Shown here one piece after another: positions 1 through 64,000 of a DNA stretch of 64,000 nt (positions within the stretch are counted from its first letter, which is position 1; every line of letters starts with the position of its first letter). Both the position numbers and the translations under genes were made by a program. The notes beneath the pieces were generated by a model. The model was not told the DNA's origin, made no database searches, and was given only the letters and a program-made list of their open reading frames with translations. The stretch lies in the NCBI GenBank assembly GCA_003213155.1, contig QCNQ01000003.1, positions 1-64,000 of the forward strand, written 5' to 3'. The stretch is from Pelagibacteraceae bacterium AG-426-G02. GTDB lineage: Bacteria; Pseudomonadota; Alphaproteobacteria; Pelagibacterales; Pelagibacteraceae.

Positions 1-987
1 AATAAGAAATATAGATCTCTAATTGAAGGTACAAATTTAACAAAAGATCTCGTTTCAGAACCAGGAAATATTCTTCATCCAGATGAATACGCAAAAAGAT
101 TATTACAACTTAGAAAATTTGGTCTTAAAGTAAACATATTTGACAAAAAGAAATTAAAAAAGCTTGGTATGAATGCACTTCTGGGCGTAGGACAAGGTAG
201 TATTAGAGGGTCTTATCTTGTTACTTTAGAGTGGAAAGGTGTAAGAGCAAAAAAGAAACCTTTAGCATTTGTTGGAAAAGGAGTTTGTTTTGATACCGGT
301 GGTATTTCTCTCAAGCCTGCAAAATTTATGGAAGATATGACTTATGATATGGCTGGTTCTGCAGTTGTTGTAGGTTTAATGAAAAATCTTGCTTTAAGGA
401 AAGCCAAAATCAATGCAATTGGAGTTGTAGGTCTTGTTGAAAATATGCCAGGTGGTAATGCTCAAAGACCTGGTGACATAGTAAAATCTTATAGTGGAAA
501 AACAATTGAAGTTTTAAATACTGACGCTGAAGGAAGATTAGTTTTAGCTGATGCACTCACATATACAGAAAAAAAATATAAACCCCAATTTATTGTTGAT
601 TTAGCAACTTTAACAGGAGCAATTATAGTTTCTTTAGGTTCTGAATTTGCAGGAATGTTTTCAAATAATGATAAGCTGTCAAAACAATTATTTGATGCAG
701 GCCAAAAAGTTGGAGAGAGAGTATGGAGAATGCCACTTGATAAAAATTATGATAAATTAATAAATTCCAAAAATGCTGATATGCAAAATATTAATTATGT
801 TGGAGGTGCTGGCTCAACTACTGCAGCACAATTTTTACAAAGATTTATCCTAAATAAAACCCCTTGGGCGCACTTAGATATTGCTGGAATGGCATTTTCA
901 AAATATGGAGGTGCTCTTAATTCTGAGGGTGCAACTGGATTTGGAGTTAGATTATTAAATCAATTAATTGAAGATTATTATGAGTAA
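1..987 (+). CDS. pepA: Leucyl aminopeptidase (M17), 5'-truncated by window edge
   Basis: Frame stays open from base 1 ([23 protein letters not shown]...) into the 169..987 ORF; M17 motifs [15 protein letters not shown] and [14 protein letters not shown]. Confidence 0.95.
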
Positions 988-1390
988 CATTGAACAAACT
1001 TTATCAATTATTAAACCAGATGCAGTAGAAAGAAACCTGGATAATGAAATTAAACAAATGTTTTTAAAAAACGAATTTAATATAATTAAAGAAAAAAAAA
1101 TCCAGATAGAAAAATCAGAAGCTGAAAAATTTTATAAAGTTCATGAGACAAAACCGTTTTATGATGACTTATGTTCATATCTTTCATCAGGCCCAATAAT
1201 TGCAATGATACTTGAGAAAGAAAATGCTGTGGCTGACAATAGAAAATTAATGGGAGCAACTAACCCTAATGATGCTGAAGAAGGAACAATTAGGAAAAAA
1301 TATGGAATTTCAATAGATAAAAATTCAGTGCATGGTTCTGATAGTGTTGAAAATGCAAAAATTGAAATTGATTTTTTCTTTAAAGACTAA
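980..1390 (+). CDS. ndk: Nucleoside diphosphate kinase
   Basis: [20 protein letters not shown]..., [30 protein letters not shown]. Start at 980 preferred over 968; overlaps the pepA stop. Confidence 0.95.
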
Positions 1391-1964
1391 CAAATATCTT
1401 ACTTATAGCTCTTGGATATAAAATATGTTCATGTTTTAATATTTTCTTTCGAAGAGATGAGGGTGTTTCTTTTTTTGATAATTTAACTTTTTTTTGAAGA
1501 ATTATTTTTCCAGAATCAAGTTTTGAATTTACTAGATGTACTGTACATCCTGAGTATTTTTCTTTATTTTGAATTGCTCTATGGTGTGTGTTTAATCCTT
1601 TGTATTTTGGTAATAAAGATGGATGTATATTCAAAATTTTCCCTTTAAACTTCCTTATAAAGTCTTTGGATAAAATTTTCATAAACCCTGCGAGACATAT
1701 TAGTTTAATGTCATTTGACTTTAGGTCTTTTAATATTTTTTTTTCAGAGACTTTTTTTTTATCATAATTATAAACTTTTTTTTTAATCTTATACAATTTC
1801 GCAAATTTAAGTCCTTTTGCTTTAAGATTATTCGAAACAATTAAATTTACTTCAATTGGAGAAACTTTTTTAAAAGAAAATTTAATTAGATTTTTTAAAT
1901 TACTTCCTGTGCCAGAAATAAAAACTGCAGTTCTTATTTTTTTAGGACCAATTGATTTTACCAT
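1380..1964 (-). CDS. purN: Phosphoribosylglycinamide formyltransferase
   Basis: AVFISGTGSNLKNL..., LAGFMKILSKDFI, NIHPSLLPKYKGLNTHHRAI. Confidence 0.95.
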   Translation of the reverse strand: MVKSIGPKKIRTAVFISGTGSNLKNLIKFSFKKVSPIEVNLIVSNNLKAKGLKFAKLYKIKKKVYNYDKKKVSEKKILKDLKSNDIKLICLAGFMKILSKDFIRKFKGKILNIHPSLLPKYKGLNTHHRAIQNKEKYSGCTVHLVNSKLDSGKIILQKKVKLSKKETPSSLRKKILKHEHILYPRAISKIFVSL

Positions 1965-2970
1965 TCAATTTTATTTTTTTTGAATTTTTTGATATTTTGC
2001 CAATCACATAAGGTTTATAATCTTTAGAAAAATATTTATTGATTTTTTTTAAATTTCTTGGATTTATAATCAGACAAAAACCAACGCCGCAATTAAAAGT
2101 TTTTAACATTTCGAGGTCATTTACATCATTTTTTTTTAACCATTTAAAGATTTTAAGAGGTTTAATCTTTTCTAAATCAATTTCCGCACAAAGATTATTT
2201 GGAATAACCCTTATGATATTGTCTGGTAAGCCACCACCTGTAATATTTGCACAACCATTTATTAGTTTCTTGTTTATGAGACTTAAAATTTCTTTAACAT
2301 AAATCTTTGTTGGTTTTAGTAACTCTTTTTTTAAAAAAATATTTTTATTAATTATTATATTTTTTCTTTTAATAATATTTCTAACTAATGAGTAACCATT
2401 TGAATGTAAACCACTTGATGGAATTGCTAAAATAAGATTATTTTCTTTGACATCATTTTTGTCTAAAATTTTTCTTTGTTCAACTAATCCGACTGCAAAA
2501 CCGGCAATATCAAATTTATTTTTTTCATATGTACCGGGCATTTCAGCTGTTTCACCACCAACCAAATCACAACCGGATATATTGCACCCTTTAACAATTC
2601 CTTTAATGATTGATTTTAGTTTTGGTAAATTAATTTTGTTTATCGAAATATAATCTAAGAAAAAAAAAGGGGTTGCACCCTGAACTATCAAATCATTTAC
2701 ACTCATCGCAACTAAATCGATACCAATAGTATCAAATTTCTTTAATAGATTTGCTATCTCTATTTTAGTACCAACCCCATCAGTGCATGCTACAATTTTT
2801 GGATTTTTTAAATTGTTAGGAATGTTTGTTATAGAACCAAAACCACCTATTTTATTAAACTTTTTTTTGCCTTTTTTTTTTGATGAAATCGAAGATATGA
2901 ACTTTATAAATTTATCTGCAGCCTTAATATCAACTCCGCTTTTTTTGTATGTTAATAGATTTTTATTCAT
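1942..2970 (-). CDS. purM: Phosphoribosylformylglycinamidine cyclo-ligase
   Basis: YKKSGVDIKAADKF, ACTDGVGTKIEIA, GGETAEMPGTY; overlaps purN. Confidence 0.96.
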   Translation of the reverse strand: MNKNLLTYKKSGVDIKAADKFIKFISSISSKKKGKKKFNKIGGFGSITNIPNNLKNPKIVACTDGVGTKIEIANLLKKFDTIGIDLVAMSVNDLIVQGATPFFFLDYISINKINLPKLKSIIKGIVKGCNISGCDLVGGETAEMPGTYEKNKFDIAGFAVGLVEQRKILDKNDVKENNLILAIPSSGLHSNGYSLVRNIIKRKNIIINKNIFLKKELLKPTKIYVKEILSLINKKLINGCANITGGGLPDNIIRVIPNNLCAEIDLEKIKPLKIFKWLKKNDVNDLEMLKTFNCGVGFCLIINPRNLKKINKYFSKDYKPYVIGKISKNSKKIKLNGKINWS

Positions 2971-2981
2971 TATTATAAAGT

Positions 2982-4058
2982 ATGATAATTAGATTTAAAA
3001 ATTTCTCACATTTTTTATATATTTTTTTTGCATTTCTATCTTTAAATATATTTTTTTTTTCCACAGATAAAGTTGAGGCAAAATCTTTTGATGTAAATAA
3101 TATTGAAATTTCAAAGCCGTTTGAAATAAATTTTGATAAAAATAAGGTTATAGATGATGGTTTTATTAAAGCTTTTTCTAGATTAATCTCAACTATTACA
3201 GTTTCTTCAGATCAAGAGGTAATTAAAGGAATAAAATTAGCTGAGATAAAAGGAATGATCGAGTCTTTTTCTGTAAAAGAGGAAAAGTTTATTGATGAGA
3301 CTTATTATGTAAATTTGGGTGTCACTTTTAATAAAAAAAAAATTTTCAATTATTTAGAAAATAAAAATGTATTTCCATCAGTTCCAAATAGAAAAAAATT
3401 TTTATTGTTTCCAATTATAATAGAAGAAAAAAATGACAATTTAATAGCCTTTTCAGAAAATAACTTTTTTAATAATTGGAATAAGTATAATAAAAAATCA
3501 TATCTTCTTGAGTATCTTTTGCCAACTGAAGATCTAGAAGATTTAAATCTCATAAAAAAAAATTACGACACAATTGAAAAATATAATTTTGAAGAGATTA
3601 TAAAAAAATATAATTTAAATGACTCAATTGTAACTTTAGTTTTTAAAAATGATAATAATGTAAGAATTTTATCAAGAATAACAATCGAGGACAAAGTAGT
3701 TTTAAAAAATCTTTCATTTTCTGACATAAATCTCGATGATGAAGACGATATTATAAATTTAATAGATAAATTAAAGATAACTTATGAAGATCACTGGAAA
3801 ATTTTCAATAGAGTTAATACCTCAATTAAACTACCAATATTTGTCAAATTAGATTCTGATGATAATTTGAAAGTTTCAAATTTTGAAAAAATATTAAAGG
3901 AAATAAATTTAGTATATGATTATTTTGTTTTAAAATTTGATAAAAACCATATCTATTATCAAATTATTTTTAATGGTACCCCAAATATATTTTTAAAATT
4001 AATGAAAGATAAAAATTTTGTTTTTAATACTCAGAATAGGACATGGATTTTACAATGA
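2982..4058 (+). CDS. DUF2066-like secreted protein
   Basis: N-terminal hydrophobic signal; position between purM and hda is typical of DUF2066 proteins in alphaproteobacteria. Confidence 0.6.
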   Translation: MIIRFKNFSHFLYIFFAFLSLNIFFFSTDKVEAKSFDVNNIEISKPFEINFDKNKVIDDGFIKAFSRLISTITVSSDQEVIKGIKLAEIKGMIESFSVKEEKFIDETYYVNLGVTFNKKKIFNYLENKNVFPSVPNRKKFLLFPIIIEEKNDNLIAFSENNFFNNWNKYNKKSYLLEYLLPTEDLEDLNLIKKNYDTIEKYNFEEIIKKYNLNDSIVTLVFKNDNNVRILSRITIEDKVVLKNLSFSDINLDDEDDIINLIDKLKITYEDHWKIFNRVNTSIKLPIFVKLDSDDNLKVSNFEKILKEINLVYDYFVLKFDKNHIYYQIIFNGTPNIFLKLMKDKNFVFNTQNRTWILQ

Positions 4059-4717
4059 AAGATATAGATCAGGAAATTATCAAATTTAATTATGATGGTA
4101 ATTTTAATGAAGATGATTTTTATGTATCAAAAAGTAATAAACAAATATTTGATTTATTAAACAAATGGCCTAAATGGGAAAAAAATTTTCTCAATATTAG
4201 TGGTGAAAAATTTTCTGGAAAGACACATTTAATTAATATTTTTTTAAAAAAATATAAAGGAATTAAAATTGAAGCTAATCTATTATGTGATAATGATTTA
4301 AAAAAAATAAAAATCTTTCAAAATATTATTTTAGAAAATGTATCTGAAAAGATAAATGAAAATTTATTTTTTACTCTGTGTAATATAGTTGAACAAGATA
4401 ACAAATATTTAATAGCTACCTCTGAAAGTTCCATTGTAAATATTGATTTTAAGTTAGATGATTTAAAATCAAGATCAAAAAATTTTTTACTTCAAAATAT
4501 TGATAAACCTGATGATGAACTTTTATTTGCTCTAATTTTAAAAAATTTATCTGATCGTCAAATATCAGTAGATAAAAAATTAATTGACTATATTATTAAA
4601 AGAATTGATAGATCATATGGAAAAATAGTTGATTTTATATATAAAATCGACGAAGTAAGTTTAAAAAAAAAAAGATCTATAAATTTAAGTACAATTAAAG
4701 AGGTATTGGGAGAATAA
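4043..4717 (+). CDS. hda: DnaA-homologous replication regulator Hda/HdaA
   Basis: KWPKWEKNFLNISGEKFSGKTHLINIF (AAA+ P-loop), DLKSRSKNF; Met at 4055 is an alternative start. Confidence 0.75.
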   Translation: MDFTMKDIDQEIIKFNYDGNFNEDDFYVSKSNKQIFDLLNKWPKWEKNFLNISGEKFSGKTHLINIFLKKYKGIKIEANLLCDNDLKKIKIFQNIILENVSEKINENLFFTLCNIVEQDNKYLIATSESSIVNIDFKLDDLKSRSKNFLLQNIDKPDDELLFALILKNLSDRQISVDKKLIDYIIKRIDRSYGKIVDFIYKIDEVSLKKKRSINLSTIKEVLGE

Positions 4718-6496
4718 TTGAATAAATATAGAAGTCACAATTGTAATGAACTTAGAAAAAAAAATGTTGGGAGTAATATTTTACTTTCAGGTTGGATTAA
4801 TAAGAAGCGTGATCATGGAAATCTCTTATTTTTAGATTTACGCGATAACTATGGCATTACACAGTGTATAGTAGACAAAGGAAATAAAAACTTTAAAGAT
4901 TTAGAAAAATTACAACTTGAAACAGTTATTAATGTAGAAGGTAAAGTAGTTGATAGATCAACTGATACAATCAATAAAGAGATAGAAACTGGAGAGATTG
5001 AAGTCACCATCGAAAATTTTGTTGTTTTAGGCAAGTGCAAAGAATTGCCAATGCCTGTTTTTAGTGATCAAGAATATTCTGAAGAAATCAGATTAAAATA
5101 TAGATATTTAGATTTAAGAAGAAAAAAAATTCATGAAAATATTATTTTGAGATCAAAAGTTATTTCGTTTATCAGGAATGAAATGAATAAATCTGGTTTT
5201 TTAGAGTTCCAAACACCAATATTAACATCATCAAGTCCCGAGGGAGCAAGAGATTTTCTTGTGCCAAGTAGATTGAATCCAGGTAAGTTTTATGCTTTAC
5301 CGCAGGCACCTCAACAATTTAAGCAACTCATAATGGTTTCAGGTTTTGATAAATATTTTCAAATCGCCCCATGTTTTAGAGATGAAGATGCTCGTGCTGA
5401 TCGAAGTCCAGGAGAGTTTTATCAATTAGATTTAGAGATGTCTTTTGTTGAGCAAGAGGATATTTTTAAAGTCGTTGAACAATTATTAGTTAACACCTTT
5501 AAAACATTCTCAAAAAAAAAAATTGTAACTGAAAAATTTCCAAGAATTACTTATAAAGATGCCCTTTTAAAGTATGGAAGTGATAAACCTGATCTTAGAA
5601 ATCCACTGATAATTGAGGACATAACAGAAACTTTTACAAGAGAAGATGTTTCTTTTGATATCTTTAAAAAACTTGTCAAGTCTGGCTCAAATGTAAGATG
5701 TATTGTTACTAAAAATACGAAAGATAAACCAAGAAGCTTTTTTGATAATATAGATAGATGGGCCAAAGATGAGGGAGCTTCTGGTCTAGCTTATTTCACT
5801 ATTGAAAATGGGATTTCTGCAAAAGGGCCTGTGGGTAAATTTTTTTCAAAAGAATCTTTAGAGGAAATCATGAAAAAAACAGGTGCAAAAGTTGGAGATA
5901 GTATATTTATGGCTTGTAGTAAAAAAAAGGATTTAGAGCGAATAACTAGTTTGGCTAGGGATAAAATTGCAAAAGACTTAAATTTAATAGATGATAATGT
6001 TTTTACATTTTGTTGGGTAGTTGATTATCCAATGTTTGAAAAAAACGATCAAACAAATAAAATTGAATTTAGTCACAATCCTTTTTCGATGCCGCAAGGA
6101 GATATCAAACAACTTAATTTTGAAAAACCTTTGGATATATTAGCCTATCAGTACGATATAGTATGTAATGGGATTGAACTTTCCTCTGGTGCTATAAGAA
6201 ATCATATTCCTGAACTTATGTATAAATTATTTGCTATCGCTGGTTATGATAAAGATCAAGTTGACGAAAAATTTAGTGGAATGATTAATGCTTTAAGCTA
6301 TGGTGCACCACCGCACGGAGGAATAGCTCCTGGAATTGATAGAATTATAATGCTTTTGGCAAACGAAAAAAATATTAGGGAAATAACTATGTTTCCCATG
6401 AATCAAAATGCACAAGATTTAATGATGAATGCACCTTCGTCAATAGATGAGAAACAATTGAAAGAACTCAATCTTGCTCTTAAAATAAATAAATAA
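4718..6496 (+). CDS. aspS: Aspartyl-tRNA synthetase (TTG start)
   Basis: [29 protein letters not shown]-like, [38 protein letters not shown]. Confidence 0.97.
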   Translation: [592 protein letters not shown]

Positions 6497-6497
6497 A

Positions 6498-7322
6498 TTA
6501 TTTTTTACCTTTAAGATTTATTTTTATATCTGATAAATCTACTAAATTTTTCTTATAATTATTTCTTACAAAGCCTTTACTAGTAATATCTTTTACTATT
6601 TTTAAAAGTTGGTTTTGATCATCTGAGTTTTGCTCATCAATATTTGAAATTTCTGAAGTACCAATTGAAGGTGTATGAGCTAAATCTTCTCTATTTTGAT
6701 AAGATATTGCTAATTCTCTAAAAATATAGTCTAGAATTGATGTTGCGGTTAATATTCTATCATTACCATGAACTTTACCCGAAGGTTCAAATTTTGTACC
6801 AACAAAAGCACTTATAAATTCATCTAGTGGAACTCCATATTGCAAACCTAGGGAAACTGCTATAGCAAAATTGTTCATAAGAGCTTTTACTAATTCACCC
6901 TCTTTACTTGTATCAATAAAAATTTCACCGATTTTTCCATCCTCATATTCACCAGTGTGTAAGTAAACTTTATGATTACCGATAGTTGCTTTTTGGATGT
7001 AACCCTTTCTTCTATCTGGCATACTAAATCTTTTTCCAGATTTTTCTGGATTATTATTTTTTGACTTAATTATATTTTCTAAATTTTTTGATGGTGTTTG
7101 GTCATTTGCAGCTACTACTTCAATTTTCTTATTTTCAACAATTTTCTTATTGTTTGGGTCTAAACTTTTAGTTTTTCTATTATCAAGTTTAACATCTAAA
7201 ACTTCAAATTTACCATCATCACGTTGTTCAAGTTTTTTTAGTTCACTTTCATTTATGTCATCTAAAAAATGGTTTACCTTAAAAGTACAAGTATAATATG
7301 TTTCAACTAGATATTTAGCCAT
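6498..7322 (-). CDS. Stand-alone TSCPD/NrdJ C-terminal-like domain protein
   Basis: [66 protein letters not shown] matches the C-terminal region of class II (B12) ribonucleotide reductase; catalytic barrel absent. Confidence 0.75.
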
Positions 7323-7438
7323 TTAACCTCAATTATTTTAAATTTAATTTGAATAATGAATCAAATTATTTATATACAAAAACAAATTATAGTCTAATTT
7401 AATTTATACAATTTCAAATTGAAAATAATAATTTTATT

Positions 7439-7798
7439 ATGTTGACACTTTTAAGAAAAATTTTCACCTGGTGGGATCGAGATACTTTTGGAACCAGAAT
7501 AAAAACAATTTTATTTGGTAAATTAGTGGGTACAGATCATTTAGGAAATAGATATTACGAATCTAAAAGTGGAAAAAGATGGGTGATTTATGCTGCGGAA
7601 ATTGATGCATCAAAAATACCTGTTGAGTGGTATTCTTGGATGCATTTTACCAATAATAAAATAGAAAATAATCATGAACTAAAAAAATATGATTGGCAAA
7701 AACCTCATCAAGAAAATTTAACTGGTACAGACTCAGCTTATTATCCAAATAAAAATAAAAATGCTATTCAAAAAAAATATAGGTCTTGGAAGGACTAA
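7439..7798 (+). CDS. NADH:ubiquinone oxidoreductase accessory subunit, NDUFA12 family
   Basis: FGTRIKTILFGKLVGTDHLGNRYYESKSGKRWVIYA...IPVEWYSWMH. Confidence 0.9.
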   Translation: MLTLLRKIFTWWDRDTFGTRIKTILFGKLVGTDHLGNRYYESKSGKRWVIYAAEIDASKIPVEWYSWMHFTNNKIENNHELKKYDWQKPHQENLTGTDSAYYPNKNKNAIQKKYRSWKD

Positions 7799-8159
7799 AT
7801 CAAATTTATTAATATTTTTGTTTTTTATCATTCCTTTTTTTGTTCATTCTGACCAAAATTTGGAAGGTAATTATACTAATATAAAAATTTTAGATAAAAT
7901 TTCTTCAAAAAATATTTTAGTTAAACTTAAAAATGGAGAAGCAAAAAAACATAAAGATCTTTTAATTAAAAGTATGAAGTGTAAAAATTCTGAATTCGAT
8001 GATAATCCAGAAATTACAGCTTATATTCAAGTTAGTGATCTAACAAATAAAAACAAAGACGATGTGTTTGTTTTTAATGGCTGGATGTTTTCATCAAGCC
8101 CGTCTATAACTCCATTTGATCACCCTGTATATGATATTTGGTTAGTAAGCTGTTATTAA
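7761..8159 (+). CDS. DUF2155-like protein
   Basis: Signal peptide then ...VFNGWMFSSSPSITPFDHPVYDIWLVSCY; typical of DUF2155, adjacent to NDUFA12 homologue. Confidence 0.8.
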   Translation: MLFKKNIGLGRTKSNLLIFLFFIIPFFVHSDQNLEGNYTNIKILDKISSKNILVKLKNGEAKKHKDLLIKSMKCKNSEFDDNPEITAYIQVSDLTNKNKDDVFVFNGWMFSSSPSITPFDHPVYDIWLVSCY

Positions 8160-9493
8160 ACTATCTTTTCATTATCAAGCCAACTCACATTAAAATTAGA
8201 CTCGATAAATTTTTTATGACTTAAAAGTTTTTTGTGTAAAGGAATTGTTGTTGTAATACCCTCAATAACAAATTCATCTAATGATCTATTCATTCTTTGA
8301 ATAGCTTCTCCTCTATTTCTACCATGACAAATTAGTTTACATATCATACTATCGTAATATGGAGTTACCTTATAACCTTGAAATATTGCTCCATCTACTC
8401 TTGTCCTAAAACCAGATGGTTGATGACACATGCCGATTGTACCTGGAGATGGCTGAAAATTTTTTTCTGGGTCCTCAGCATTTATTCTACATTCAATAGC
8501 ATGGCCCCTAGGATTTATATCTGATTGTTTAAGAGCTGTTTCACCAGTAAAAGCAATCCATATTTGTTCTTTTATTATGTCTATTCCTGTTACCATTTCA
8601 GTAACTGGATGTTCAACTTGAACTCTCGTATTCATTTCCAAAAAGTAAAATTTTCCATCTTCATAAATAAATTCGACTGTACCAGCTCCTTGATAACCAA
8701 TTTTTCTGACCATATTTACAGTTCTATCAAATAAGTCTTTTCTAATTTCGTCGTTTAAAACTGGGCTTGGAGTTTCTTCAATTAATTTTTGATGTCTTCT
8801 TTGGACTGAACAATCTCTTTCATGTAAATGGATTGTCGCATTTTTTCCAGCTAAAATTTGAACTTCTATATGCCTTGGATTTTGAAAAAATTTCTCAATA
8901 TAAACTTCATCATTGCCAAAATATTTTTTTGCTTCTGATTTTGCTGTAGAAAACATTGTCTCAAAATCTTCCTCTTTTTTAACAATTTTCATACCTTTAC
9001 CTCCTCCACCTCCTGAGGCTTTAATTAAGATCGGAAAACCAATTTTTTTACACAACTCTTTTGCTGCAGCTAAATCATGAACACCACCCTCAGATCCTTC
9101 TATAACAGGTAATCCATTTTCTTTAGCAATTTTTTTTGCTTGAATTTTATCTCCCATCATTTCAATATGTTTTGCAGAAGCACCGATAAATTTGATTTTA
9201 TTTTCTTCAAGTATCTTTGCGAAATTTGCATTTTCAGATAAAAAACCATAACCGGGATGAACAGCTTCAGCATTAGTCAAATCTATAGCTGATAAAAGTG
9301 CAGGAATATTTAAATAACTATTAGCTGGTTGATGAGAGCCTATACAAACACTTTCATCTGCTAATTTAACATGCATACTTTCTCTATCTACATCAGAATG
9401 AACAGCAACGGTCGAGATTCCCCATTCTTTACAGGCTCTGATAATTCTAACTGCAATTTCTCCACGATTTGCAATCAAAATTTTTTTAAACAT
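8156..9493 (-). CDS. accC: Acetyl-CoA carboxylase biotin carboxylase subunit
   Basis: KKILIANRGEIAVRIIRACKEWGI, KASGGGGGKGMK, FLEMNTRVQVEHPVTEMVTG. Confidence 0.97.
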   Translation of the reverse strand: MFKKILIANRGEIAVRIIRACKEWGISTVAVHSDVDRESMHVKLADESVCIGSHQPANSYLNIPALLSAIDLTNAEAVHPGYGFLSENANFAKILEENKIKFIGASAKHIEMMGDKIQAKKIAKENGLPVIEGSEGGVHDLAAAKELCKKIGFPILIKASGGGGGKGMKIVKKEEDFETMFSTAKSEAKKYFGNDEVYIEKFFQNPRHIEVQILAGKNATIHLHERDCSVQRRHQKLIEETPSPVLNDEIRKDLFDRTVNMVRKIGYQGAGTVEFIYEDGKFYFLEMNTRVQVEHPVTEMVTGIDIIKEQIWIAFTGETALKQSDINPRGHAIECRINAEDPEKNFQPSPGTIGMCHQPSGFRTRVDGAIFQGYKVTPYYDSMICKLICHGRNRGEAIQRMNRSLDEFVIEGITTTIPLHKKLLSHKKFIESNFNVSWLDNEKIV

Positions 9494-9924
9494 TATTCTA
9501 GAATGATAAGGGTTTGGCCAAACTCAACAGGTTGACCATCAGCTACAAGTATCTTCTTTACTATTCCATCAGAACTTGAGGGCACATGATTCATAGTTTT
9601 CATAGCCTCTACAATCATAACAGTATCACCTTTTTTTATTTTCTTTCCAACTTCTACAAATTTTTTAGCTCCAGGTTCAGGTGCATGGTATGCAGTACCA
9701 ATTATTGGCGATGTAACTTCAATTCCAGATATATTATTTTGACTTTCTAAATTTTTATTTGAGCTTATTTCTTTAGATAATGTTTGATTTGTTTGATTAT
9801 TGATTGAAATATTATTTTTTGAAACTTTTATTTTGGTATCTTTTTCAGTGTACTCCAATTCAGTAAGATTAAATTCATCTAAATAATCACTTAACTCTTT
9901 TATTATTTTTTTATCTATCTTCAT
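9493..9924 (-). CDS. accB: Biotin carboxyl carrier protein
   Basis: VEAMKTMNHVPSSSDGIVKKILV biotinylation motif. Confidence 0.95.
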   Translation of the reverse strand: MKIDKKIIKELSDYLDEFNLTELEYTEKDTKIKVSKNNISINNQTNQTLSKEISSNKNLESQNNISGIEVTSPIIGTAYHAPEPGAKKFVEVGKKIKKGDTVMIVEAMKTMNHVPSSSDGIVKKILVADGQPVEFGQTLIILE

Positions 9925-10360
9925 TTTGGATTAGCTTTTGCATTGAAATTATGGCTAAAATATAACCATCAGCATTTAGGCCAAATATTCCGCCAGTAAC
10001 TACGTCACTTATTAAAGATTTTTTTCTAAATTCTTCACGTTTGTAGATATTTGAAATATGTACTTCAATAATAGGTTTTTTAAAAATTTCTAAAGCATCT
10101 CTTATTGCAATTGAGGTGTGGGTAAATGCAGCAGCATTAATTATTATCCCATTATATTTTTCTCTAGCATTCTGTATTATATTAACTAATTCTCCCTCCA
10201 CATTTGATTGTACAAATTCTGTAGAAAGTCCTAATTCTTTTGATTTCGCTAAGCAATCTTCCTTTAGTTTATCAAAAGTGACGGAACCATATTGTGATTG
10301 TTCTCTTTCACCTAATAGATTAATATTTGGACCATTAATAATAATTATTTTATTATTCAT
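9911..10360 (-). CDS. aroQ: 3-dehydroquinate dehydratase type II
   Basis: NGPNINLLGEREQSQYG, GIIINAAAFTHTSIAIRDAL, EVHISNIYKREEFR. Confidence 0.95.
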   Translation of the reverse strand: MNNKIIIINGPNINLLGEREQSQYGSVTFDKLKEDCLAKSKELGLSTEFVQSNVEGELVNIIQNAREKYNGIIINAAAFTHTSIAIRDALEIFKKPIIEVHISNIYKREEFRKKSLISDVVTGGIFGLNADGYILAIISMQKLIQNEDR

Positions 10361-10376
10361 TCAGCTTTTATATACG

Positions 10377-10589
10377 ATGAAAAAAAAAATAAAAATAAAA
10401 TTAAATGGGAGATTAAAATCTATCAATAAAAATTCAACATTATTCAATATTATTCAAAAAAATAAAATTCCATTAGCGAAAGTTGCTATTGAATTAAATC
10501 GAAAAATAGTGGATAAAAAAAAAATTAAAAATATCAACCTTAAAAATAATGATAAAATAGAAATTGTCCATTTTATTGGAGGTGGTTAA
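10377..10589 (+). CDS. thiS: Sulfur carrier protein ThiS
   Basis: 70-aa ORF inside the longer 10116..10589 track ORF; ends ...[10 protein letters not shown], immediately before thiG. Confidence 0.9.
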
Positions 10590-10591
10590 AA

Positions 10592-11365
10592 TTGAAAAAA
10601 GATCAACTTATTATTTCTAAGAAAAATTTTAGTTCTAGACTTATTGTTGGAACTGGTAAGTATAAAAGTATGCATGAGTGCGCCAAAGCAATCAAATTAT
10701 CTGGAGCTGAAATAGTCACAGTTGCTGTTAGAAGAGTAAATATTACTGATAAAAAAAAACCACTATTGATGGATTATATAGATCCTAAAAAAATTACTTA
10801 CCTTCCAAATACCGCTGGTTGTTTTAATTCAAAAGAAGCATTAAGAACTTTGAGGTTAGCACGGGAGATTGGTGGATGGAAATTGGTAAAACTTGAAGTT
10901 TTAGGTGATAAAAAAAACTTATTTCCAGAAATGATTGAAACACTTAAATCTACGGAGATATTAACTAAAGAGGGTTTTAAAGTTATGGTCTATTGCAATG
11001 ATGATCCTTTAATGGCAAAAAGATTAGAAAATTCTGGGGCCTGCGCAATTATGCCTTTAGCTGCTCCAATAGGCTCTGGTTTAGGTATAATTAACGAGAT
11101 TAATATTAAGATAATAAGGAAGCAAACAAAATTACCATTAATAATTGATGCTGGGCTAGGACAAGCCTCAGATGCAACTATAGCTATGGAACTAGGATGT
11201 GATGGGGTTTTAGTAAACACCGCAATTGCTAAAGCAAAAAAACCATTTCAAATGGCTTTAGCATTTAAAAATGCAGTTATTGCTGGTCGCCAATCTTATT
11301 TATCTGGAAGAATAAAAAAAACTCTATACGGAAATCCATCTTCACCAAAGTCTGGAATTATTTAG
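10592..11365 (+). CDS. thiG: Thiazole synthase
   Basis: [67 protein letters not shown] start. Confidence 0.96.
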
Positions 11366-13151
11366 CTTTTTTATAATATTTTCTTTTTCTAAAAGTTTTC
11401 TTTTTAAATTTCTTCTTATCTTTTAATTCAATAACATTATTTACTTTTTGCTCCTCAAGATTTTTTAATTTTTCAAATTGTTCAATAAGTTCAATAGTTT
11501 TCTTAGATTTATTTTTAATATCGATAATATATTCAGGAATTATTAAACTATTATCAGATATTATATCAATTTTCATTTTATTCTTTTTTTCAAAGTAAGT
11601 TAGGTCTTCGATAAAATTTTCTTTTAGAAAATCAGAAATTTTTTTACAAACCTTTAAATCTACAAATTTAGCTTTATTTAAAACTGCTTTTAATTCAACT
11701 AATTTAAGAATTTTTAGCGCAAAAGACTCATCTGTCAGTTTGATATTCCATTTAACTGCACTTTCTCTTAATCTCTGTCGAGACATTTCTAAAAGACCAA
11801 AATTCGATATTCTTCCAATTTGAATCCTCGCTCGATCAGATCTACACTTTTCTTTTAGTCTTCTTTCTACTAATCTTCGATTACCATAACTAAGCATGTC
11901 AATAAAATCTATTATGATAAGTCCTGACAAATCTCTAATTTTAATTTGTCTTGCTATTTCATCTGCTGCTTCAAGATTTGTATCTAAAGCAGTACTTTCC
12001 ACATTTTTTTGTTTAATTGAACTTCCAGAGTTAATATCAATGGAGACCAAGGCCTCTGTGGGATTTATTACCAAGTAACCACCTGAGTTTAATTTTATTT
12101 CACTTTCAAATATTTGATTTAATTTCTGTTCAATTCCTTCTTCAATAAATAAAGGTTTTTTTCCTCTGTATTTTTTTATTTTTTTTACATGAGAAGGCAT
12201 CATCATTTTCATAAAATTTTGAGCTTTTTTATAACCTTCATTACCTTCAATAATTATATTTTTTGTGTTTTCATCATACATATCTCTTAAAGTTCTTTTA
12301 ATTATTTCACTTTCTTGATGAATTAATGAGGGTGCTATAGAGCTTAAGGCATTTTCCTTAATTTGATTCCAGTTATTAATAAGTGTATCTAAATCATGGT
12401 TAATTTCATTTTTAGTTTTGTTACTTCCGGCAGTCCTTACTATTAGCCCCATTTCTTTTGGGATTTCAATTTCATTTAAAATGCTTCTTATTTTTTTTCG
12501 ATCTGCAGGATTAAAAATTTTTCTCGAAATTCCTCCACCTTTAGGTGTGTTAGGCATTAAAACTATATATTTGCCTGCAATAGAAATAAACGTACTTAAA
12601 GCAGCACCTTTTTGACCACGCTCATCTTTTATAACCTGAACTAAAATTACTTGATTGGGCTTTATTACTTCTTGGATTTTGTATCTTTTGAATCTAAATT
12701 TACTTTCATATTTTTTTTCTTTTTCATTTTCTAAATTTCCCTTTTCCTCTGGATCTTTTTTTTCTATTGGATCTTTTTTTTCCAAGGGATCCTCAATCTC
12801 TAATTTGCCTTCAGCTAAATTTTCTTCCTCTTTAGCTTCAACCTTTTTTGATAGTTCTTCTCTGACTCTTTCCTCCTCTTGTTTTATTTTTTCTAAATCA
12901 CTTTGTGGAATTTGATAATAATCTGATTGAATATCGTTGAAGGATAAAAAGCCATGACGTTCCCTCCCGAAATCAACAAACGCAGCTTGCAAAGATGGTT
13001 CTATACGACTTACTTTACCTAAATAGATATTATTTTTTATTAGATTATTTTTTATACCTTCATACTCATAATCTTCAATTTTTTCACCTGATTTGAGTAC
13101 AATTCTAATCTCGTTTGGATGCGAAGCATCGATATATAAATTTTTTTCCAT
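11358..13151 (-). CDS. rne: Ribonuclease E/G family
   Basis: [63 protein letters not shown]. Start at 13151 preferred over 13220. Confidence 0.9.
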
Positions 13152-13244
13152 AACATTTTTTTTGATTGATTCATAAATTATTAAAATTTTGTTTATATTC
13201 TTATGCCTTATCTTTAACAAATTCCCTTATATAATGGAAACAAA

Positions 13245-15581
13245 ATGAGCAAAATTTTAAAGAATTTATTTATTGGTTTTATTAGTTTTTCATTAATTTC
13301 ATCAATAATTGTTTTAGCTATCTTATGGAATTTTTCTAGCAATATACCTGATTACAAATTTTTAAAAAATTACAAACCTCCTGTCTCAAGCAAGGTTTAT
13401 TCTGGGAATGGTGATTTAGTTGCAGATTTTTCAAAAGAGAAGAGAATATTTGTTCCTTATAGTTCAATTCCTAAAAATGTTATTAATGCTTTCTTATCTG
13501 CCGAAGATAAAAATTTTTTTTCTCATCCCGGAGTTGATGCTAAAGGGGTTTTAAGAGCAATTGTAAATAATATTAAAAATGTTCTTACATCTAAAAGACT
13601 AGAAGGTGCTTCAACAATTACTCAACAAGTAGCAAAAAACTTTCTTTTAACTAATGAAGTCAGTTTAAACCGAAAAATTAAAGAGGCCATTTTAGCATTT
13701 AGAATTGAAAGAGCATTATCGAAAGAGAGAATACTTGAGCTATATCTAAATCAAATTTATCTCGGTAGCGGGGCTTATGGAGTGGCTGCTGCAAGTCTTG
13801 AGTATTTTGACAAATCAATAAAAGAACTAAATTATGAAGAAGCTGCTTTATTAGCTGCCTTACCTAAGGCGCCAAGCAAATACAATCCATATAGAAATAT
13901 TGAATTAGCAAAATTTAGAAGAGATTTAGTTTTAAAAAATTTATTAGACAATAATTTTATAACAGAGAAAAATTATCAAAATTTAAGGAAAAAAGATATT
14001 CAATTAAAAAAAACTAAAAGAGTTTACTTAGAAGATGCTCAATATTATATTGAAGATGTAAGAAAAAATATTATTGAAATTCTATCATATGAAAAAGTTT
14101 ATAATCAAGGCTTTAATATAAACACACCAATAAATCTAGAATTACAAAAAATAGCAACAAACGCTTTAAGAAATGGATTAATCAAATATGATCAACGTAA
14201 AGGTTGGCGTGGTCCATTATTAAATAAATCATATTCTAAAAATTGGTCTGTTGGTTTAGATAAATACGATCTAGAGAATTCAATTGATTGGAAAATTGCA
14301 ATAATAAAAAAGATTACTAAATTTTCTTTAGAAATAGAAACAAAAGATAAAATCAAAGGAATTATAGATTACAATAATATTTCTTGGACTAAAAAAGAAT
14401 TAGATGATCTTTTTAGAGTGGGAGACATAATCTATGTTAAGAATATAATAGATAAAAAGTTTAGCCTTAAACAATTACCAAAAATAAATGGTGGTATGGT
14501 TGTGATGGATCCTTTCACTGGTAGAGTCGTCGCTCTTAGCGGTGGATTTAGTTTTAAAAATAGTGAGTTTAATAGGGCTTCACAAGCTTTGCGGCAACCC
14601 GGTTCAGCATTTAAACCATTCGTTTACGCTTTAGCCCTTGAAAATAATTACACTCCTTCTTCATTAGTTTTAGATGCACCGTTAGTTTTAGATCAAGGAA
14701 CTGATTTAAAAATGTGGAAGCCAGAAAATTATGGAAAAAAATTTTATGGGCCATCAACTTTGAGAGTTGGTTTAGAAAAGTCACGAAATTTAATGACAGT
14801 AAGAATTGCACAGAATCTAGGTGTAGATAAAGTTGCCAAATTTTCTAGAAATCTTGGCATTTATGAAAATCCTGATGAGCTTTTATCTATTTCTCTGGGT
14901 TCTGCCGAAACAACTTTGTTAAAACTCACATCTGCATATTCAGCTTTTATAAATGGAGGAAAATTAGTTTCACCAATTTTGATTGATCGTGTTCAGGATA
15001 GTGAGGGAAACACAATTTTAAATAATGAAAATAGATCATGCTTAAATTGCGATAAACTTTCATATACTGGTAAGGATTTTCCTAATGTAGGAAATAATTT
15101 TAAACAAGTATTTTCTCCTCAGACAGCCTACCAAATTACTTCTTTGCTAGAGGGTGTTGTAAAAAGAGGAACAGGAAAAAAACTAAGAGATTTAAATTTG
15201 AATCTTGCGGGCAAAACAGGAACAACTAATAAAAATACTGATGCATGGTTTATTGGGTTTACCTCAAATTATGTTATTGGAGTTTATGTGGGTATGGATA
15301 ACCCTCAACCCTTAGGAAAATTTGAAACTGGTTCAAAAACAGCACTACCAATTTTTAAGGAATTTATCGAATCAGCTATTAGAAAATCTGACGCTCGACC
15401 ATTTAAAGTTGCTGATGGAATTACAATGATGGTAGTTGACCCGACGACAGGTCAAAAAGCAAAATTTTCATCTAAAGATACAATTTTAGAAGCATATAAA
15501 AGCAAGAATGTTATTGATGGCAAAGTGCTATATTCAAATAACAATAGATTAGATACGAATAATATATTAAAGTTTTATTAA
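13245..15581 (+). CDS. mrcA: Penicillin-binding protein 1A (transglycosylase/transpeptidase)
   Basis: LSAEDKNFFSHPGVDAKGVLRA, GASTITQQVAKNF, RQPGSAFKPFVYALAL, LAGKTGTTNKNTDAWFIGFT. Confidence 0.95.
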   Translation: MSKILKNLFIGFISFSLISSIIVLAILWNFSSNIPDYKFLKNYKPPVSSKVYSGNGDLVADFSKEKRIFVPYSSIPKNVINAFLSAEDKNFFSHPGVDAKGVLRAIVNNIKNVLTSKRLEGASTITQQVAKNFLLTNEVSLNRKIKEAILAFRIERALSKERILELYLNQIYLGSGAYGVAAASLEYFDKSIKELNYEEAALLAALPKAPSKYNPYRNIELAKFRRDLVLKNLLDNNFITEKNYQNLRKKDIQLKKTKRVYLEDAQYYIEDVRKNIIEILSYEKVYNQGFNINTPINLELQKIATNALRNGLIKYDQRKGWRGPLLNKSYSKNWSVGLDKYDLENSIDWKIAIIKKITKFSLEIETKDKIKGIIDYNNISWTKKELDDLFRVGDIIYVKNIIDKKFSLKQLPKINGGMVVMDPFTGRVVALSGGFSFKNSEFNRASQALRQPGSAFKPFVYALALENNYTPSSLVLDAPLVLDQGTDLKMWKPENYGKKFYGPSTLRVGLEKSRNLMTVRIAQNLGVDKVAKFSRNLGIYENPDELLSISLGSAETTLLKLTSAYSAFINGGKLVSPILIDRVQDSEGNTILNNENRSCLNCDKLSYTGKDFPNVGNNFKQVFSPQTAYQITSLLEGVVKRGTGKKLRDLNLNLAGKTGTTNKNTDAWFIGFTSNYVIGVYVGMDNPQPLGKFETGSKTALPIFKEFIESAIRKSDARPFKVADGITMMVVDPTTGQKAKFSSKDTILEAYKSKNVIDGKVLYSNNNRLDTNNILKFY

Positions 15582-16673
15582 TGGATCATAAATATACAGA
15601 TTATAAAAAAGAGATAGAAAAAATAAATCAAAGAGTTAAGGAGTATCTTTGATAAAAATAAGATAGATTTAAAATTACAAAGTCACAATAAAACAATTCT
15701 TGATCCTGATTTTTGGCAGGATAAGTCTAACTCAAAAAAAATACTTAAAGAAAAAAAATTGTATGAGGATTTGGTTGGTTCTTACAAAAGTTCTTTAAAT
15801 CAACTAAAAGACTTAGGAGATTTGTATGAATTAGCTTTAGAGGAAAATAATACCAGCATACAAAATGAAGTTTTAGAAAGTATCAAGAATTTAAGAAAAT
15901 TAACGAAAAAAAACGAAATTAATTGTTTTTTATCAAATGAGTCTGACTCTTTTGATTGTTACATAGAAATTCATGCTGGCGCTGGAGGTACTGAAAGCCA
16001 AGATTGGGCAGATATGTTGAGAAGAATGTATTTAAAATGGTCTGATAATAAAAATTATAAATCAACATTAATAAGTGAACATAAGGGTGATGAGGCAGGT
16101 ATAAAATCCTCAACAATTAAAATTGAAGGAGATTATGTATTTGGTTGGTTAAAAAAAGAGTCTGGAATTCACAGGTTAGTTAGAATTTCCCCATTTGACT
16201 CAGGTGCAAGACGTCATACTAGTTTTGCCAGTATTTGGGTTTATCCAGTTGTGGATGAAAATATTAATATTGAAATTCAAGATAAAGATTTGAGAATTGA
16301 CACATTTCGATCTAGTGGTGCTGGTGGCCAACATGTTAATACAACTGATAGTGCAGTTAGAATTACACATTTACCATCTAAAATTGTAGTCCAATGTCAA
16401 AATGAAAGATCTCAACATAAAAATAAAGAGACATGCATGAACATGCTTAGAGCAAGACTCTATGATTTTGAGATAAAAAAAAAAGAAAAAGAAAATGAAA
16501 ATACCGAGTCATCAAAATCTGAAATAGGTTGGGGACATCAAATAAGATCTTATGTTTTACAACCATATAGATTAGTAAAAGATAATAGATCTAATTTTGA
16601 AAGCTCTAATCCAGATAAGATTTTAGATGGGGAAATTGATGAATTTTTAGAACAATCGCTGTATCAAACATAA
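15581..16673 (+). CDS. prfB: Peptide chain release factor 2, programmed +1 frameshift at TGA 15650-15652; join(15581..15649,15651..16673)
   Basis: ATG at 15581, ...AAG GAG TAT CTT TGA T; reading after skipping T15650 continues DKNKIDLKLQ...DPDFWQDKSNSKKILKEKK into the 15759..16673 ORF with the GAGGQHVN motif (RSSGAGGQHVNTTDSAVRITH). Confidence 0.95.
15638..15653 (+). promoter_or_regulatory. prfB recoding site (AAGGAG-TAT-CTT-TGA-T)
   Basis: SD-like AAGGAG followed by TAT CTT TGA, same layout as the canonical AGGGGGTATCTTTGAC. Confidence 0.92.
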
Positions 16674-18859
16674 TGAAAATATTTTTTAAACTTTTTATAA
16701 CTATATTATTTTTAATATTTATTACTTTAACGTACCTAAGTATTTTTGGAGTTGAGACTGATAAATTTAATAGTCAAATAACAGAAAAAATTCGAAAATT
16801 TGATAAGAATTTAGAAGTTGAATTAAAAGAAATCAAATTAATTTTAGATCCATTTCAATTTAAACTTCAAGCCAAAACGATTGGCACAAATTTAATAAAT
16901 CAAAGTAAAAAAATTGAAATTGAAAATATAAAAACACAACTTTCTTTAAAGTCCTTAATAGAAGATAAGTTCTCAATTGAAAATTTAGAGATTTCATCAA
17001 AATCTCTTGAGTTAAAAAACTTAATTTCTTTTTTAAAATCATTTAAAAATACTCCTGAACTATTCATAATGGAAAAAGCCATTAAAAAAGGATATTTGAT
17101 TGCTGATTTAAAGTTAGAATTTGATTCAAATGGAAATATTAAAAGCAATTATGAGATCAATGGTCTTGTAAAAGATGTTGAATTAAATTTATTAAAAAAA
17201 TACAATCTACGCGAATTAGACTTTATTTTCGATTATAGTAGAAATAATTTTTTAGTTAAAGATCTTAATTTTAAATTTGATAAAATAGGATTTTCGTCTG
17301 AAAAAGTATCAATAAAAAAAAGGAATGATGATTTTATTGTAGAGGGTACCTTTGCACATAAAAAGTCTGATTTAGATAAAAGAAATATAGATTTATTAGT
17401 CAAGCCATTTTTTCCAAATTTTGAAATAGAAAAAATATCATTAACTTCTAATAATAATTTTTATTTTGAAATACAAAAAGGATTTAAATTTGAAAATTTC
17501 AAAATTAACTCAGAAATACTAGTTCATGAATTAATAATACCTAATAATTTAGAATTTAAAAAATTTTTTCCTAAACAAAAAAAAACAACTTCTCTCTTAG
17601 ATCAAAAAATAAAATTACAATATGAAAAGAATAATTTTACTATTCAGGGAAATGGAAATTTAAATTATCAAAATGAAAATGATGATATAGAGTATTTTTT
17701 TTCAAATAAAAATAAAACTGAAAATTTTGAAATTACTCTCAAAATAAAAGACAATCCTTTTAAAGTCGATTATTTGAATTACAAAAAAAAGGAGAAAAAT
17801 GAGGTTATTTTAGATTTAAAAGGATCTAAAAATAGAAATAATGAACTTGTAATCAAAACTTTTAGTCTTAATGAAGATGAAAACTATATTAAGATAAAAG
17901 ATCTAGTCTTAAATGAAAAATTTCAAATTTCTAGATTAGATGAAGTAGAATTAGATTATCTTGATGATGATAAACAAAAAAACTCAATCAGATTAAAAAG
18001 GAATAAAAAAAAATATTTTTTAACTGGGTCTAGTTTTAATGCTGAAAATTTAATTGAGGATTTGTTATCAGATGATGATGAAGATTCTAAAATTATAAAT
18101 ATTAATAGTAATTTAAAAATTGACGTAAAAAAAATTTTTTTAGATAGTGAGTATTTTATATCAAATTTCAAAGGAGATATTTTAATCAAAAATAAAGAAA
18201 TATATAAAGCTGACTTAATTGGAAGCTTTTCAAAAAATAAAAAACTAAAACTCACAATAAATAAAGATAATAATAATAAAATTACCACTTTGTTTGTTGA
18301 TGAGGCAAAACCTTTCGTAAAAAGATATAAATTTATAAAGGGTTTTGATGAAGGATCACTCGATTTTTTCAGTTCAAAAAAATCAAAAAAATCTGTTTCA
18401 CAAATAAAAATTTATGATTTTAAATTAAAAGAGCTACCTATATTGACAAAGATTCTCACGTTAGCATCCTTACAAGGTATTGCGGATATTTTATCTGGAG
18501 AAGGTATACGTTTTACGGAATTTGAAATGAATTTTAAAAATGAGGGTGATTTAATGACCATAGAAGAAATCTATGCGATTGGTCCTGCAATATCTATTTT
18601 AATGGAGGGCTATGTTGAAAAAAACAAATTAATTAGTTTAAAGGGCACATTGGTGCCAGCCACAACAATTAATAATTTTATTGGTTCATTACCTATGCTA
18701 GGTGAAATATTAGTTGGAAAAAAAACTGGTGAGGGAGTATTTGGGGTAAGTTTTAAGATCAAAGGTCCTCCAAAAAATTTAAAAACTTCAGTAAATCCTG
18801 TCAAAACTTTAACACCCAGATTTATTTCAAGAACATTGGAAAAAATTAAAAAGAATTAA
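16673..18859 (+). CDS. AsmA/YhdP-like large periplasmic/membrane protein
   Basis: Single N-terminal TM, long beta-rich repeat body, C-terminal ...PATTINNFIGSLPMLGEILVGKKTGEGVFGVSFKIKGP typical of AsmA-like C-termini. Confidence 0.75.
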   Translation: MKIFFKLFITILFLIFITLTYLSIFGVETDKFNSQITEKIRKFDKNLEVELKEIKLILDPFQFKLQAKTIGTNLINQSKKIEIENIKTQLSLKSLIEDKFSIENLEISSKSLELKNLISFLKSFKNTPELFIMEKAIKKGYLIADLKLEFDSNGNIKSNYEINGLVKDVELNLLKKYNLRELDFIFDYSRNNFLVKDLNFKFDKIGFSSEKVSIKKRNDDFIVEGTFAHKKSDLDKRNIDLLVKPFFPNFEIEKISLTSNNNFYFEIQKGFKFENFKINSEILVHELIIPNNLEFKKFFPKQKKTTSLLDQKIKLQYEKNNFTIQGNGNLNYQNENDDIEYFFSNKNKTENFEITLKIKDNPFKVDYLNYKKKEKNEVILDLKGSKNRNNELVIKTFSLNEDENYIKIKDLVLNEKFQISRLDEVELDYLDDDKQKNSIRLKRNKKKYFLTGSSFNAENLIEDLLSDDDEDSKIININSNLKIDVKKIFLDSEYFISNFKGDILIKNKEIYKADLIGSFSKNKKLKLTINKDNNNKITTLFVDEAKPFVKRYKFIKGFDEGSLDFFSSKKSKKSVSQIKIYDFKLKELPILTKILTLASLQGIADILSGEGIRFTEFEMNFKNEGDLMTIEEIYAIGPAISILMEGYVEKNKLISLKGTLVPATTINNFIGSLPMLGEILVGKKTGEGVFGVSFKIKGPPKNLKTSVNPVKTLTPRFISRTLEKIKKN

Positions 18860-20085
18860 CTTAACTCAATTTTTAAATGTCTTTTTTTTCCCACAGAAAG
18901 TTTTAAATAATTTTGTCTGAATAATTCATAAGAAATAATCAGATTTTCTTGAGATATAATTTCATCATTCAGTTTTATTGCATTTCCTTTAATAAGACGT
19001 CTGATTTCACTTTTTGAATTTTCTAATTTAGATAAGATCACGAGATCTATAATACTCATTTTATTTTCAATATCAGTTTTCTTAATTTTTATTGAAGGTA
19101 AATTTGAACCAAGCGAAGTTCCTGAGAAAGCTTCTTTTGCCGCTTGCTCTGAACTTTTAGCAGCTTTTAAACCATGAAGCATAGTAGTTGTCTCGTTAGC
19201 TAGCTTAATTTTTAGTTTATTAATGTCTTTATCCTTCATTTTATCAATTTCTTTAATATCTAAATCTGTGAACATTTTTAAAAATTTTATTACATCTCTG
19301 TCATCGATATTTCTCCAAAATTGCCAATAGTCATATGATGATAATAATTTTTCATCTAACCAAATAGCACCTGACTCAGTTTTTCCCATTTTTGCTCCTG
19401 AGGATAATGTAATGAGAGGGGTAGTTAAACCATAAGCCTGTTTACTAGAATACCTTTTTATAAGTTCTGTTCCATTGACAATATTTCCCCATTGATCAGA
19501 ACCTCCTATTTGTAAGGAACAATTCTCTTTTTTATTTAGCTCTAAAAAATCATAAGCTTGCAAAATCATATAATTAAATTCCATATAACTTAAAGATTGT
19601 TCTCTATCCAATCTAGTTTTAACGCTTTCGAAAGTAAGCATTTTATTAATTGTAAAATGTTTTCCTATTTCTCTTAGAAATGAAATATAATTTAAATTTT
19701 TGAGCCAAGAATAATTATTTACAAAAATAGGTTTTGTTTTTGGATCGTTATTATTTAAAAATTTTTTTAATATTTTTTCAATATTTTTTGTATTTTTATC
19801 TATTTCTTTTTCAGTTAAAATTTTCCTTGTTTTGTCTTTACCTGAAGGATCTCCAATTCTTGTAGTCCCTCCACCTAATAAGACAATCGGTCTGTGCCCA
19901 TATTTTTGAAGAAGTCTAAGACACATGATTTGAAGTAAGCTTCCAACATGAAGACTTTCAGCAGTACAATCAAAACCTATGTAACCTTTAATTTTTTCTT
20001 TATTTATTAATTTGGATAATTCATTTTCATTTGTGCATTGATAGAAGTAGCCTCTATCTTTAAATTCTTTTAAAAATTTATCCAT
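18856..20085 (-). CDS. tyrS: Tyrosyl-tRNA synthetase
   Basis: GYIGFDCTAESLHVGSLLQIM, QIGGSDQWGNIVNGTELI, KMGKTESGAIWLD. Start at MDKFLKEF (20085) preferred. Confidence 0.96.
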   Translation of the reverse strand: MDKFLKEFKDRGYFYQCTNENELSKLINKEKIKGYIGFDCTAESLHVGSLLQIMCLRLLQKYGHRPIVLLGGGTTRIGDPSGKDKTRKILTEKEIDKNTKNIEKILKKFLNNNDPKTKPIFVNNYSWLKNLNYISFLREIGKHFTINKMLTFESVKTRLDREQSLSYMEFNYMILQAYDFLELNKKENCSLQIGGSDQWGNIVNGTELIKRYSSKQAYGLTTPLITLSSGAKMGKTESGAIWLDEKLLSSYDYWQFWRNIDDRDVIKFLKMFTDLDIKEIDKMKDKDINKLKIKLANETTTMLHGLKAAKSSEQAAKEAFSGTSLGSNLPSIKIKKTDIENKMSIIDLVILSKLENSKSEIRRLIKGNAIKLNDEIISQENLIISYELFRQNYLKLSVGKKRHLKIELS

Positions 20086-20132
20086 AAGTCTATAGTTCCA
20101 CAATATACATTATTTAATAAAAAAAAATAAGA

Positions 20133-21278
20133 ATGGATAAAATTTACACAGCAATGGGTTTAATGAGTGGTACCTCATCGGATGGAGTAGATGTATCCAT
20201 AATTAAGTCAGATGGTAATCAAGAATTTTCAATATTATTTGATAAATACTTTCAATATGATGAAGAATTAACCCAAAAAATACTTAAAATTAGGGATAAA
20301 ATCTTAAATCCAGATGATTTAACCAAATATCAAGTTGAAATCAAAGATTTGGAAAGAGAAATAACTTTATTTCATTTTAAGGCAGTTAATAAATGCCTTG
20401 AACTATCAAAAACTGATGTTGATTTAATTGGTTTTCATGGTCAAACAATATTTCATGCTCCAGAAAAAAAAATTACAAAACAATTAGGTGACGGATTGCT
20501 ATTATCTCAATTAACGAAAAAAAGAGTTGTTTATAATTTTAGACAAAATGATTTAGAAAATGGGGGACAGGGTGCTCCTCTAGCGCCAATCTTTCATAAT
20601 GCTCTAGCTAACGAATTAAATAAAAAATTTAATTTAGGTTTTCCAATGAATATTCTTAATATTGGAGGTATTTCTAATGTTACCTCTACAATAGAATTTA
20701 ATAATTTGGGTTTAGAGGAAAAAATTTATGCCTATGATATTGGACCTGGCAATTGTTTGATAGACGAATGGATGAGAAAAAATTCAAAAAAAAGGTATGA
20801 CAAAGAAGGTTTAGTAGCAAGATCTGGAAAAACAGATAAATTAATTTTAAATCAGGCTTTAGACAATTTTACTGAACAATCTAATTTTGAAAAATCTTTA
20901 GATATTAAAAATTATGATATTTTTTTTGCAAAAGGACTTTCACTAGAGGATGGTGCTGCAACCATTACTGATTTCACTGCTAAATTAATTTCCAATGGAA
21001 TGAATTTTATTAACAATAAGAATAATTCTCAAAAAAGTAAATGGTTAGTATGTGGGGGAGGGAGAAAAAATAAATATCTCTTAGAAAGTATAAAAAGTAA
21101 TTTTGATGAAATAAATCTTAATTCAATTGACCAATATGAATTAGACGGAGACTTTATCGAGTCCCAAGCTTTTGCTTTTTTAGCGATAAGATCACTAAAA
21201 GGTATGCCTATTTCATTTCCAAATACAACTAGATGTAAAAAATCGGTAACTGGTGGAGTTTTAGTTAAAAATTTTTAA
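20133..21278 (+). CDS. anmK: Anhydro-N-acetylmuramic acid kinase
   Basis: AMGLMSGTSSDGVDVSII, GFHGQTIFHAPEKK, NIGGISNVT, AYDIGPGNCLIDEWM. Confidence 0.95.
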   Translation: MDKIYTAMGLMSGTSSDGVDVSIIKSDGNQEFSILFDKYFQYDEELTQKILKIRDKILNPDDLTKYQVEIKDLEREITLFHFKAVNKCLELSKTDVDLIGFHGQTIFHAPEKKITKQLGDGLLLSQLTKKRVVYNFRQNDLENGGQGAPLAPIFHNALANELNKKFNLGFPMNILNIGGISNVTSTIEFNNLGLEEKIYAYDIGPGNCLIDEWMRKNSKKRYDKEGLVARSGKTDKLILNQALDNFTEQSNFEKSLDIKNYDIFFAKGLSLEDGAATITDFTAKLISNGMNFINNKNNSQKSKWLVCGGGRKNKYLLESIKSNFDEINLNSIDQYELDGDFIESQAFAFLAIRSLKGMPISFPNTTRCKKSVTGGVLVKNF

Positions 21279-21931
21279 TATAACGCTGTTTCTTTTTTTA
21301 TGTATTTATCGAGAGATTTTGAAAGTGCATTCTCATTTTTTGAAAAAAAATGATTTGCTTCTGAGATTGACTGAAATTCAACTTTAATACCTTTTTGTGC
21401 ACTTAATCTTTTATTTAGTTCATTGATATGTTCAACAGGTACCAATTCATCTTTTTTTCCATAAATCATTATCCCAGAAGTTGGACACGGAGACAAAAAT
21501 GAAAAATCATAAACATTTGGTTGGGGAGAAATTGCGACAAATCTATTTATTTCTGGTCTCCTCATTAAAAGTTGCATAGCAATCAATGACCCAAAAGAAA
21601 AACCTGAAACCCAACACTGAGAATTATCAAAATTTTCTCTCTCTAACCAATCAAGAGCAGCTGCAGCATCTGCTAATTCACCTTGGCCATTGTCAAATTC
21701 TCCATCACTCTTTCCAACACCTCTAAAATTTACTCTGCAAACTGAAAAATCATTTTCCATAAAAGTATGAAAAGTTTCCACAACAACTTTATTATTCATT
21801 GTCCCTCCATACTGAGGATGCGGTTGTAAAACTAAAGCTATTGGTGAAGTATTTTTTTTACTCTTATAATATTTGGCTTCAAGTCTACCTGCAGGTCCTG
21901 GAATAAATATTTCTAATATTTTATTTTCCAT
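21275..21931 (-). CDS. Alpha/beta hydrolase
   Basis: LVLQPHPQYGGTMNNKVV, NFRGVGKSDGEFDNGQGELADAAAALDWL, WVSGFSFGSLIAM. Confidence 0.88.
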   Translation of the reverse strand: MENKILEIFIPGPAGRLEAKYYKSKKNTSPIALVLQPHPQYGGTMNNKVVVETFHTFMENDFSVCRVNFRGVGKSDGEFDNGQGELADAAAALDWLERENFDNSQCWVSGFSFGSLIAMQLLMRRPEINRFVAISPQPNVYDFSFLSPCPTSGIMIYGKKDELVPVEHINELNKRLSAQKGIKVEFQSISEANHFFSKNENALSKSLDKYIKKETALY

Positions 21932-22013
21932 AATTGTTATTGATTATTATTCTCAAAAAAAAATTAGGTTTATCACAACTGCGTGACAAAATGTTAGCTT
22001 TTTTTTACTCATG

Positions 22014-22040
22014 ATACTTGACTAATTTGGTCAGGTTTAT
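22014..22040 (+). promoter_or_regulatory. IscR type-1-like operator overlapping a -35 (TTGACT 22018-22023; -10 TATATA 22040-22045)
   Basis: ATACTTGACTAATTTGGTCAGGTTTAT, dyad directly upstream of an Rrf2-family gene heading the suf operon. Confidence 0.75.
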
Positions 22041-22065
22041 ATATACCCCAATAAAATAAGGAATT

Positions 22066-22491
22066 ATGAGACTTACTTCTAAAGGCAGATATGCGGTAAT
22101 GGCTTTAGTGGATCTGGCTAGATTCGATGGAATTAATCCAGTTTCTCTAAGAGATATATCTTTAAGACAAGGCATTTCGTTAGATTATTTAGAACAAATT
22201 TTTTCAAAATTGAGAAAAAAAGAAATTGTTCAAAGCGTTAGAGGAACTCAAGGTGGATATATTTTAAATAGGAAAGCTAAAGAAATAAAATTAACAAATA
22301 TTTTTGATGCAGTAGACGAAAAAGTAAAAACTGTCCAATGTAAAAAAGAGTCAAAAAAAGGATGCAATGGTAAATCTACAAAATGTTTAACTCACAATCT
22401 TTGGGATGAACTTGAAACTCATATCAATAATTTTTTTGATAAAAAAAGTTTAGACGATTTAGTAAAAGAAAACTTTGAAAGAAGATTATAA
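22066..22491 (+). CDS. iscR: Rrf2-family Fe-S regulator, IscR-like
   Basis: [44 protein letters not shown], three Cys plus downstream His ([20 protein letters not shown]). Confidence 0.92.
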
Positions 22492-22492
22492 A

Positions 22493-23935
22493 ATGGATAC
22501 TAGAGAAAAAGATATAGAAAATTTAAAAGATTATAAATACGGTTTTACAACCGATATTGAAAATATTAAAGCACCAAAAGGTCTAAATGAAAATGTAATT
22601 AAGTTTATTTCAAATATTAAAAAAGAACCTAAATGGATGTTGGATTTTAGATTAAAAGCATTTGAGAGATTTAAGCTTCTAAAAGAACCTGACTGGCAAA
22701 AACCTAAGTATCCTAAAATTGATTATCAAGATTTATATTATTATTCGGCTCCGAAAAGTATGAAGGATAAACCTAAGAGCTTAGATGAATTAGATCCTAA
22801 ACTTTTAGAAACCTATAATAAATTAGGAATTCCACTTCAAGAGCAAGCAAGATTAAATGGAATAGCTGTGGATGCGGTATTTGATTCTGTTTCAGTAGCC
22901 ACAACATTTAAAGGTGAATTAACAAAACATGGAATCATTTTTTGTTCAATGTCTGAAGCAATACAAAAACATCCTGATTTAGTTAAAAAATATTTAGGAA
23001 CAGTAATTCCAACAACAGATCATTTTTTTGCGACACTAAACTCTGCAGTTTTTACCGATGGGTCATTTGTTTATATTCCTGAAGGTGTAAAGTGTCCAAT
23101 GGAGCTCTCGACCTATTTCAGAATCAACGCATCAGAAACTGGTCAATTTGAAAGAACTTTAATTATTGCTGATAAAGGAAGTTACGTGAGTTATTTAGAG
23201 GGCTGTACTGCGCCGATGAGAGATGAAAATCAATTACACGCTGCTAACGTTGAACTAATAGCTCTTGATGATGCAGAGATTAAATATTCAACTGTTCAAA
23301 ACTGGTACCCGGGAGATGAAAATGGAAAAGGGGGAATTTATAATTTTGTAACTAAAAGAGGACTATGTAAGGGAAAAAATTCAAAGATTTCTTGGACACA
23401 GGTAGAGACAGGTTCAGCTATAACTTGGAAATACCCTAGTTGTATTTTAAAGGGTGAAAACTCAATTGGAGAATTTTATTCAATAGCAATTACAAATAAT
23501 CATCAAAAAGCAGATACTGGGACAAAGATGATCCACCTTGGTAAAAATACTAAAAGTAAAATAATTTCCAAAGGTATTAGTGCTGGATTTTCTGATATGA
23601 CCTATAGAGGACTAGTAGATATAAATTCAAAAGCAAAAAATTCTAGTAACTATACTCAATGTGACTCTCTTTTAATGGGAAATAAATGTGGAGCACACAC
23701 TGTTCCTTACATAAAGAATAAAAATTTCGACTCAAATGTTGCTCATGAAGCAACAACTTCAAAAATAAGTGAAGAGCAATTGCACTATTGTCAACAAAGA
23801 GGATTAAATCCTGAGGAAGCTGTTGGGTTAATCGTTAATGGATTTTGCAAAGAAGTTCTTCAGCAATTACCAATGGAGTTTGCTGTAGAGGCACAAAAAC
23901 TTGTTGGAATTAGTCTTGAAGGGAGCGTGGGTTAA
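22493..23935 (+). CDS. sufB: Fe-S cluster assembly protein SufB
   Basis: [70 protein letters not shown]. Confidence 0.97.
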
Positions 23936-24669
23936 TGCTGAAAATTAATAACTTAAACGCAAATGTTGAAAATAAGTCAATTTTAAAAGGATTTTCACTA
24001 AATATAAACCCAGGTGAAGTTCATGCAATAATGGGTCCTAATGGCTCTGGAAAAAGTACTTTATCTAATATTTTATCGGGAAAAAAAGGTTACGAGGTAT
24101 CAGGAGAAATATTATTTGAAAATAAAAATTTATTTGAACTTGAAACTGAGGAAAGAGCGCACAAAGGTATATTTTTAGCCTTCCAATACCCTTTAGAAAT
24201 TCCTGGAGTAAATACTAATATTTTTTTAAAGACTTCTCTAAATGCAATTAGAAAAGCTCGTGGACAAAAAGAACTTGATGCTATCGAGTTTTTAAAACTC
24301 GTAAAAGAAAAAGCTAAGGAACTTAAATTTGATGAAGAAAAACTTAATAGGCAATTAAATGTAGGCTTCTCTGGTGGAGAAAAAAAGAAAAATGAAATTC
24401 TACAAATGTCAATGCTGGCACCAAAACTTTCAATTTTAGATGAAACAGACTCAGGTTTAGATATAGATGCTCTAAAAATAGTTGCAGATGGTGTAAACAC
24501 ATTAAGGAATAATGAAAATTCTTTTTTAATCATTACTCATTATCAAAGACTATTAGATTATATCAAGCCAGATTTCGTTCATGTTTTAATGAATGGAAGG
24601 ATTATAAAATCAGGTGGACCTGAACTTGCAGAAGAATTAGAAAAAAAAGGATATGAGAGTTTTAATTAG
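23935..24669 (+). CDS. sufC: Fe-S cluster assembly ATPase SufC
   Basis: GEVHAIMGPNGSGKSTLSNILSG, FSGGEKKKNEILQM, DETDSGLDIDALK. Confidence 0.97.
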   Translation: MLKINNLNANVENKSILKGFSLNINPGEVHAIMGPNGSGKSTLSNILSGKKGYEVSGEILFENKNLFELETEERAHKGIFLAFQYPLEIPGVNTNIFLKTSLNAIRKARGQKELDAIEFLKLVKEKAKELKFDEEKLNRQLNVGFSGGEKKKNEILQMSMLAPKLSILDETDSGLDIDALKIVADGVNTLRNNENSFLIITHYQRLLDYIKPDFVHVLMNGRIIKSGGPELAEELEKKGYESFN

Positions 24670-25917
24670 ATGAAGGAACAATTAAAAATAGATTTTAACA
24701 AAATTCAAGAAGTTTCTAATTTTTCTAATAGAGATATTGAGATAAAAAAGTCTTACCTAAATAAATTTATTGAAAATGGTTTCCCAAATAGAAAACAAGA
24801 AAATTGGAAGTTTTTAGATATAAATCAAATAATTAGTAATAATATTTCAGATTTGAGCTTTTATAATGATTATTCAATTGAAAATAAGATTGATCCATCA
24901 ATTTTTATTGATGATTTAGAACATAATAAAATTATTTTTATCAATGGAAGAGTTGAAAAAATTGACTTTAGTTATGAGGATAAAAAACAGATTGAAATAA
25001 TTGAGGACTCTTACACAACTGATAAGTCTGAAAACAACAATTCATTAATTGATTTGAATATTGCTTTAAGTAATAAACATTTTAAAATTTTAATTAAAAA
25101 AGACTACTCATTAAAAAAACCTTTAATCATTTATCATTTGTCCAATGAGAAAATGAAATCAAAGAATATTAATTTAAGGTTAGATTTTGAGCTCGAACAA
25201 AACAGCTCACTAAAATTGATAGATTTCTTTAGTGATGATAGTGAAAAAAATTTTATGAATATTTTTTACAATTTTAATTTGGATAAAGATGCGATTCTTA
25301 AAAATTATAAAATTGATAAGTCTTTGAATAAAAATCTAAAATATTCATTTAATAATATAGATCAAAAACAAAATAGTATTTCTGAAACTTTTGTTTTTTC
25401 TGCAGGATCAGATTATTTCAAAAATGAGATAAATTGTAATCTAAAAGGCGAATATTCTTCAGCATTTATAAATGGTATTTTTTCGTTAGATGATAATAAA
25501 CAGCACGAAATAAGAACTACTATAAATCATTTGGTTAAAAATACAAAAAGCTATCAGTTAATTAAGAGTGTGCTTGGAAAAAATACAAAGTCTGCTTATC
25601 AAGGAAGAATATATGTAGACTCAAAGGCACAGAAAACAGATGGATATCAATTAAGTAAAGCAATTTTGTTAGACGAAACCTCAGAGTTTAACGCAAAACC
25701 TGAATTAGAAATTTATGCTGATGATGTTAAATGTTCTCATGGATCAGCATCTGGTAGTCTTGATGATAATTCAATTTTTTATTTAATGTCTAGAGGACTA
25801 AATTATAAACAAGCTAAAGGACTATTAATAAATGGTTTTTTGCTTGATGTGATCGAAAAGATTACTGACGCTGAAATTAAAGATTTATTAAAAAAGATGA
25901 TTGGTTTTAAAAAATGA
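24670..25917 (+). CDS. sufD: Fe-S cluster assembly protein SufD
   Basis: AYQGRIYVDSKAQKTDGYQLSKAILLD, IYADDVKCSHGSASGSLD. Confidence 0.93.
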   Translation: MKEQLKIDFNKIQEVSNFSNRDIEIKKSYLNKFIENGFPNRKQENWKFLDINQIISNNISDLSFYNDYSIENKIDPSIFIDDLEHNKIIFINGRVEKIDFSYEDKKQIEIIEDSYTTDKSENNNSLIDLNIALSNKHFKILIKKDYSLKKPLIIYHLSNEKMKSKNINLRLDFELEQNSSLKLIDFFSDDSEKNFMNIFYNFNLDKDAILKNYKIDKSLNKNLKYSFNNIDQKQNSISETFVFSAGSDYFKNEINCNLKGEYSSAFINGIFSLDDNKQHEIRTTINHLVKNTKSYQLIKSVLGKNTKSAYQGRIYVDSKAQKTDGYQLSKAILLDETSEFNAKPELEIYADDVKCSHGSASGSLDDNSIFYLMSRGLNYKQAKGLLINGFLLDVIEKITDAEIKDLLKKMIGFKK

Positions 25918-27134
25918 ACATAGATAATATTAAAAAAGAGTTTCCTATCTTTGATGAAAAGATACAAAACAATGATCTAGTTTATTTGGATAGTGCTAAT
26001 TCTTCTCAAAAACCTAAAGTTGTTATTGATAGAATAAACGAATTCTATACTAAAGAATTTTCAAATGTGGGCAGAAGTATTCATTATTTGGCAGTGGCAG
26101 CTACAAATTTATACGAAAATACACGATCTTCTGTCCAAAAATATATTAATGCAAAAGATAAAAATGAGATTGTATTCACTAAGGGTGCAACTGAAGCCCT
26201 CAATTTAGTTGCTAATACACTTGGCCAAAAGTATTTGAATGAAGGTGACGAAATTTTACTCACTGAGTTAGAGCATCATTCAAATTATGTACCATGGCAC
26301 TATTTGAGAAAATCAAAAAATATAAAGATTAATTTTGCTGAAATAAATGAAGAGGGAGAAATTCCAATTGAAAATATTGAAAAAAAAATTACGCCAAAAA
26401 CAAAGGTGATTGCCATTAATCATCTATCGAATGTCACTGGCGCAATCTTACCAATCAAAGAGATTACTGAGCTTGCACACGCAAAAGATATAATTGTTGT
26501 TGTAGATGGATGTCAAGGCGCACCACATTTGAAACTTGATGTGCAAGATCTGGACTGTGATTTTTATGCAATTTCTTGTCATAAAATGTATGGACCGACT
26601 GGACTTGGAATTTTGTATGGAAAAAAAAAATGGCTTGAAGAATTACCACCTTATCAAGGTGGTGGTGGAATGATTAAAGAAGTCAAAAAAGATCGTATTA
26701 CTTATGGTGATCTTCCAAATAAGTATGAAGCAGGCACTATGGCCACTGCACAGGTGATAGCTTTTGATAAGTCTATCAAATTTTTAGAAAGTATTGGAAT
26801 TGAAAATATAATTAAACATGAAAAAGAATTAATAGAATATGGTCAAGAAATTTTAAAAAAGAATAATTCAGTAAAAATAATTGGCAATCCAAAAAATAAA
26901 GGCGGTGTAATATCGTTTACGATTGAAGGGGTACATCCACATGACATCGCGACAATACTTGACGAAGACGGTGTAGCTATTAGAGCTGGACACCATTGCT
27001 GTCAAATTTTACACGACAAACTCGAGATTCCTGCTAGTGCAAGAGCATCAGTAGGTGTCTATAATACTAAAAGTGATTTTGATCAATTAAATGAGTCCAT
27101 AAACAAATGTAAAAAAATTTTTGATTTAAAATGA
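25914..27134 (+). CDS. sufS: Cysteine desulfurase SufS
   Basis: YLDSANSSQKPKVVIDRI, SCHKMYGPTGLGILYGKK, AIRAGHHCCQ. Confidence 0.96.
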   Translation: MNIDNIKKEFPIFDEKIQNNDLVYLDSANSSQKPKVVIDRINEFYTKEFSNVGRSIHYLAVAATNLYENTRSSVQKYINAKDKNEIVFTKGATEALNLVANTLGQKYLNEGDEILLTELEHHSNYVPWHYLRKSKNIKINFAEINEEGEIPIENIEKKITPKTKVIAINHLSNVTGAILPIKEITELAHAKDIIVVVDGCQGAPHLKLDVQDLDCDFYAISCHKMYGPTGLGILYGKKKWLEELPPYQGGGGMIKEVKKDRITYGDLPNKYEAGTMATAQVIAFDKSIKFLESIGIENIIKHEKELIEYGQEILKKNNSVKIIGNPKNKGGVISFTIEGVHPHDIATILDEDGVAIRAGHHCCQILHDKLEIPASARASVGVYNTKSDFDQLNESINKCKKIFDLK

Positions 27135-27595
27135 ATTTAAAAGAATTATATCAAGAAATAATTTTAGAACATGGAAAAAATCCAAGGAATTTGAGGAAGA
27201 CTGAGAATTTTAATAAAGATGCTAAAGGGAATAATCCTTTATGTGGGGATAATGTCCATGTTTATCTAAAATTGAATAATCAAAAAAAAGTTGAAGATAT
27301 TTCTTTTGAAGGAAGTGGTTGCGCAATATCAATGGCCTCAGCTTCAATAATGACAGATTTGATTAAAGGCAAAAGTGACAATGAAGCAAAGGAGATCATA
27401 GATGATTTTCTTGGAATGATAAAAGAAAATCCTGAATTAAAGTCTACGATTTTAGAGGAAGATGATAAAACAAAACTAATGTGTCTATCCGGAGTAAAAC
27501 AATATCCTATGAGAGTAAAATGTGCTACCTTATCATGGCATACTTTGATTTCTGCAATGGAAGATGACGGAAAGCAAGTGAGCACAGAAGATTAA
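27131..27595 (+). CDS. sufU: SufU-type Fe-S scaffold/sulfur transfer protein
   Basis: NPLCGDNVHVYLK, FEGSGCAISMASASIMTDLIKGK, YPMRVKCATLSWHTL. Confidence 0.9.
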   Translation: MNLKELYQEIILEHGKNPRNLRKTENFNKDAKGNNPLCGDNVHVYLKLNNQKKVEDISFEGSGCAISMASASIMTDLIKGKSDNEAKEIIDDFLGMIKENPELKSTILEEDDKTKLMCLSGVKQYPMRVKCATLSWHTLISAMEDDGKQVSTED

Positions 27596-27599
27596 TATT

Positions 27600-27896
27600 A
27601 TGGAAATAAAAGAAAAAATTATAAACGAAATTAGAAAAATTTATGATCCTGAGTTACCTGTTAATATTTATGAACTTGGTTTAATTTATGATATTCAAGT
27701 AAAAGGAAAAAAAGCTGAAATTAAAATGACCTTAACCACACCAAATTGTCCTGTTGCAGAGAGTTTACCAAAAGAAGTAAAAGAAGGAGCTATGCAAGTT
27801 GAAGAAATTGATGATGTTGATCTTCAACTAGTTTGGGACCCACCCTGGAACAAAGATATGATGTCAGATGCCGCTAAGTTGGAGTTAAATTTGTAA
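27600..27896 (+). CDS. sufT: SufT / DUF59 (MIP18-like) Fe-S assembly protein
   Basis: IYDPELPVNIYELGLIYDI, TLTTPNCPVAESLP, VWDPPWNKDMMSDAAKLEL. Confidence 0.93.
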   Translation: MEIKEKIINEIRKIYDPELPVNIYELGLIYDIQVKGKKAEIKMTLTTPNCPVAESLPKEVKEGAMQVEEIDDVDLQLVWDPPWNKDMMSDAAKLELNL

Positions 27897-28231
27897 TGAA
27901 TCCTATAATTAAATTAAGTGAAAATGCAGCAAACAGAATTAAAGAAATCATGTCTAGTGCCGAAAAAGATGCTTTAGGAGTGAGAGTTTCAGTTAAATCT
28001 GGAGGATGCGCAGGCATGTCATATGTAATGGAATATTCTAAAGAACTAAACCCGAATGATGAGGTAATTGAGGACAAGGGAGTTAAGGTTTTTATAGATT
28101 CTGCTGCAGTGATGTATTTATTAGGTACTGAAATGGATTACAAAAAAGAGGATTTTTCCTCAACTTTTGTGTTCAATAATCCCAATGAAACAGAGAGATG
28201 TGGTTGCGGGGAATCCTTTAAAGTAGAATAA
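27896..28231 (+). CDS. sufA: A-type Fe-S carrier (SufA/IscA)
   Basis: GGCAGMSYVMEY and C-terminal ERCGCGESF. Confidence 0.93.
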   Translation: MNPIIKLSENAANRIKEIMSSAEKDALGVRVSVKSGGCAGMSYVMEYSKELNPNDEVIEDKGVKVFIDSAAVMYLLGTEMDYKKEDFSSTFVFNNPNETERCGCGESFKVE

Positions 28232-28262
28232 AATTTAGTATCCCATAAGTTGCATAGCTGTA

Positions 28263-28291
28263 TTGCTTAAAATGCATATCTAGTATATAAT
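28263..28291 (+). promoter_or_regulatory. Sigma70-type promoter TTGCTT-N17-TATAAT
   Basis: TTGCTT 28263-28268, TATAAT 28286-28291, 17-nt spacer, 6 nt before the ATG of the small ORF. Confidence 0.55.
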
Positions 28292-28297
28292 TATTAC

Positions 28298-28468
28298 ATG
28301 AACGTTTTTGAATTTAGAAATTTATTAGCGTCTGAAGACAGAAAAGAAAAAAGAAAAAGCTTACAAAGATCTTTGATCAAATCTGTTGAAACAGGAGCTA
28401 ATGGAACTCAAGATTACGTTGTTAAAAAAGGTCCTGGCAAAAACAAGATTGCCACTACTAGACAATAA
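28298..28468 (+). CDS. 56-aa basic small protein of unknown function (not in ORF track)
   Basis: MNVFEFRNLLASEDRKEKRKSLQRSLIKSVETGANGTQDYVVKKGPGKNKIATTRQ*; promoter directly upstream; lies in an otherwise empty gap and stops 3 nt from the glnA stop. Confidence 0.55.
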   Translation: MNVFEFRNLLASEDRKEKRKSLQRSLIKSVETGANGTQDYVVKKGPGKNKIATTRQ

Positions 28469-28471
28469 TTT

Positions 28472-29878
28472 TTAACAACTATAATACATGTCGAACTCTA
28501 TTGGGTGTGGTGTGTGTTCGAAATTATGTATTTCCTCAAATTTTAAAGCAATGTAAGCATCTATCTGATCATCAGTAAATACGTTACCTTGTTTTAAAAA
28601 ATCTCTGTCCTTATCCAAACTTTCCATTGCTTCTCTTAATGAGCCACAAACAGTAGGTATTTTTTTAACTTCATTTTCAGATAAAGCATAAAGATCTTTA
28701 TCGAAAGATTTACCTGGATCAATTTTATTTTTAATACCATCTAGTCCAGCCATAAGCATTGCTGCAAAAGTTAAGTATGGGTTTCCAGCTGCATCGCCAA
28801 ATCTAATTTCACATCTCGCAGCTTTTTTACTTAGAGTGATAGGGATCCTACATGAAGCTGACCTGTTTCTCGCTGAGTACGCTAATAACACTGGGGCTTC
28901 AAATCCCGGGATCAATCTTTTGTAACTATTGGTTGTAGCGTTTGAAAAAGCGTTTATAGCTTTTGCATGTTTTAAAATTCCACCAATATAGTGTAAAGCT
29001 AAATCGGATAAGCCAGCATATTTATCTCCTGAAAATAATGCTGTATTTCCTTTCCAAATTGATTGGTGCACGTGCATACCTGATCCATTATCACCTTTTA
29101 CTGGTTTAGGCATAAAAGTTGCAGTTTTTCCAAATGAATGTGAAACCATGTGTACCGCATACTTATATAATTGCAAGTTATCTGCTTGATCAACTAAAGT
29201 TCCAAAATACATTCCAAGTTCATGCTGACTTGGAGCAACTTCATGGTGATGTTTCTCAACTTTAATACCCATGTCTTTCATTGCTTTTAAATACTCACTT
29301 CTCATATCTTGTGCACTATCAACAGGAGGAACTGGGAAGTAACCACCTTTGATACCAGGTCTGTGTCCCATATTTCCGTTTTCATATTTTTTTCCAGTGT
29401 TGTAAGGGCCTTCAGTACTATCAATTTTGAAGCCAGTTTCATTCATGTCATTTTTAAATCTTACATCATCGAATACAAAAAATTCAGCTTCTGGACCAAA
29501 AAATGCTTTGTCACCAATTCCAGATTTTTTTAAATATGCCTCTGCTTTTTTAGCTGTTCCTCGAGGATCTCTTTCGTAAGGATCTTTTTTTATTGCATCC
29601 AAAATATCACAAAAAATGTTTAATGTATTATGAGACGTAAACGGATCAACCACAGTTCTGCTTAAATCAGGCTTTAAAATCATGTCAGATTCATTAATAG
29701 CTTTCCAACCTGCAATTGAGGAGCCATCAAAGAAAATTCCATCGTTTAACATATCTTCGTCAACTACCTTAGTGTCCATTGTAACGTGTTGAAGTTTACC
29801 TCTAGGGTCAGTAAATCTTAGATCAACGTAATCGATCTCTTTGTCTTTAATAACTTTTAATACATTTTTTGCACTCAT
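28472..29878 (-). CDS. glnA: Glutamine synthetase type I
   Basis: [59 protein letters not shown]. Confidence 0.97.
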
Positions 29879-29950
29879 TATATCTCCTCTGTAATCTTGT
29901 GGGTTGTGATACCAAATAAAGACTGATAAATAATCCTCTTTTACTTAATA

Positions 29951-29977
29951 ACACCTATGCATTTTTAACATAAGTGT
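29951..29977 (-). promoter_or_regulatory. Dyad element upstream of glnA, contains TATGCATTTTTAACATA
   Basis: ACACCTATGCATTTTTAACATAAGTGT, 9-bp arms with one mismatch. Confidence 0.5.
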
Positions 29978-30019
29978 ATATTGAAAAGACTAAGAATACT
30001 AACAATTCAGAGTTGAATA

Positions 30020-30499
30020 ATGACATTACTTGATAAAGAACCAGTTCGAAGAGTTGGAAGAATTATTAGAGAATTCGACCAAAATTTAAGTGTTAGTGTT
30101 TTAGAAACATCAGCTAGAACTGCTTTAGAAGCCGCATCTTCTTTAGGATGTGAGGTAGGAGCAATTGTAAAAAGCTTACTTTTTAAGACAGATAATAAGT
30201 TTACTTTATTTTTGGTTGCTGGAGATAAGAAAGCTTCACTAAGAAAAATTAAGAAAAATATTAAATTTGATGATGTTTCTATGGCTACTGCTGAAGATGT
30301 AAAAAACATTACTGGTTATACTATTGGTGGTGTTTCACCAGTAGGCCATTTAGAAAATGTTGATATTTACATAGATAATTCTTTAAATAGGTTTGATTTT
30401 TTATTTGCTGCTGCAGGTCATCCAAATTGTATATTTAAAATCAATTTCTCAGATTTAAAGAAAATTACAAAAGGAACAATTGAAGATATTACCGAATGA
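30020..30499 (+). CDS. YbaK/EbsC (aminoacyl-tRNA deacylase) family protein
   Basis: GCEVGAIVKSLLFKTDNKFTLFLVAGDKKASLRK, GYTIGGVSPVGH. Confidence 0.9.
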   Translation: MTLLDKEPVRRVGRIIREFDQNLSVSVLETSARTALEAASSLGCEVGAIVKSLLFKTDNKFTLFLVAGDKKASLRKIKKNIKFDDVSMATAEDVKNITGYTIGGVSPVGHLENVDIYIDNSLNRFDFLFAAAGHPNCIFKINFSDLKKITKGTIEDITE

Positions 30500-31395
30500 G
30501 ACAACCAAAACTATTAGATTATCTTTTATTAATTTTGTTAGCTTTAATATGGGCATCAGCTTTTTTTAATATCAAAATTGCAACCTATTCATTTGGACCA
30601 ATTACCATTGCATTTTTAAGAGTGTTTTTTGGAGCAATACCAGTTTTGTTGCTTTGTTATTATAAAAAGATAAAGATCGAAGCTTTTTCAAAAGATTGGT
30701 ATTGGTTCGCAATGATAGGATTTATAAATCTAGTAGCTCCTTTTTTTTTAATTGCCTACGGCGTGCAATCAGTTCAAAGTAATTTGGCTGCGATATTGAT
30801 GTCAACTACACCATTAAGTTCAACTGTACTTGGTCATTTTTATACAAAGAATGAGAAATTCAATTTTATCAAAACAATAGGAATCTTAATTGGTTTTTCT
30901 GGAATACTTTATTTATTTTCTGATAATATTTTGATTAATGAAAATAATTTTTTTTCCGCAATACTAATTCTATTAGGCTCAACTTGTTATGTAATAGGTG
31001 GTGTTCTAACCTTAAAAATTAGTAAGAAAAAAAATGAAAATGTAACTGGCTCAATACTGGTTTGGGCAGTTTTGATTTTGATACCTATTGCAAGTATTGT
31101 TGAACAACCATGGAATGTCTCACCAAGGTTAGACTCCGTAATATCCGTGATATATCTTGGCCTAGTTTCTACTGGAATCGCATGGTTATTGAGATTTAGA
31201 ATTTTAGTTAATAATGGACTGATATTTCAGTCACAAGTTTCATATTTAATTCCAATTTTTGGAACTATCTTGAGTTACATTTTCCTGAAGGAATTGATCA
31301 CTTTCAAAGTTTTGATATCTCTCATTGCAGTATCAGTAGGAATTTATTTTGTGAGAAAAGCAGACAATAAAATCAGTAAAATAAAGCTCGATTAA
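30496..31395 (+). CDS. DMT-superfamily (EamA) transporter
   Basis: About 10 TM segments, LLALIWASAFFNIKIA, GFSGILYL repeats. Confidence 0.9.
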   Translation: MRQPKLLDYLLLILLALIWASAFFNIKIATYSFGPITIAFLRVFFGAIPVLLLCYYKKIKIEAFSKDWYWFAMIGFINLVAPFFLIAYGVQSVQSNLAAILMSTTPLSSTVLGHFYTKNEKFNFIKTIGILIGFSGILYLFSDNILINENNFFSAILILLGSTCYVIGGVLTLKISKKKNENVTGSILVWAVLILIPIASIVEQPWNVSPRLDSVISVIYLGLVSTGIAWLLRFRILVNNGLIFQSQVSYLIPIFGTILSYIFLKELITFKVLISLIAVSVGIYFVRKADNKISKIKLD

Positions 31396-31487
31396 TACAA
31401 TTCTTAGTTGAAAACATTATTGACCCATTTACATCATTCCCAAAAAGGTTTTTAATTAATTTATATAAATAATAGGAGGAGAAAAAA

Positions 31488-33032
31488 ATGAGTGCAGAAG
31501 CAATGAAAGTGTCATCTGTATTAGATACTTCTCATTTAAAGGTTAAATTTCCGTTCAAAGCAAAATATGGAAACTACATTAATGGAAAATTTGTAGAACC
31601 AAAATCAGGCAAGTATTTTGATAATGTAAGCCCGATATCAAATGAGAAAATCTGTTCAGTTGCGCGATCAGACGAAAAAGACGTAGAAGCAGCATTAGAT
31701 GCAGCTCACGCAGCCTTCCCAGAGTGGGGAAAAACAGACATCACAACAAGATCAAACATATTATATAAGATCGCTGATGTTTTAGAAAAAAATCTAAACT
31801 TACTCGCAACAGCAGAATGTTTAGATAATGGAAAGCCAATAAGAGAATGTATGGCAGCAGATTTACCTTTGGTTGTTGATCATTGGAGATATTTTGCTGG
31901 TGTAATAAGAGCAGAAGAGGGATCAATTGCAGAAATTAGCAATTCTCAATACTCTTACAACATACCTGAACCTTTAGGAGTAGTTGGTCAAATAGTTCCT
32001 TGGAACTTCCCATTACTTATGGCAACATGGAAACTAGCACCAGCTCTTGCAGCAGGTAACTGTTCAGTTTTAAAACCAGCCGAACAAACGCCAGCATCCA
32101 TAATGGTGATGATGGAACTTATTGGGGATTTATTACCTCCAGGAGTTGTCAACATTGTTAGTGGTTTTGGTTTAGAGGCAGGTAAACCTTTAGCATCATC
32201 AAAAAGAGTTGCTAAAGTTGCATTTACTGGTGAAACAACAACAGGAAGATTGATAATGCAGTATGCTGCACAAAATATAATTCCAATAACTTTGGAATTA
32301 GGTGGAAAATCTCCAAACATTTTCTTTGAGGATATCATGGATAAAGATGATGATTTCTTCGATAAATGTATTGAAGGTTTTGTTATGTTCAATCTTAACC
32401 AAGGTGAGGTTTGTACTTGTCCGAGTAGAGCTTTAGTTCAAGAGTCGATCTATGATAAATTCATGGAAAGAGCTATAGCTAGAACAAAAGCTGTTGTTCA
32501 AGACAACCCTTTAAAAATGGAAACTATGATTGGAGCACAGGCTTCCGTAGAACAAATGGAGAAGATTAAATCTTATCTTGATCTAGGGAAAAAAGAGGGT
32601 GCGAAAGTCCTAACAGGAGGAAGTGTTGCAAAACTTAACAGTGGATTAGAAAAAGGTAATTACATTCAACCAACTGTTTTTGAAGCAAAAAATGATATGA
32701 GAATATCTCAAGAAGAAATCTTCGGACCTGTTGTGTCTGTAATTAAATTTAAAGATGAAGCAGAGGCATTAAAAATTGCCAATGATACTCTTTATGGTTT
32801 AGGAGCAGCTGTTTGGACTAGAAATGGTAATATTGCTTATAGAATGGGTAGAGCAATACAAGCAGGGATAGTATGGACTAATTGTTATCATGCATACCCA
32901 GCTCACTCACCATTTGGTGGATACAAACAATCTGGAGTTGGCAGAGAAACTCACAAAATGATGCTTAATCATTACAGACAGAATAAGAATCTACATGTTT
33001 CTTACGCTGAGAAAAAATTAGGCTTCTTTTAA
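31488..33032 (+). CDS. NAD-dependent aldehyde dehydrogenase (acetaldehyde/ExaC-AldB type)
   Basis: [56 protein letters not shown]-like ([13 protein letters not shown]); followed by DUF779 gene. Confidence 0.93.
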
Positions 33033-33066
33033 TCAAATAATATATACTGGTCCATGATTCGATATC

Positions 33067-33438
33067 ATGGGCCAGAGAAAAAATATGAAAGTATCTGCAA
33101 CAAATTCGGCACTTAGTTTATTATCTGAACTTAAAGAAAAATATGGTGAAAAGTTAATGTTTCATCAATCAGGTGGATGTTGTGATGGGAGTGCACCTAT
33201 GTGTTTCCAAGAAGGTGAATTTCCATTGGGAGATAACGATATTAAACTTGGGGAAATAGGTGGAGTTCCATTTTATATGAATGGTGATCAATATGAAAAA
33301 TGGAAACATACTGATCTTACGATAGATGCTGTAAAAGGAATTGGTGGAATGTTTTCATTAGATAATGGAACTGGACGAAGATTTTTAACTAAATCTGAAA
33401 TATGCCTCGTAGTGGATAACGATAATCCAAATCATTAA
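33067..33438 (+). CDS. DUF779 domain protein
   Basis: FHQSGGCCDGSAPMCFQEGEF, typical partner of this ALDH type. Confidence 0.9.
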   Translation: MGQRKNMKVSATNSALSLLSELKEKYGEKLMFHQSGGCCDGSAPMCFQEGEFPLGDNDIKLGEIGGVPFYMNGDQYEKWKHTDLTIDAVKGIGGMFSLDNGTGRRFLTKSEICLVVDNDNPNH

Positions 33439-33450
33439 ATTTATTTAACA

Positions 33451-33921
33451 ATGCCGATTTTTTTAAGTTCACAAAAAATTGTGAAGGATTGGATTGATTA
33501 TAACAATCATATGAATGTTTCTTATTATCTTTTGATCTTTGATAAATATGGGGCTGATATATTAAATGACACCTTTAAAATGGGTGAGCATTCAGCAAGG
33601 ACTACCGGAAAAAGTACGATGATTGTTGAGTCTCATATTACATATAATCAAGAACTAAAGATGAATGATGAGGTAGATGTAAATTTAGTTTTTTTTGATC
33701 ACGATAAAAAAAGGTTGCAATATAAGATGGAAATGATCCATAAGCAAAAGCAATATTTAGCATCTACGATTGAAGTCCTTGCATTATATGTTGATTTAAA
33801 TAATCGAAAAGTCTCAGAATTCGAGGGAGATAAATTAGAAATTATGGATAATTATATTAAAAATAATATAGAAAAGTTTGATAATACTAACCTTAAGTTT
33901 TCCTCTAAATTGAAAAAGTAA
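33451..33921 (+). CDS. Thioesterase (hot-dog fold)
   Basis: VKDWIDYNNHMNVSYYLLIFDKYGADIL pattern of 4HBT-like thioesterases. Confidence 0.8.
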   Translation: MPIFLSSQKIVKDWIDYNNHMNVSYYLLIFDKYGADILNDTFKMGEHSARTTGKSTMIVESHITYNQELKMNDEVDVNLVFFDHDKKRLQYKMEMIHKQKQYLASTIEVLALYVDLNNRKVSEFEGDKLEIMDNYIKNNIEKFDNTNLKFSSKLKK

Positions 33922-33927
33922 ATAAAT

Positions 33928-33955
33928 TTACTTCCAGCCCGCGTACTGGAAGTAA
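33928..33955. terminator. Bidirectional hairpin between convergent genes
   Basis: TTACTTCCAG-CCCGCGTA-CTGGAAGTAA, perfect 10-bp arms. Confidence 0.7.
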
Positions 33956-33963
33956 TAATCTAT

Positions 33964-34290
33964 TTATTGTCCTGGCGCTTTGTATGCACCTGATGCAACT
34001 TCACTCGCTTTAACAGTAGCTTTATTAAAATCAATAGCTTCCAACATTGTTAAATTTTTAACTGCTCCTGATGCTTCTACTACAAGTTTTACTGCTGCAA
34101 AGTCTTCAAATGTTGTAAGTTCATTAACAACAATAAAGTCATATGGACCTCTAACTATATCCATACTATGCATTGTTCCACCCATAGCTTTTGTTAATTG
34201 TTCAACTACTGCTTTTCTATCACTTTTAGGATCTTTTAAAAAACCTTGAAAAGCTTTTTCAGTGTAGTTTCCCATTATATATGCTTTCAT
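33964..34290 (-). CDS. GYD domain protein
   Basis: MKAYIMGNYTEKAFQGFLKDPKSDRKAVVEQLTKAMGGTMHSMDIVRGPYDFIVVNEL. Confidence 0.85.
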   Translation of the reverse strand: MKAYIMGNYTEKAFQGFLKDPKSDRKAVVEQLTKAMGGTMHSMDIVRGPYDFIVVNELTTFEDFAAVKLVVEASGAVKNLTMLEAIDFNKATVKASEVASGAYKAPGQ

Positions 34291-34358
34291 ATGTTACCCC
34301 TTTCTTTATTTAAAAAATATTACAGCAAAATTTATGTATGTAGAAGTGGTATATTTGT

Positions 34359-35156
34359 CTAATTATTTTCTATTCGGTCCATTTCTTTAAGTTCGACTTC
34401 TAACTTATCTAATTCCTCACCACCTGCCATCATGCTTAAAAGTTTTTCTCTAGATATATCTTTTTTTTGAAATGTTCCCATACTTTTTCCTCGATTTAAA
34501 ACTGTAAAACTATTTCCAACAGGATAAGCATGATGAACGTTGTGTGTTATTAAAATTACAGCTAAACCTTGCGATGCTGCTTTAACAATATATTTCAGGA
34601 CCATTGAAGCTTGATGCACACCTAATGCTGACGTTGGTTCATCTAATACTAAAACTTTTGCTCCAAAATAAATTGCTCTAGAAATAGCGAGACATTGTCT
34701 TTCACCTCCAGACATCGTACCGACAGCTTGTGATGGGTCTCTCACATCGATACCTATTTGTCCCATTCTTTCTGCAGCTATAGTGTTTGCTTTTTCAATA
34801 TCAAAAGTTCTGAAAAAAGGTAAACCTTTTTGTGGCTCTCTACCCATAAAAAAATTTCTAGTTACACTCATAAGAGAAACTAATGCTAAATCTTGATAAA
34901 CAGTACCTATCCCAATATCCAAAGCATCTCTTGGTGAGTCAAAAACTATTTTTTGATCCTCAAAAATAATTTCACCTTCATCAGGTTTATGAACGCCTGC
35001 TAAAGTTTTTATTAAAGTAGATTTTCCAGCTCCATTGTCACCAAGTAAGCACATTATCTCGCCTTTTTTTAGTTTCATAGTGACATCTTTCAAAGCAATT
35101 ACTTTACCAAAAAATTTACTTATATTATTGAATTGAACTAAATATTCAGACATCAC
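34359..35156 (-). CDS. Sugar ABC transporter ATP-binding protein (FrcA/RbsA half-type)
   Basis: [57 protein letters not shown]. Confidence 0.93.
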
Positions 35157-36280
35157 TTAGTCTCCGTAACTTTTTTTCTAATATAATTATTGAATACTAC
35201 TGCAATTAACATCATTGCGCCTAAAAAAACCTTAAACCAATCAGTATCCACATCTGTATAAAAAATTCCCATTGATACAGTGCCAAAAATAATAGCGCCC
35301 AATGCTGCTCCGATGGCAGAGCCATAACCTCCAGTCAAAAGACAACCGCCAACCACAGCAGCTGCTATTGCTTCCAATTCTTTTAAAGTTCCTCTCATAG
35401 TATCTGCAGAACCTGCATCTAAAACTTGAATACAAGCAAATATTGTCGATGCTACAGCTGTTCCGATAAATAGACTTATTTTTACTCTTCCAACAGGTAC
35501 ACCAACATTTGTAGCACCAACTTTATCTCCACCTGATGCAAATATCCAATTTCCATATCTAGTTTTCATAAGTATCCAAGTCGCAAATAATGTAAGAGCA
35601 ATAAACCATATTACTGATGGTGGAATACCTGTAGCTAATGGTGTGCCGTCAGTTCTCAGTGCAATTAATTTCATCGATCCTAGCCATGTGAATAACCATT
35701 GAAAAGTATCTGTTGCAAACAACCAAGCGATTGGATCATCCTCTATCAAAACTCTTAATCCTGGTACTTGAGTTCTTCCTGTAATTAATCTGGTAATAGC
35801 CAAAGTTGCCCCTCTTAAAATGAACAACATTGCAAGAGTTACTATGAAGGATGGAAGACCAGTTTTTACTACCATTATACCATTGAAATACCCAATTAGT
35901 ACTGCCATAGCAAAAGCAAAAATAATACTCGTCCATAAAGGCCAGCCCCAATAAATTGCAGGTATAGCGATACAGATTCCTGCAAAACCAATCATTGATC
36001 CAATTGATAAATCAAACTCTCCACCAATCATTAACATTGCAGCAGCAATAGCAATAATTCCTAAATTAGCTGAAACATCTAAAAAATTTAATGTCCCATA
36101 AGCGCTAAACATTCCAGTGTCACCAGCAACTATTCCAAAAAAAATAAAAACTAAAATTGAGCCACCCAAAGCACCAAGCTCTGGTCTGTTTAATAAAACT
36201 CTAAGAGGAGAAATTTTTTTAAGTCTTTCATCTTGTCCACTATCTTTTTTAGATTGAATACTCTCTGATTTTACAGACAT
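35153..36280 (-). CDS. Sugar ABC transporter permease (CUT2 family)
   Basis: [43 protein letters not shown], multiple TM. Confidence 0.93.
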
Positions 36281-36311
36281 ATAAAAATTATAATTTAAAG
36301 ATGATTAAAAA

Positions 36312-36341
36312 AAAGGCCTGACTAACATTAGTCAGGCCTTT
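36312..36341 (-). terminator. Intra-operon hairpin between substrate-binding protein and permease genes
   Basis: AAAGGCCTGACTAA/TTAGTCAGGCCTTT, followed on the minus strand by a T-run. Confidence 0.85.
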
Positions 36342-36352
36342 AATTCATATTT

Positions 36353-37276
36353 TTATCTATAACCTTGAGCTGCCCATTTAATTACTTTAGACGCATTGTC
36401 AGGAGTAACAAACCCAGGTCCAGTCATTACCACACCTGCTGGCATTGTTCCCCATCTCATATATTGTCCAAAGATAGCTATTGGCAAATATCCTTGTAGA
36501 TATTGCTGTTGGTCAATTAAAAACTCTACTTTTCCTGCAGCAGCAGCTTTTAACATATTTGGAGACATATCAAATGTTCCTAATCTTACAGAACCAACTT
36601 TTCCAGCAGATTCGAGTGCTTTCAAAGCTGCTTCACCAGATAATCCAGCACCTAAAGTTAGAATAGTGTCATAGCCACCACCTAATTTTGCAGCAACAGC
36701 TTTTTGAATTTCTGTTGGGTCATTTGAAGTACCTAAAATATCAACAGATCCACCGAAACCTTTTTTGAAACCAGCACATCTTCTATCAAGTGCAACGTTT
36801 CCGACCTCATGGTTAACACATAATGCTTTTTTTCCACCAGCGGCTTTCATTTTTTGTCCACCACCTACACCTGCTTCAAACTCAGTTTGTCCAACGTGTG
36901 CACTAATTCCTAAAGATGCATAATCATCAGATCCAGAGTTCATTGATATTACAGGAATACCAGCAGCAATCGCAGCTTTAACTGATTTTCCTAAAGCAGC
37001 AGCATCTGGTAATGTGATCACAATACCTTTCGGTTTTTGTGATACAGCATTATCTATTAATTTTGCCATTTCTACCATGTCAAAAGTAGCTGGTGCTGTG
37101 TATTTGCAAGACACTCCCATGTCTTTACATCCAGCATCAACTCCATTTTTAGCAACTGACCAGAAAGGATCGTTTGCTTGACCATGAGAAACCACAATTA
37201 TATCTACAGCTAAAGCAGATACAGACATCATTGCCCATGCAGCTAAAGCCAATATAAAGTTTTTTATTGTTTTCAT
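36353..37276 (-). CDS. Periplasmic sugar-binding protein (CUT2; inositol-type by context)
   Basis: Signal peptide; IIVVSHGQANDPFWSVAKNGVDAGCKDM, AGIPVISMNSG. Confidence 0.9.
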   Translation of the reverse strand: MKTIKNFILALAAWAMMSVSALAVDIIVVSHGQANDPFWSVAKNGVDAGCKDMGVSCKYTAPATFDMVEMAKLIDNAVSQKPKGIVITLPDAAALGKSVKAAIAAGIPVISMNSGSDDYASLGISAHVGQTEFEAGVGGGQKMKAAGGKKALCVNHEVGNVALDRRCAGFKKGFGGSVDILGTSNDPTEIQKAVAAKLGGGYDTILTLGAGLSGEAALKALESAGKVGSVRLGTFDMSPNMLKAAAAGKVEFLIDQQQYLQGYLPIAIFGQYMRWGTMPAGVVMTGPGFVTPDNASKVIKWAAQGYR

Positions 37277-37376
37277 TATTCCCCTTTAATTAAAGTTAAC
37301 TTTTAAAAGTAAATCTAATCAAAATATCATTTAGTTGTAAAGCAGACAGGTTGTATTCTACTAAGGGTTGATTCAA

Positions 37377-38378
37377 TTAAAGATTAAGTTTTTCAAACTT
37401 TTTTGATCTTAAAGATTTTTGAGCTGCATTCGCAATTATCAGAGCTTTTCTTCCCTCTTCAAATCCTGCAAGAGGTTGAATTTTCTTTCTAATAAATTTT
37501 GCAAAATCCTTTAATTGATTTTTATAAGCATCTTTATACCTATCAATAAAAAAATTAAGCAGAGGAGATTTGTTTGAAGTTGATTGTGCAGAATATAAAG
37601 ATGTCTCGTTTTGTCTTTTATTTTCTGAAATTAACATACCTTTTGATCCAAATAATTCTATTCTTTGATCATAACCGAAACTACAATGTCTGGAATTAGT
37701 TATTATGCACTGAACACCAGCTTTAGATCTAATTATGGAAGATGTTAATTCAAAATCTTTTATTTTATCAAATCTTTTGTCTGATATGTTGCTACCAGAG
37801 GCTATTATTTTTGCAGGCTCATCATTACCAAGGTAGAATCTAACAAGATCAAAATCATGGATCATCATATCTCTAAAAATACCACCAGATTCTTTTAGAT
37901 ATTTCATAGTTGGCGGGGCAGGATCACGACTAGTGATAATAATTTTTTCTAATTTACCTATTTTTCCACTAAGTAATTGTTTTTTTAAGCTATTGTGTGT
38001 TGGATCATATCGTCTATTAAAACCTAATTGTATTTTTGGATTTAATTTATTAATTTTTTTTTTGCAGGTTTCAATTTTTTTAATACTTAAATCCAGTGGT
38101 TTTTCACAAAAGATAATTTTTCTATTTTTAACACCATCTAAAATAAATCTAATATGTGTCGATGTTGTTGAGGCAATAAAAATAGCTTTTATATTTTTAT
38201 CTTTATAAGCCACAGATGGTTTGTTTATAGCTTTTGTTTTTAATGTTTTTGAATATTTTTTAGATAATTTTTGTTCAATGTCATAAATATATTTAAGATT
38301 AAAATCTTTACTACGCATTAAATTTTTTCCATGCATAATACCAATTCTACCAAGTCCAAATAAAGCTATATCAATCAT
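37377..38378 (-). CDS. iolG: Inositol 2-dehydrogenase-like Gfo/Idh/MocA oxidoreductase
   Basis: IALFGLGRIGIMHGKNLM, CEKPLDLSIKKIE, LGFNRRYDPTHNSLK, GGIFRDMMIHDFDLVRFYLG. Confidence 0.85.
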   Translation of the reverse strand: MIDIALFGLGRIGIMHGKNLMRSKDFNLKYIYDIEQKLSKKYSKTLKTKAINKPSVAYKDKNIKAIFIASTTSTHIRFILDGVKNRKIIFCEKPLDLSIKKIETCKKKINKLNPKIQLGFNRRYDPTHNSLKKQLLSGKIGKLEKIIITSRDPAPPTMKYLKESGGIFRDMMIHDFDLVRFYLGNDEPAKIIASGSNISDKRFDKIKDFELTSSIIRSKAGVQCIITNSRHCSFGYDQRIELFGSKGMLISENKRQNETSLYSAQSTSNKSPLLNFFIDRYKDAYKNQLKDFAKFIRKKIQPLAGFEEGRKALIIANAAQKSLRSKKFEKLNL

Positions 38379-38422
38379 TAAAAATTTGTATTAAAATAAT
38401 AACTTAACTAAAAAAATTTCTT

Positions 38423-39325
38423 ATGTCAGTAAAATTAGGAGTTGCACCCATTGCATGGAGTAATGATGACATGCCCGAGTTAGGCGGTGAAACTACATTA
38501 GAGCAATGTTTAAAAGAAGCCAATGAAGCAGGCTATATAGGCATAGAGTCTGGTGGAAAATTTCCAAAGAAATCTTCTGAATTAATTCCAAAATTAGATC
38601 AATTTAATCTTAAACTTTGCTCAGGATGGTATGGCGCAAATCTTAGAAAAAATTCTGTTGAGGAAGAAAAAAAATCCATTCAAGAACAACTAAATTTATT
38701 TAAAGATTGTGATGCACCTTGTATAGTTTTTGCAGAAGTTTCTGGCTCTATACAAGGAAATCCTAATAGAAAATTATCAACTCGGCCTCAAATGGAAAAA
38801 GATGAATGGCAGAAGTTTTGTGAAAAAATTTCTGAACTAGGAAAATATTTAGAGGATGAAGGGATGCCTTTGGCATATCACCATCATATGGGAACAGTAA
38901 TTGAAACTCAAAAAGATACTGAAAGACTTATAGAAAATACTCATGAAAGTGTAAAATTAACATTAGATACAGGACATATGTTATTTGCAAAAGGAGACTC
39001 AAAATCTATATTACAAAATTATTATGAAAGAATTTTACACGTCCATTGTAAAGATATAAGAAAACAAGTTCTTGAAAAATCTTTAAAAGAGGATTTAAGT
39101 TTTAGAGGTGCTTTTTTAGAGGGCGCGTTTACAGTACCAGGAGATGGCTGTATTGATTATCAACCTTTATTTAATGTATTAAAAAATAATAATTATTCAG
39201 GATGGCTAGTGGTTGAGGCAGAACAGGATCCGGCAAAAGCAAATCCGTTAGAGTATGCAAAAATTGGTTATAAATATCTTACAGATACATTAAAAAAATC
39301 TGAAATTGAAATTTATAAAAATTGA
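38423..39325 (+). CDS. iolE: Myo-inosose-2 dehydratase
   Basis: KLGVAPIAWSNDDMPELGGETTLEQCLKEANEAGYIGIE, LAYHHHMGTVIET, LTLDTGHM, HVHCKDIR. Confidence 0.92.
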   Translation: MSVKLGVAPIAWSNDDMPELGGETTLEQCLKEANEAGYIGIESGGKFPKKSSELIPKLDQFNLKLCSGWYGANLRKNSVEEEKKSIQEQLNLFKDCDAPCIVFAEVSGSIQGNPNRKLSTRPQMEKDEWQKFCEKISELGKYLEDEGMPLAYHHHMGTVIETQKDTERLIENTHESVKLTLDTGHMLFAKGDSKSILQNYYERILHVHCKDIRKQVLEKSLKEDLSFRGAFLEGAFTVPGDGCIDYQPLFNVLKNNNYSGWLVVEAEQDPAKANPLEYAKIGYKYLTDTLKKSEIEIYKN

Positions 39326-39826
39326 TTATCTATAGAGTGAAGTTAGTTCATTATTTCCAGCAGCAACACATGGAGATTTAAAACAAGTACCCACAACCCA
39401 TTCAGATCCAGGATCAGGTAAAAAATTTGATGACATCACAAATATAACGCCCATCTCAACCGATTGCCCCGCCTTACCTTCAGCTTTAATTCTAGGATCA
39501 GGATCAGTTTTTACTTTAGTATCCTCTGAAAAAGGATTCTCTATATTAAGATTTTTGTTTATATAATTCACAACTTTGGATGAGGACCATTCGCCATTAC
39601 AGGGATCACCCCAAATAGTGAATTTACCTTCATCATTATTCCCGCAATTATTTATTTCTCCATTAATAAAATCGACTACTTTCTTATGATTTTCTTTGAC
39701 TAAGTTAGCTTTTGCTTCAACTGCGGGCCTTGTACTTGCGGTCCAAATCAACATCCCAACCACATATACTAATGATAACAATACTAATGCTTCTAATAGT
39801 CCAAAATTTTTGAAATTTATTCGCAT
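39326..39826 (-). CDS. Single-TM hypothetical protein, possibly pilin-like
   Basis: NFKNFGLLEALVLLSLVYVVGMLIW N-terminus followed by a soluble cysteine-containing domain. Confidence 0.5.
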   Translation of the reverse strand: MRINFKNFGLLEALVLLSLVYVVGMLIWTASTRPAVEAKANLVKENHKKVVDFINGEINNCGNNDEGKFTIWGDPCNGEWSSSKVVNYINKNLNIENPFSEDTKVKTDPDPRIKAEGKAGQSVEMGVIFVMSSNFLPDPGSEWVVGTCFKSPCVAAGNNELTSLYR

Positions 39827-39828
39827 AA

Positions 39829-40794
39829 TTAAAGTTTAATAATTTTTGATTTGTCTAATTTTTTTTCAAAAAAATCAATTATATTTTGTATTGTTTCTTT
39901 TCCCATTCTTATCATGCATTCTTCAGTAAATGCAGCGGTATGAGGACTTAAAAAAACTTTATTGTTTTTTAGCAAAGGATTATCCTCTTTAGGTGGTTCT
40001 GTTTCAAAAACATCTAAACCTGCACCGAATATAAGACTTTCATTTAATGCTTTGTCTAAGTCATTCTCATTAATCATTCCACCTCTTGCAGCATTAATAA
40101 TTATACAATTTTTCCTCATTGTTTTAAGTAAGTCATAATTAATAATATTTTTCGTTTTTTCATTAAGAGGCATATGTAAAGAAATGGCATCCATAGATTT
40201 TACTGCTTCTGTAAGATCTTCAACTTTTTTTCCACCCAATTCTTCAATAATATCTTTTGAAACAAATGGATCATAAACAAAAACATTCATTTCAAATCCT
40301 TTGCATCTTCTAATTAAAGATTGACCAATTCTACCAAATCCAGCAATTAAAATATTTTTTTTCCAAAGTTCAATTGTTTTTGGAAGTTTGTTTCTATTAG
40401 AAAAATTTCCTGTTTTAACAGCCTCATCATACATGTTTTTTCTCTTTGATATATTGAGCAACATAAACATAACATGTTCTGCCACCGCAACAGCATTTGC
40501 TGTAGCCGTAATTGCCAAGGTGATATTTTTTTCTTTAGAAGACTTGAGATCAATATTGTCGTACCCAACGCCATGGCGAGATATAATCTTAAGTTTTTTT
40601 GATATATTGATTAATTCGCTAGATAAATTTGCTGTTCTAATTGATAGACCATCACACTCCAAAATTTTTTGTTTAATATCTTTGTCATCTATATTTTCAA
40701 TAATCTCATAATCATAATTTGTGTTATTCTTTATGAGATCTATCCCCGCTTTATGAATAGGTTGAATTATCAAAATTTTTTTTTTATCTGACAC
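39829..40794 (-). CDS. D-2-hydroxyacid dehydrogenase (SerA-like)
   Basis: IAGFGRIGQSLIRRCKGFEMNVFVYDPF, INAARGGMINENDLDKAL, LSPHTAAFTEE. Confidence 0.9.
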   Translation of the reverse strand: MSDKKKILIIQPIHKAGIDLIKNNTNYDYEIIENIDDKDIKQKILECDGLSIRTANLSSELINISKKLKIISRHGVGYDNIDLKSSKEKNITLAITATANAVAVAEHVMFMLLNISKRKNMYDEAVKTGNFSNRNKLPKTIELWKKNILIAGFGRIGQSLIRRCKGFEMNVFVYDPFVSKDIIEELGGKKVEDLTEAVKSMDAISLHMPLNEKTKNIINYDLLKTMRKNCIIINAARGGMINENDLDKALNESLIFGAGLDVFETEPPKEDNPLLKNNKVFLSPHTAAFTEECMIRMGKETIQNIIDFFEKKLDKSKIIKL

Positions 40795-40800
40795 TTAAAT

Positions 40801-41592
40801 TTAGTAAGCTTTAGAGTCTTCTTTTGATTTGATTGATTTTAATTTAGATACAGCATCTTTTGCACCTGCACTCATATACCTTTGATCGGATCCAATGGTT
40901 ACCAAATTAAATCCTAAATTAAGCATTTTTTTTGCATACTCTGGACTAGCATTATGAATACCTGCAAAAATTTTATTTTTTTTTGCATGTTCCAATATAT
41001 TCAAAATCTTTTCATAAGTTGGACTTCCTTCAGGATTATCAAAAGCTGGTTTTTGACCTATAGCCAGACTTAAATCAGCAGGTCCAATATAAATTCCATC
41101 TATTCCAGGCGTACTCATAATTTCATCTAATTTATCTAAGGCTTCTTTTGTCTCTATCATTGCCATTTTTAAAATCTCATTATTTGCAAAATCTCCATAA
41201 TCTGAACCTCCATAAATTAATCCTCTAATTGGTCCAAAACTTCTATACCCTTTAGGGGGATACATGCATGCTTGAACGAATTTTTCAGCTTCAAATTTGT
41301 TGCTCACCATTGGACAAATTACGCCGTAGCACCCTGCATCTAAAATTTTCATTATTTGTCCTGGTTCATTCCAGTTTACTCTTGCTAAAGGAGTAACATC
41401 CGTAGATGAAATTGATTGCAGCATTTGTAATGCATTTGGATAATCTATAACACCATGTTGCATATCAATTGTAAGCGAGTCCCAACCTTGATGAGACATT
41501 ACTTCAGCTGAAAAAGAGCTAGGAATTTGTAACCAGCCATTAATTATTTGCTCACCATCTCTCATCATCTTTTTTATTTTATTTGGCCTCAT
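40801..41592 (-). CDS. HpcH/HpaI family aldolase
   Basis: GWLQIPSSFSAEVMSHQGWDSLTIDMQHGVIDY, MVSNKFEAEKFVQACMYPPKGYRSFGPIRG, GIDGIYIGPADLSLAIG. Confidence 0.93.
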   Translation of the reverse strand: MRPNKIKKMMRDGEQIINGWLQIPSSFSAEVMSHQGWDSLTIDMQHGVIDYPNALQMLQSISSTDVTPLARVNWNEPGQIMKILDAGCYGVICPMVSNKFEAEKFVQACMYPPKGYRSFGPIRGLIYGGSDYGDFANNEILKMAMIETKEALDKLDEIMSTPGIDGIYIGPADLSLAIGQKPAFDNPEGSPTYEKILNILEHAKKNKIFAGIHNASPEYAKKMLNLGFNLVTIGSDQRYMSAGAKDAVSKLKSIKSKEDSKAY

Positions 41593-41593
41593 T

Positions 41594-43036
41594 TTAAGAT
41601 TTCAAACCAAGGTGAGTGTACTTTATATTAAGATAATCTTTAATTGCCATTGAACCACCTTCACGTCCATATCCAGTTTGTTTAATTCCGCCAAAAGGTG
41701 CCTCAGCTATCGCAACTGCAGGAGTATTAACCGCTACAGTACCAGTTTCCATTAATTCTGAAGCTCTGTGAGCTTTGTCCATAGAATTTGTATAAATATA
41801 ACTACATAACCCTAAGTCATTATCATTAGCTCTCTCAACTACTTCATCAAAAGTTTTAAATGACAACATTGGAACTAATGGACCAAATGGTTCTTGTTTC
41901 ATTATTGTAAAATTGTCCTTTACATTGTCAAAAACTGTTGGCTCATAAAAATATCCTTTGTTAAAACCTTGAGGTCTTTTTCCACCCAATAAAACTTTTG
42001 CTCCTTCCTTTTTAGTTGTTTCAACTAATTCTTCAATTTCTCCTAATCTTTTTGCAGTTGTTAGAGGACCTAACTGAACTCCTTCATCTAAACCATTACC
42101 AATTTTTAATTTTTTTGTTCTTTCAATAAACGCATTAATGAATTCGTCTTTTTTATTTTCTTGTATATAAAATCTGTTAGGTGAAATACAAACTTGACCA
42201 TTATTTCTAAATTTTGCAGTAATTGCCATATCTGCAACTTTATTTATATCAACATCATCAAAAACTATAAAAGGTGAGTGTCCACTAAGCTCCATAGTGA
42301 CTCTTTGAACTTTGTCTGCGGCCTTTTTTAAGATTAATTTACCTACTCTTGTTGATCCAGTAATAGAAACCTTTTTAATAATATCAGACTCTAACAACTC
42401 ATTTGAAATACTTTCAGGGTCTCCTGATAATAAGTTTACAACTCCAGGAGGGACTCCCGCTTCTTTACAAATATCTACTAACTCCATTACTGTTCCTGGA
42501 GTAATTACATCAGGCTTACAAACTACTGAACATCCGGCAGCTAATGCTGTTGAAATTTTTCTTGCTGCTAGAATTAAAGGAAAATTCCATGGCACTAAAG
42601 CTGCTACAACTCCAACTGGCTGATAATAAACATGAACTCTGGTATCTGGAAATCGACTTTCGACTGTTTGTCCATAAATTCTTTTTGTTTCTTCAGCATT
42701 CCACTCAAAAATATCAGCAGCCCCACCAGTTTCGCCAATTCCCTCTGCTAAAGGTTTTCCAACTTCAATTGTTAACCATTTTGCTAAAACATCTTGTTTT
42801 TTTCTTAAAAGATCAGCAATTTTTCTAATAATATATGATCTCTGCCAAGGTAAAGTGTTTTTCCAAACTTCCAAACCTTTCTCTGCAGATTTAAGAGCTT
42901 TTTGAACATCTGCTGAAGACGCTTTAGACGCTTGGCCAATAATTTCTTCCGTAGCAGGATTTATAACATCGTAAGTTTCTTTTTTTTCCGCTTGTTGCCA
43001 CTTACCATCAATGAACTGCCCAAATTTACTATACAT
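41594..43036 (-). CDS. NAD(P)-dependent succinate-semialdehyde-dehydrogenase-like ALDH
   Basis: VPWNFPLILAARKISTALAAGCSVVCKP, TMELSGHSPFIVFDD, RNNGQVCISPNRFYIQ. Start at 43036 preferred over 43147, which runs into iolD. Confidence 0.92.
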   Translation of the reverse strand: MYSKFGQFIDGKWQQAEKKETYDVINPATEEIIGQASKASSADVQKALKSAEKGLEVWKNTLPWQRSYIIRKIADLLRKKQDVLAKWLTIEVGKPLAEGIGETGGAADIFEWNAEETKRIYGQTVESRFPDTRVHVYYQPVGVVAALVPWNFPLILAARKISTALAAGCSVVCKPDVITPGTVMELVDICKEAGVPPGVVNLLSGDPESISNELLESDIIKKVSITGSTRVGKLILKKAADKVQRVTMELSGHSPFIVFDDVDINKVADMAITAKFRNNGQVCISPNRFYIQENKKDEFINAFIERTKKLKIGNGLDEGVQLGPLTTAKRLGEIEELVETTKKEGAKVLLGGKRPQGFNKGYFYEPTVFDNVKDNFTIMKQEPFGPLVPMLSFKTFDEVVERANDNDLGLCSYIYTNSMDKAHRASELMETGTVAVNTPAVAIAEAPFGGIKQTGYGREGGSMAIKDYLNIKYTHLGLKS

Positions 43037-43090
43037 AATTTTTATTTTATGGTTAATTAAGCGAAATTTTAAGAGAATATATCTACAATT

Positions 43091-44935
43091 ATGAAAAAAA
43101 TAAAGCTTACATGTGCTCATGCAATTGTAAAGTTCCTGACTTCTCAAAAAATTCTTATCGATGGTAAAAAAGAACCTTTATTCGCTGGTGCTTTTGGAAT
43201 ATTTGGTCATGGTAATGTAGCTTGTTTAGGACAAGCTTTAGAGGAAAATAAAGATAAACTTCCAACTTATAGAGGTCATCATGAGCAAAACATGGCTTTA
43301 ACAGGAATTGCTTACGCTAGAGCAAAAAGAAGAAAACAAGTATTTGTAGCAACAAGTTCTGTAGGTCCTGGTTCTACAAATATGGTAACAGCCGCAGCAG
43401 TTGCGATGAGTAATAGACTGCCAATTTTATTTCTTCCGGGTGATACTTACGCAAACAGGATGCCTGATCCAGTTTTACAACAAGTAGAACATTTTAATAA
43501 TCCAGGGATTACTCAAAATGATGCTTTTAAACCAGTTACAAAATATTTTGATAGAATAACTAGACCAGAACAAATTTTACAAACATTTCCCCAAGCTGTA
43601 CAAGTTTTATTAGACCCAGCTGATTGTGGCCCGGTATGCATATCTTTATGTCAGGATATACAAGGAGAAATTTTTGATTATCCTGAGGATTTTTTTAAAG
43701 AAAAAATCCATAATATACGAAGACCAAGACCTGATGATTTTCAAATTAAAGAGGCAGCTGAAAAAATCAAAAAATCAAAAAATCCAATCATAATTTCTGG
43801 TGGAGGTGTTTTTTACTCCGATGCAATGGAGGAACTTTCTACTTTTGCAGTTAAACACAATATACCTGTAACACAAACTGTAATGGGTTATTCTTCTATG
43901 AAAAGAGATCATTCTCATTTTTTAGGACCTATTGGAGGTTTAGGAGGAAAAGCAGCAAACAACTTTGCAAAAAAAACTGATTTAGCGATTGCTATTGGAA
44001 CTAAGTTAGGAGATTTCACAACAGGGTCATGGTCCAATTTTGAAAATCCAAATTTTTCATTAGTATCAATCAATGTTGCAAGATTTGATGCCAGTAAGCA
44101 TATGGCACAATCAATTATCGGAGATGCAAAAGTTTCTCTAAATGAACTATCACAAGCTTTAGGTGATTGGAAAGCATCCAAGGAATGGCATAAAAAATCC
44201 AGAGATGAACTTAAATCTTGGAATGAATATGTTGATAAAGAAAGCGGACCAACTAATCAAAAACTCCCAAGTTATGCTCACGCAGTTGGTGCAATTTATA
44301 GAAATTCTGATCCAAGTGATATTGCTGTCACTGCAGCTGGAGGTTTGGTAGGTGAAGTTGTTCAAATTTGGAGACCAAGAGAACTTAATACTCATGAAAC
44401 AGAGTGGGGCTTTAGTTGTATGAGTTATGAAATTTCTGGAGCTTTAGGAATTAAAATGGCCAACCCAAATAAAGAAGTTATCACATTTGTAGGTGATGGA
44501 TCATATTTACTTTATAATTCAGATATATATTCATCTGTAATAACTAATAATAAATTAATAGTGATAGTCTGTGATAATGGTGGTCACGCTGTCATTAATA
44601 GACTTCAATTATTTAAAGGTGGAAAAGAATTCAATTGTTTGTTTGAGAGTTCAAATGTATCAAATTTAGTAAAAGTAAATTTTGCAAAACATGCAGAAAG
44701 TATGGGCGCAAAGTCTGAAGAGGTAAGTTCTATCAGTGAATTAGAGGAAGCTTTCAAAAGAGCGAAGAAATCAAAAGTGACTTACGTTATTTCAATCAAA
44801 ACTCATTCGTATCAATGGCTTGAAGGATCGGCTTATTGGGAAAGTCCAACTTTAGAAATTCCCAAAACCAAAGAAAATGAAAAAGCTCTAAAATTACATA
44901 AAGAAGGTAAAGCAAAACAAAGACAGGGAGTATAA
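43091..44935 (+). CDS. iolD: 3D-(3,5/4)-trihydroxycyclohexane-1,2-dione acylhydrolase (ThDP enzyme)
   Basis: AGAFGIFGHGNVACLGQAL, YRGHHEQNMALTGIAYARAKRRKQVFVATSSVGPGSTNMVTAAA, FVGDGSYLLYNSDIYSSVI. Confidence 0.95.
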   Translation: MKKIKLTCAHAIVKFLTSQKILIDGKKEPLFAGAFGIFGHGNVACLGQALEENKDKLPTYRGHHEQNMALTGIAYARAKRRKQVFVATSSVGPGSTNMVTAAAVAMSNRLPILFLPGDTYANRMPDPVLQQVEHFNNPGITQNDAFKPVTKYFDRITRPEQILQTFPQAVQVLLDPADCGPVCISLCQDIQGEIFDYPEDFFKEKIHNIRRPRPDDFQIKEAAEKIKKSKNPIIISGGGVFYSDAMEELSTFAVKHNIPVTQTVMGYSSMKRDHSHFLGPIGGLGGKAANNFAKKTDLAIAIGTKLGDFTTGSWSNFENPNFSLVSINVARFDASKHMAQSIIGDAKVSLNELSQALGDWKASKEWHKKSRDELKSWNEYVDKESGPTNQKLPSYAHAVGAIYRNSDPSDIAVTAAGGLVGEVVQIWRPRELNTHETEWGFSCMSYEISGALGIKMANPNKEVITFVGDGSYLLYNSDIYSSVITNNKLIVIVCDNGGHAVINRLQLFKGGKEFNCLFESSNVSNLVKVNFAKHAESMGAKSEEVSSISELEEAFKRAKKSKVTYVISIKTHSYQWLEGSAYWESPTLEIPKTKENEKALKLHKEGKAKQRQGV

Positions 44936-44940
44936 CTCTA

Positions 44941-46101
44941 ATGAGCAAAGTATTTAAAGTTGGCTTAATTGGTTGTGGTCATATTGCAGAAACATATTTC
45001 AGGGCTCACAAATATTTCAAAAATTTTAAAATCATTAAATGTGCAGATGTTAAAGAAAAAGCAGCTAAGAAATGTGCTAAAATTTATAAAATTAAAGCAG
45101 TTTCGGTAAGTAATTTACTTAAAGATAAACAGGTTGAAATAATATTAAATCTAACCCCTCCAAAAGTTCATTACCAAATTGCAAAAAAGTCTTTGTTAAA
45201 TGGAAAACATGTATACTCAGAAAAACCATTAGCAATTAATTTAAAAGACGGAAAAGAATTACTAAAGCTCTCAAAAAAAAAGAAATTATACTTAGGAAAT
45301 GCTCCAGATACTTTTCTCGGAGGAGGCAATCAAAAATCGAAAGAATTATTAGAAGGTAAAAGTATCGGTAAAGTAAATTTAGGTAATGCGATTTTTGCTT
45401 TCCCAGGGGTTCAATCTTATCATCCAGATCCAGAACCATGGTTTGCAAAAAAAGAAGGTGGTCCAGTAATTGATATGGGGCCTTATTACCTCACAGCATT
45501 AGTAAATTTATTGGGTCCAGCAAAAGAGGTAAAAGCAGCAAGTTTAATGAAAGGTTCACGATTTAGAACAATTGGTATTGGACCTAAAAAGGGGAAAAGA
45601 ATTAAGGTAGAATGTCCAACGACATATTTTACAACAATCATATTTAAAAATAGAAGCATAATCAGACTTACCTTATCTTTTGATGTTATAGCTCATCAAA
45701 GAAATCATATTGAACTTTATGGAACCAAAGGTTCAATGATTGTGCCAGATCCTAATATGTTTGGCGGTTCAGTATATTTATGTAAAAAATTAGGAAGCCC
45801 ATGGAAAGAATTTAAAACAAATCGCATGCCACTTGGAAAAATTAATATTAGAACGCAAAGTTCTAGAGCAAATGAGTCACCTACTAATGCTAATTACAGA
45901 GGAGTTGGTCTTGCAGAAATGGCTTATTGTATTGATAAAAAAAAGATACATAGATGCAATGGAGAAGTATCTCTGCATGTTCTTGACTTGATACAATCAA
46001 CTATGCAATCTGCTAAAACAAATAAACCAATTAGACTTAGTACAACATGTAAAATCCCAAAACTTTTTATTAATAAAGAAATAAATAAATTAATGAGATA
46101 A
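44941..46101 (+). CDS. Gfo/Idh/MocA family oxidoreductase (second)
   Basis: KVGLIGCGHIAETYFRAH, VYSEKPLAINLKDGKELL, GGPVIDMGPYYLTALVNLLGP. Confidence 0.9.
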   Translation: MSKVFKVGLIGCGHIAETYFRAHKYFKNFKIIKCADVKEKAAKKCAKIYKIKAVSVSNLLKDKQVEIILNLTPPKVHYQIAKKSLLNGKHVYSEKPLAINLKDGKELLKLSKKKKLYLGNAPDTFLGGGNQKSKELLEGKSIGKVNLGNAIFAFPGVQSYHPDPEPWFAKKEGGPVIDMGPYYLTALVNLLGPAKEVKAASLMKGSRFRTIGIGPKKGKRIKVECPTTYFTTIIFKNRSIIRLTLSFDVIAHQRNHIELYGTKGSMIVPDPNMFGGSVYLCKKLGSPWKEFKTNRMPLGKINIRTQSSRANESPTNANYRGVGLAEMAYCIDKKKIHRCNGEVSLHVLDLIQSTMQSAKTNKPIRLSTTCKIPKLFINKEINKLMR

Positions 46102-46104
46102 AAT

Positions 46105-47007
46105 ATGCAGATTGGTATTGATCTTGGGGCAAGTAAAATAGAGTATGTGTTATTAGATGATGTTGGCAATGAGCATCATAGAGAAAGAACTGAAGTTCCA
46201 AAAAATTATAAAGATACATTATCCATAATTAAAAAAATAGTTATCGAACTTGAGCGTAAAGCTGGTAAAGAATTACCAGTGGGTGTATGTCATCCAGGGA
46301 TTCATTCTATTCAAACAGGACTAGTTAAAAATGCACCTAATTCTTTTTGGATAAATGGCAAACCTTTACAAAGAGATTTACGGAGTGAGATTGGTAAAGA
46401 AATTTATTGTGAAAATGATGCAAACTGTTTTGCTTTATCAGAAGCAATAGATGGTTCTGGAAAACATTACAAAATAGTTTTTGGGGTAATTCTTGGATCA
46501 GGTGTTGGAGGCGGTTTAGTTATAGATAAACGAATTGTCAATGGACCTAATGGGATTACTGGAGAATGGGGGCATAATCAAATACCGAGCGCTTGTATTG
46601 AAGGTGTTCAAATAAAAAAAACCAATTTAAGAGCTGGGGAAATAGAAAACTTTGTTGCGGGTATAGGTATTTCTAAAGCGTTCAAAAACGAGTTTAAAAA
46701 GGATTTATCTGCCCAAAAGATATTTGAGATGCATAGAAAACTTGATTTAGATGCAGAAAAATTAATTGATAAATATAAAGATCAACTCGCTATGTCTTTA
46801 GCCACTGTTGTTAATATTATTGATCCAGATGTGTTTGTTTTCGGGGGTGGGGTATCCAACGAAATAAATTTTTTAGATGAAATTAAACAAAAAATGAAAA
46901 AATTTGTAGCAGGGGGTGAATTTGAGGGGACTTTTTTAAAACCCAAATTTGGTGATGCAAGCGGTGTTCGGGGTGCAGCTCGATTAGCAAGAACCACTAA
47001 TTATTGA
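46105..47007 (+). CDS. ROK family sugar kinase
   Basis: IGIDLGASKIEYVLLD, CENDANCFALSEA, ILGSGVGGGLVIDKRIVNGPNGITGEWGH, VFGGGVSN. Confidence 0.92.
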   Translation: MQIGIDLGASKIEYVLLDDVGNEHHRERTEVPKNYKDTLSIIKKIVIELERKAGKELPVGVCHPGIHSIQTGLVKNAPNSFWINGKPLQRDLRSEIGKEIYCENDANCFALSEAIDGSGKHYKIVFGVILGSGVGGGLVIDKRIVNGPNGITGEWGHNQIPSACIEGVQIKKTNLRAGEIENFVAGIGISKAFKNEFKKDLSAQKIFEMHRKLDLDAEKLIDKYKDQLAMSLATVVNIIDPDVFVFGGGVSNEINFLDEIKQKMKKFVAGGEFEGTFLKPKFGDASGVRGAARLARTTNY

Positions 47008-47068
47008 CTAGTGAATAAAATTCATTTACTACAAAAGGAGCTAATTATTTAAGTCCAGGAAGATAAAT

Positions 47069-47917
47069 ATGAAATTATGTAGAATAGGTAGTGTTGGAGA
47101 AGAAAAACCAGCAATCATAGATAGTGAAAACAATTACCGAGATTTGTCATCAATTATTAATGATTTAAACCCTGACACTTTGAATTTTGATACATTAGAG
47201 AAAATAAAAAAAACTGATATTTCAAGTTTACCAAAGCTTGATTCAAGTTCTAGAATAGGTGCATGCGTTTCTAACCCATCAAAATTTATTGGTATTGGTT
47301 TAAATTTCAAAGATCATGCCGAAGAACAAAATTTGCCGATACCAGAAGAACCGATTATTTTCTCAAAATTTACTAGTTGTATTACTGGACCAAACGATCC
47401 TATCATTGTTCCTAAGGGATCTAACCATACTGATTGGGAAGTTGAAATTGGTTTTGTGATTGGAAAAAAAGCTACAAATGTTAGTATTGAAAATGCCCTA
47501 GACCATGTTCTTGGTTTTTTTCTAGTTAATGATATTAGTGAAAGAGATTTTCAAAAGAATAGAGGTCTAACTTGGGACAAAGGAAAGGGTTTTGATACTT
47601 TCGGTCCAATAGGCCCATTTATAGTTACTACAGATGAATTACCAGACTATCAAAATTTAAATATGTTTTTAGATGTAAATGGGAAAAGGATGCAAACTGG
47701 AAATACAAGTAAAATGATTTTTGATGTTAAAACTTTAGTTTCTTATATGAGCTCGTGTATGAGTTTACATCCTGGTGATATTTGTTGCACCGGGACACCT
47801 CCAGGTGTTGGAGAGAACATGAAACCACCTCATTTTTTAAAAGGTGGGGAGGAAGTAGTTCTAGGCATAGATAAACTTGGTACTCAAAAACACCAGGTTG
47901 TTCCTTATAAGGAATAA
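47069..47917 (+). CDS. Fumarylacetoacetate hydrolase-family protein (2,4-diketo-3-deoxy-acid hydrolase/ureidoglycolate lyase type)
   Basis: FIGIGLNFKDHAEEQNLPIPEEPIIFSKFTSCITGPNDPIIVP, DWEVEIGFVIGK, CTGTPPGVG. Confidence 0.9.
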   Translation: MKLCRIGSVGEEKPAIIDSENNYRDLSSIINDLNPDTLNFDTLEKIKKTDISSLPKLDSSSRIGACVSNPSKFIGIGLNFKDHAEEQNLPIPEEPIIFSKFTSCITGPNDPIIVPKGSNHTDWEVEIGFVIGKKATNVSIENALDHVLGFFLVNDISERDFQKNRGLTWDKGKGFDTFGPIGPFIVTTDELPDYQNLNMFLDVNGKRMQTGNTSKMIFDVKTLVSYMSSCMSLHPGDICCTGTPPGVGENMKPPHFLKGGEEVVLGIDKLGTQKHQVVPYKE

Positions 47918-47936
47918 TATAAATTTTATTTATTAG

Positions 47937-48644
47937 ATGTTAGAAATTTTTATTGCTTTAGGTGCGGGTTTGATAAGTTTTTTATCCCCATGTGTATTAC
48001 CATTAATACCTGGTTATATCTCTTATATTTCTGGTACTTCACTCAATGAATTAATAGAAAAAAAAAATATAAACTTAATTCCTATCATTCTTTTCACAAT
48101 TGGTTTTTCAATTGTCTTTATTATTTTTGGAGCTGCCTCAACTTTTTTAGGCCAAGTATTATTACAAAATTCAAATGAATTAAGAATTGGTGCTGGATTA
48201 GTAATCTGTATTTTGTCTTTACATTTAATTGGAATTATAAATTTAAAATTTTTGAATTACGAAAAAAGGCTTCACACAAATAATAACACTAATTTTTTTA
48301 GTCCAATATTAATTGGTATGGCTTTTGCTTTTGGTTGGACACCATGTATAGGTCCTATTCTTGGATCAATCTTAGCACTAGCCTCAACAGAGGAGAGTAT
48401 CAATAGAGGTATAATACTTTTATCATTTTATTCTTTAGGTCTTGCGTTACCATTTATTTTATCGGGTTATTTAATTCAAAAATTTTTAATTTTTTCAAAA
48501 AATTTTAAAAAGAATATTAATTTAATTTCAAAAATTGGTGGTGTAATATTATTAATTACCGGTATATTAATATTAACAAATCAGTTACAAGCATTAGGTT
48601 ATTATTTACTTAATATATTTCCTTTTTTGCAAAATTTTGGATGA
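47937..48644 (+). CDS. ccdA: Cytochrome c biogenesis protein CcdA/DsbD-like
   Basis: GLISFLSPCVLPLIPGYISYISG, GMAFAFGWTPCIGPILGSILALA. Confidence 0.93.
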   Translation: MLEIFIALGAGLISFLSPCVLPLIPGYISYISGTSLNELIEKKNINLIPIILFTIGFSIVFIIFGAASTFLGQVLLQNSNELRIGAGLVICILSLHLIGIINLKFLNYEKRLHTNNNTNFFSPILIGMAFAFGWTPCIGPILGSILALASTEESINRGIILLSFYSLGLALPFILSGYLIQKFLIFSKNFKKNINLISKIGGVILLITGILILTNQLQALGYYLLNIFPFLQNFG

Positions 48645-48650
48645 TTATTT

Positions 48651-49235
48651 ATGAAGATTTATCAAATTGACTCAAGTGCTAGAAAAGAGGGTTCGACCTC
48701 AAGAGCTTTAGCTAAAAAGTTACTAGAAAAAATTAAAAAACCTCAAGATGAGGTTATATATAGAGATCTAAATGAAGAAATGGTTTTTGTGAGTGGTTTA
48801 ACAGAATCTGGAATGAATATTGATGAAAAAGATCAAAATGAAAATCACAAAAAAATGTTTGAGCTCTCCAATCAACTCGTAAGAGAACTTAAAGAGAGTG
48901 ATATTATAATTATTTCAGCACCAATTTATAATTATGGTCCTCCTGCAACTTTAAAAGCTTGGTCGGATTTGGCAGCAAGAATTGGAGAAACATTTAAATT
49001 TAAACCTAATGGTAGAAGAGAAGGTTTGTTAAAAAATAAAAAAGCTTATTTAGTAATTACATCAGGAGGAACTAAGTTAAATAGTAATGAAGACTTTTTA
49101 ACTCCTTGGTTGAAATTTATTTTGAATTTCTTTGGTATAGAAAAAGTTGAGACAATCAGTGCGGATCAAATGGCTCTAGATTATGAAAAATCAATTAAAG
49201 AAGCTCACGCACAAATTGATAAAATAAAACTATAA
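48651..49235 (+). CDS. FMN-dependent NADH-azoreductase/NAD(P)H dehydrogenase (flavodoxin fold)
   Basis: IYQIDSSARKEGSTSRALAKKLLE, IIISAPIYNYGPPATLKAWSDLAARIGETF. Confidence 0.88.
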   Translation: MKIYQIDSSARKEGSTSRALAKKLLEKIKKPQDEVIYRDLNEEMVFVSGLTESGMNIDEKDQNENHKKMFELSNQLVRELKESDIIIISAPIYNYGPPATLKAWSDLAARIGETFKFKPNGRREGLLKNKKAYLVITSGGTKLNSNEDFLTPWLKFILNFFGIEKVETISADQMALDYEKSIKEAHAQIDKIKL

Positions 49236-49297
49236 TCAATCTAAATTAATTTCGAAATTTTAATTTGCTCTTTTCTAATTCAATTAAATAAATTAAT

Positions 49298-49382
49298 ATG
49301 TTTAAAGGGGTGTCTTAACAGACTGAGATTAAACCCTATGAACCTGTCCGGTAATTCAGAAAGGGAACGATGGATAAAACAT
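49298..49382 (+). promoter_or_regulatory. TPP (THI-box) riboswitch
   Basis: GGGGTGTCTTAACAGACTGAGATTAAACCCTATGAACCTG...AGGGAA: CTGAGA, ACCC..GAACCTG and GGGAA blocks of the TPP aptamer, directly before a transporter CDS. Confidence 0.9.
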
Positions 49383-50815
49383 ACTTTTTAACACAATCAA
49401 CCGCATTATCTTTAGTAATTGTTATATGTTTAATTTTTTTATCATTTGGAATTTATTATTCTAAAAACTTTCAAGGATTAAAAAATTATTTAACTGCAAA
49501 TAGAAATATTGGATTTCTTTCATTAACAACAAGTTTAACAGCGTCTGCGCTAGGAGCTTGGATTCTTTTTGGTCCTGCTTCAGCTGCAACTTGGGGCGGT
49601 TTAGGTGCAGTAATTGGATATTCCCTTGGGACAGCTTTTCCAATGTTTTTTTTTATATATCTTGGAAAAAAAATTAGAAAAGAGTTTCCTCAAGGTTCCA
49701 CGCTCATTGAATTTTTAAGAAAAAAATTTGGTAAAAGTTTATTTAAACTTATTTTGCTGATGACAATTTTTTATATGTTTATTTTCTTATGTGCTGAAGT
49801 TACAGCGGTTGCAGTTTTGATTAACTATATTTCAGGTACTGAACTTTGGTTCATTGCTTTAATTGTGCTATTGTGTACTTTAACTTATACTTTATATGGT
49901 GGATTAAAAGCTTCAATATTGACTGATAACATTCAAATGTTTGTCATTGGTTTATTATTATTGATTTCTTTAATGTATATTTTGTCTTTCACAGGATCAA
50001 AATTTTCATTTGATTTTGTAAAAGAAAAAAACCCGCATCTTTTAAGTGGATCTTATTTGCCTGGTTACACTTCTGGTTTAACTTTTTTTATTGCTGTTGC
50101 AGCAACAAATCTATTTCACCAAGGCAATTGGCAACGTATTTATGCAGCAAAAGATTATAAAACTCTAAAAAAAAGTTTGATTATATCTTTTTTGATAATT
50201 GTCCCGATTATTTTTTTTATGGGTTTCACAGGACTTGTTGGTTTTTCACTCAATTCATCAATAAGGCCCGATCTAAGTTTTTTTTACTTATTACTAAATG
50301 AACAAGCAATATTTTTATCAATAGTAATTATTATTTTAGGTCTAGCATTAACTATATCAACCGTAGATACCTTAATTAATGCAATATCAAGTTTAATTAT
50401 AGTTGATGGTAAAGCTACATTTGGATTTAAAAAAAAGACTAATTATTTAAATTTTTCAAAATATATAATTGTTTTTTTATCCATAATATCTTTTGTAATT
50501 GCATCTTATGGCTTCGATATTTTATATTTGTTTTTACTGGCAGACTTATTTTGTTGCGCGTTCGTGTTAACAGTTTTTTATAGTTTTTATAATAAGATTG
50601 ATGAAAAAACGGCATATATATCAATCCTTATTGGGTTTTTAGCCGGATTTTTGTTATTCCCTTCACCAGATTTCTCAAAAAGTTTGTTGGTTGGAATATT
50701 GTTATCAAAAGAAATATTTAGTCCCTTTATATCCCAATCATTATTATTTTTGTCTTTTATCATCGCAACTTTCTTACCTTTTTTGGTTCTTAAAGTTAAA
50801 AAGATCAAATTTTAG
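49370..50815 (+). CDS. thiV: SSSF-family sodium/solute symporter, likely thiamine-precursor (HMP) transporter ThiV
   Basis: 13-14 TM; LTANRNIGFLSLTTSLTASALGAWILFGPASAATWGG; TPP riboswitch immediately upstream. Confidence 0.82.
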   Translation: MDKTYFLTQSTALSLVIVICLIFLSFGIYYSKNFQGLKNYLTANRNIGFLSLTTSLTASALGAWILFGPASAATWGGLGAVIGYSLGTAFPMFFFIYLGKKIRKEFPQGSTLIEFLRKKFGKSLFKLILLMTIFYMFIFLCAEVTAVAVLINYISGTELWFIALIVLLCTLTYTLYGGLKASILTDNIQMFVIGLLLLISLMYILSFTGSKFSFDFVKEKNPHLLSGSYLPGYTSGLTFFIAVAATNLFHQGNWQRIYAAKDYKTLKKSLIISFLIIVPIIFFMGFTGLVGFSLNSSIRPDLSFFYLLLNEQAIFLSIVIIILGLALTISTVDTLINAISSLIIVDGKATFGFKKKTNYLNFSKYIIVFLSIISFVIASYGFDILYLFLLADLFCCAFVLTVFYSFYNKIDEKTAYISILIGFLAGFLLFPSPDFSKSLLVGILLSKEIFSPFISQSLLFLSFIIATFLPFLVLKVKKIKF

Positions 50816-50856
50816 TCGATTGTATTAAATGAATTAATAGTTATATAACTGACCGA

Positions 50857-51792
50857 ATGTCAGAAAACCAAATAGTAATTAATAATCTCTCAAAAGTTTA
50901 TGATAATGGCTTTAATGCTTTAAAAAATATAAACCTCAATATCAAAAAAGGAGAAATTTTTGCGATGCTTGGACCGAATGGTGCAGGTAAAACTACTTTG
51001 ATTAGCATTATTTGTGGCATTGTAAAACCATCATCAGGAAAAGTTACAGTTGAAGAATTTGATATCATTGAAGATTATAGGGAAACAAGATCACGTATAG
51101 GACTCGTTCCTCAGGAATTAACTTTAGAGCAATTTGAAACCGTTTTTAATAACGTTTCTTATTCAAGAGGTTTGTATGGAAAAAAACCTGATCCAAAACA
51201 TATTGAAAAAGTCTTGAAACAACTCAGTCTTTGGGACAAAAAAGATTTAATCTTGCGAAAATTATCAGGTGGAATGAAAAGAAGAGTTTTAATCGCTAAA
51301 GCATTATCTCATGAACCAAAAATTTTATTTTTAGATGAACCTACTGCTGGAGTAGATGTTGAATTAAGACAAGAGATGTGGAAGGTGGTAAAATCATTAA
51401 GAGAAATAGGTGTTACAATTATTTTAACAACTCATTATATCGAAGAGGCTGAAGCGATTGCTGATCGAGTGGGAGTTATTAATCAAGGTGAAATTATCAT
51501 TGTAGAACAAAAGAAAGAACTTATAAAAAAAATGGGTCGAAAAGTTTTATCTGTTGAATTACAGGAGGAAATTCAAGATATTCCAGAATCATTAAAAAAA
51601 TATAATTTAATTATTGGAAATAACAAAATGTCTCTGGTTTACACTTATAATCTCGAAGAAAAACAGACAGGGATTACAAATCTTTTACAAGATATAAAAG
51701 ACTCAGGATTAAAATTGAGGGATTTAAAAACAGAACAAAGTAATTTAGAAAAAATATTTGTAACTTTAGTTAGGGAAAATAATGAAAATTAA
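50857..51792 (+). CDS. ABC transporter ATP-binding protein (ABC-2 type exporter)
   Basis: [57 protein letters not shown]. Confidence 0.94.
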
Positions 51793-52549
51793 TTATTATG
51801 GATTTAAAGCTATTTACTTCCATGAAATGGATAGATTTAGACGAACTTTAGGTCAATCTCTTTTATCACCAGTAATCTCAACATCGTTATATTTTATTGT
51901 TTTTGGTTCTGTGATTGGTGGTTACGTTCAAAAAATTGATGGTATCAGTTATGGATCGTTTATAGTTCCAGGATTGCTGATGTTAACTCTATTAACTCAA
52001 TCAATAAGTAATACTTCTTTTGGAATATTTTTTCCAAAATTTAATGGGACTATTTATGAGATTTTAGCTGCACCTATATCCGCTTATGAAATTGTATTGG
52101 CATTTGTAAGTGCTGGAGCAACTAAAACACTGATTGTTGGTTTTGTAATTTTTTTGACAGCACAATTTTTTGCTGATGTACAAGTTCAATATCCATTGCT
52201 AATGATTTTTTTATTAGTTCTCGTTTCTTTTACATTTGCATTATTTGGATTTTTAGTTGGTTTAGTTAGCAAGGACTTTGAACAGATGTCAATAATCCCA
52301 TCTTTTGTGATAACACCAATGGTATTTTTAGGTGGAAGTCTTTATTCATTAGATATGTTACCTGAATTTTGGCAAGTGGTTACTTATTTTAATCCAGTTG
52401 TTTACCTAATTAGTAGCCTTAGATACTCTTTCTATGGCATATCAGATTTTAATATTTGGATAAGTGTGGGTTTAATGGTGTTATTTTTGTCAGTTTGCGT
52501 GATTATTGTCTCTATATTACTTAAAAAGGGTTACAGCATTAAATCTTAA
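51782..52549 (+). CDS. ABC-2 type transporter permease
   Basis: 6 [40 protein letters not shown]. Confidence 0.92.
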
Positions 52550-52556
52550 AAGAAAT

Positions 52557-53237
52557 TTATTTAAAAATTTTTTTGAGTTTTTTGAGGTTATCTAAATTGT
52601 CAACAGTGTACCATTTTTTTGGCATTACATCAGAAACATATAATTGTCTGATTTTAATTAGTTTTTTCCAGAGAATATTAAAGTCATCAGTTGGTTTTAT
52701 TTTATCGTTTATCTTTTTTGGATTTAATATTTGAATACCGGTGCAGTAAATATCAGATTTTTGTGTTCTTGAGAGTTTTTTAACAATATTTTTTTTTTTA
52801 AAAATAAAATCTCCCGCTAATCCTTTAATTGGTTTTGTTGGAATTAACATGCACAAGGGCTGCCCTTTTTTATAATAATCTCTCTCAATTTTTTTAAAAT
52901 CAATGTTAGTGACGTTGTCGCAAGTTAAGACGTAAATTGGAGAGTTAAATGATTTAAATATAGAGTTGAATATCCACCAAGAATTACCTTTTTTGTCTGT
53001 ATTTATTATTGATGAAACTTTTTCCTCTATTAAATGTTTAGCTAAAATAGGCCCTTTGTAACCAACTGAAATATGAACAAAACTTATATATTTTTTCAGT
53101 CTTTTGATACCTCTTGCAATCAATGAGGTTTGTTTAAATTTAACTAAACCTTTAGGTATTTTTTTGGTAAGTGGCATTAATCTGGTTCCACGTCCAGCCG
53201 CCATTATAAAAGCATGATTTATTTTTCTATAAGTCAT
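52557..53237 (-). CDS. Sugar nucleotidyltransferase-like protein
   Basis: NHAFIMAAGRGTRLMPLTKKIPKGLVKF. Confidence 0.85.
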   Translation of the reverse strand: MTYRKINHAFIMAAGRGTRLMPLTKKIPKGLVKFKQTSLIARGIKRLKKYISFVHISVGYKGPILAKHLIEEKVSSIINTDKKGNSWWIFNSIFKSFNSPIYVLTCDNVTNIDFKKIERDYYKKGQPLCMLIPTKPIKGLAGDFIFKKKNIVKKLSRTQKSDIYCTGIQILNPKKINDKIKPTDDFNILWKKLIKIRQLYVSDVMPKKWYTVDNLDNLKKLKKIFK

Positions 53238-54180
53238 TAGATTTCAGACCAAACTTGATAATTTTTTCAATTTCAGACTGCGCTAATCTCTTTGCATTTT
53301 CAGAAGATACTATTTCTTTAAGTGGTTTTTTTAAAAGATTATTAAAATCGATTACAAAATATTTTCTATTTTTAATTTTCATCTCTTTGGCATATTTTAA
53401 CTCGTCCTCACCAATTAGATATTCATCTTGTCTATCACCTTTTCTAGATTGAATTATTTTATATCTACCGCCAAATCTTTTTGTCCAGACTTTTAAGAAA
53501 TCTATCATTTTTGCAGATTTCATTTCGGCTGAAAGAATTTTTCCATTTAATTTATTTTTAAGTTTTAGAGCCTGATCAATTAAACTTACAGCTTCATTGA
53601 CTGAGAAAAAAAATCGTCTCATATAAGGACCAGTAGTAAGAATAGTCTTATTTTTTTTATACATTTGCTTCCAAATTGGTAGAACAGATCCAGTAGACCA
53701 TGTTACATTACCATACCTCACACAAATAAATTTAGTTTTACTATAAGATTTTATTGATGAAAAAAGTCTTTCCATACAAGATTTACTTAAACCATAAATA
53801 TTTTTGATTGGTGGTGATGCTTTGTCGGTTGAAACACCTATAACTGTCGGAACTTTTTTGTTTATACAGGCTCGAACAATATTAGTAGATCCAAGTATAT
53901 TTATATCAATACATTCAAATGGAAATTTTTCTGATAAGTCGACAAATTTTGTAGCTGCAGCATGAATTACGATATCGGGTTTAGTGTAATTTAAACAATC
54001 ATGTACAGACTCAATATTTGAAACATCTAAAGGTACTACTTCACAATTCGTTAGATTCTTTACCAAGAAATTTTGTTTATTATTACGAGCGCCAAGAAAA
54101 ACTTTATATTTTTTCTTATAAAAATTAGCTAAATTTCTTCCTAGATAACCTGTACCACCCGTTATTAGAATTTTTTTCAT
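53227..54180 (-). CDS. SDR nucleotide-sugar dehydratase/epimerase (CapD/PseB-like)
   Basis: KILITGGTGYLGRNLANFY, VIGVSTDKASPPIKNIYGLSKSCMERLF, MRRFFFSVNEAVSLIDQAL. Confidence 0.88.
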   Translation of the reverse strand: MKKILITGGTGYLGRNLANFYKKKYKVFLGARNNKQNFLVKNLTNCEVVPLDVSNIESVHDCLNYTKPDIVIHAAATKFVDLSEKFPFECIDINILGSTNIVRACINKKVPTVIGVSTDKASPPIKNIYGLSKSCMERLFSSIKSYSKTKFICVRYGNVTWSTGSVLPIWKQMYKKNKTILTTGPYMRRFFFSVNEAVSLIDQALKLKNKLNGKILSAEMKSAKMIDFLKVWTKRFGGRYKIIQSRKGDRQDEYLIGEDELKYAKEMKIKNRKYFVIDFNNLLKKPLKEIVSSENAKRLAQSEIEKIIKFGLKSNDL

Positions 54181-54221
54181 TATTAAATGTTATAAATATG
54201 TTTATAATTTTAAAATAAATA

Positions 54222-55142
54222 ATGTCTATATCTATTCATATACCTTTTTACAATCCAAATCCTGAAAAAAAAGAAGGTTATAGAAATTTAAGACGTTTTG
54301 ATTATCTTGAAGAAAATGTAATCAATCTAAAAACACTTTCAATTAAAAATGATATTTTTATTCACACGCATAATGATTTTTTGGATGATAAAAATATAAA
54401 TGCTAAAATTATCAAACATCAAATAAGTGATAGTGACCTAAACAAAGGGTATTTAACATGGAAGTGTAGATCATTAATGGAAGAACAAAAAAATGACTAT
54501 GAATACTTTACTTACTTAGAACACGACATTAAGTTCTCAGAAGTTAATTTACAATATTGGCTGAAATATCAAGATTTATTAGCAAATAAAGGGTTTCATT
54601 TAGGTTTTTTCATATATGAAATGAATAACAAAACTAACCAAAAGCATAGTATTCACATTTCAAAAAAATTAGACAAATTTTTTGAAATTGAGGGTCAAAA
54701 TTTCATCGTTAATGACTTAGAAAATTATTGTTGTTTCTGGATCTATACAAAAAAACAATTTGAAACTTTTTTAAAATCCAAATGGTGGTCATTTGAAAAA
54801 AGAGCACATAACTTTAGACATAATTATGGTATTACAGAGAGATCATCAATTGGTTTCCACGCTCTTAGTATGAATTATTTCAAAGCAACTTTAATTCCTG
54901 AAAAAAATAATCAACCACATTCAGATTCTTTTATTGAACACATGACGAATAATTATTATGAAAAATTTCCTGATTTAGACAAAAAAGATTACTTTGACAT
55001 TAGAGGTGCCTGTAAGTTTCAAATTAATGAAATCATAATTGATAAAGAAAATAGAAAGAAAATGTCTGATAATTTCATTTTAAATAAATTAATTAAAAAT
55101 CTTTTTTGGAAATTAAGATTTATCACTAGAAAATTTAACTGA
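54222..55142 (+). CDS. Hypothetical protein, putative glycosyltransferase
   Basis: SISIHIPFYNPNPEKKEGYRNLRRFDYLEENV, EYFTYLEHDIKFSEVNLQYWL (acceptor/metal-site-like EHD); weak. Confidence 0.45.
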   Translation: MSISIHIPFYNPNPEKKEGYRNLRRFDYLEENVINLKTLSIKNDIFIHTHNDFLDDKNINAKIIKHQISDSDLNKGYLTWKCRSLMEEQKNDYEYFTYLEHDIKFSEVNLQYWLKYQDLLANKGFHLGFFIYEMNNKTNQKHSIHISKKLDKFFEIEGQNFIVNDLENYCCFWIYTKKQFETFLKSKWWSFEKRAHNFRHNYGITERSSIGFHALSMNYFKATLIPEKNNQPHSDSFIEHMTNNYYEKFPDLDKKDYFDIRGACKFQINEIIIDKENRKKMSDNFILNKLIKNLFWKLRFITRKFN

Positions 55143-55162
55143 CCCATTTCTGGGCCAGTTAA
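55135..55162. terminator. Bidirectional hairpin between convergent genes
   Basis: TTAACTGACCCA-TTTC-TGGGCCAGTTAA, 12-bp arms with one mismatch. Confidence 0.7.
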
Positions 55163-55192
55163 TATACTAATATAATAAGAGGAGTTGTTTTA

Positions 55193-56467
55193 TTAGAATT
55201 GTTCAGACTCAGTTGAGCCATCCATTGCTGTGGTTGAGCTCTTTCCACTACTTATTGTATTAGAAACAGCATCAAAATAAGATGTACCTACTTCTCTTTG
55301 GTGTTTTACACTTGTGTAACCATCTTTTTCACGAGCAAATTCTTGTTGTTGAATCTTAGAGTAAGCAGCCATACCTTCTTTTTTGTATTTTTCTGCTAAT
55401 TCAAAAATTGCAATATTTTGTGTATGAAAACCAGCTAGTGTTATAAATTGAAATTTATAGCCCATTTTACTTATTTCTTTTTGAAATGAGGCAATTTCTT
55501 CGTCTGATAAATGCTTCTTCCAATTAAATGACGGAGAACAATTGTACGCTAAAAGCTTTCCAGGAAATTTTTCATGAATTGCATCTGCAAATTTTTTAGC
55601 CTCTTCAAGATTTGGTGTAGCTGTTTCACACCAAATTAAATCTGAATATGGTGCGTATGCTAATCCTCTTGAAATTGCTTGTTCAATTCCTGATTTTACA
55701 TAATAAAATCCCTCTGGAGATCTTTCACCTGTTAGAAAAGGTTTATCATTTTCGTCAAAATCATTAGTGATTAGTTTTGCAGCATTTGCATCTGTTCTAG
55801 CCAAAATTATTAATTGCACATCAGCAATATCAGCTGCCAATCTTGCAGCTTTTAAATTTTTAATCATAGTCCCTGTTGGTACAAGTACTTTGCCACCCAT
55901 ATGACCACATTTTTTTTCACTCGCTAATTGATCTTCAAAATGAACACCTGCTGCACCAGCTTTAATAAACTTTTTTGTAAGTTCAAAAACATTTAATGGA
56001 CCTCCAAAACCTGCTTCACCATCAGCAATGATTGGAAGCATATAATCAATTCTTTTCTCTTTTTTCATATCACCATCTTTTAGTTCCATATGTTGAATTT
56101 GGTCTGCTCTTAGCAAAGCGTTATTCATAGATTCAACAAGTTTTGGAGCACTATCATATGGATATAATGATTGATCTGGGTACATTTCGCCAGCACTATT
56201 AGCATCTGCAGCCACTTGCCAACCACTTAGATAAATTGATTTTAGACCAGCTTTTGCATGTTGAACTGCTTGATTTCCAGATAAAGATCCTAAAGTACTA
56301 ATATAATTTTCTGTATTAAGAAGCTTCCAAAGTTTAACTGATTGTTGTTTACATAGGGAATATTCTATTTTAATTGAGCCTCTTAATCTTTCAACTTCAT
56401 CGGGGGTATAATCTCTTTTAATGCCTGCAAATCTTTTTAGTTCGTATGAGATGTTTTCTGCACTCAT
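55193..56467 (-). CDS. aceA: Isocitrate lyase
   Basis: [49 protein letters not shown]. Confidence 0.97.
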
Positions 56468-56519
56468 AATTGGTAGTTACCTCAGAAGTTAAAATTAAAA
56501 TGAAAAAGTAAAATTTGAT

Positions 56520-56681
56520 TTAGTTAGAGTCGTTAAGAGTCTCAACTAAATCTTTCATTCCACTTGAACCCCAATCACAATGATCATCTCTCATGTAAAT
56601 ACCTCTACTATTATGTCTAGCAAGGTCCTCATTTTTTATGATTTGAGCCTCATTTTCTGTGTTTTTTTGTTTATCAGTCAT
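56520..56681 (-). CDS. 53-aa conserved-looking small protein, unknown function
   Basis: MTDKQKNTENEAQIIKNEDLARHNSRGIYMRDDHCDWGSSGMKDLVETLNDSN; the track's start at 56717 would code through an operator repeat, so the start at 56681 is preferred. Confidence 0.6.
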   Translation of the reverse strand: MTDKQKNTENEAQIIKNEDLARHNSRGIYMRDDHCDWGSSGMKDLVETLNDSN

Positions 56682-56692
56682 GTAAATCTTAT

Positions 56693-56783
56693 AATTTACA
56701 AAATTTACAAAATCCACAAAAAAGAATAAAAAGCTTGTAAATAAAGGAAAATAATTGTAAATATAAATTTACAAAATTTACAA
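56693..56783. promoter_or_regulatory. Operator array of TTTACAAA/TTGTAAAT repeats
   Basis: AATTTACAA x2 plus AATCCACAA in tandem (56693-56719), TTGTAAAT (56735-56742), TTGTAAAT-N4-ATTTACAA (56755-56774), AATTTACAA (56775-56783). Confidence 0.75.
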
Positions 56784-56792
56784 ATAGAAAAT

Positions 56793-58223
56793 ATGAGTCA
56801 AAATGATTTAAAAATAGGACCAAAAATCAAGGCTTTTAGACGTCAACTTGGTCTTCAAGCTAATAAACTCGCGCAAGAAATAAATATTTCACCTAGTTAT
56901 TTAAATTTAATCGAGGGAGGAAAAAGAAAAATTGATGGGGATCTACTTTTAAAAATTTGCGAAAAGTTAAATATCGAACTTTCTCAATTAACATCAAAAG
57001 ATGACGTAAATTTAGAAAATACATTATCAGAAATTTTAGATGATAAATTATTTGAGGATCTTGATATTTTGGGACCAGAAGTTAAAGATCTTGTGGGGAC
57101 TAATCCAAAAATTGGAAAAGCAATTGTAAGATTAGGAGATATTTTAAAAAAAAAAGATCATGAATTAGTAAACAAGATTGAAAAAATTTCTGGAAAAATT
57201 GTTGATAATAGAAAGAACTCATTTCCAGGTGAAGTTATTTCTGACTTTCTTCAAGAAAATAAAAACTATTTTCCAAAATTAGAGGATTTTGCCAATAAAG
57301 TTTTTGAGAAGGTTCAAAAAAATAATCGTACAAGATATGTTGCTCTTTGTGATCATTTAAAATCTGAATATGATATTATTGTCAAAGATGTTATTCCAGA
57401 GGAAAATAAACCTTTTTCTAAAATTTATAACAAAAGTAAAAAAGAGCTTCTGTTGAGTGATTATAGTTCTCTTGAAACAAAAAAACTTCATGCAGCTGCA
57501 CAAATTGCACAAGAGGGTGCAATTAAAGAAATTGAGGATTATTTAATTAAATTTACTTTTCCATCAGAAGAGTCTAAAAAATTAACTAAAATTGCTTTGC
57601 TTAATTATTGTGGTGCTGCAATATTAATGCCTTACAAACTTTTTCACTCAGAGTGTAAAAAACTTAAATACGATCTTGAATTATTACAAAATACTTTTGC
57701 AACATCCTTTGAACAAGTAGCTCATAGAGTAACCTGTTTGCAAGATCCAAAACTACCTGGAATTCCATTTCATTTTTTAAGGGTAGATATGGCTGGAAAT
57801 ATTTCTAAAAGATTTTCTTTGTCTGGAATTGAAATTCCAAGATATGGAGGTGCGTGTCCAAGATGGAATGTTTATTCTGCATTTACAAGACCTGGAGTTA
57901 TTCAAAGCGCTGTAAGTAAAATGACCAATGGAGAAAAATATGTTTGTATTGCAAGAACTGTTGAAAAAGGGATTGGAAGATTTGGAAGAGCAAAAAGTAT
58001 TTTGTCTATCGGGTTAGGTTGCGAAGCTAAATATGCTAAAGATTTTGTATATACTGAAAATGTTAATTTGAGTGAAAAGTCATCAGAAATTCCAATAGGT
58101 GTGTCATGTAGAACCTGCGATAGATTAGATTGTTCTCAAAGAGCTTTTCCTCCTTTACACAAAAAATTTGATGTTGACATAAATCTGAGAGGCGTTTCAG
58201 TTTATGTAGGTGATAAAAATTAA
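56793..58223 (+). CDS. XRE-family regulator of the ScfR/RamB (short-chain acyl/glyoxylate) type
   Basis: N-terminal HTH (KIKAFRRQLGLQANKLAQEINISPSYLNLIEGGKRKI), IrrE-like middle, C-terminal CRTCDRLDCSQRAFPPL. Confidence 0.88.
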   Translation: MSQNDLKIGPKIKAFRRQLGLQANKLAQEINISPSYLNLIEGGKRKIDGDLLLKICEKLNIELSQLTSKDDVNLENTLSEILDDKLFEDLDILGPEVKDLVGTNPKIGKAIVRLGDILKKKDHELVNKIEKISGKIVDNRKNSFPGEVISDFLQENKNYFPKLEDFANKVFEKVQKNNRTRYVALCDHLKSEYDIIVKDVIPEENKPFSKIYNKSKKELLLSDYSSLETKKLHAAAQIAQEGAIKEIEDYLIKFTFPSEESKKLTKIALLNYCGAAILMPYKLFHSECKKLKYDLELLQNTFATSFEQVAHRVTCLQDPKLPGIPFHFLRVDMAGNISKRFSLSGIEIPRYGGACPRWNVYSAFTRPGVIQSAVSKMTNGEKYVCIARTVEKGIGRFGRAKSILSIGLGCEAKYAKDFVYTENVNLSEKSSEIPIGVSCRTCDRLDCSQRAFPPLHKKFDVDINLRGVSVYVGDKN

Positions 58224-58227
58224 AGAT

Positions 58228-58392
58228 ATGCTTAAGTTTATAATTCCTGCAGTCATATTCTTTTTAATTGTTCTTTTTTGGGAAAAGATTAATGAGAAAA
58301 TTTACCAAAAATTTAAGGTTAAAATTAATTTAGTTATTTTAACTGCAGCCTTATTATTTGTCTTAGCAGTATTGATTTTGTTATACTTTTAG
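58228..58392 (+). CDS. Small two-TM membrane protein
   Basis: MLKFIIPAVIFFLIVLFWEKI...INLVILTAALLFVLAVLILLYF. Confidence 0.55.
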   Translation: MLKFIIPAVIFFLIVLFWEKINEKIYQKFKVKINLVILTAALLFVLAVLILLYF

Positions 58393-58397
58393 TTCTG

Positions 58398-58946
58398 ATG
58401 AAAAAAATTTTTATAATTTTTATAATTTTTTTTTCATATTTTAGTAATTCAATTGCAGATGAAAGAATTAAAAAACTTAATCAATTGTTTGATGATTTAA
58501 AAACTCAAAATTACTCAGCTGCTTATAAAATTGAACAAGAAATTTGGCAAATATGGAGCACACATCCAAATGATGAAAATTTGACAATGTTATTAAATAA
58601 AGGATCAAGTTTAGTAAATGAATTAAAGTATAATCAAGCAATAGATATATTTTCTAAAGCAATAAATTTGGATCCATTATGGGCTGAGGCATGGAATAAA
58701 CGTGCAACTGTATTCTATTTATCTGGTAATTTTGAAAAGTCGCAAAAAGATATTGATAAAGTTTTAGAATTAGAAAAAAGGCATTTCGGCGCTCTTGCTG
58801 GACAAGGTCTTGTAAATATTCAATTAAAAAATTATAATAAGGCAATAGAGAGTTATGAAAAAGCTAAAGAAATATATCCCACAATGAAATCACCAGATAT
58901 GATGATAAATCAAATTAAAGAACTGATTAAAAAACAATCCATCTAA
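58398..58946 (+). CDS. Secreted TPR-repeat protein
   Basis: Signal peptide; YNQAIDIFSKAINLDPLWAEAWNKRATVFYLSGNFEKSQKDIDKVLELEKRHFGALAGQGLV. Confidence 0.85.
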   Translation: MKKIFIIFIIFFSYFSNSIADERIKKLNQLFDDLKTQNYSAAYKIEQEIWQIWSTHPNDENLTMLLNKGSSLVNELKYNQAIDIFSKAINLDPLWAEAWNKRATVFYLSGNFEKSQKDIDKVLELEKRHFGALAGQGLVNIQLKNYNKAIESYEKAKEIYPTMKSPDMMINQIKELIKKQSI

Positions 58947-58947
58947 G

Positions 58948-60060
58948 ATGATAGATTATATATTACCATTTTTAATACTTATCATGATTGTGGTATTCAT
59001 TCATGAATACGGCCATTATTATTTTGCAAAAAGATATGGTGTTGCAGTAACTGATTTTTCAATTGGATTTGGAAAGGAAATATTTGGTTGGAATGATAAA
59101 TCTGGAACCAGATGGAAAATTTGCTGGATACCTCTTGGTGGATATGTAAAATTCTTTGGAGATCGAAATGTTTTTTCACAAGCTGATCAAGAAAAATTAA
59201 TAGAAAGATATAACGAAGAAGACAGGAAAAAATTATTTGTTTTAAAACCACTTTATCAAAGAGCTTTGATTGTATTTGGTGGACCACTAGCAAACTTCTT
59301 ACTCGCATTATTAATTTTCTTTTCTATTTATACTTTTGCAGGAAAAGATTTTACTCCTGCAATGATCAATGAGGTACAAAAAGATAGCCCTGCAATGATC
59401 GGTGGTTTGAAACAAAATGATATTATTTTAGAGATAGATGGAAATGAAGTTAAAAGCATTATGGATGTTTCTAAATTTATAACGTTATCAACAGATGACT
59501 TTATTAATTTTAAAGTTAAACGTTCATACGACGAAATATTATTAAAAGTAAAACCTAAAATGGTTTTAAGTGAAGATAACCTTGGAAATAAGATTAACAA
59601 AAGGATTGTTGGAATTAAATTAAGTGCTTACAACAACGAGATAAATCATGTAAAATTAGGACCCGCACAAGCTATATACCACGCAGCAAACGAGGTATAT
59701 TTCGTGAGTATATCCTCACTTAAATATATCGGTGCGATGATTTTTGGAAAAGCTGATACTTCACAACTTGGTGGACCAATTAGAATTGCTAAAATTTCAG
59801 GTCAAGTAGCAGAGTTTGGTTTGTTAGCATTTATTAGCATGATGGCTTACATTTCTATAAGTTTAGGGTTAATTAATTTATTTCCAATACCAATGTTGGA
59901 TGGAGGTCATTTAATGTTTTATGCTTTCGAAAAAGTGTTAGGACGTCCTTTATCACAAAAAACGCAAGAAGGTTTTTTTCGAATCGGGATGTTTTTGCTC
60001 TTAACTTTGATGATATTCACAACATTTAATGATCTTAAAGATCTTGGCTTATTTAGTTAA
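58948..60060 (+). CDS. rseP: Site-2 protease RseP (M50)
   Basis: VVFIHEYGHYYFAKRYGV (HExxH), PDZ segment, INLFPIPMLDGGHLMFYAFE. Confidence 0.95.
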   Translation: MIDYILPFLILIMIVVFIHEYGHYYFAKRYGVAVTDFSIGFGKEIFGWNDKSGTRWKICWIPLGGYVKFFGDRNVFSQADQEKLIERYNEEDRKKLFVLKPLYQRALIVFGGPLANFLLALLIFFSIYTFAGKDFTPAMINEVQKDSPAMIGGLKQNDIILEIDGNEVKSIMDVSKFITLSTDDFINFKVKRSYDEILLKVKPKMVLSEDNLGNKINKRIVGIKLSAYNNEINHVKLGPAQAIYHAANEVYFVSISSLKYIGAMIFGKADTSQLGGPIRIAKISGQVAEFGLLAFISMMAYISISLGLINLFPIPMLDGGHLMFYAFEKVLGRPLSQKTQEGFFRIGMFLLLTLMIFTTFNDLKDLGLFS

Positions 60061-60158
60061 TATATTTAAAGCCTTCTAATAACCCTTTAAAATAGAGGTT
60101 TTTTCACTACACCAGATATTGTGTATAACTTTGAGCCAGATACTAAAAAAAGGCTTGA

Positions 60159-60179
60159 TTTATCAATACTTTTGATAAA
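60159..60179. promoter_or_regulatory. Perfect palindrome TTTATCAA-N5-TTGATAAA upstream of HU
   Basis: Read directly; 34 bp before the HU start codon. Confidence 0.45.
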
Positions 60180-60212
60180 GATAGTAAATAACCTAATAAA
60201 ACCGGAGCTAAA

Positions 60213-60488
60213 ATGAACAAAAAACAACTAGTTGTCAAATTATCAGGTGCTTTAAACCTAAGTAAAGCTGATGCTGAGAGAACTTTTGACACGATTACCA
60301 ACACTATTTTAGATGCACTAAAAGCTGATGATTCAGTTAAAATTGCAGGATTTGGTACATATAAAGTGGCTAAGAGAAAAGCGAGAGTTGGAAGAAACCC
60401 TAGAACTGGTGAGCAAATTCAAATTGCTGCATCGCAAAAGGTTAAATTCTTACCTGCCAAAGCTTTAAAAGAAGTATTCAATAAATAG
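60213..60488 (+). CDS. hupB: DNA-binding protein HU
   Basis: MNKKQLVVKLSGALNLSKADAERTFDTI, GFGTYKVAKRKARVGRNPRTGEQIQI. Confidence 0.96.
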   Translation: MNKKQLVVKLSGALNLSKADAERTFDTITNTILDALKADDSVKIAGFGTYKVAKRKARVGRNPRTGEQIQIAASQKVKFLPAKALKEVFNK

Positions 60489-60496
60489 TTAATTTT

Positions 60497-60531
60497 ACAG
60501 CCTTAACGTCAAAAAGCGTTAAGGCTGTTTC
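60497..60531 (+). terminator. Rho-independent terminator of HU
   Basis: ACAGCCTTAACG-TCAAAAAG-CGTTAAGGCTGT followed by TTC. Confidence 0.85.
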
Positions 60532-60533
60532 TA

Positions 60534-60550
60534 TATGCAAAATCTGCATA
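60534..60550. promoter_or_regulatory. Dyad TATGCA-AAATC-TGCATA upstream of amt
   Basis: Perfect 6-bp arms; matches the element upstream of glnA. Confidence 0.5.
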
Positions 60551-60623
60551 CCCAATTTTCATAATCAGCGTTAGTTTTTAGGAATTATTAAAATACAAGC
60601 TCTCTCTATAACAGGGAGGTCTT

Positions 60624-61925
60624 ATGACTAAATTAATAAAAAAAATAAGTGCGCCACTTATTAGTTTAATTTTTTTATTGAACATGAGTAGTGCAGGTAT
60701 GGCAGATACAACAGTTTCTGCTGAAGTAGGTTTTATTTTTAATACCTTATTATTTTTGATTTGTGGATTTCTAGTAATGTTCATGGCATGTGGTTTTGCT
60801 ATGCTAGAGTCTGGAATGGTTACATCAAAAAGTGTATCCGTTATTTGTGCAAAAAATATAGGGTTATTCTCAATTGCAGGTATAATGTTCTGGCTTGTAG
60901 GTTATAATTTAGCCTATGGTATCAGTCCAGGTGGATATATTGGAAAATTTATTCCATGGGCAGATGGCAGTAAAATAGATACAGGTTATTCCGATGGTTC
61001 AGATTGGTATTTCCAAATGGTATTCTGTGCAACTACTGTTTCAATCGTATCAGGCACAATGGCTGAAAGAATTAAATTATGGCCATTCTTTACATTTGCT
61101 GCGGTTCTATCAGGAATTATTTATCCAATCGTAATGGGTTGGCAGTGGGGTGGAGGCTGGTTAGCAGAGTTAGGATTTTCTGATTTTGCTGGTTCAACTT
61201 TAGTACACTCAACTGGTGGTGCAGCTGCTTTAGCTGGTGCAATGATAATTGGTCCAAGATTAGGAAGATTTACTAAATCTGGGGCTCCAGCGCCACTTAA
61301 ACCGTTTGCAGCATCATCAATACCATTAGTAACAATTGGGGTATTTATTTTATGGCTAGGTTGGTTTGGATTTAATGGTGGTTCACAATTAGCATTGGGA
61401 ACGGCTACAGATGCGATAGCTGTATCAAAAATATTTATTAACACATTCCTTGCTGGTGCGGGTGGTGTTATGGGTGCAGCAGTTATAACAAGATTGCATT
61501 TTGGTAAAACTGACGTAGTTCAAATGTTAAATGGATGTATCGGTGGTTTGGTTGCTGTAACTGCAGAACCATTATTACCATCACCATTTGCTGCAATTTT
61601 AATTGGTGCTGTTGGTGGATTAATCGTAGTGTATGGTACTAAACTATTATTTTCTCTAAAAATTGATGATGTAGTTGGTGCTATTCCTGCCCACTTATTT
61701 GCTGGAATTTGGGGTACGTTAATTGTACCTGCAACAAATTCTGGTGCAAATTTTAGTACCCAGTTGATCGGAGTATTATCAGTAAACATTTTTGTGTTTA
61801 TTGTAGCTTACATAGTGTTTAGCGCTATCAAAGCAACAATTGGCCTAAGGTTAAGTAAAGAAGGTGAAACCAAAGGTACTGATGTCACTGAAACTGGCGT
61901 GATTGCATATGCAATACGTGACTAA
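60624..61925 (+). CDS. amt: Ammonium transporter
   Basis: MACGFAMLESGMVTSKS, STGGAAALAGAMIIGPRLGRF, WLGWFGFNGGSQLALG. Confidence 0.96.
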   Translation: MTKLIKKISAPLISLIFLLNMSSAGMADTTVSAEVGFIFNTLLFLICGFLVMFMACGFAMLESGMVTSKSVSVICAKNIGLFSIAGIMFWLVGYNLAYGISPGGYIGKFIPWADGSKIDTGYSDGSDWYFQMVFCATTVSIVSGTMAERIKLWPFFTFAAVLSGIIYPIVMGWQWGGGWLAELGFSDFAGSTLVHSTGGAAALAGAMIIGPRLGRFTKSGAPAPLKPFAASSIPLVTIGVFILWLGWFGFNGGSQLALGTATDAIAVSKIFINTFLAGAGGVMGAAVITRLHFGKTDVVQMLNGCIGGLVAVTAEPLLPSPFAAILIGAVGGLIVVYGTKLLFSLKIDDVVGAIPAHLFAGIWGTLIVPATNSGANFSTQLIGVLSVNIFVFIVAYIVFSAIKATIGLRLSKEGETKGTDVTETGVIAYAIRD

Positions 61926-61937
61926 TTGTTAACAATA

Positions 61938-62050
61938 AGGGACTCTTCGCTCTCTGTGTATCTCCGCGATTACTCATCGAAGGGTCCCTAAAACTCTCTC
62001 TTAAAGTTAGTTAAACGAAAAAAAAGCCCCTCCCTCAAGGGGCTTTTTTT
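61938..62050 (+). ncRNA. Candidate structured RNA between amt and its terminator
   Basis: 12-bp stem AGGGACTCTTCG/CGAAGGGTCCCT (one G:U) with 28-nt loop, then terminator hairpin; GC-rich relative to other intergenic DNA here. Confidence 0.4.
62018..62050 (+). terminator. Rho-independent terminator
   Basis: AAAAAAAAGCCCC-TCCCTCAA-GGGGCTTTTTTT. Confidence 0.92.
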
Positions 62051-62071
62051 ATTTTCATAAAACTTAAATGA

Positions 62072-63058
62072 TTACAAATTTTCAATCACCTGATTAAACA
62101 CTTCATCGGGCTTAAGATTTTTCATCCCATTTCTGTCCCTATGCCAAACATTATCCACATAATCCTTTGGAACTATTGGAATAATTTTACTATATTTTAG
62201 CTCACTCACTGGGTCATTGGCTATTAATCCAAATGATTTAATTCCAAGAGCTGCTGCAAGATTTAATGGACCTGAATTATTTCCAAGAAAAAAATCTGAA
62301 TTTTTAATTGCTAATATTACTCCTTGTAGATCTTTATTAGAACAATCGATAAAATAATCTTTATTAGACTCAGCAATTATTTTTTTTGCAATATGAGATT
62401 TTTCTGGGCTGCAAACGAGATATATATAATTGAATAATTTTTTTTCAAACAAAAGATCGGCAAGTTTGATAAAATCTTCCTCATACCACATTTTGTAATC
62501 TTCAAAAGAATCAACCCCAAAAGCAATTTTCTTTCCATCCAAAATAAGGTCAGAATTGTTTTTTTTGAGACTCTCAACATCAATTTCCAAATTTGGATAC
62601 TTATTCTCTATAGTTATCGAATTAATCTTAAGTAGTTTTTGAGATCTTTCTGAATAATTTAACTTCAAATCCTCCTCATTAAGAAAATTTTTAACAGTAA
62701 GCCATTTCTTTTGGTTTTTAAATCCCGGTCCAATAATATTCTTAATTTTTGCCATTTTAGCTGCGATGGCAGGTTTATTGACCTTATCTAATATATATAC
62801 AAAATCATATTTCTTAGATTTAAATAATTTTACTAATTTGAATACATCAACCCAATAAAATAAACCCTTTCTAAAATCATTGTAAAAAATTTGATTAATA
62901 TGTTTTATGTCTTTAAGAATATTTTGGGCTTGAGTTTTTTCTCTGACAACTAAATCTATATTTGTTTGATGATGTTGACTGATAGCTTTTATGTAGGGTA
63001 ATTGCCAGATTAAATCACCTAATTTATGATGAGTATAAACGATACAAATTTTATTCAT
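62072..63058 (-). CDS. Glycosyltransferase family 9 (heptosyltransferase-like)
   Basis: VYTHHKLGDLIWQLPYIKAISQ, DFFLGNNSGPLNLAAALGIKSFGL. Confidence 0.88.
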   Translation of the reverse strand: MNKICIVYTHHKLGDLIWQLPYIKAISQHHQTNIDLVVREKTQAQNILKDIKHINQIFYNDFRKGLFYWVDVFKLVKLFKSKKYDFVYILDKVNKPAIAAKMAKIKNIIGPGFKNQKKWLTVKNFLNEEDLKLNYSERSQKLLKINSITIENKYPNLEIDVESLKKNNSDLILDGKKIAFGVDSFEDYKMWYEEDFIKLADLLFEKKLFNYIYLVCSPEKSHIAKKIIAESNKDYFIDCSNKDLQGVILAIKNSDFFLGNNSGPLNLAAALGIKSFGLIANDPVSELKYSKIIPIVPKDYVDNVWHRDRNGMKNLKPDEVFNQVIENL

Positions 63059-63105
63059 TTTTATTTATGTGATTTCAAAAAAAACTATATAATAAATTTA
63101 GTTCT

Positions 63106-63489
63106 ATGAATATAAAATCGTCAAAAACATTAGTCACAGAAGCTTTAAGCGAAATTAAAACAATTTCACCAGACGAAGCATTATCAATGATGAATGAAGA
63201 TAAATGTAATCTAATTGATATTAGAGATATAAGAGAACTTGAAAGAGATGGGCGAGTTGAAAATTCAAATCATATTCCGAGAGGAATGTTAGAATTTTGG
63301 TTAGATCCTGATAGTCCATATTTTAAAGATGGTAAATTAGATATGAATAAAGAAATGGTTCTTTTCTGTGCTGGCGGTATGAGATCAGCATTGGCTGCAA
63401 AAACTCTTAAAGATATGGGGTTTGAAAAAGTTTCACACATTGATGGTGGGTTTGGAGCTATTAGAAATAGTAAATTTAAGATTGTTTAA
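63106..63489 (+). CDS. Rhodanese-like domain protein
   Basis: NLIDIRDIRELERDGRVENSNHIPRGMLEFW, VLFCAGGMRSALAAKTLKDMGFEKVSHIDGGFGA. Confidence 0.92.
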   Translation: MNIKSSKTLVTEALSEIKTISPDEALSMMNEDKCNLIDIRDIRELERDGRVENSNHIPRGMLEFWLDPDSPYFKDGKLDMNKEMVLFCAGGMRSALAAKTLKDMGFEKVSHIDGGFGAIRNSKFKIV

Positions 63490-64000
63490 GAAACACACTC
63501 TTCTAAAGCATATTCAAGTCTATCTTGTCCCCAAAAAAGTTTATTGTTGACTATGAAGGTTGGGGCACCGAATACATCATTTTGAAAAGCTTTGTCAGTT
63601 AAACTTTTTAATTCGTCTTTTACTTTTTGATTACTTATATCTTCAAAAAATTTTTTTTTATCAATTTTACAATTATCTAAAATTTCGTTTACGTTAGCTT
63701 CGATTGATATATCTATATTATTTTTCCAATAGGCATCAAAACAAATATCAAAGTATTCGCTTTTTTTATTTGAATCGATTGAAATAAATCCTCTCATTAA
63801 ATAAAGGGTATTAATCGGAAATTTTTCGTTCCATTTAAAAGATATATTATTTTTGTTAGCTATAATTTCGCAATCATTTTTCATATTTTTCATTTTTCGT
63901 TCATTAAAAGCAGGAGCAGTTATGTTACCTAACTTATGTAAACCCCCAAGCAAAATAGGTTTATAATTAAAATCGACCCCATTTTTATTCTGCATTGATT
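63486..64000 (-). CDS. DsbA-family/HCCA isomerase-like protein, likely truncated at window end
   Basis: ...DVFGAPTFIVNNKLFWGQDRLEYALEE C-terminal motif; the N-terminal thioredoxin-fold start is missing, so it probably continues past base 64000. Confidence 0.8.
   Translation of the reverse strand, partial: SMQNKNGVDFNYKPILLGGLHKLGNITAPAFNERKMKNMKNDCEIIANKNNISFKWNEKFPINTLYLMRGFISIDSNKKSEYFDICFDAYWKNNIDISIEANVNEILDNCKIDKKKFFEDISNQKVKDELKSLTDKAFQNDVFGAPTFIVNNKLFWGQDRLEYALEECVS

Follow-up and report, generated by a model that had tools for sequence, protein, structure and literature searches.

A short palindromic element, conserved across the SAR11 family, lies upstream of genes for nitrogen assimilation. 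In the 64,000-nucleotide stretch of SAR11 DNA analysed here (hereafter the window), it precedes glnA, amt and a small unannotated gene, and its most complete form is found upstream of gltD. We regard this element as probably the SAR11 nitrogen operator, with NtrX as the most likely factor and activation at sigma70 promoters as its likely mode of action. SAR11 bacteria are the most abundant heterotrophs in the sea and are often nitrogen-limited, and how they regulate nitrogen in the absence of PII, GlnD and NtrBC has been a question since 2013. The analysis provides an exact operator, a short list of targets, one candidate regulator and a small gene, which brings the proposal within reach of a test that needs a single protein and some short DNA probes.

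The element upstream of glnA and amt

An earlier note on this DNA had described a 17-bp dyad upstream of both glnA and amt and proposed that the two promoters share one cis element. Its sequences and coordinates were confirmed: TATGCATTTTTAACATA occupies 29956-29972, 77 bp from the glnA start codon, and TATGCAAAATCTGCATA occupies 60534-60550, 73 bp from that of amt. At glnA, the outer arms ACACCTATG/CATAAGTGT extend the dyad to 29951-29977, with 8 of 9 pairs matching. The features of the two regions are as follows; half-sites are lettered A to D, and ranks are those given in the 64-kb window by a matrix trained on gltD sites (both described below).

28472..29878, minus strand: glnA, type I glutamine synthetase, 468 aa
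29945..29961, minus strand: glnA operator core, half-sites C-D, TGCATAGGTGTTATTAA; part conserved in all genera; rank 3
29951..29977, no strand assigned: outer arms ACACCTATG-N9-CATAAGTGT; arm reading CATAGGTGT on the minus strand conserved, ACAC arm not clearly so
29956..29972, no strand assigned: dyad of the earlier note, TATGCATTTTTAACATA, made up of half-site B, which reads TATGTT in glnA orientation, and half-site C, TGCATA, at 11 bp spacing
30020..30499, plus strand: gene for aminoacyl-tRNA editing (YbaK/EbsC-type), divergent from glnA, with which it has the intergenic region in common
60497..60528, plus strand: HU-gene terminator hairpin, immediately 5' of the amt dyad
60534..60550, no strand assigned: amt dyad TATGCA-N5-TGCATA, half-sites B and C, perfect
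60545..60561, plus strand: amt site C-D, TGCATACCCAATTTTCA, with a perfect left half and a weak right one; rank 5
60624..61925, plus strand: amt, ammonium transporter, 433 aa

A good glnA match was obtained in 46 genomes of the family. Nearly all of these, from every genus, carry TGCATA-N-(C/G)(T/A)G-N-(C/T)AT as a core block whose distance to the glnA start codon is 67 to 123 bp; many of these genomes are related by descent, and such counts do not represent independent events. The block common to all genera consists of the right half of the dyad and the next 8-10 bp. The dyad as originally delimited was therefore rejected as the full operator, since conservation runs on 3' of it. Its left arm, TATG, 11 bp upstream, is conserved above its flanks in most of the nearer genera, where the dyad form TATG-N9-CATA is found. 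Two genomes of one genus (G051 and G084) have a degenerate glnA core, GACATAGGAGATAT, yet retain TATG-N9-CATA.

The amt copy is the sole perfect TATGCA-N5-TGCATA in the genome assembly. All seven genomes of the window's genus have it unchanged, each time just behind the HU-gene terminator, and close forms are present in genera g2, g4 and g7. The amt paralogues of g7, g9 and g12 are preceded by full or nearly full palindromes. Conservation across SAR11 thus bears out the proposal of a single element common to glnA and amt.

The full palindrome upstream of gltD

The earlier note had proposed that gltD upstream regions, among others, be scanned for the motif, and gltD, which encodes the GOGAT small subunit, turned out to be its strongest target. 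In 35 orthologues from 11 genera we identified a full 17-bp palindrome, TGCATA-NCWGN-TATGCA, with few mismatches; it is perfect or near-perfect in most of them and has the form GCA-N9-TGC. The palindrome is located 115 to 136 bp before the start of gltD, which is divergent from uppP, and is absent from gltD in genera g5, g9 and g12. A search of 18 whole genomes for TGCATANSWGNYAT returned 43 places, including glnA in 16 genomes; in five genomes the sequence is present on both strands, as a perfect palindrome. Elsewhere than at glnA and gltD it occurs at about one place per genome, mostly within genes.

Chance level and cross-prediction

With up to two mismatches, TATGCA-N5-TGCATA has 11 matches in the window where 4.8 would be expected; 4 of 100 shuffles reach 11, and the two-mismatch glnA copy, taken alone, is weak, being near chance level. 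Both promoters together are more telling: among 2340 dyads of equal composition with spacers of 0-12, TATGCA-N5-TGCATA alone has two or fewer mismatches summed over the two. Chance is refuted by this comparison, by the conservation at glnA, gltD and the small gene, and by the rarity of TGCATANSWGNYAT elsewhere in whole genomes.

A matrix was built from gltD sites only (no glnA and no amt), with genera equally weighted, and made symmetric. Its scores at gltD are not evidence, because those sites were picked by consensus, but its scores at glnA and amt are independent of that choice. With this matrix, 96% of glnA promoters score above the 99th percentile of random 200-bp stretches. In the 64-kb window the five best positions are 28251, 28273, 29945 (glnA, third), 56668 and 60545 (amt, fifth); the first two precede the small gene, which was found by ranking first, so that its rank is no independent test whereas its conservation is. 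When the columns were permuted, one of 2000 palindromic matrices equalled the gltD matrix at both glnA and amt. The score at amt is lower in other members of the window's genus, 1 to 8 bits, because the conserved pair there is B-C rather than A-B.

The fourth position is a weak candidate:

56668..56684, plus strand: TGTTTATCAGTCATGTA, between isocitrate lyase and an ScfR-type regulator; rank 4

It is probably background, and most of the remaining matches with two to three mismatches, which fall within coding sequence, are background as well. In genus g9 (L087, L103 and L149), a gloA-like, non-nitrogen gene has upstream of it a TGCATAGCAGCCATGCA palindrome with more TATGCATA repeats after it. 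This site and other single intergenic matches were rejected as not recurrent across genera.

Arrangement of half-sites

The positions of TGCATA half-sites in both directions were measured separately for each target class by scoring around the anchor. They lie at 0 and +11 in gltD, at -11, 0 and, weakly, +11 in glnA, and at 0, +11/+13 and +22 in the small gene, and the amt pair is 11 bp apart. The same 11-bp steps recur in each class, so successive half-sites, 11 bp apart, point in opposite directions, and a spacing of 22 bp allows two units to lie on the same face of the helix. We propose that the operator unit is the 17-bp palindrome TGCATA-N-C(A/T)G-N-TATGCA (GCA-N9-TGC), which would be bound by a dimer, and that two such units may stand side by side with centres 22 bp apart, giving half-sites A-B-C-D. 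On this scheme gltD has a full A-B, the small gene A-B and C, and glnA a B, a strong C and a weak D. At amt, B and C are both strong, which is why a dyad was seen there. Both the glnA and the amt site have one weak half and a single complete arm.

The 17-bp dyad proposed as an operator is real and conserved, but it comprises the two inner half-sites, one from each of two adjacent 17-bp sites. The 22-bp pairs may reflect two cooperating dimers.

A small gene convergent with glnA

The two best-scoring sites of the window precede a short open reading frame that converges with glnA:

28251..28267, plus strand: small-gene site A-B, TGCATAGCTGTATTGCT; rank 1
28273..28289, plus strand: second, tandem small-gene site, TGCATATCTAGTATATA, 22 bp from the first; rank 2
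28298..28468, plus strand: unannotated 56-codon gene, convergent with glnA

Its product matches nothing in Pfam or NCBIfam. The frame is a real gene, as more than 500 related stretches are present in public genomes (the best 80 of these are all from SAR11) and the median dN/dS of 0.14 over 1644 pairs indicates strong purifying selection. The 56-aa protein is basic, and its structure model, a helix and a hairpin, is of low confidence (pLDDT 65). Of 79 distinct loci, 78 retain the first site, and its distance to the ATG is 46-48 bp in nearly every case. In G005 (genus g5) a relative of the gene is located elsewhere, and 61 bp upstream of its start lies a palindrome that is almost perfect. Genera g2 and g3 have the small protein, and a clear site was not seen there.

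PII and the wiring of nitrogen control

The earlier note had called the element PII-independent. In the window's genus this holds, PII (PF00543) being absent from all seven genomes, but the glnA site is also present in genera that possess PII. PII was found in 13 of 60 family genomes, all of them in g5, g9 and g12 (PII loci L305 and L311-L318) and often as glnK-amt; LysR genes adjoin glnK in g5 and g12. It is commonly said that SAR11 lacks PII; for the family as a whole, in the present sample, this is not so. In g5, g9 and g12 the glnA site is present, the gltD site is absent and PII is present, so that the absence of PII and the gltD operator coincide. PII loss and the gltD site may go back to one or a few evolutionary events, which makes this a correlation only; it nonetheless offers a natural comparison of two wirings.

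In the sister family f2 (L410-L418), glnB, a second glutamine synthetase gene and glnA stand in a row, possibly the ancestral arrangement, and no site was found directly 5' of glnA. A separate observation concerns the window's genus, in which an ammonium-transporter domain is fused to a SpoIIE-type (PP2C) phosphatase (L303, 83-2242, minus strand; L304, 1999-6759, plus strand). Neighbouring genes encode proteins that resemble STAS-domain and anti-sigma-kinase proteins and type IV pilins, and the locus is a possible ammonium-sensing partner-switching module.

The candidate regulator

NtrX is the sole REC-AAA-HTH8 (NtrC-type) protein that recurs in the 22 SAR11 genomes searched. One strong NtrX-type helix-turn-helix match was obtained in 21 of them, the exception, G006, being 83% complete. 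Where the locus was read, NtrX is a REC-AAA-HTH8 protein adjoining NtrY, a neighbour with an NtrY_N domain. The NtrX model NF051870 scores 540 bits, the best by about 200 bits and short of its cut-off of 600, and the best match in the structural database is PDB 5m7n. All intact sequences have the recognition helix GMERSALHRKLK, which Brucella NtrX shares without a difference. In G040 the first part of the ntrX frame (L256) does not join the rest, probably owing to a frameshift in the genome or in the assembly. The other recurrent protein with a Fis-type helix-turn-helix is RegA-like, and G017 and G026 have a third, of about 362 aa.

The suggestion that one factor, perhaps NtrX, acts at both promoters gains from these data as far as the choice of candidate is concerned: NtrX is the only common NtrC-type regulator, its recognition helix is conserved, and the full site has the form GCA-N9-TGC, which was proposed for NtrX of Rhodobacter sphaeroides from ChIP-seq targets and a Brucella footprint (PMC7240162). 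Binding by NtrX is thus predicted from sequence comparison, and NtrX is most likely the factor. Against this, NtrX of Brucella and Sinorhizobium has been reported to bind CAA-N2-5-TTG. The Brucella ntrY promoter is bound by NtrX, and no site with three or fewer mismatches was found around ntrYX in 10 SAR11 genomes; as a site in the ntrY promoter is not known to be universal, its absence counts against an NtrX regulon but is not decisive.

Two groups of alternatives accept the operator as real and assign it to another protein. The first is an unrelated regulator (LysR, GntR or other), whose site would resemble that of an NtrC-type protein through convergence on the self-complementary TGCA core. 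ATG-N9-CAT does match the LysR-box geometry (T-N11-A), and LysR genes lie beside glnK in g5 and g12, but none of the targets in the window's genus was seen to have such a neighbour. Only four two-component systems and few regulators have been reported for SAR11 (PMC13198564). The full GCA-N9-TGC palindrome with its 11-bp alternation also fits NtrC-family dimers better, and we consider an unrelated regulator improbable.

Still less probable is that the same operator is bound by RegA (PrrA/ActR type), which would link nitrogen assimilation to redox state. RegA-like proteins are present in nearly all genomes searched, and two genomes of the window's genus, G043 and G051 (L106 and L245), have a good site in the stretch that separates regA from an ornithine-decarboxylase-like gene. 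However, the remaining genomes examined do not have it there, and this candidate, being confined to two, was rejected. RegA/PrrA sites are GC-rich GCGNC-type repeats, and GCA-N9-TGC together with the identical recognition helix favours NtrX.

That the dyad is a chance or compositional feature of AT-rich intergenic promoter DNA, or an RNA hairpin, with no factor bound, is scarcely credible. Taken by itself, the two-mismatch glnA copy hardly stands out from chance in the window. Against such a reading stand the depth to which the element is conserved while its flanks diverge, the results of cross-prediction and of column permutation, and the lack of an Rfam match.

We therefore return to NtrX. 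The gene for sigma54 (rpoN, PF04552) is absent from all 22 genomes, with control genomes positive, and the GAFTGA motif is absent from the intact SAR11 NtrX proteins, so that activation at sigma70 promoters is to be expected, as with Caulobacter NtrC. A sigma70 promoter scan found no good promoter reading into the target genes, a result that fits dependence on an activator but hardly proves it. We infer binding by NtrX, activation rather than repression, and the nature of the signal. NtrY or another kinase would phosphorylate NtrX when nitrogen is short, and NtrX-P would contact sigma70 RNA polymerase as a direct activator. Ammonium uptake (amt), flux through GS/GOGAT (glnA, gltD) and the small protein would all be raised. 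A more far-reaching version, which we put forward tentatively and think rather unlikely to hold in full, is that NtrX alone, on composite 11-bp-phased operators, governs ammonium uptake, GS/GOGAT and a dedicated small protein encoded next to glnA, which may act on glutamine synthetase or on the flow of ammonium and so stand in for the lost control by PII and GlnD, the gltD operator tracking PII loss.

Comparison with known systems

Enteric NtrC sites, TGCACC-N5-GGTGCA, are likewise 17-bp palindromes with TGCA at both ends and occur in tandem, but their inner bases are CC/GG where SAR11 has TA/TA. Enteric NtrC works with NtrB, sigma54 and PII, and the window's genus has neither sigma54 nor PII. 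Caulobacter NtrC lacks GAFTGA, acts on sigma70 promoters and directly controls glnBA (PMC10274813), but there the regulator is NtrC, not NtrX, and PII (glnB, glnK) is present.

The NtrX operators of Rhodobacter sphaeroides (PMC7240162) have the same half-site order and spacing and belong to an NtrC-family NtrX orthologue. The Rhodobacter targets are cell-envelope operons, whereas those in SAR11 are amt, glnA, gltD and the small gene, and the SAR11 sites differ in their TGCATA arms, conserved CWG centre and 11-bp-phased arrays. In a reduced alphaproteobacterium, Ehrlichia chaffeensis, NtrX-P has likewise been reported to bind the glnA promoter (Cheng et al. 2014, as cited in PMC9937504). Ehrlichia NtrX is reported to control putA and glnA in response to proline and glutamine; gltD and amt are not included there, and a shared motif is not described in the text consulted. 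Control of glnA by NtrX is already known from Ehrlichia, and the SAR11 operator, the arrangement of its half-sites and the small gene appear to be new.
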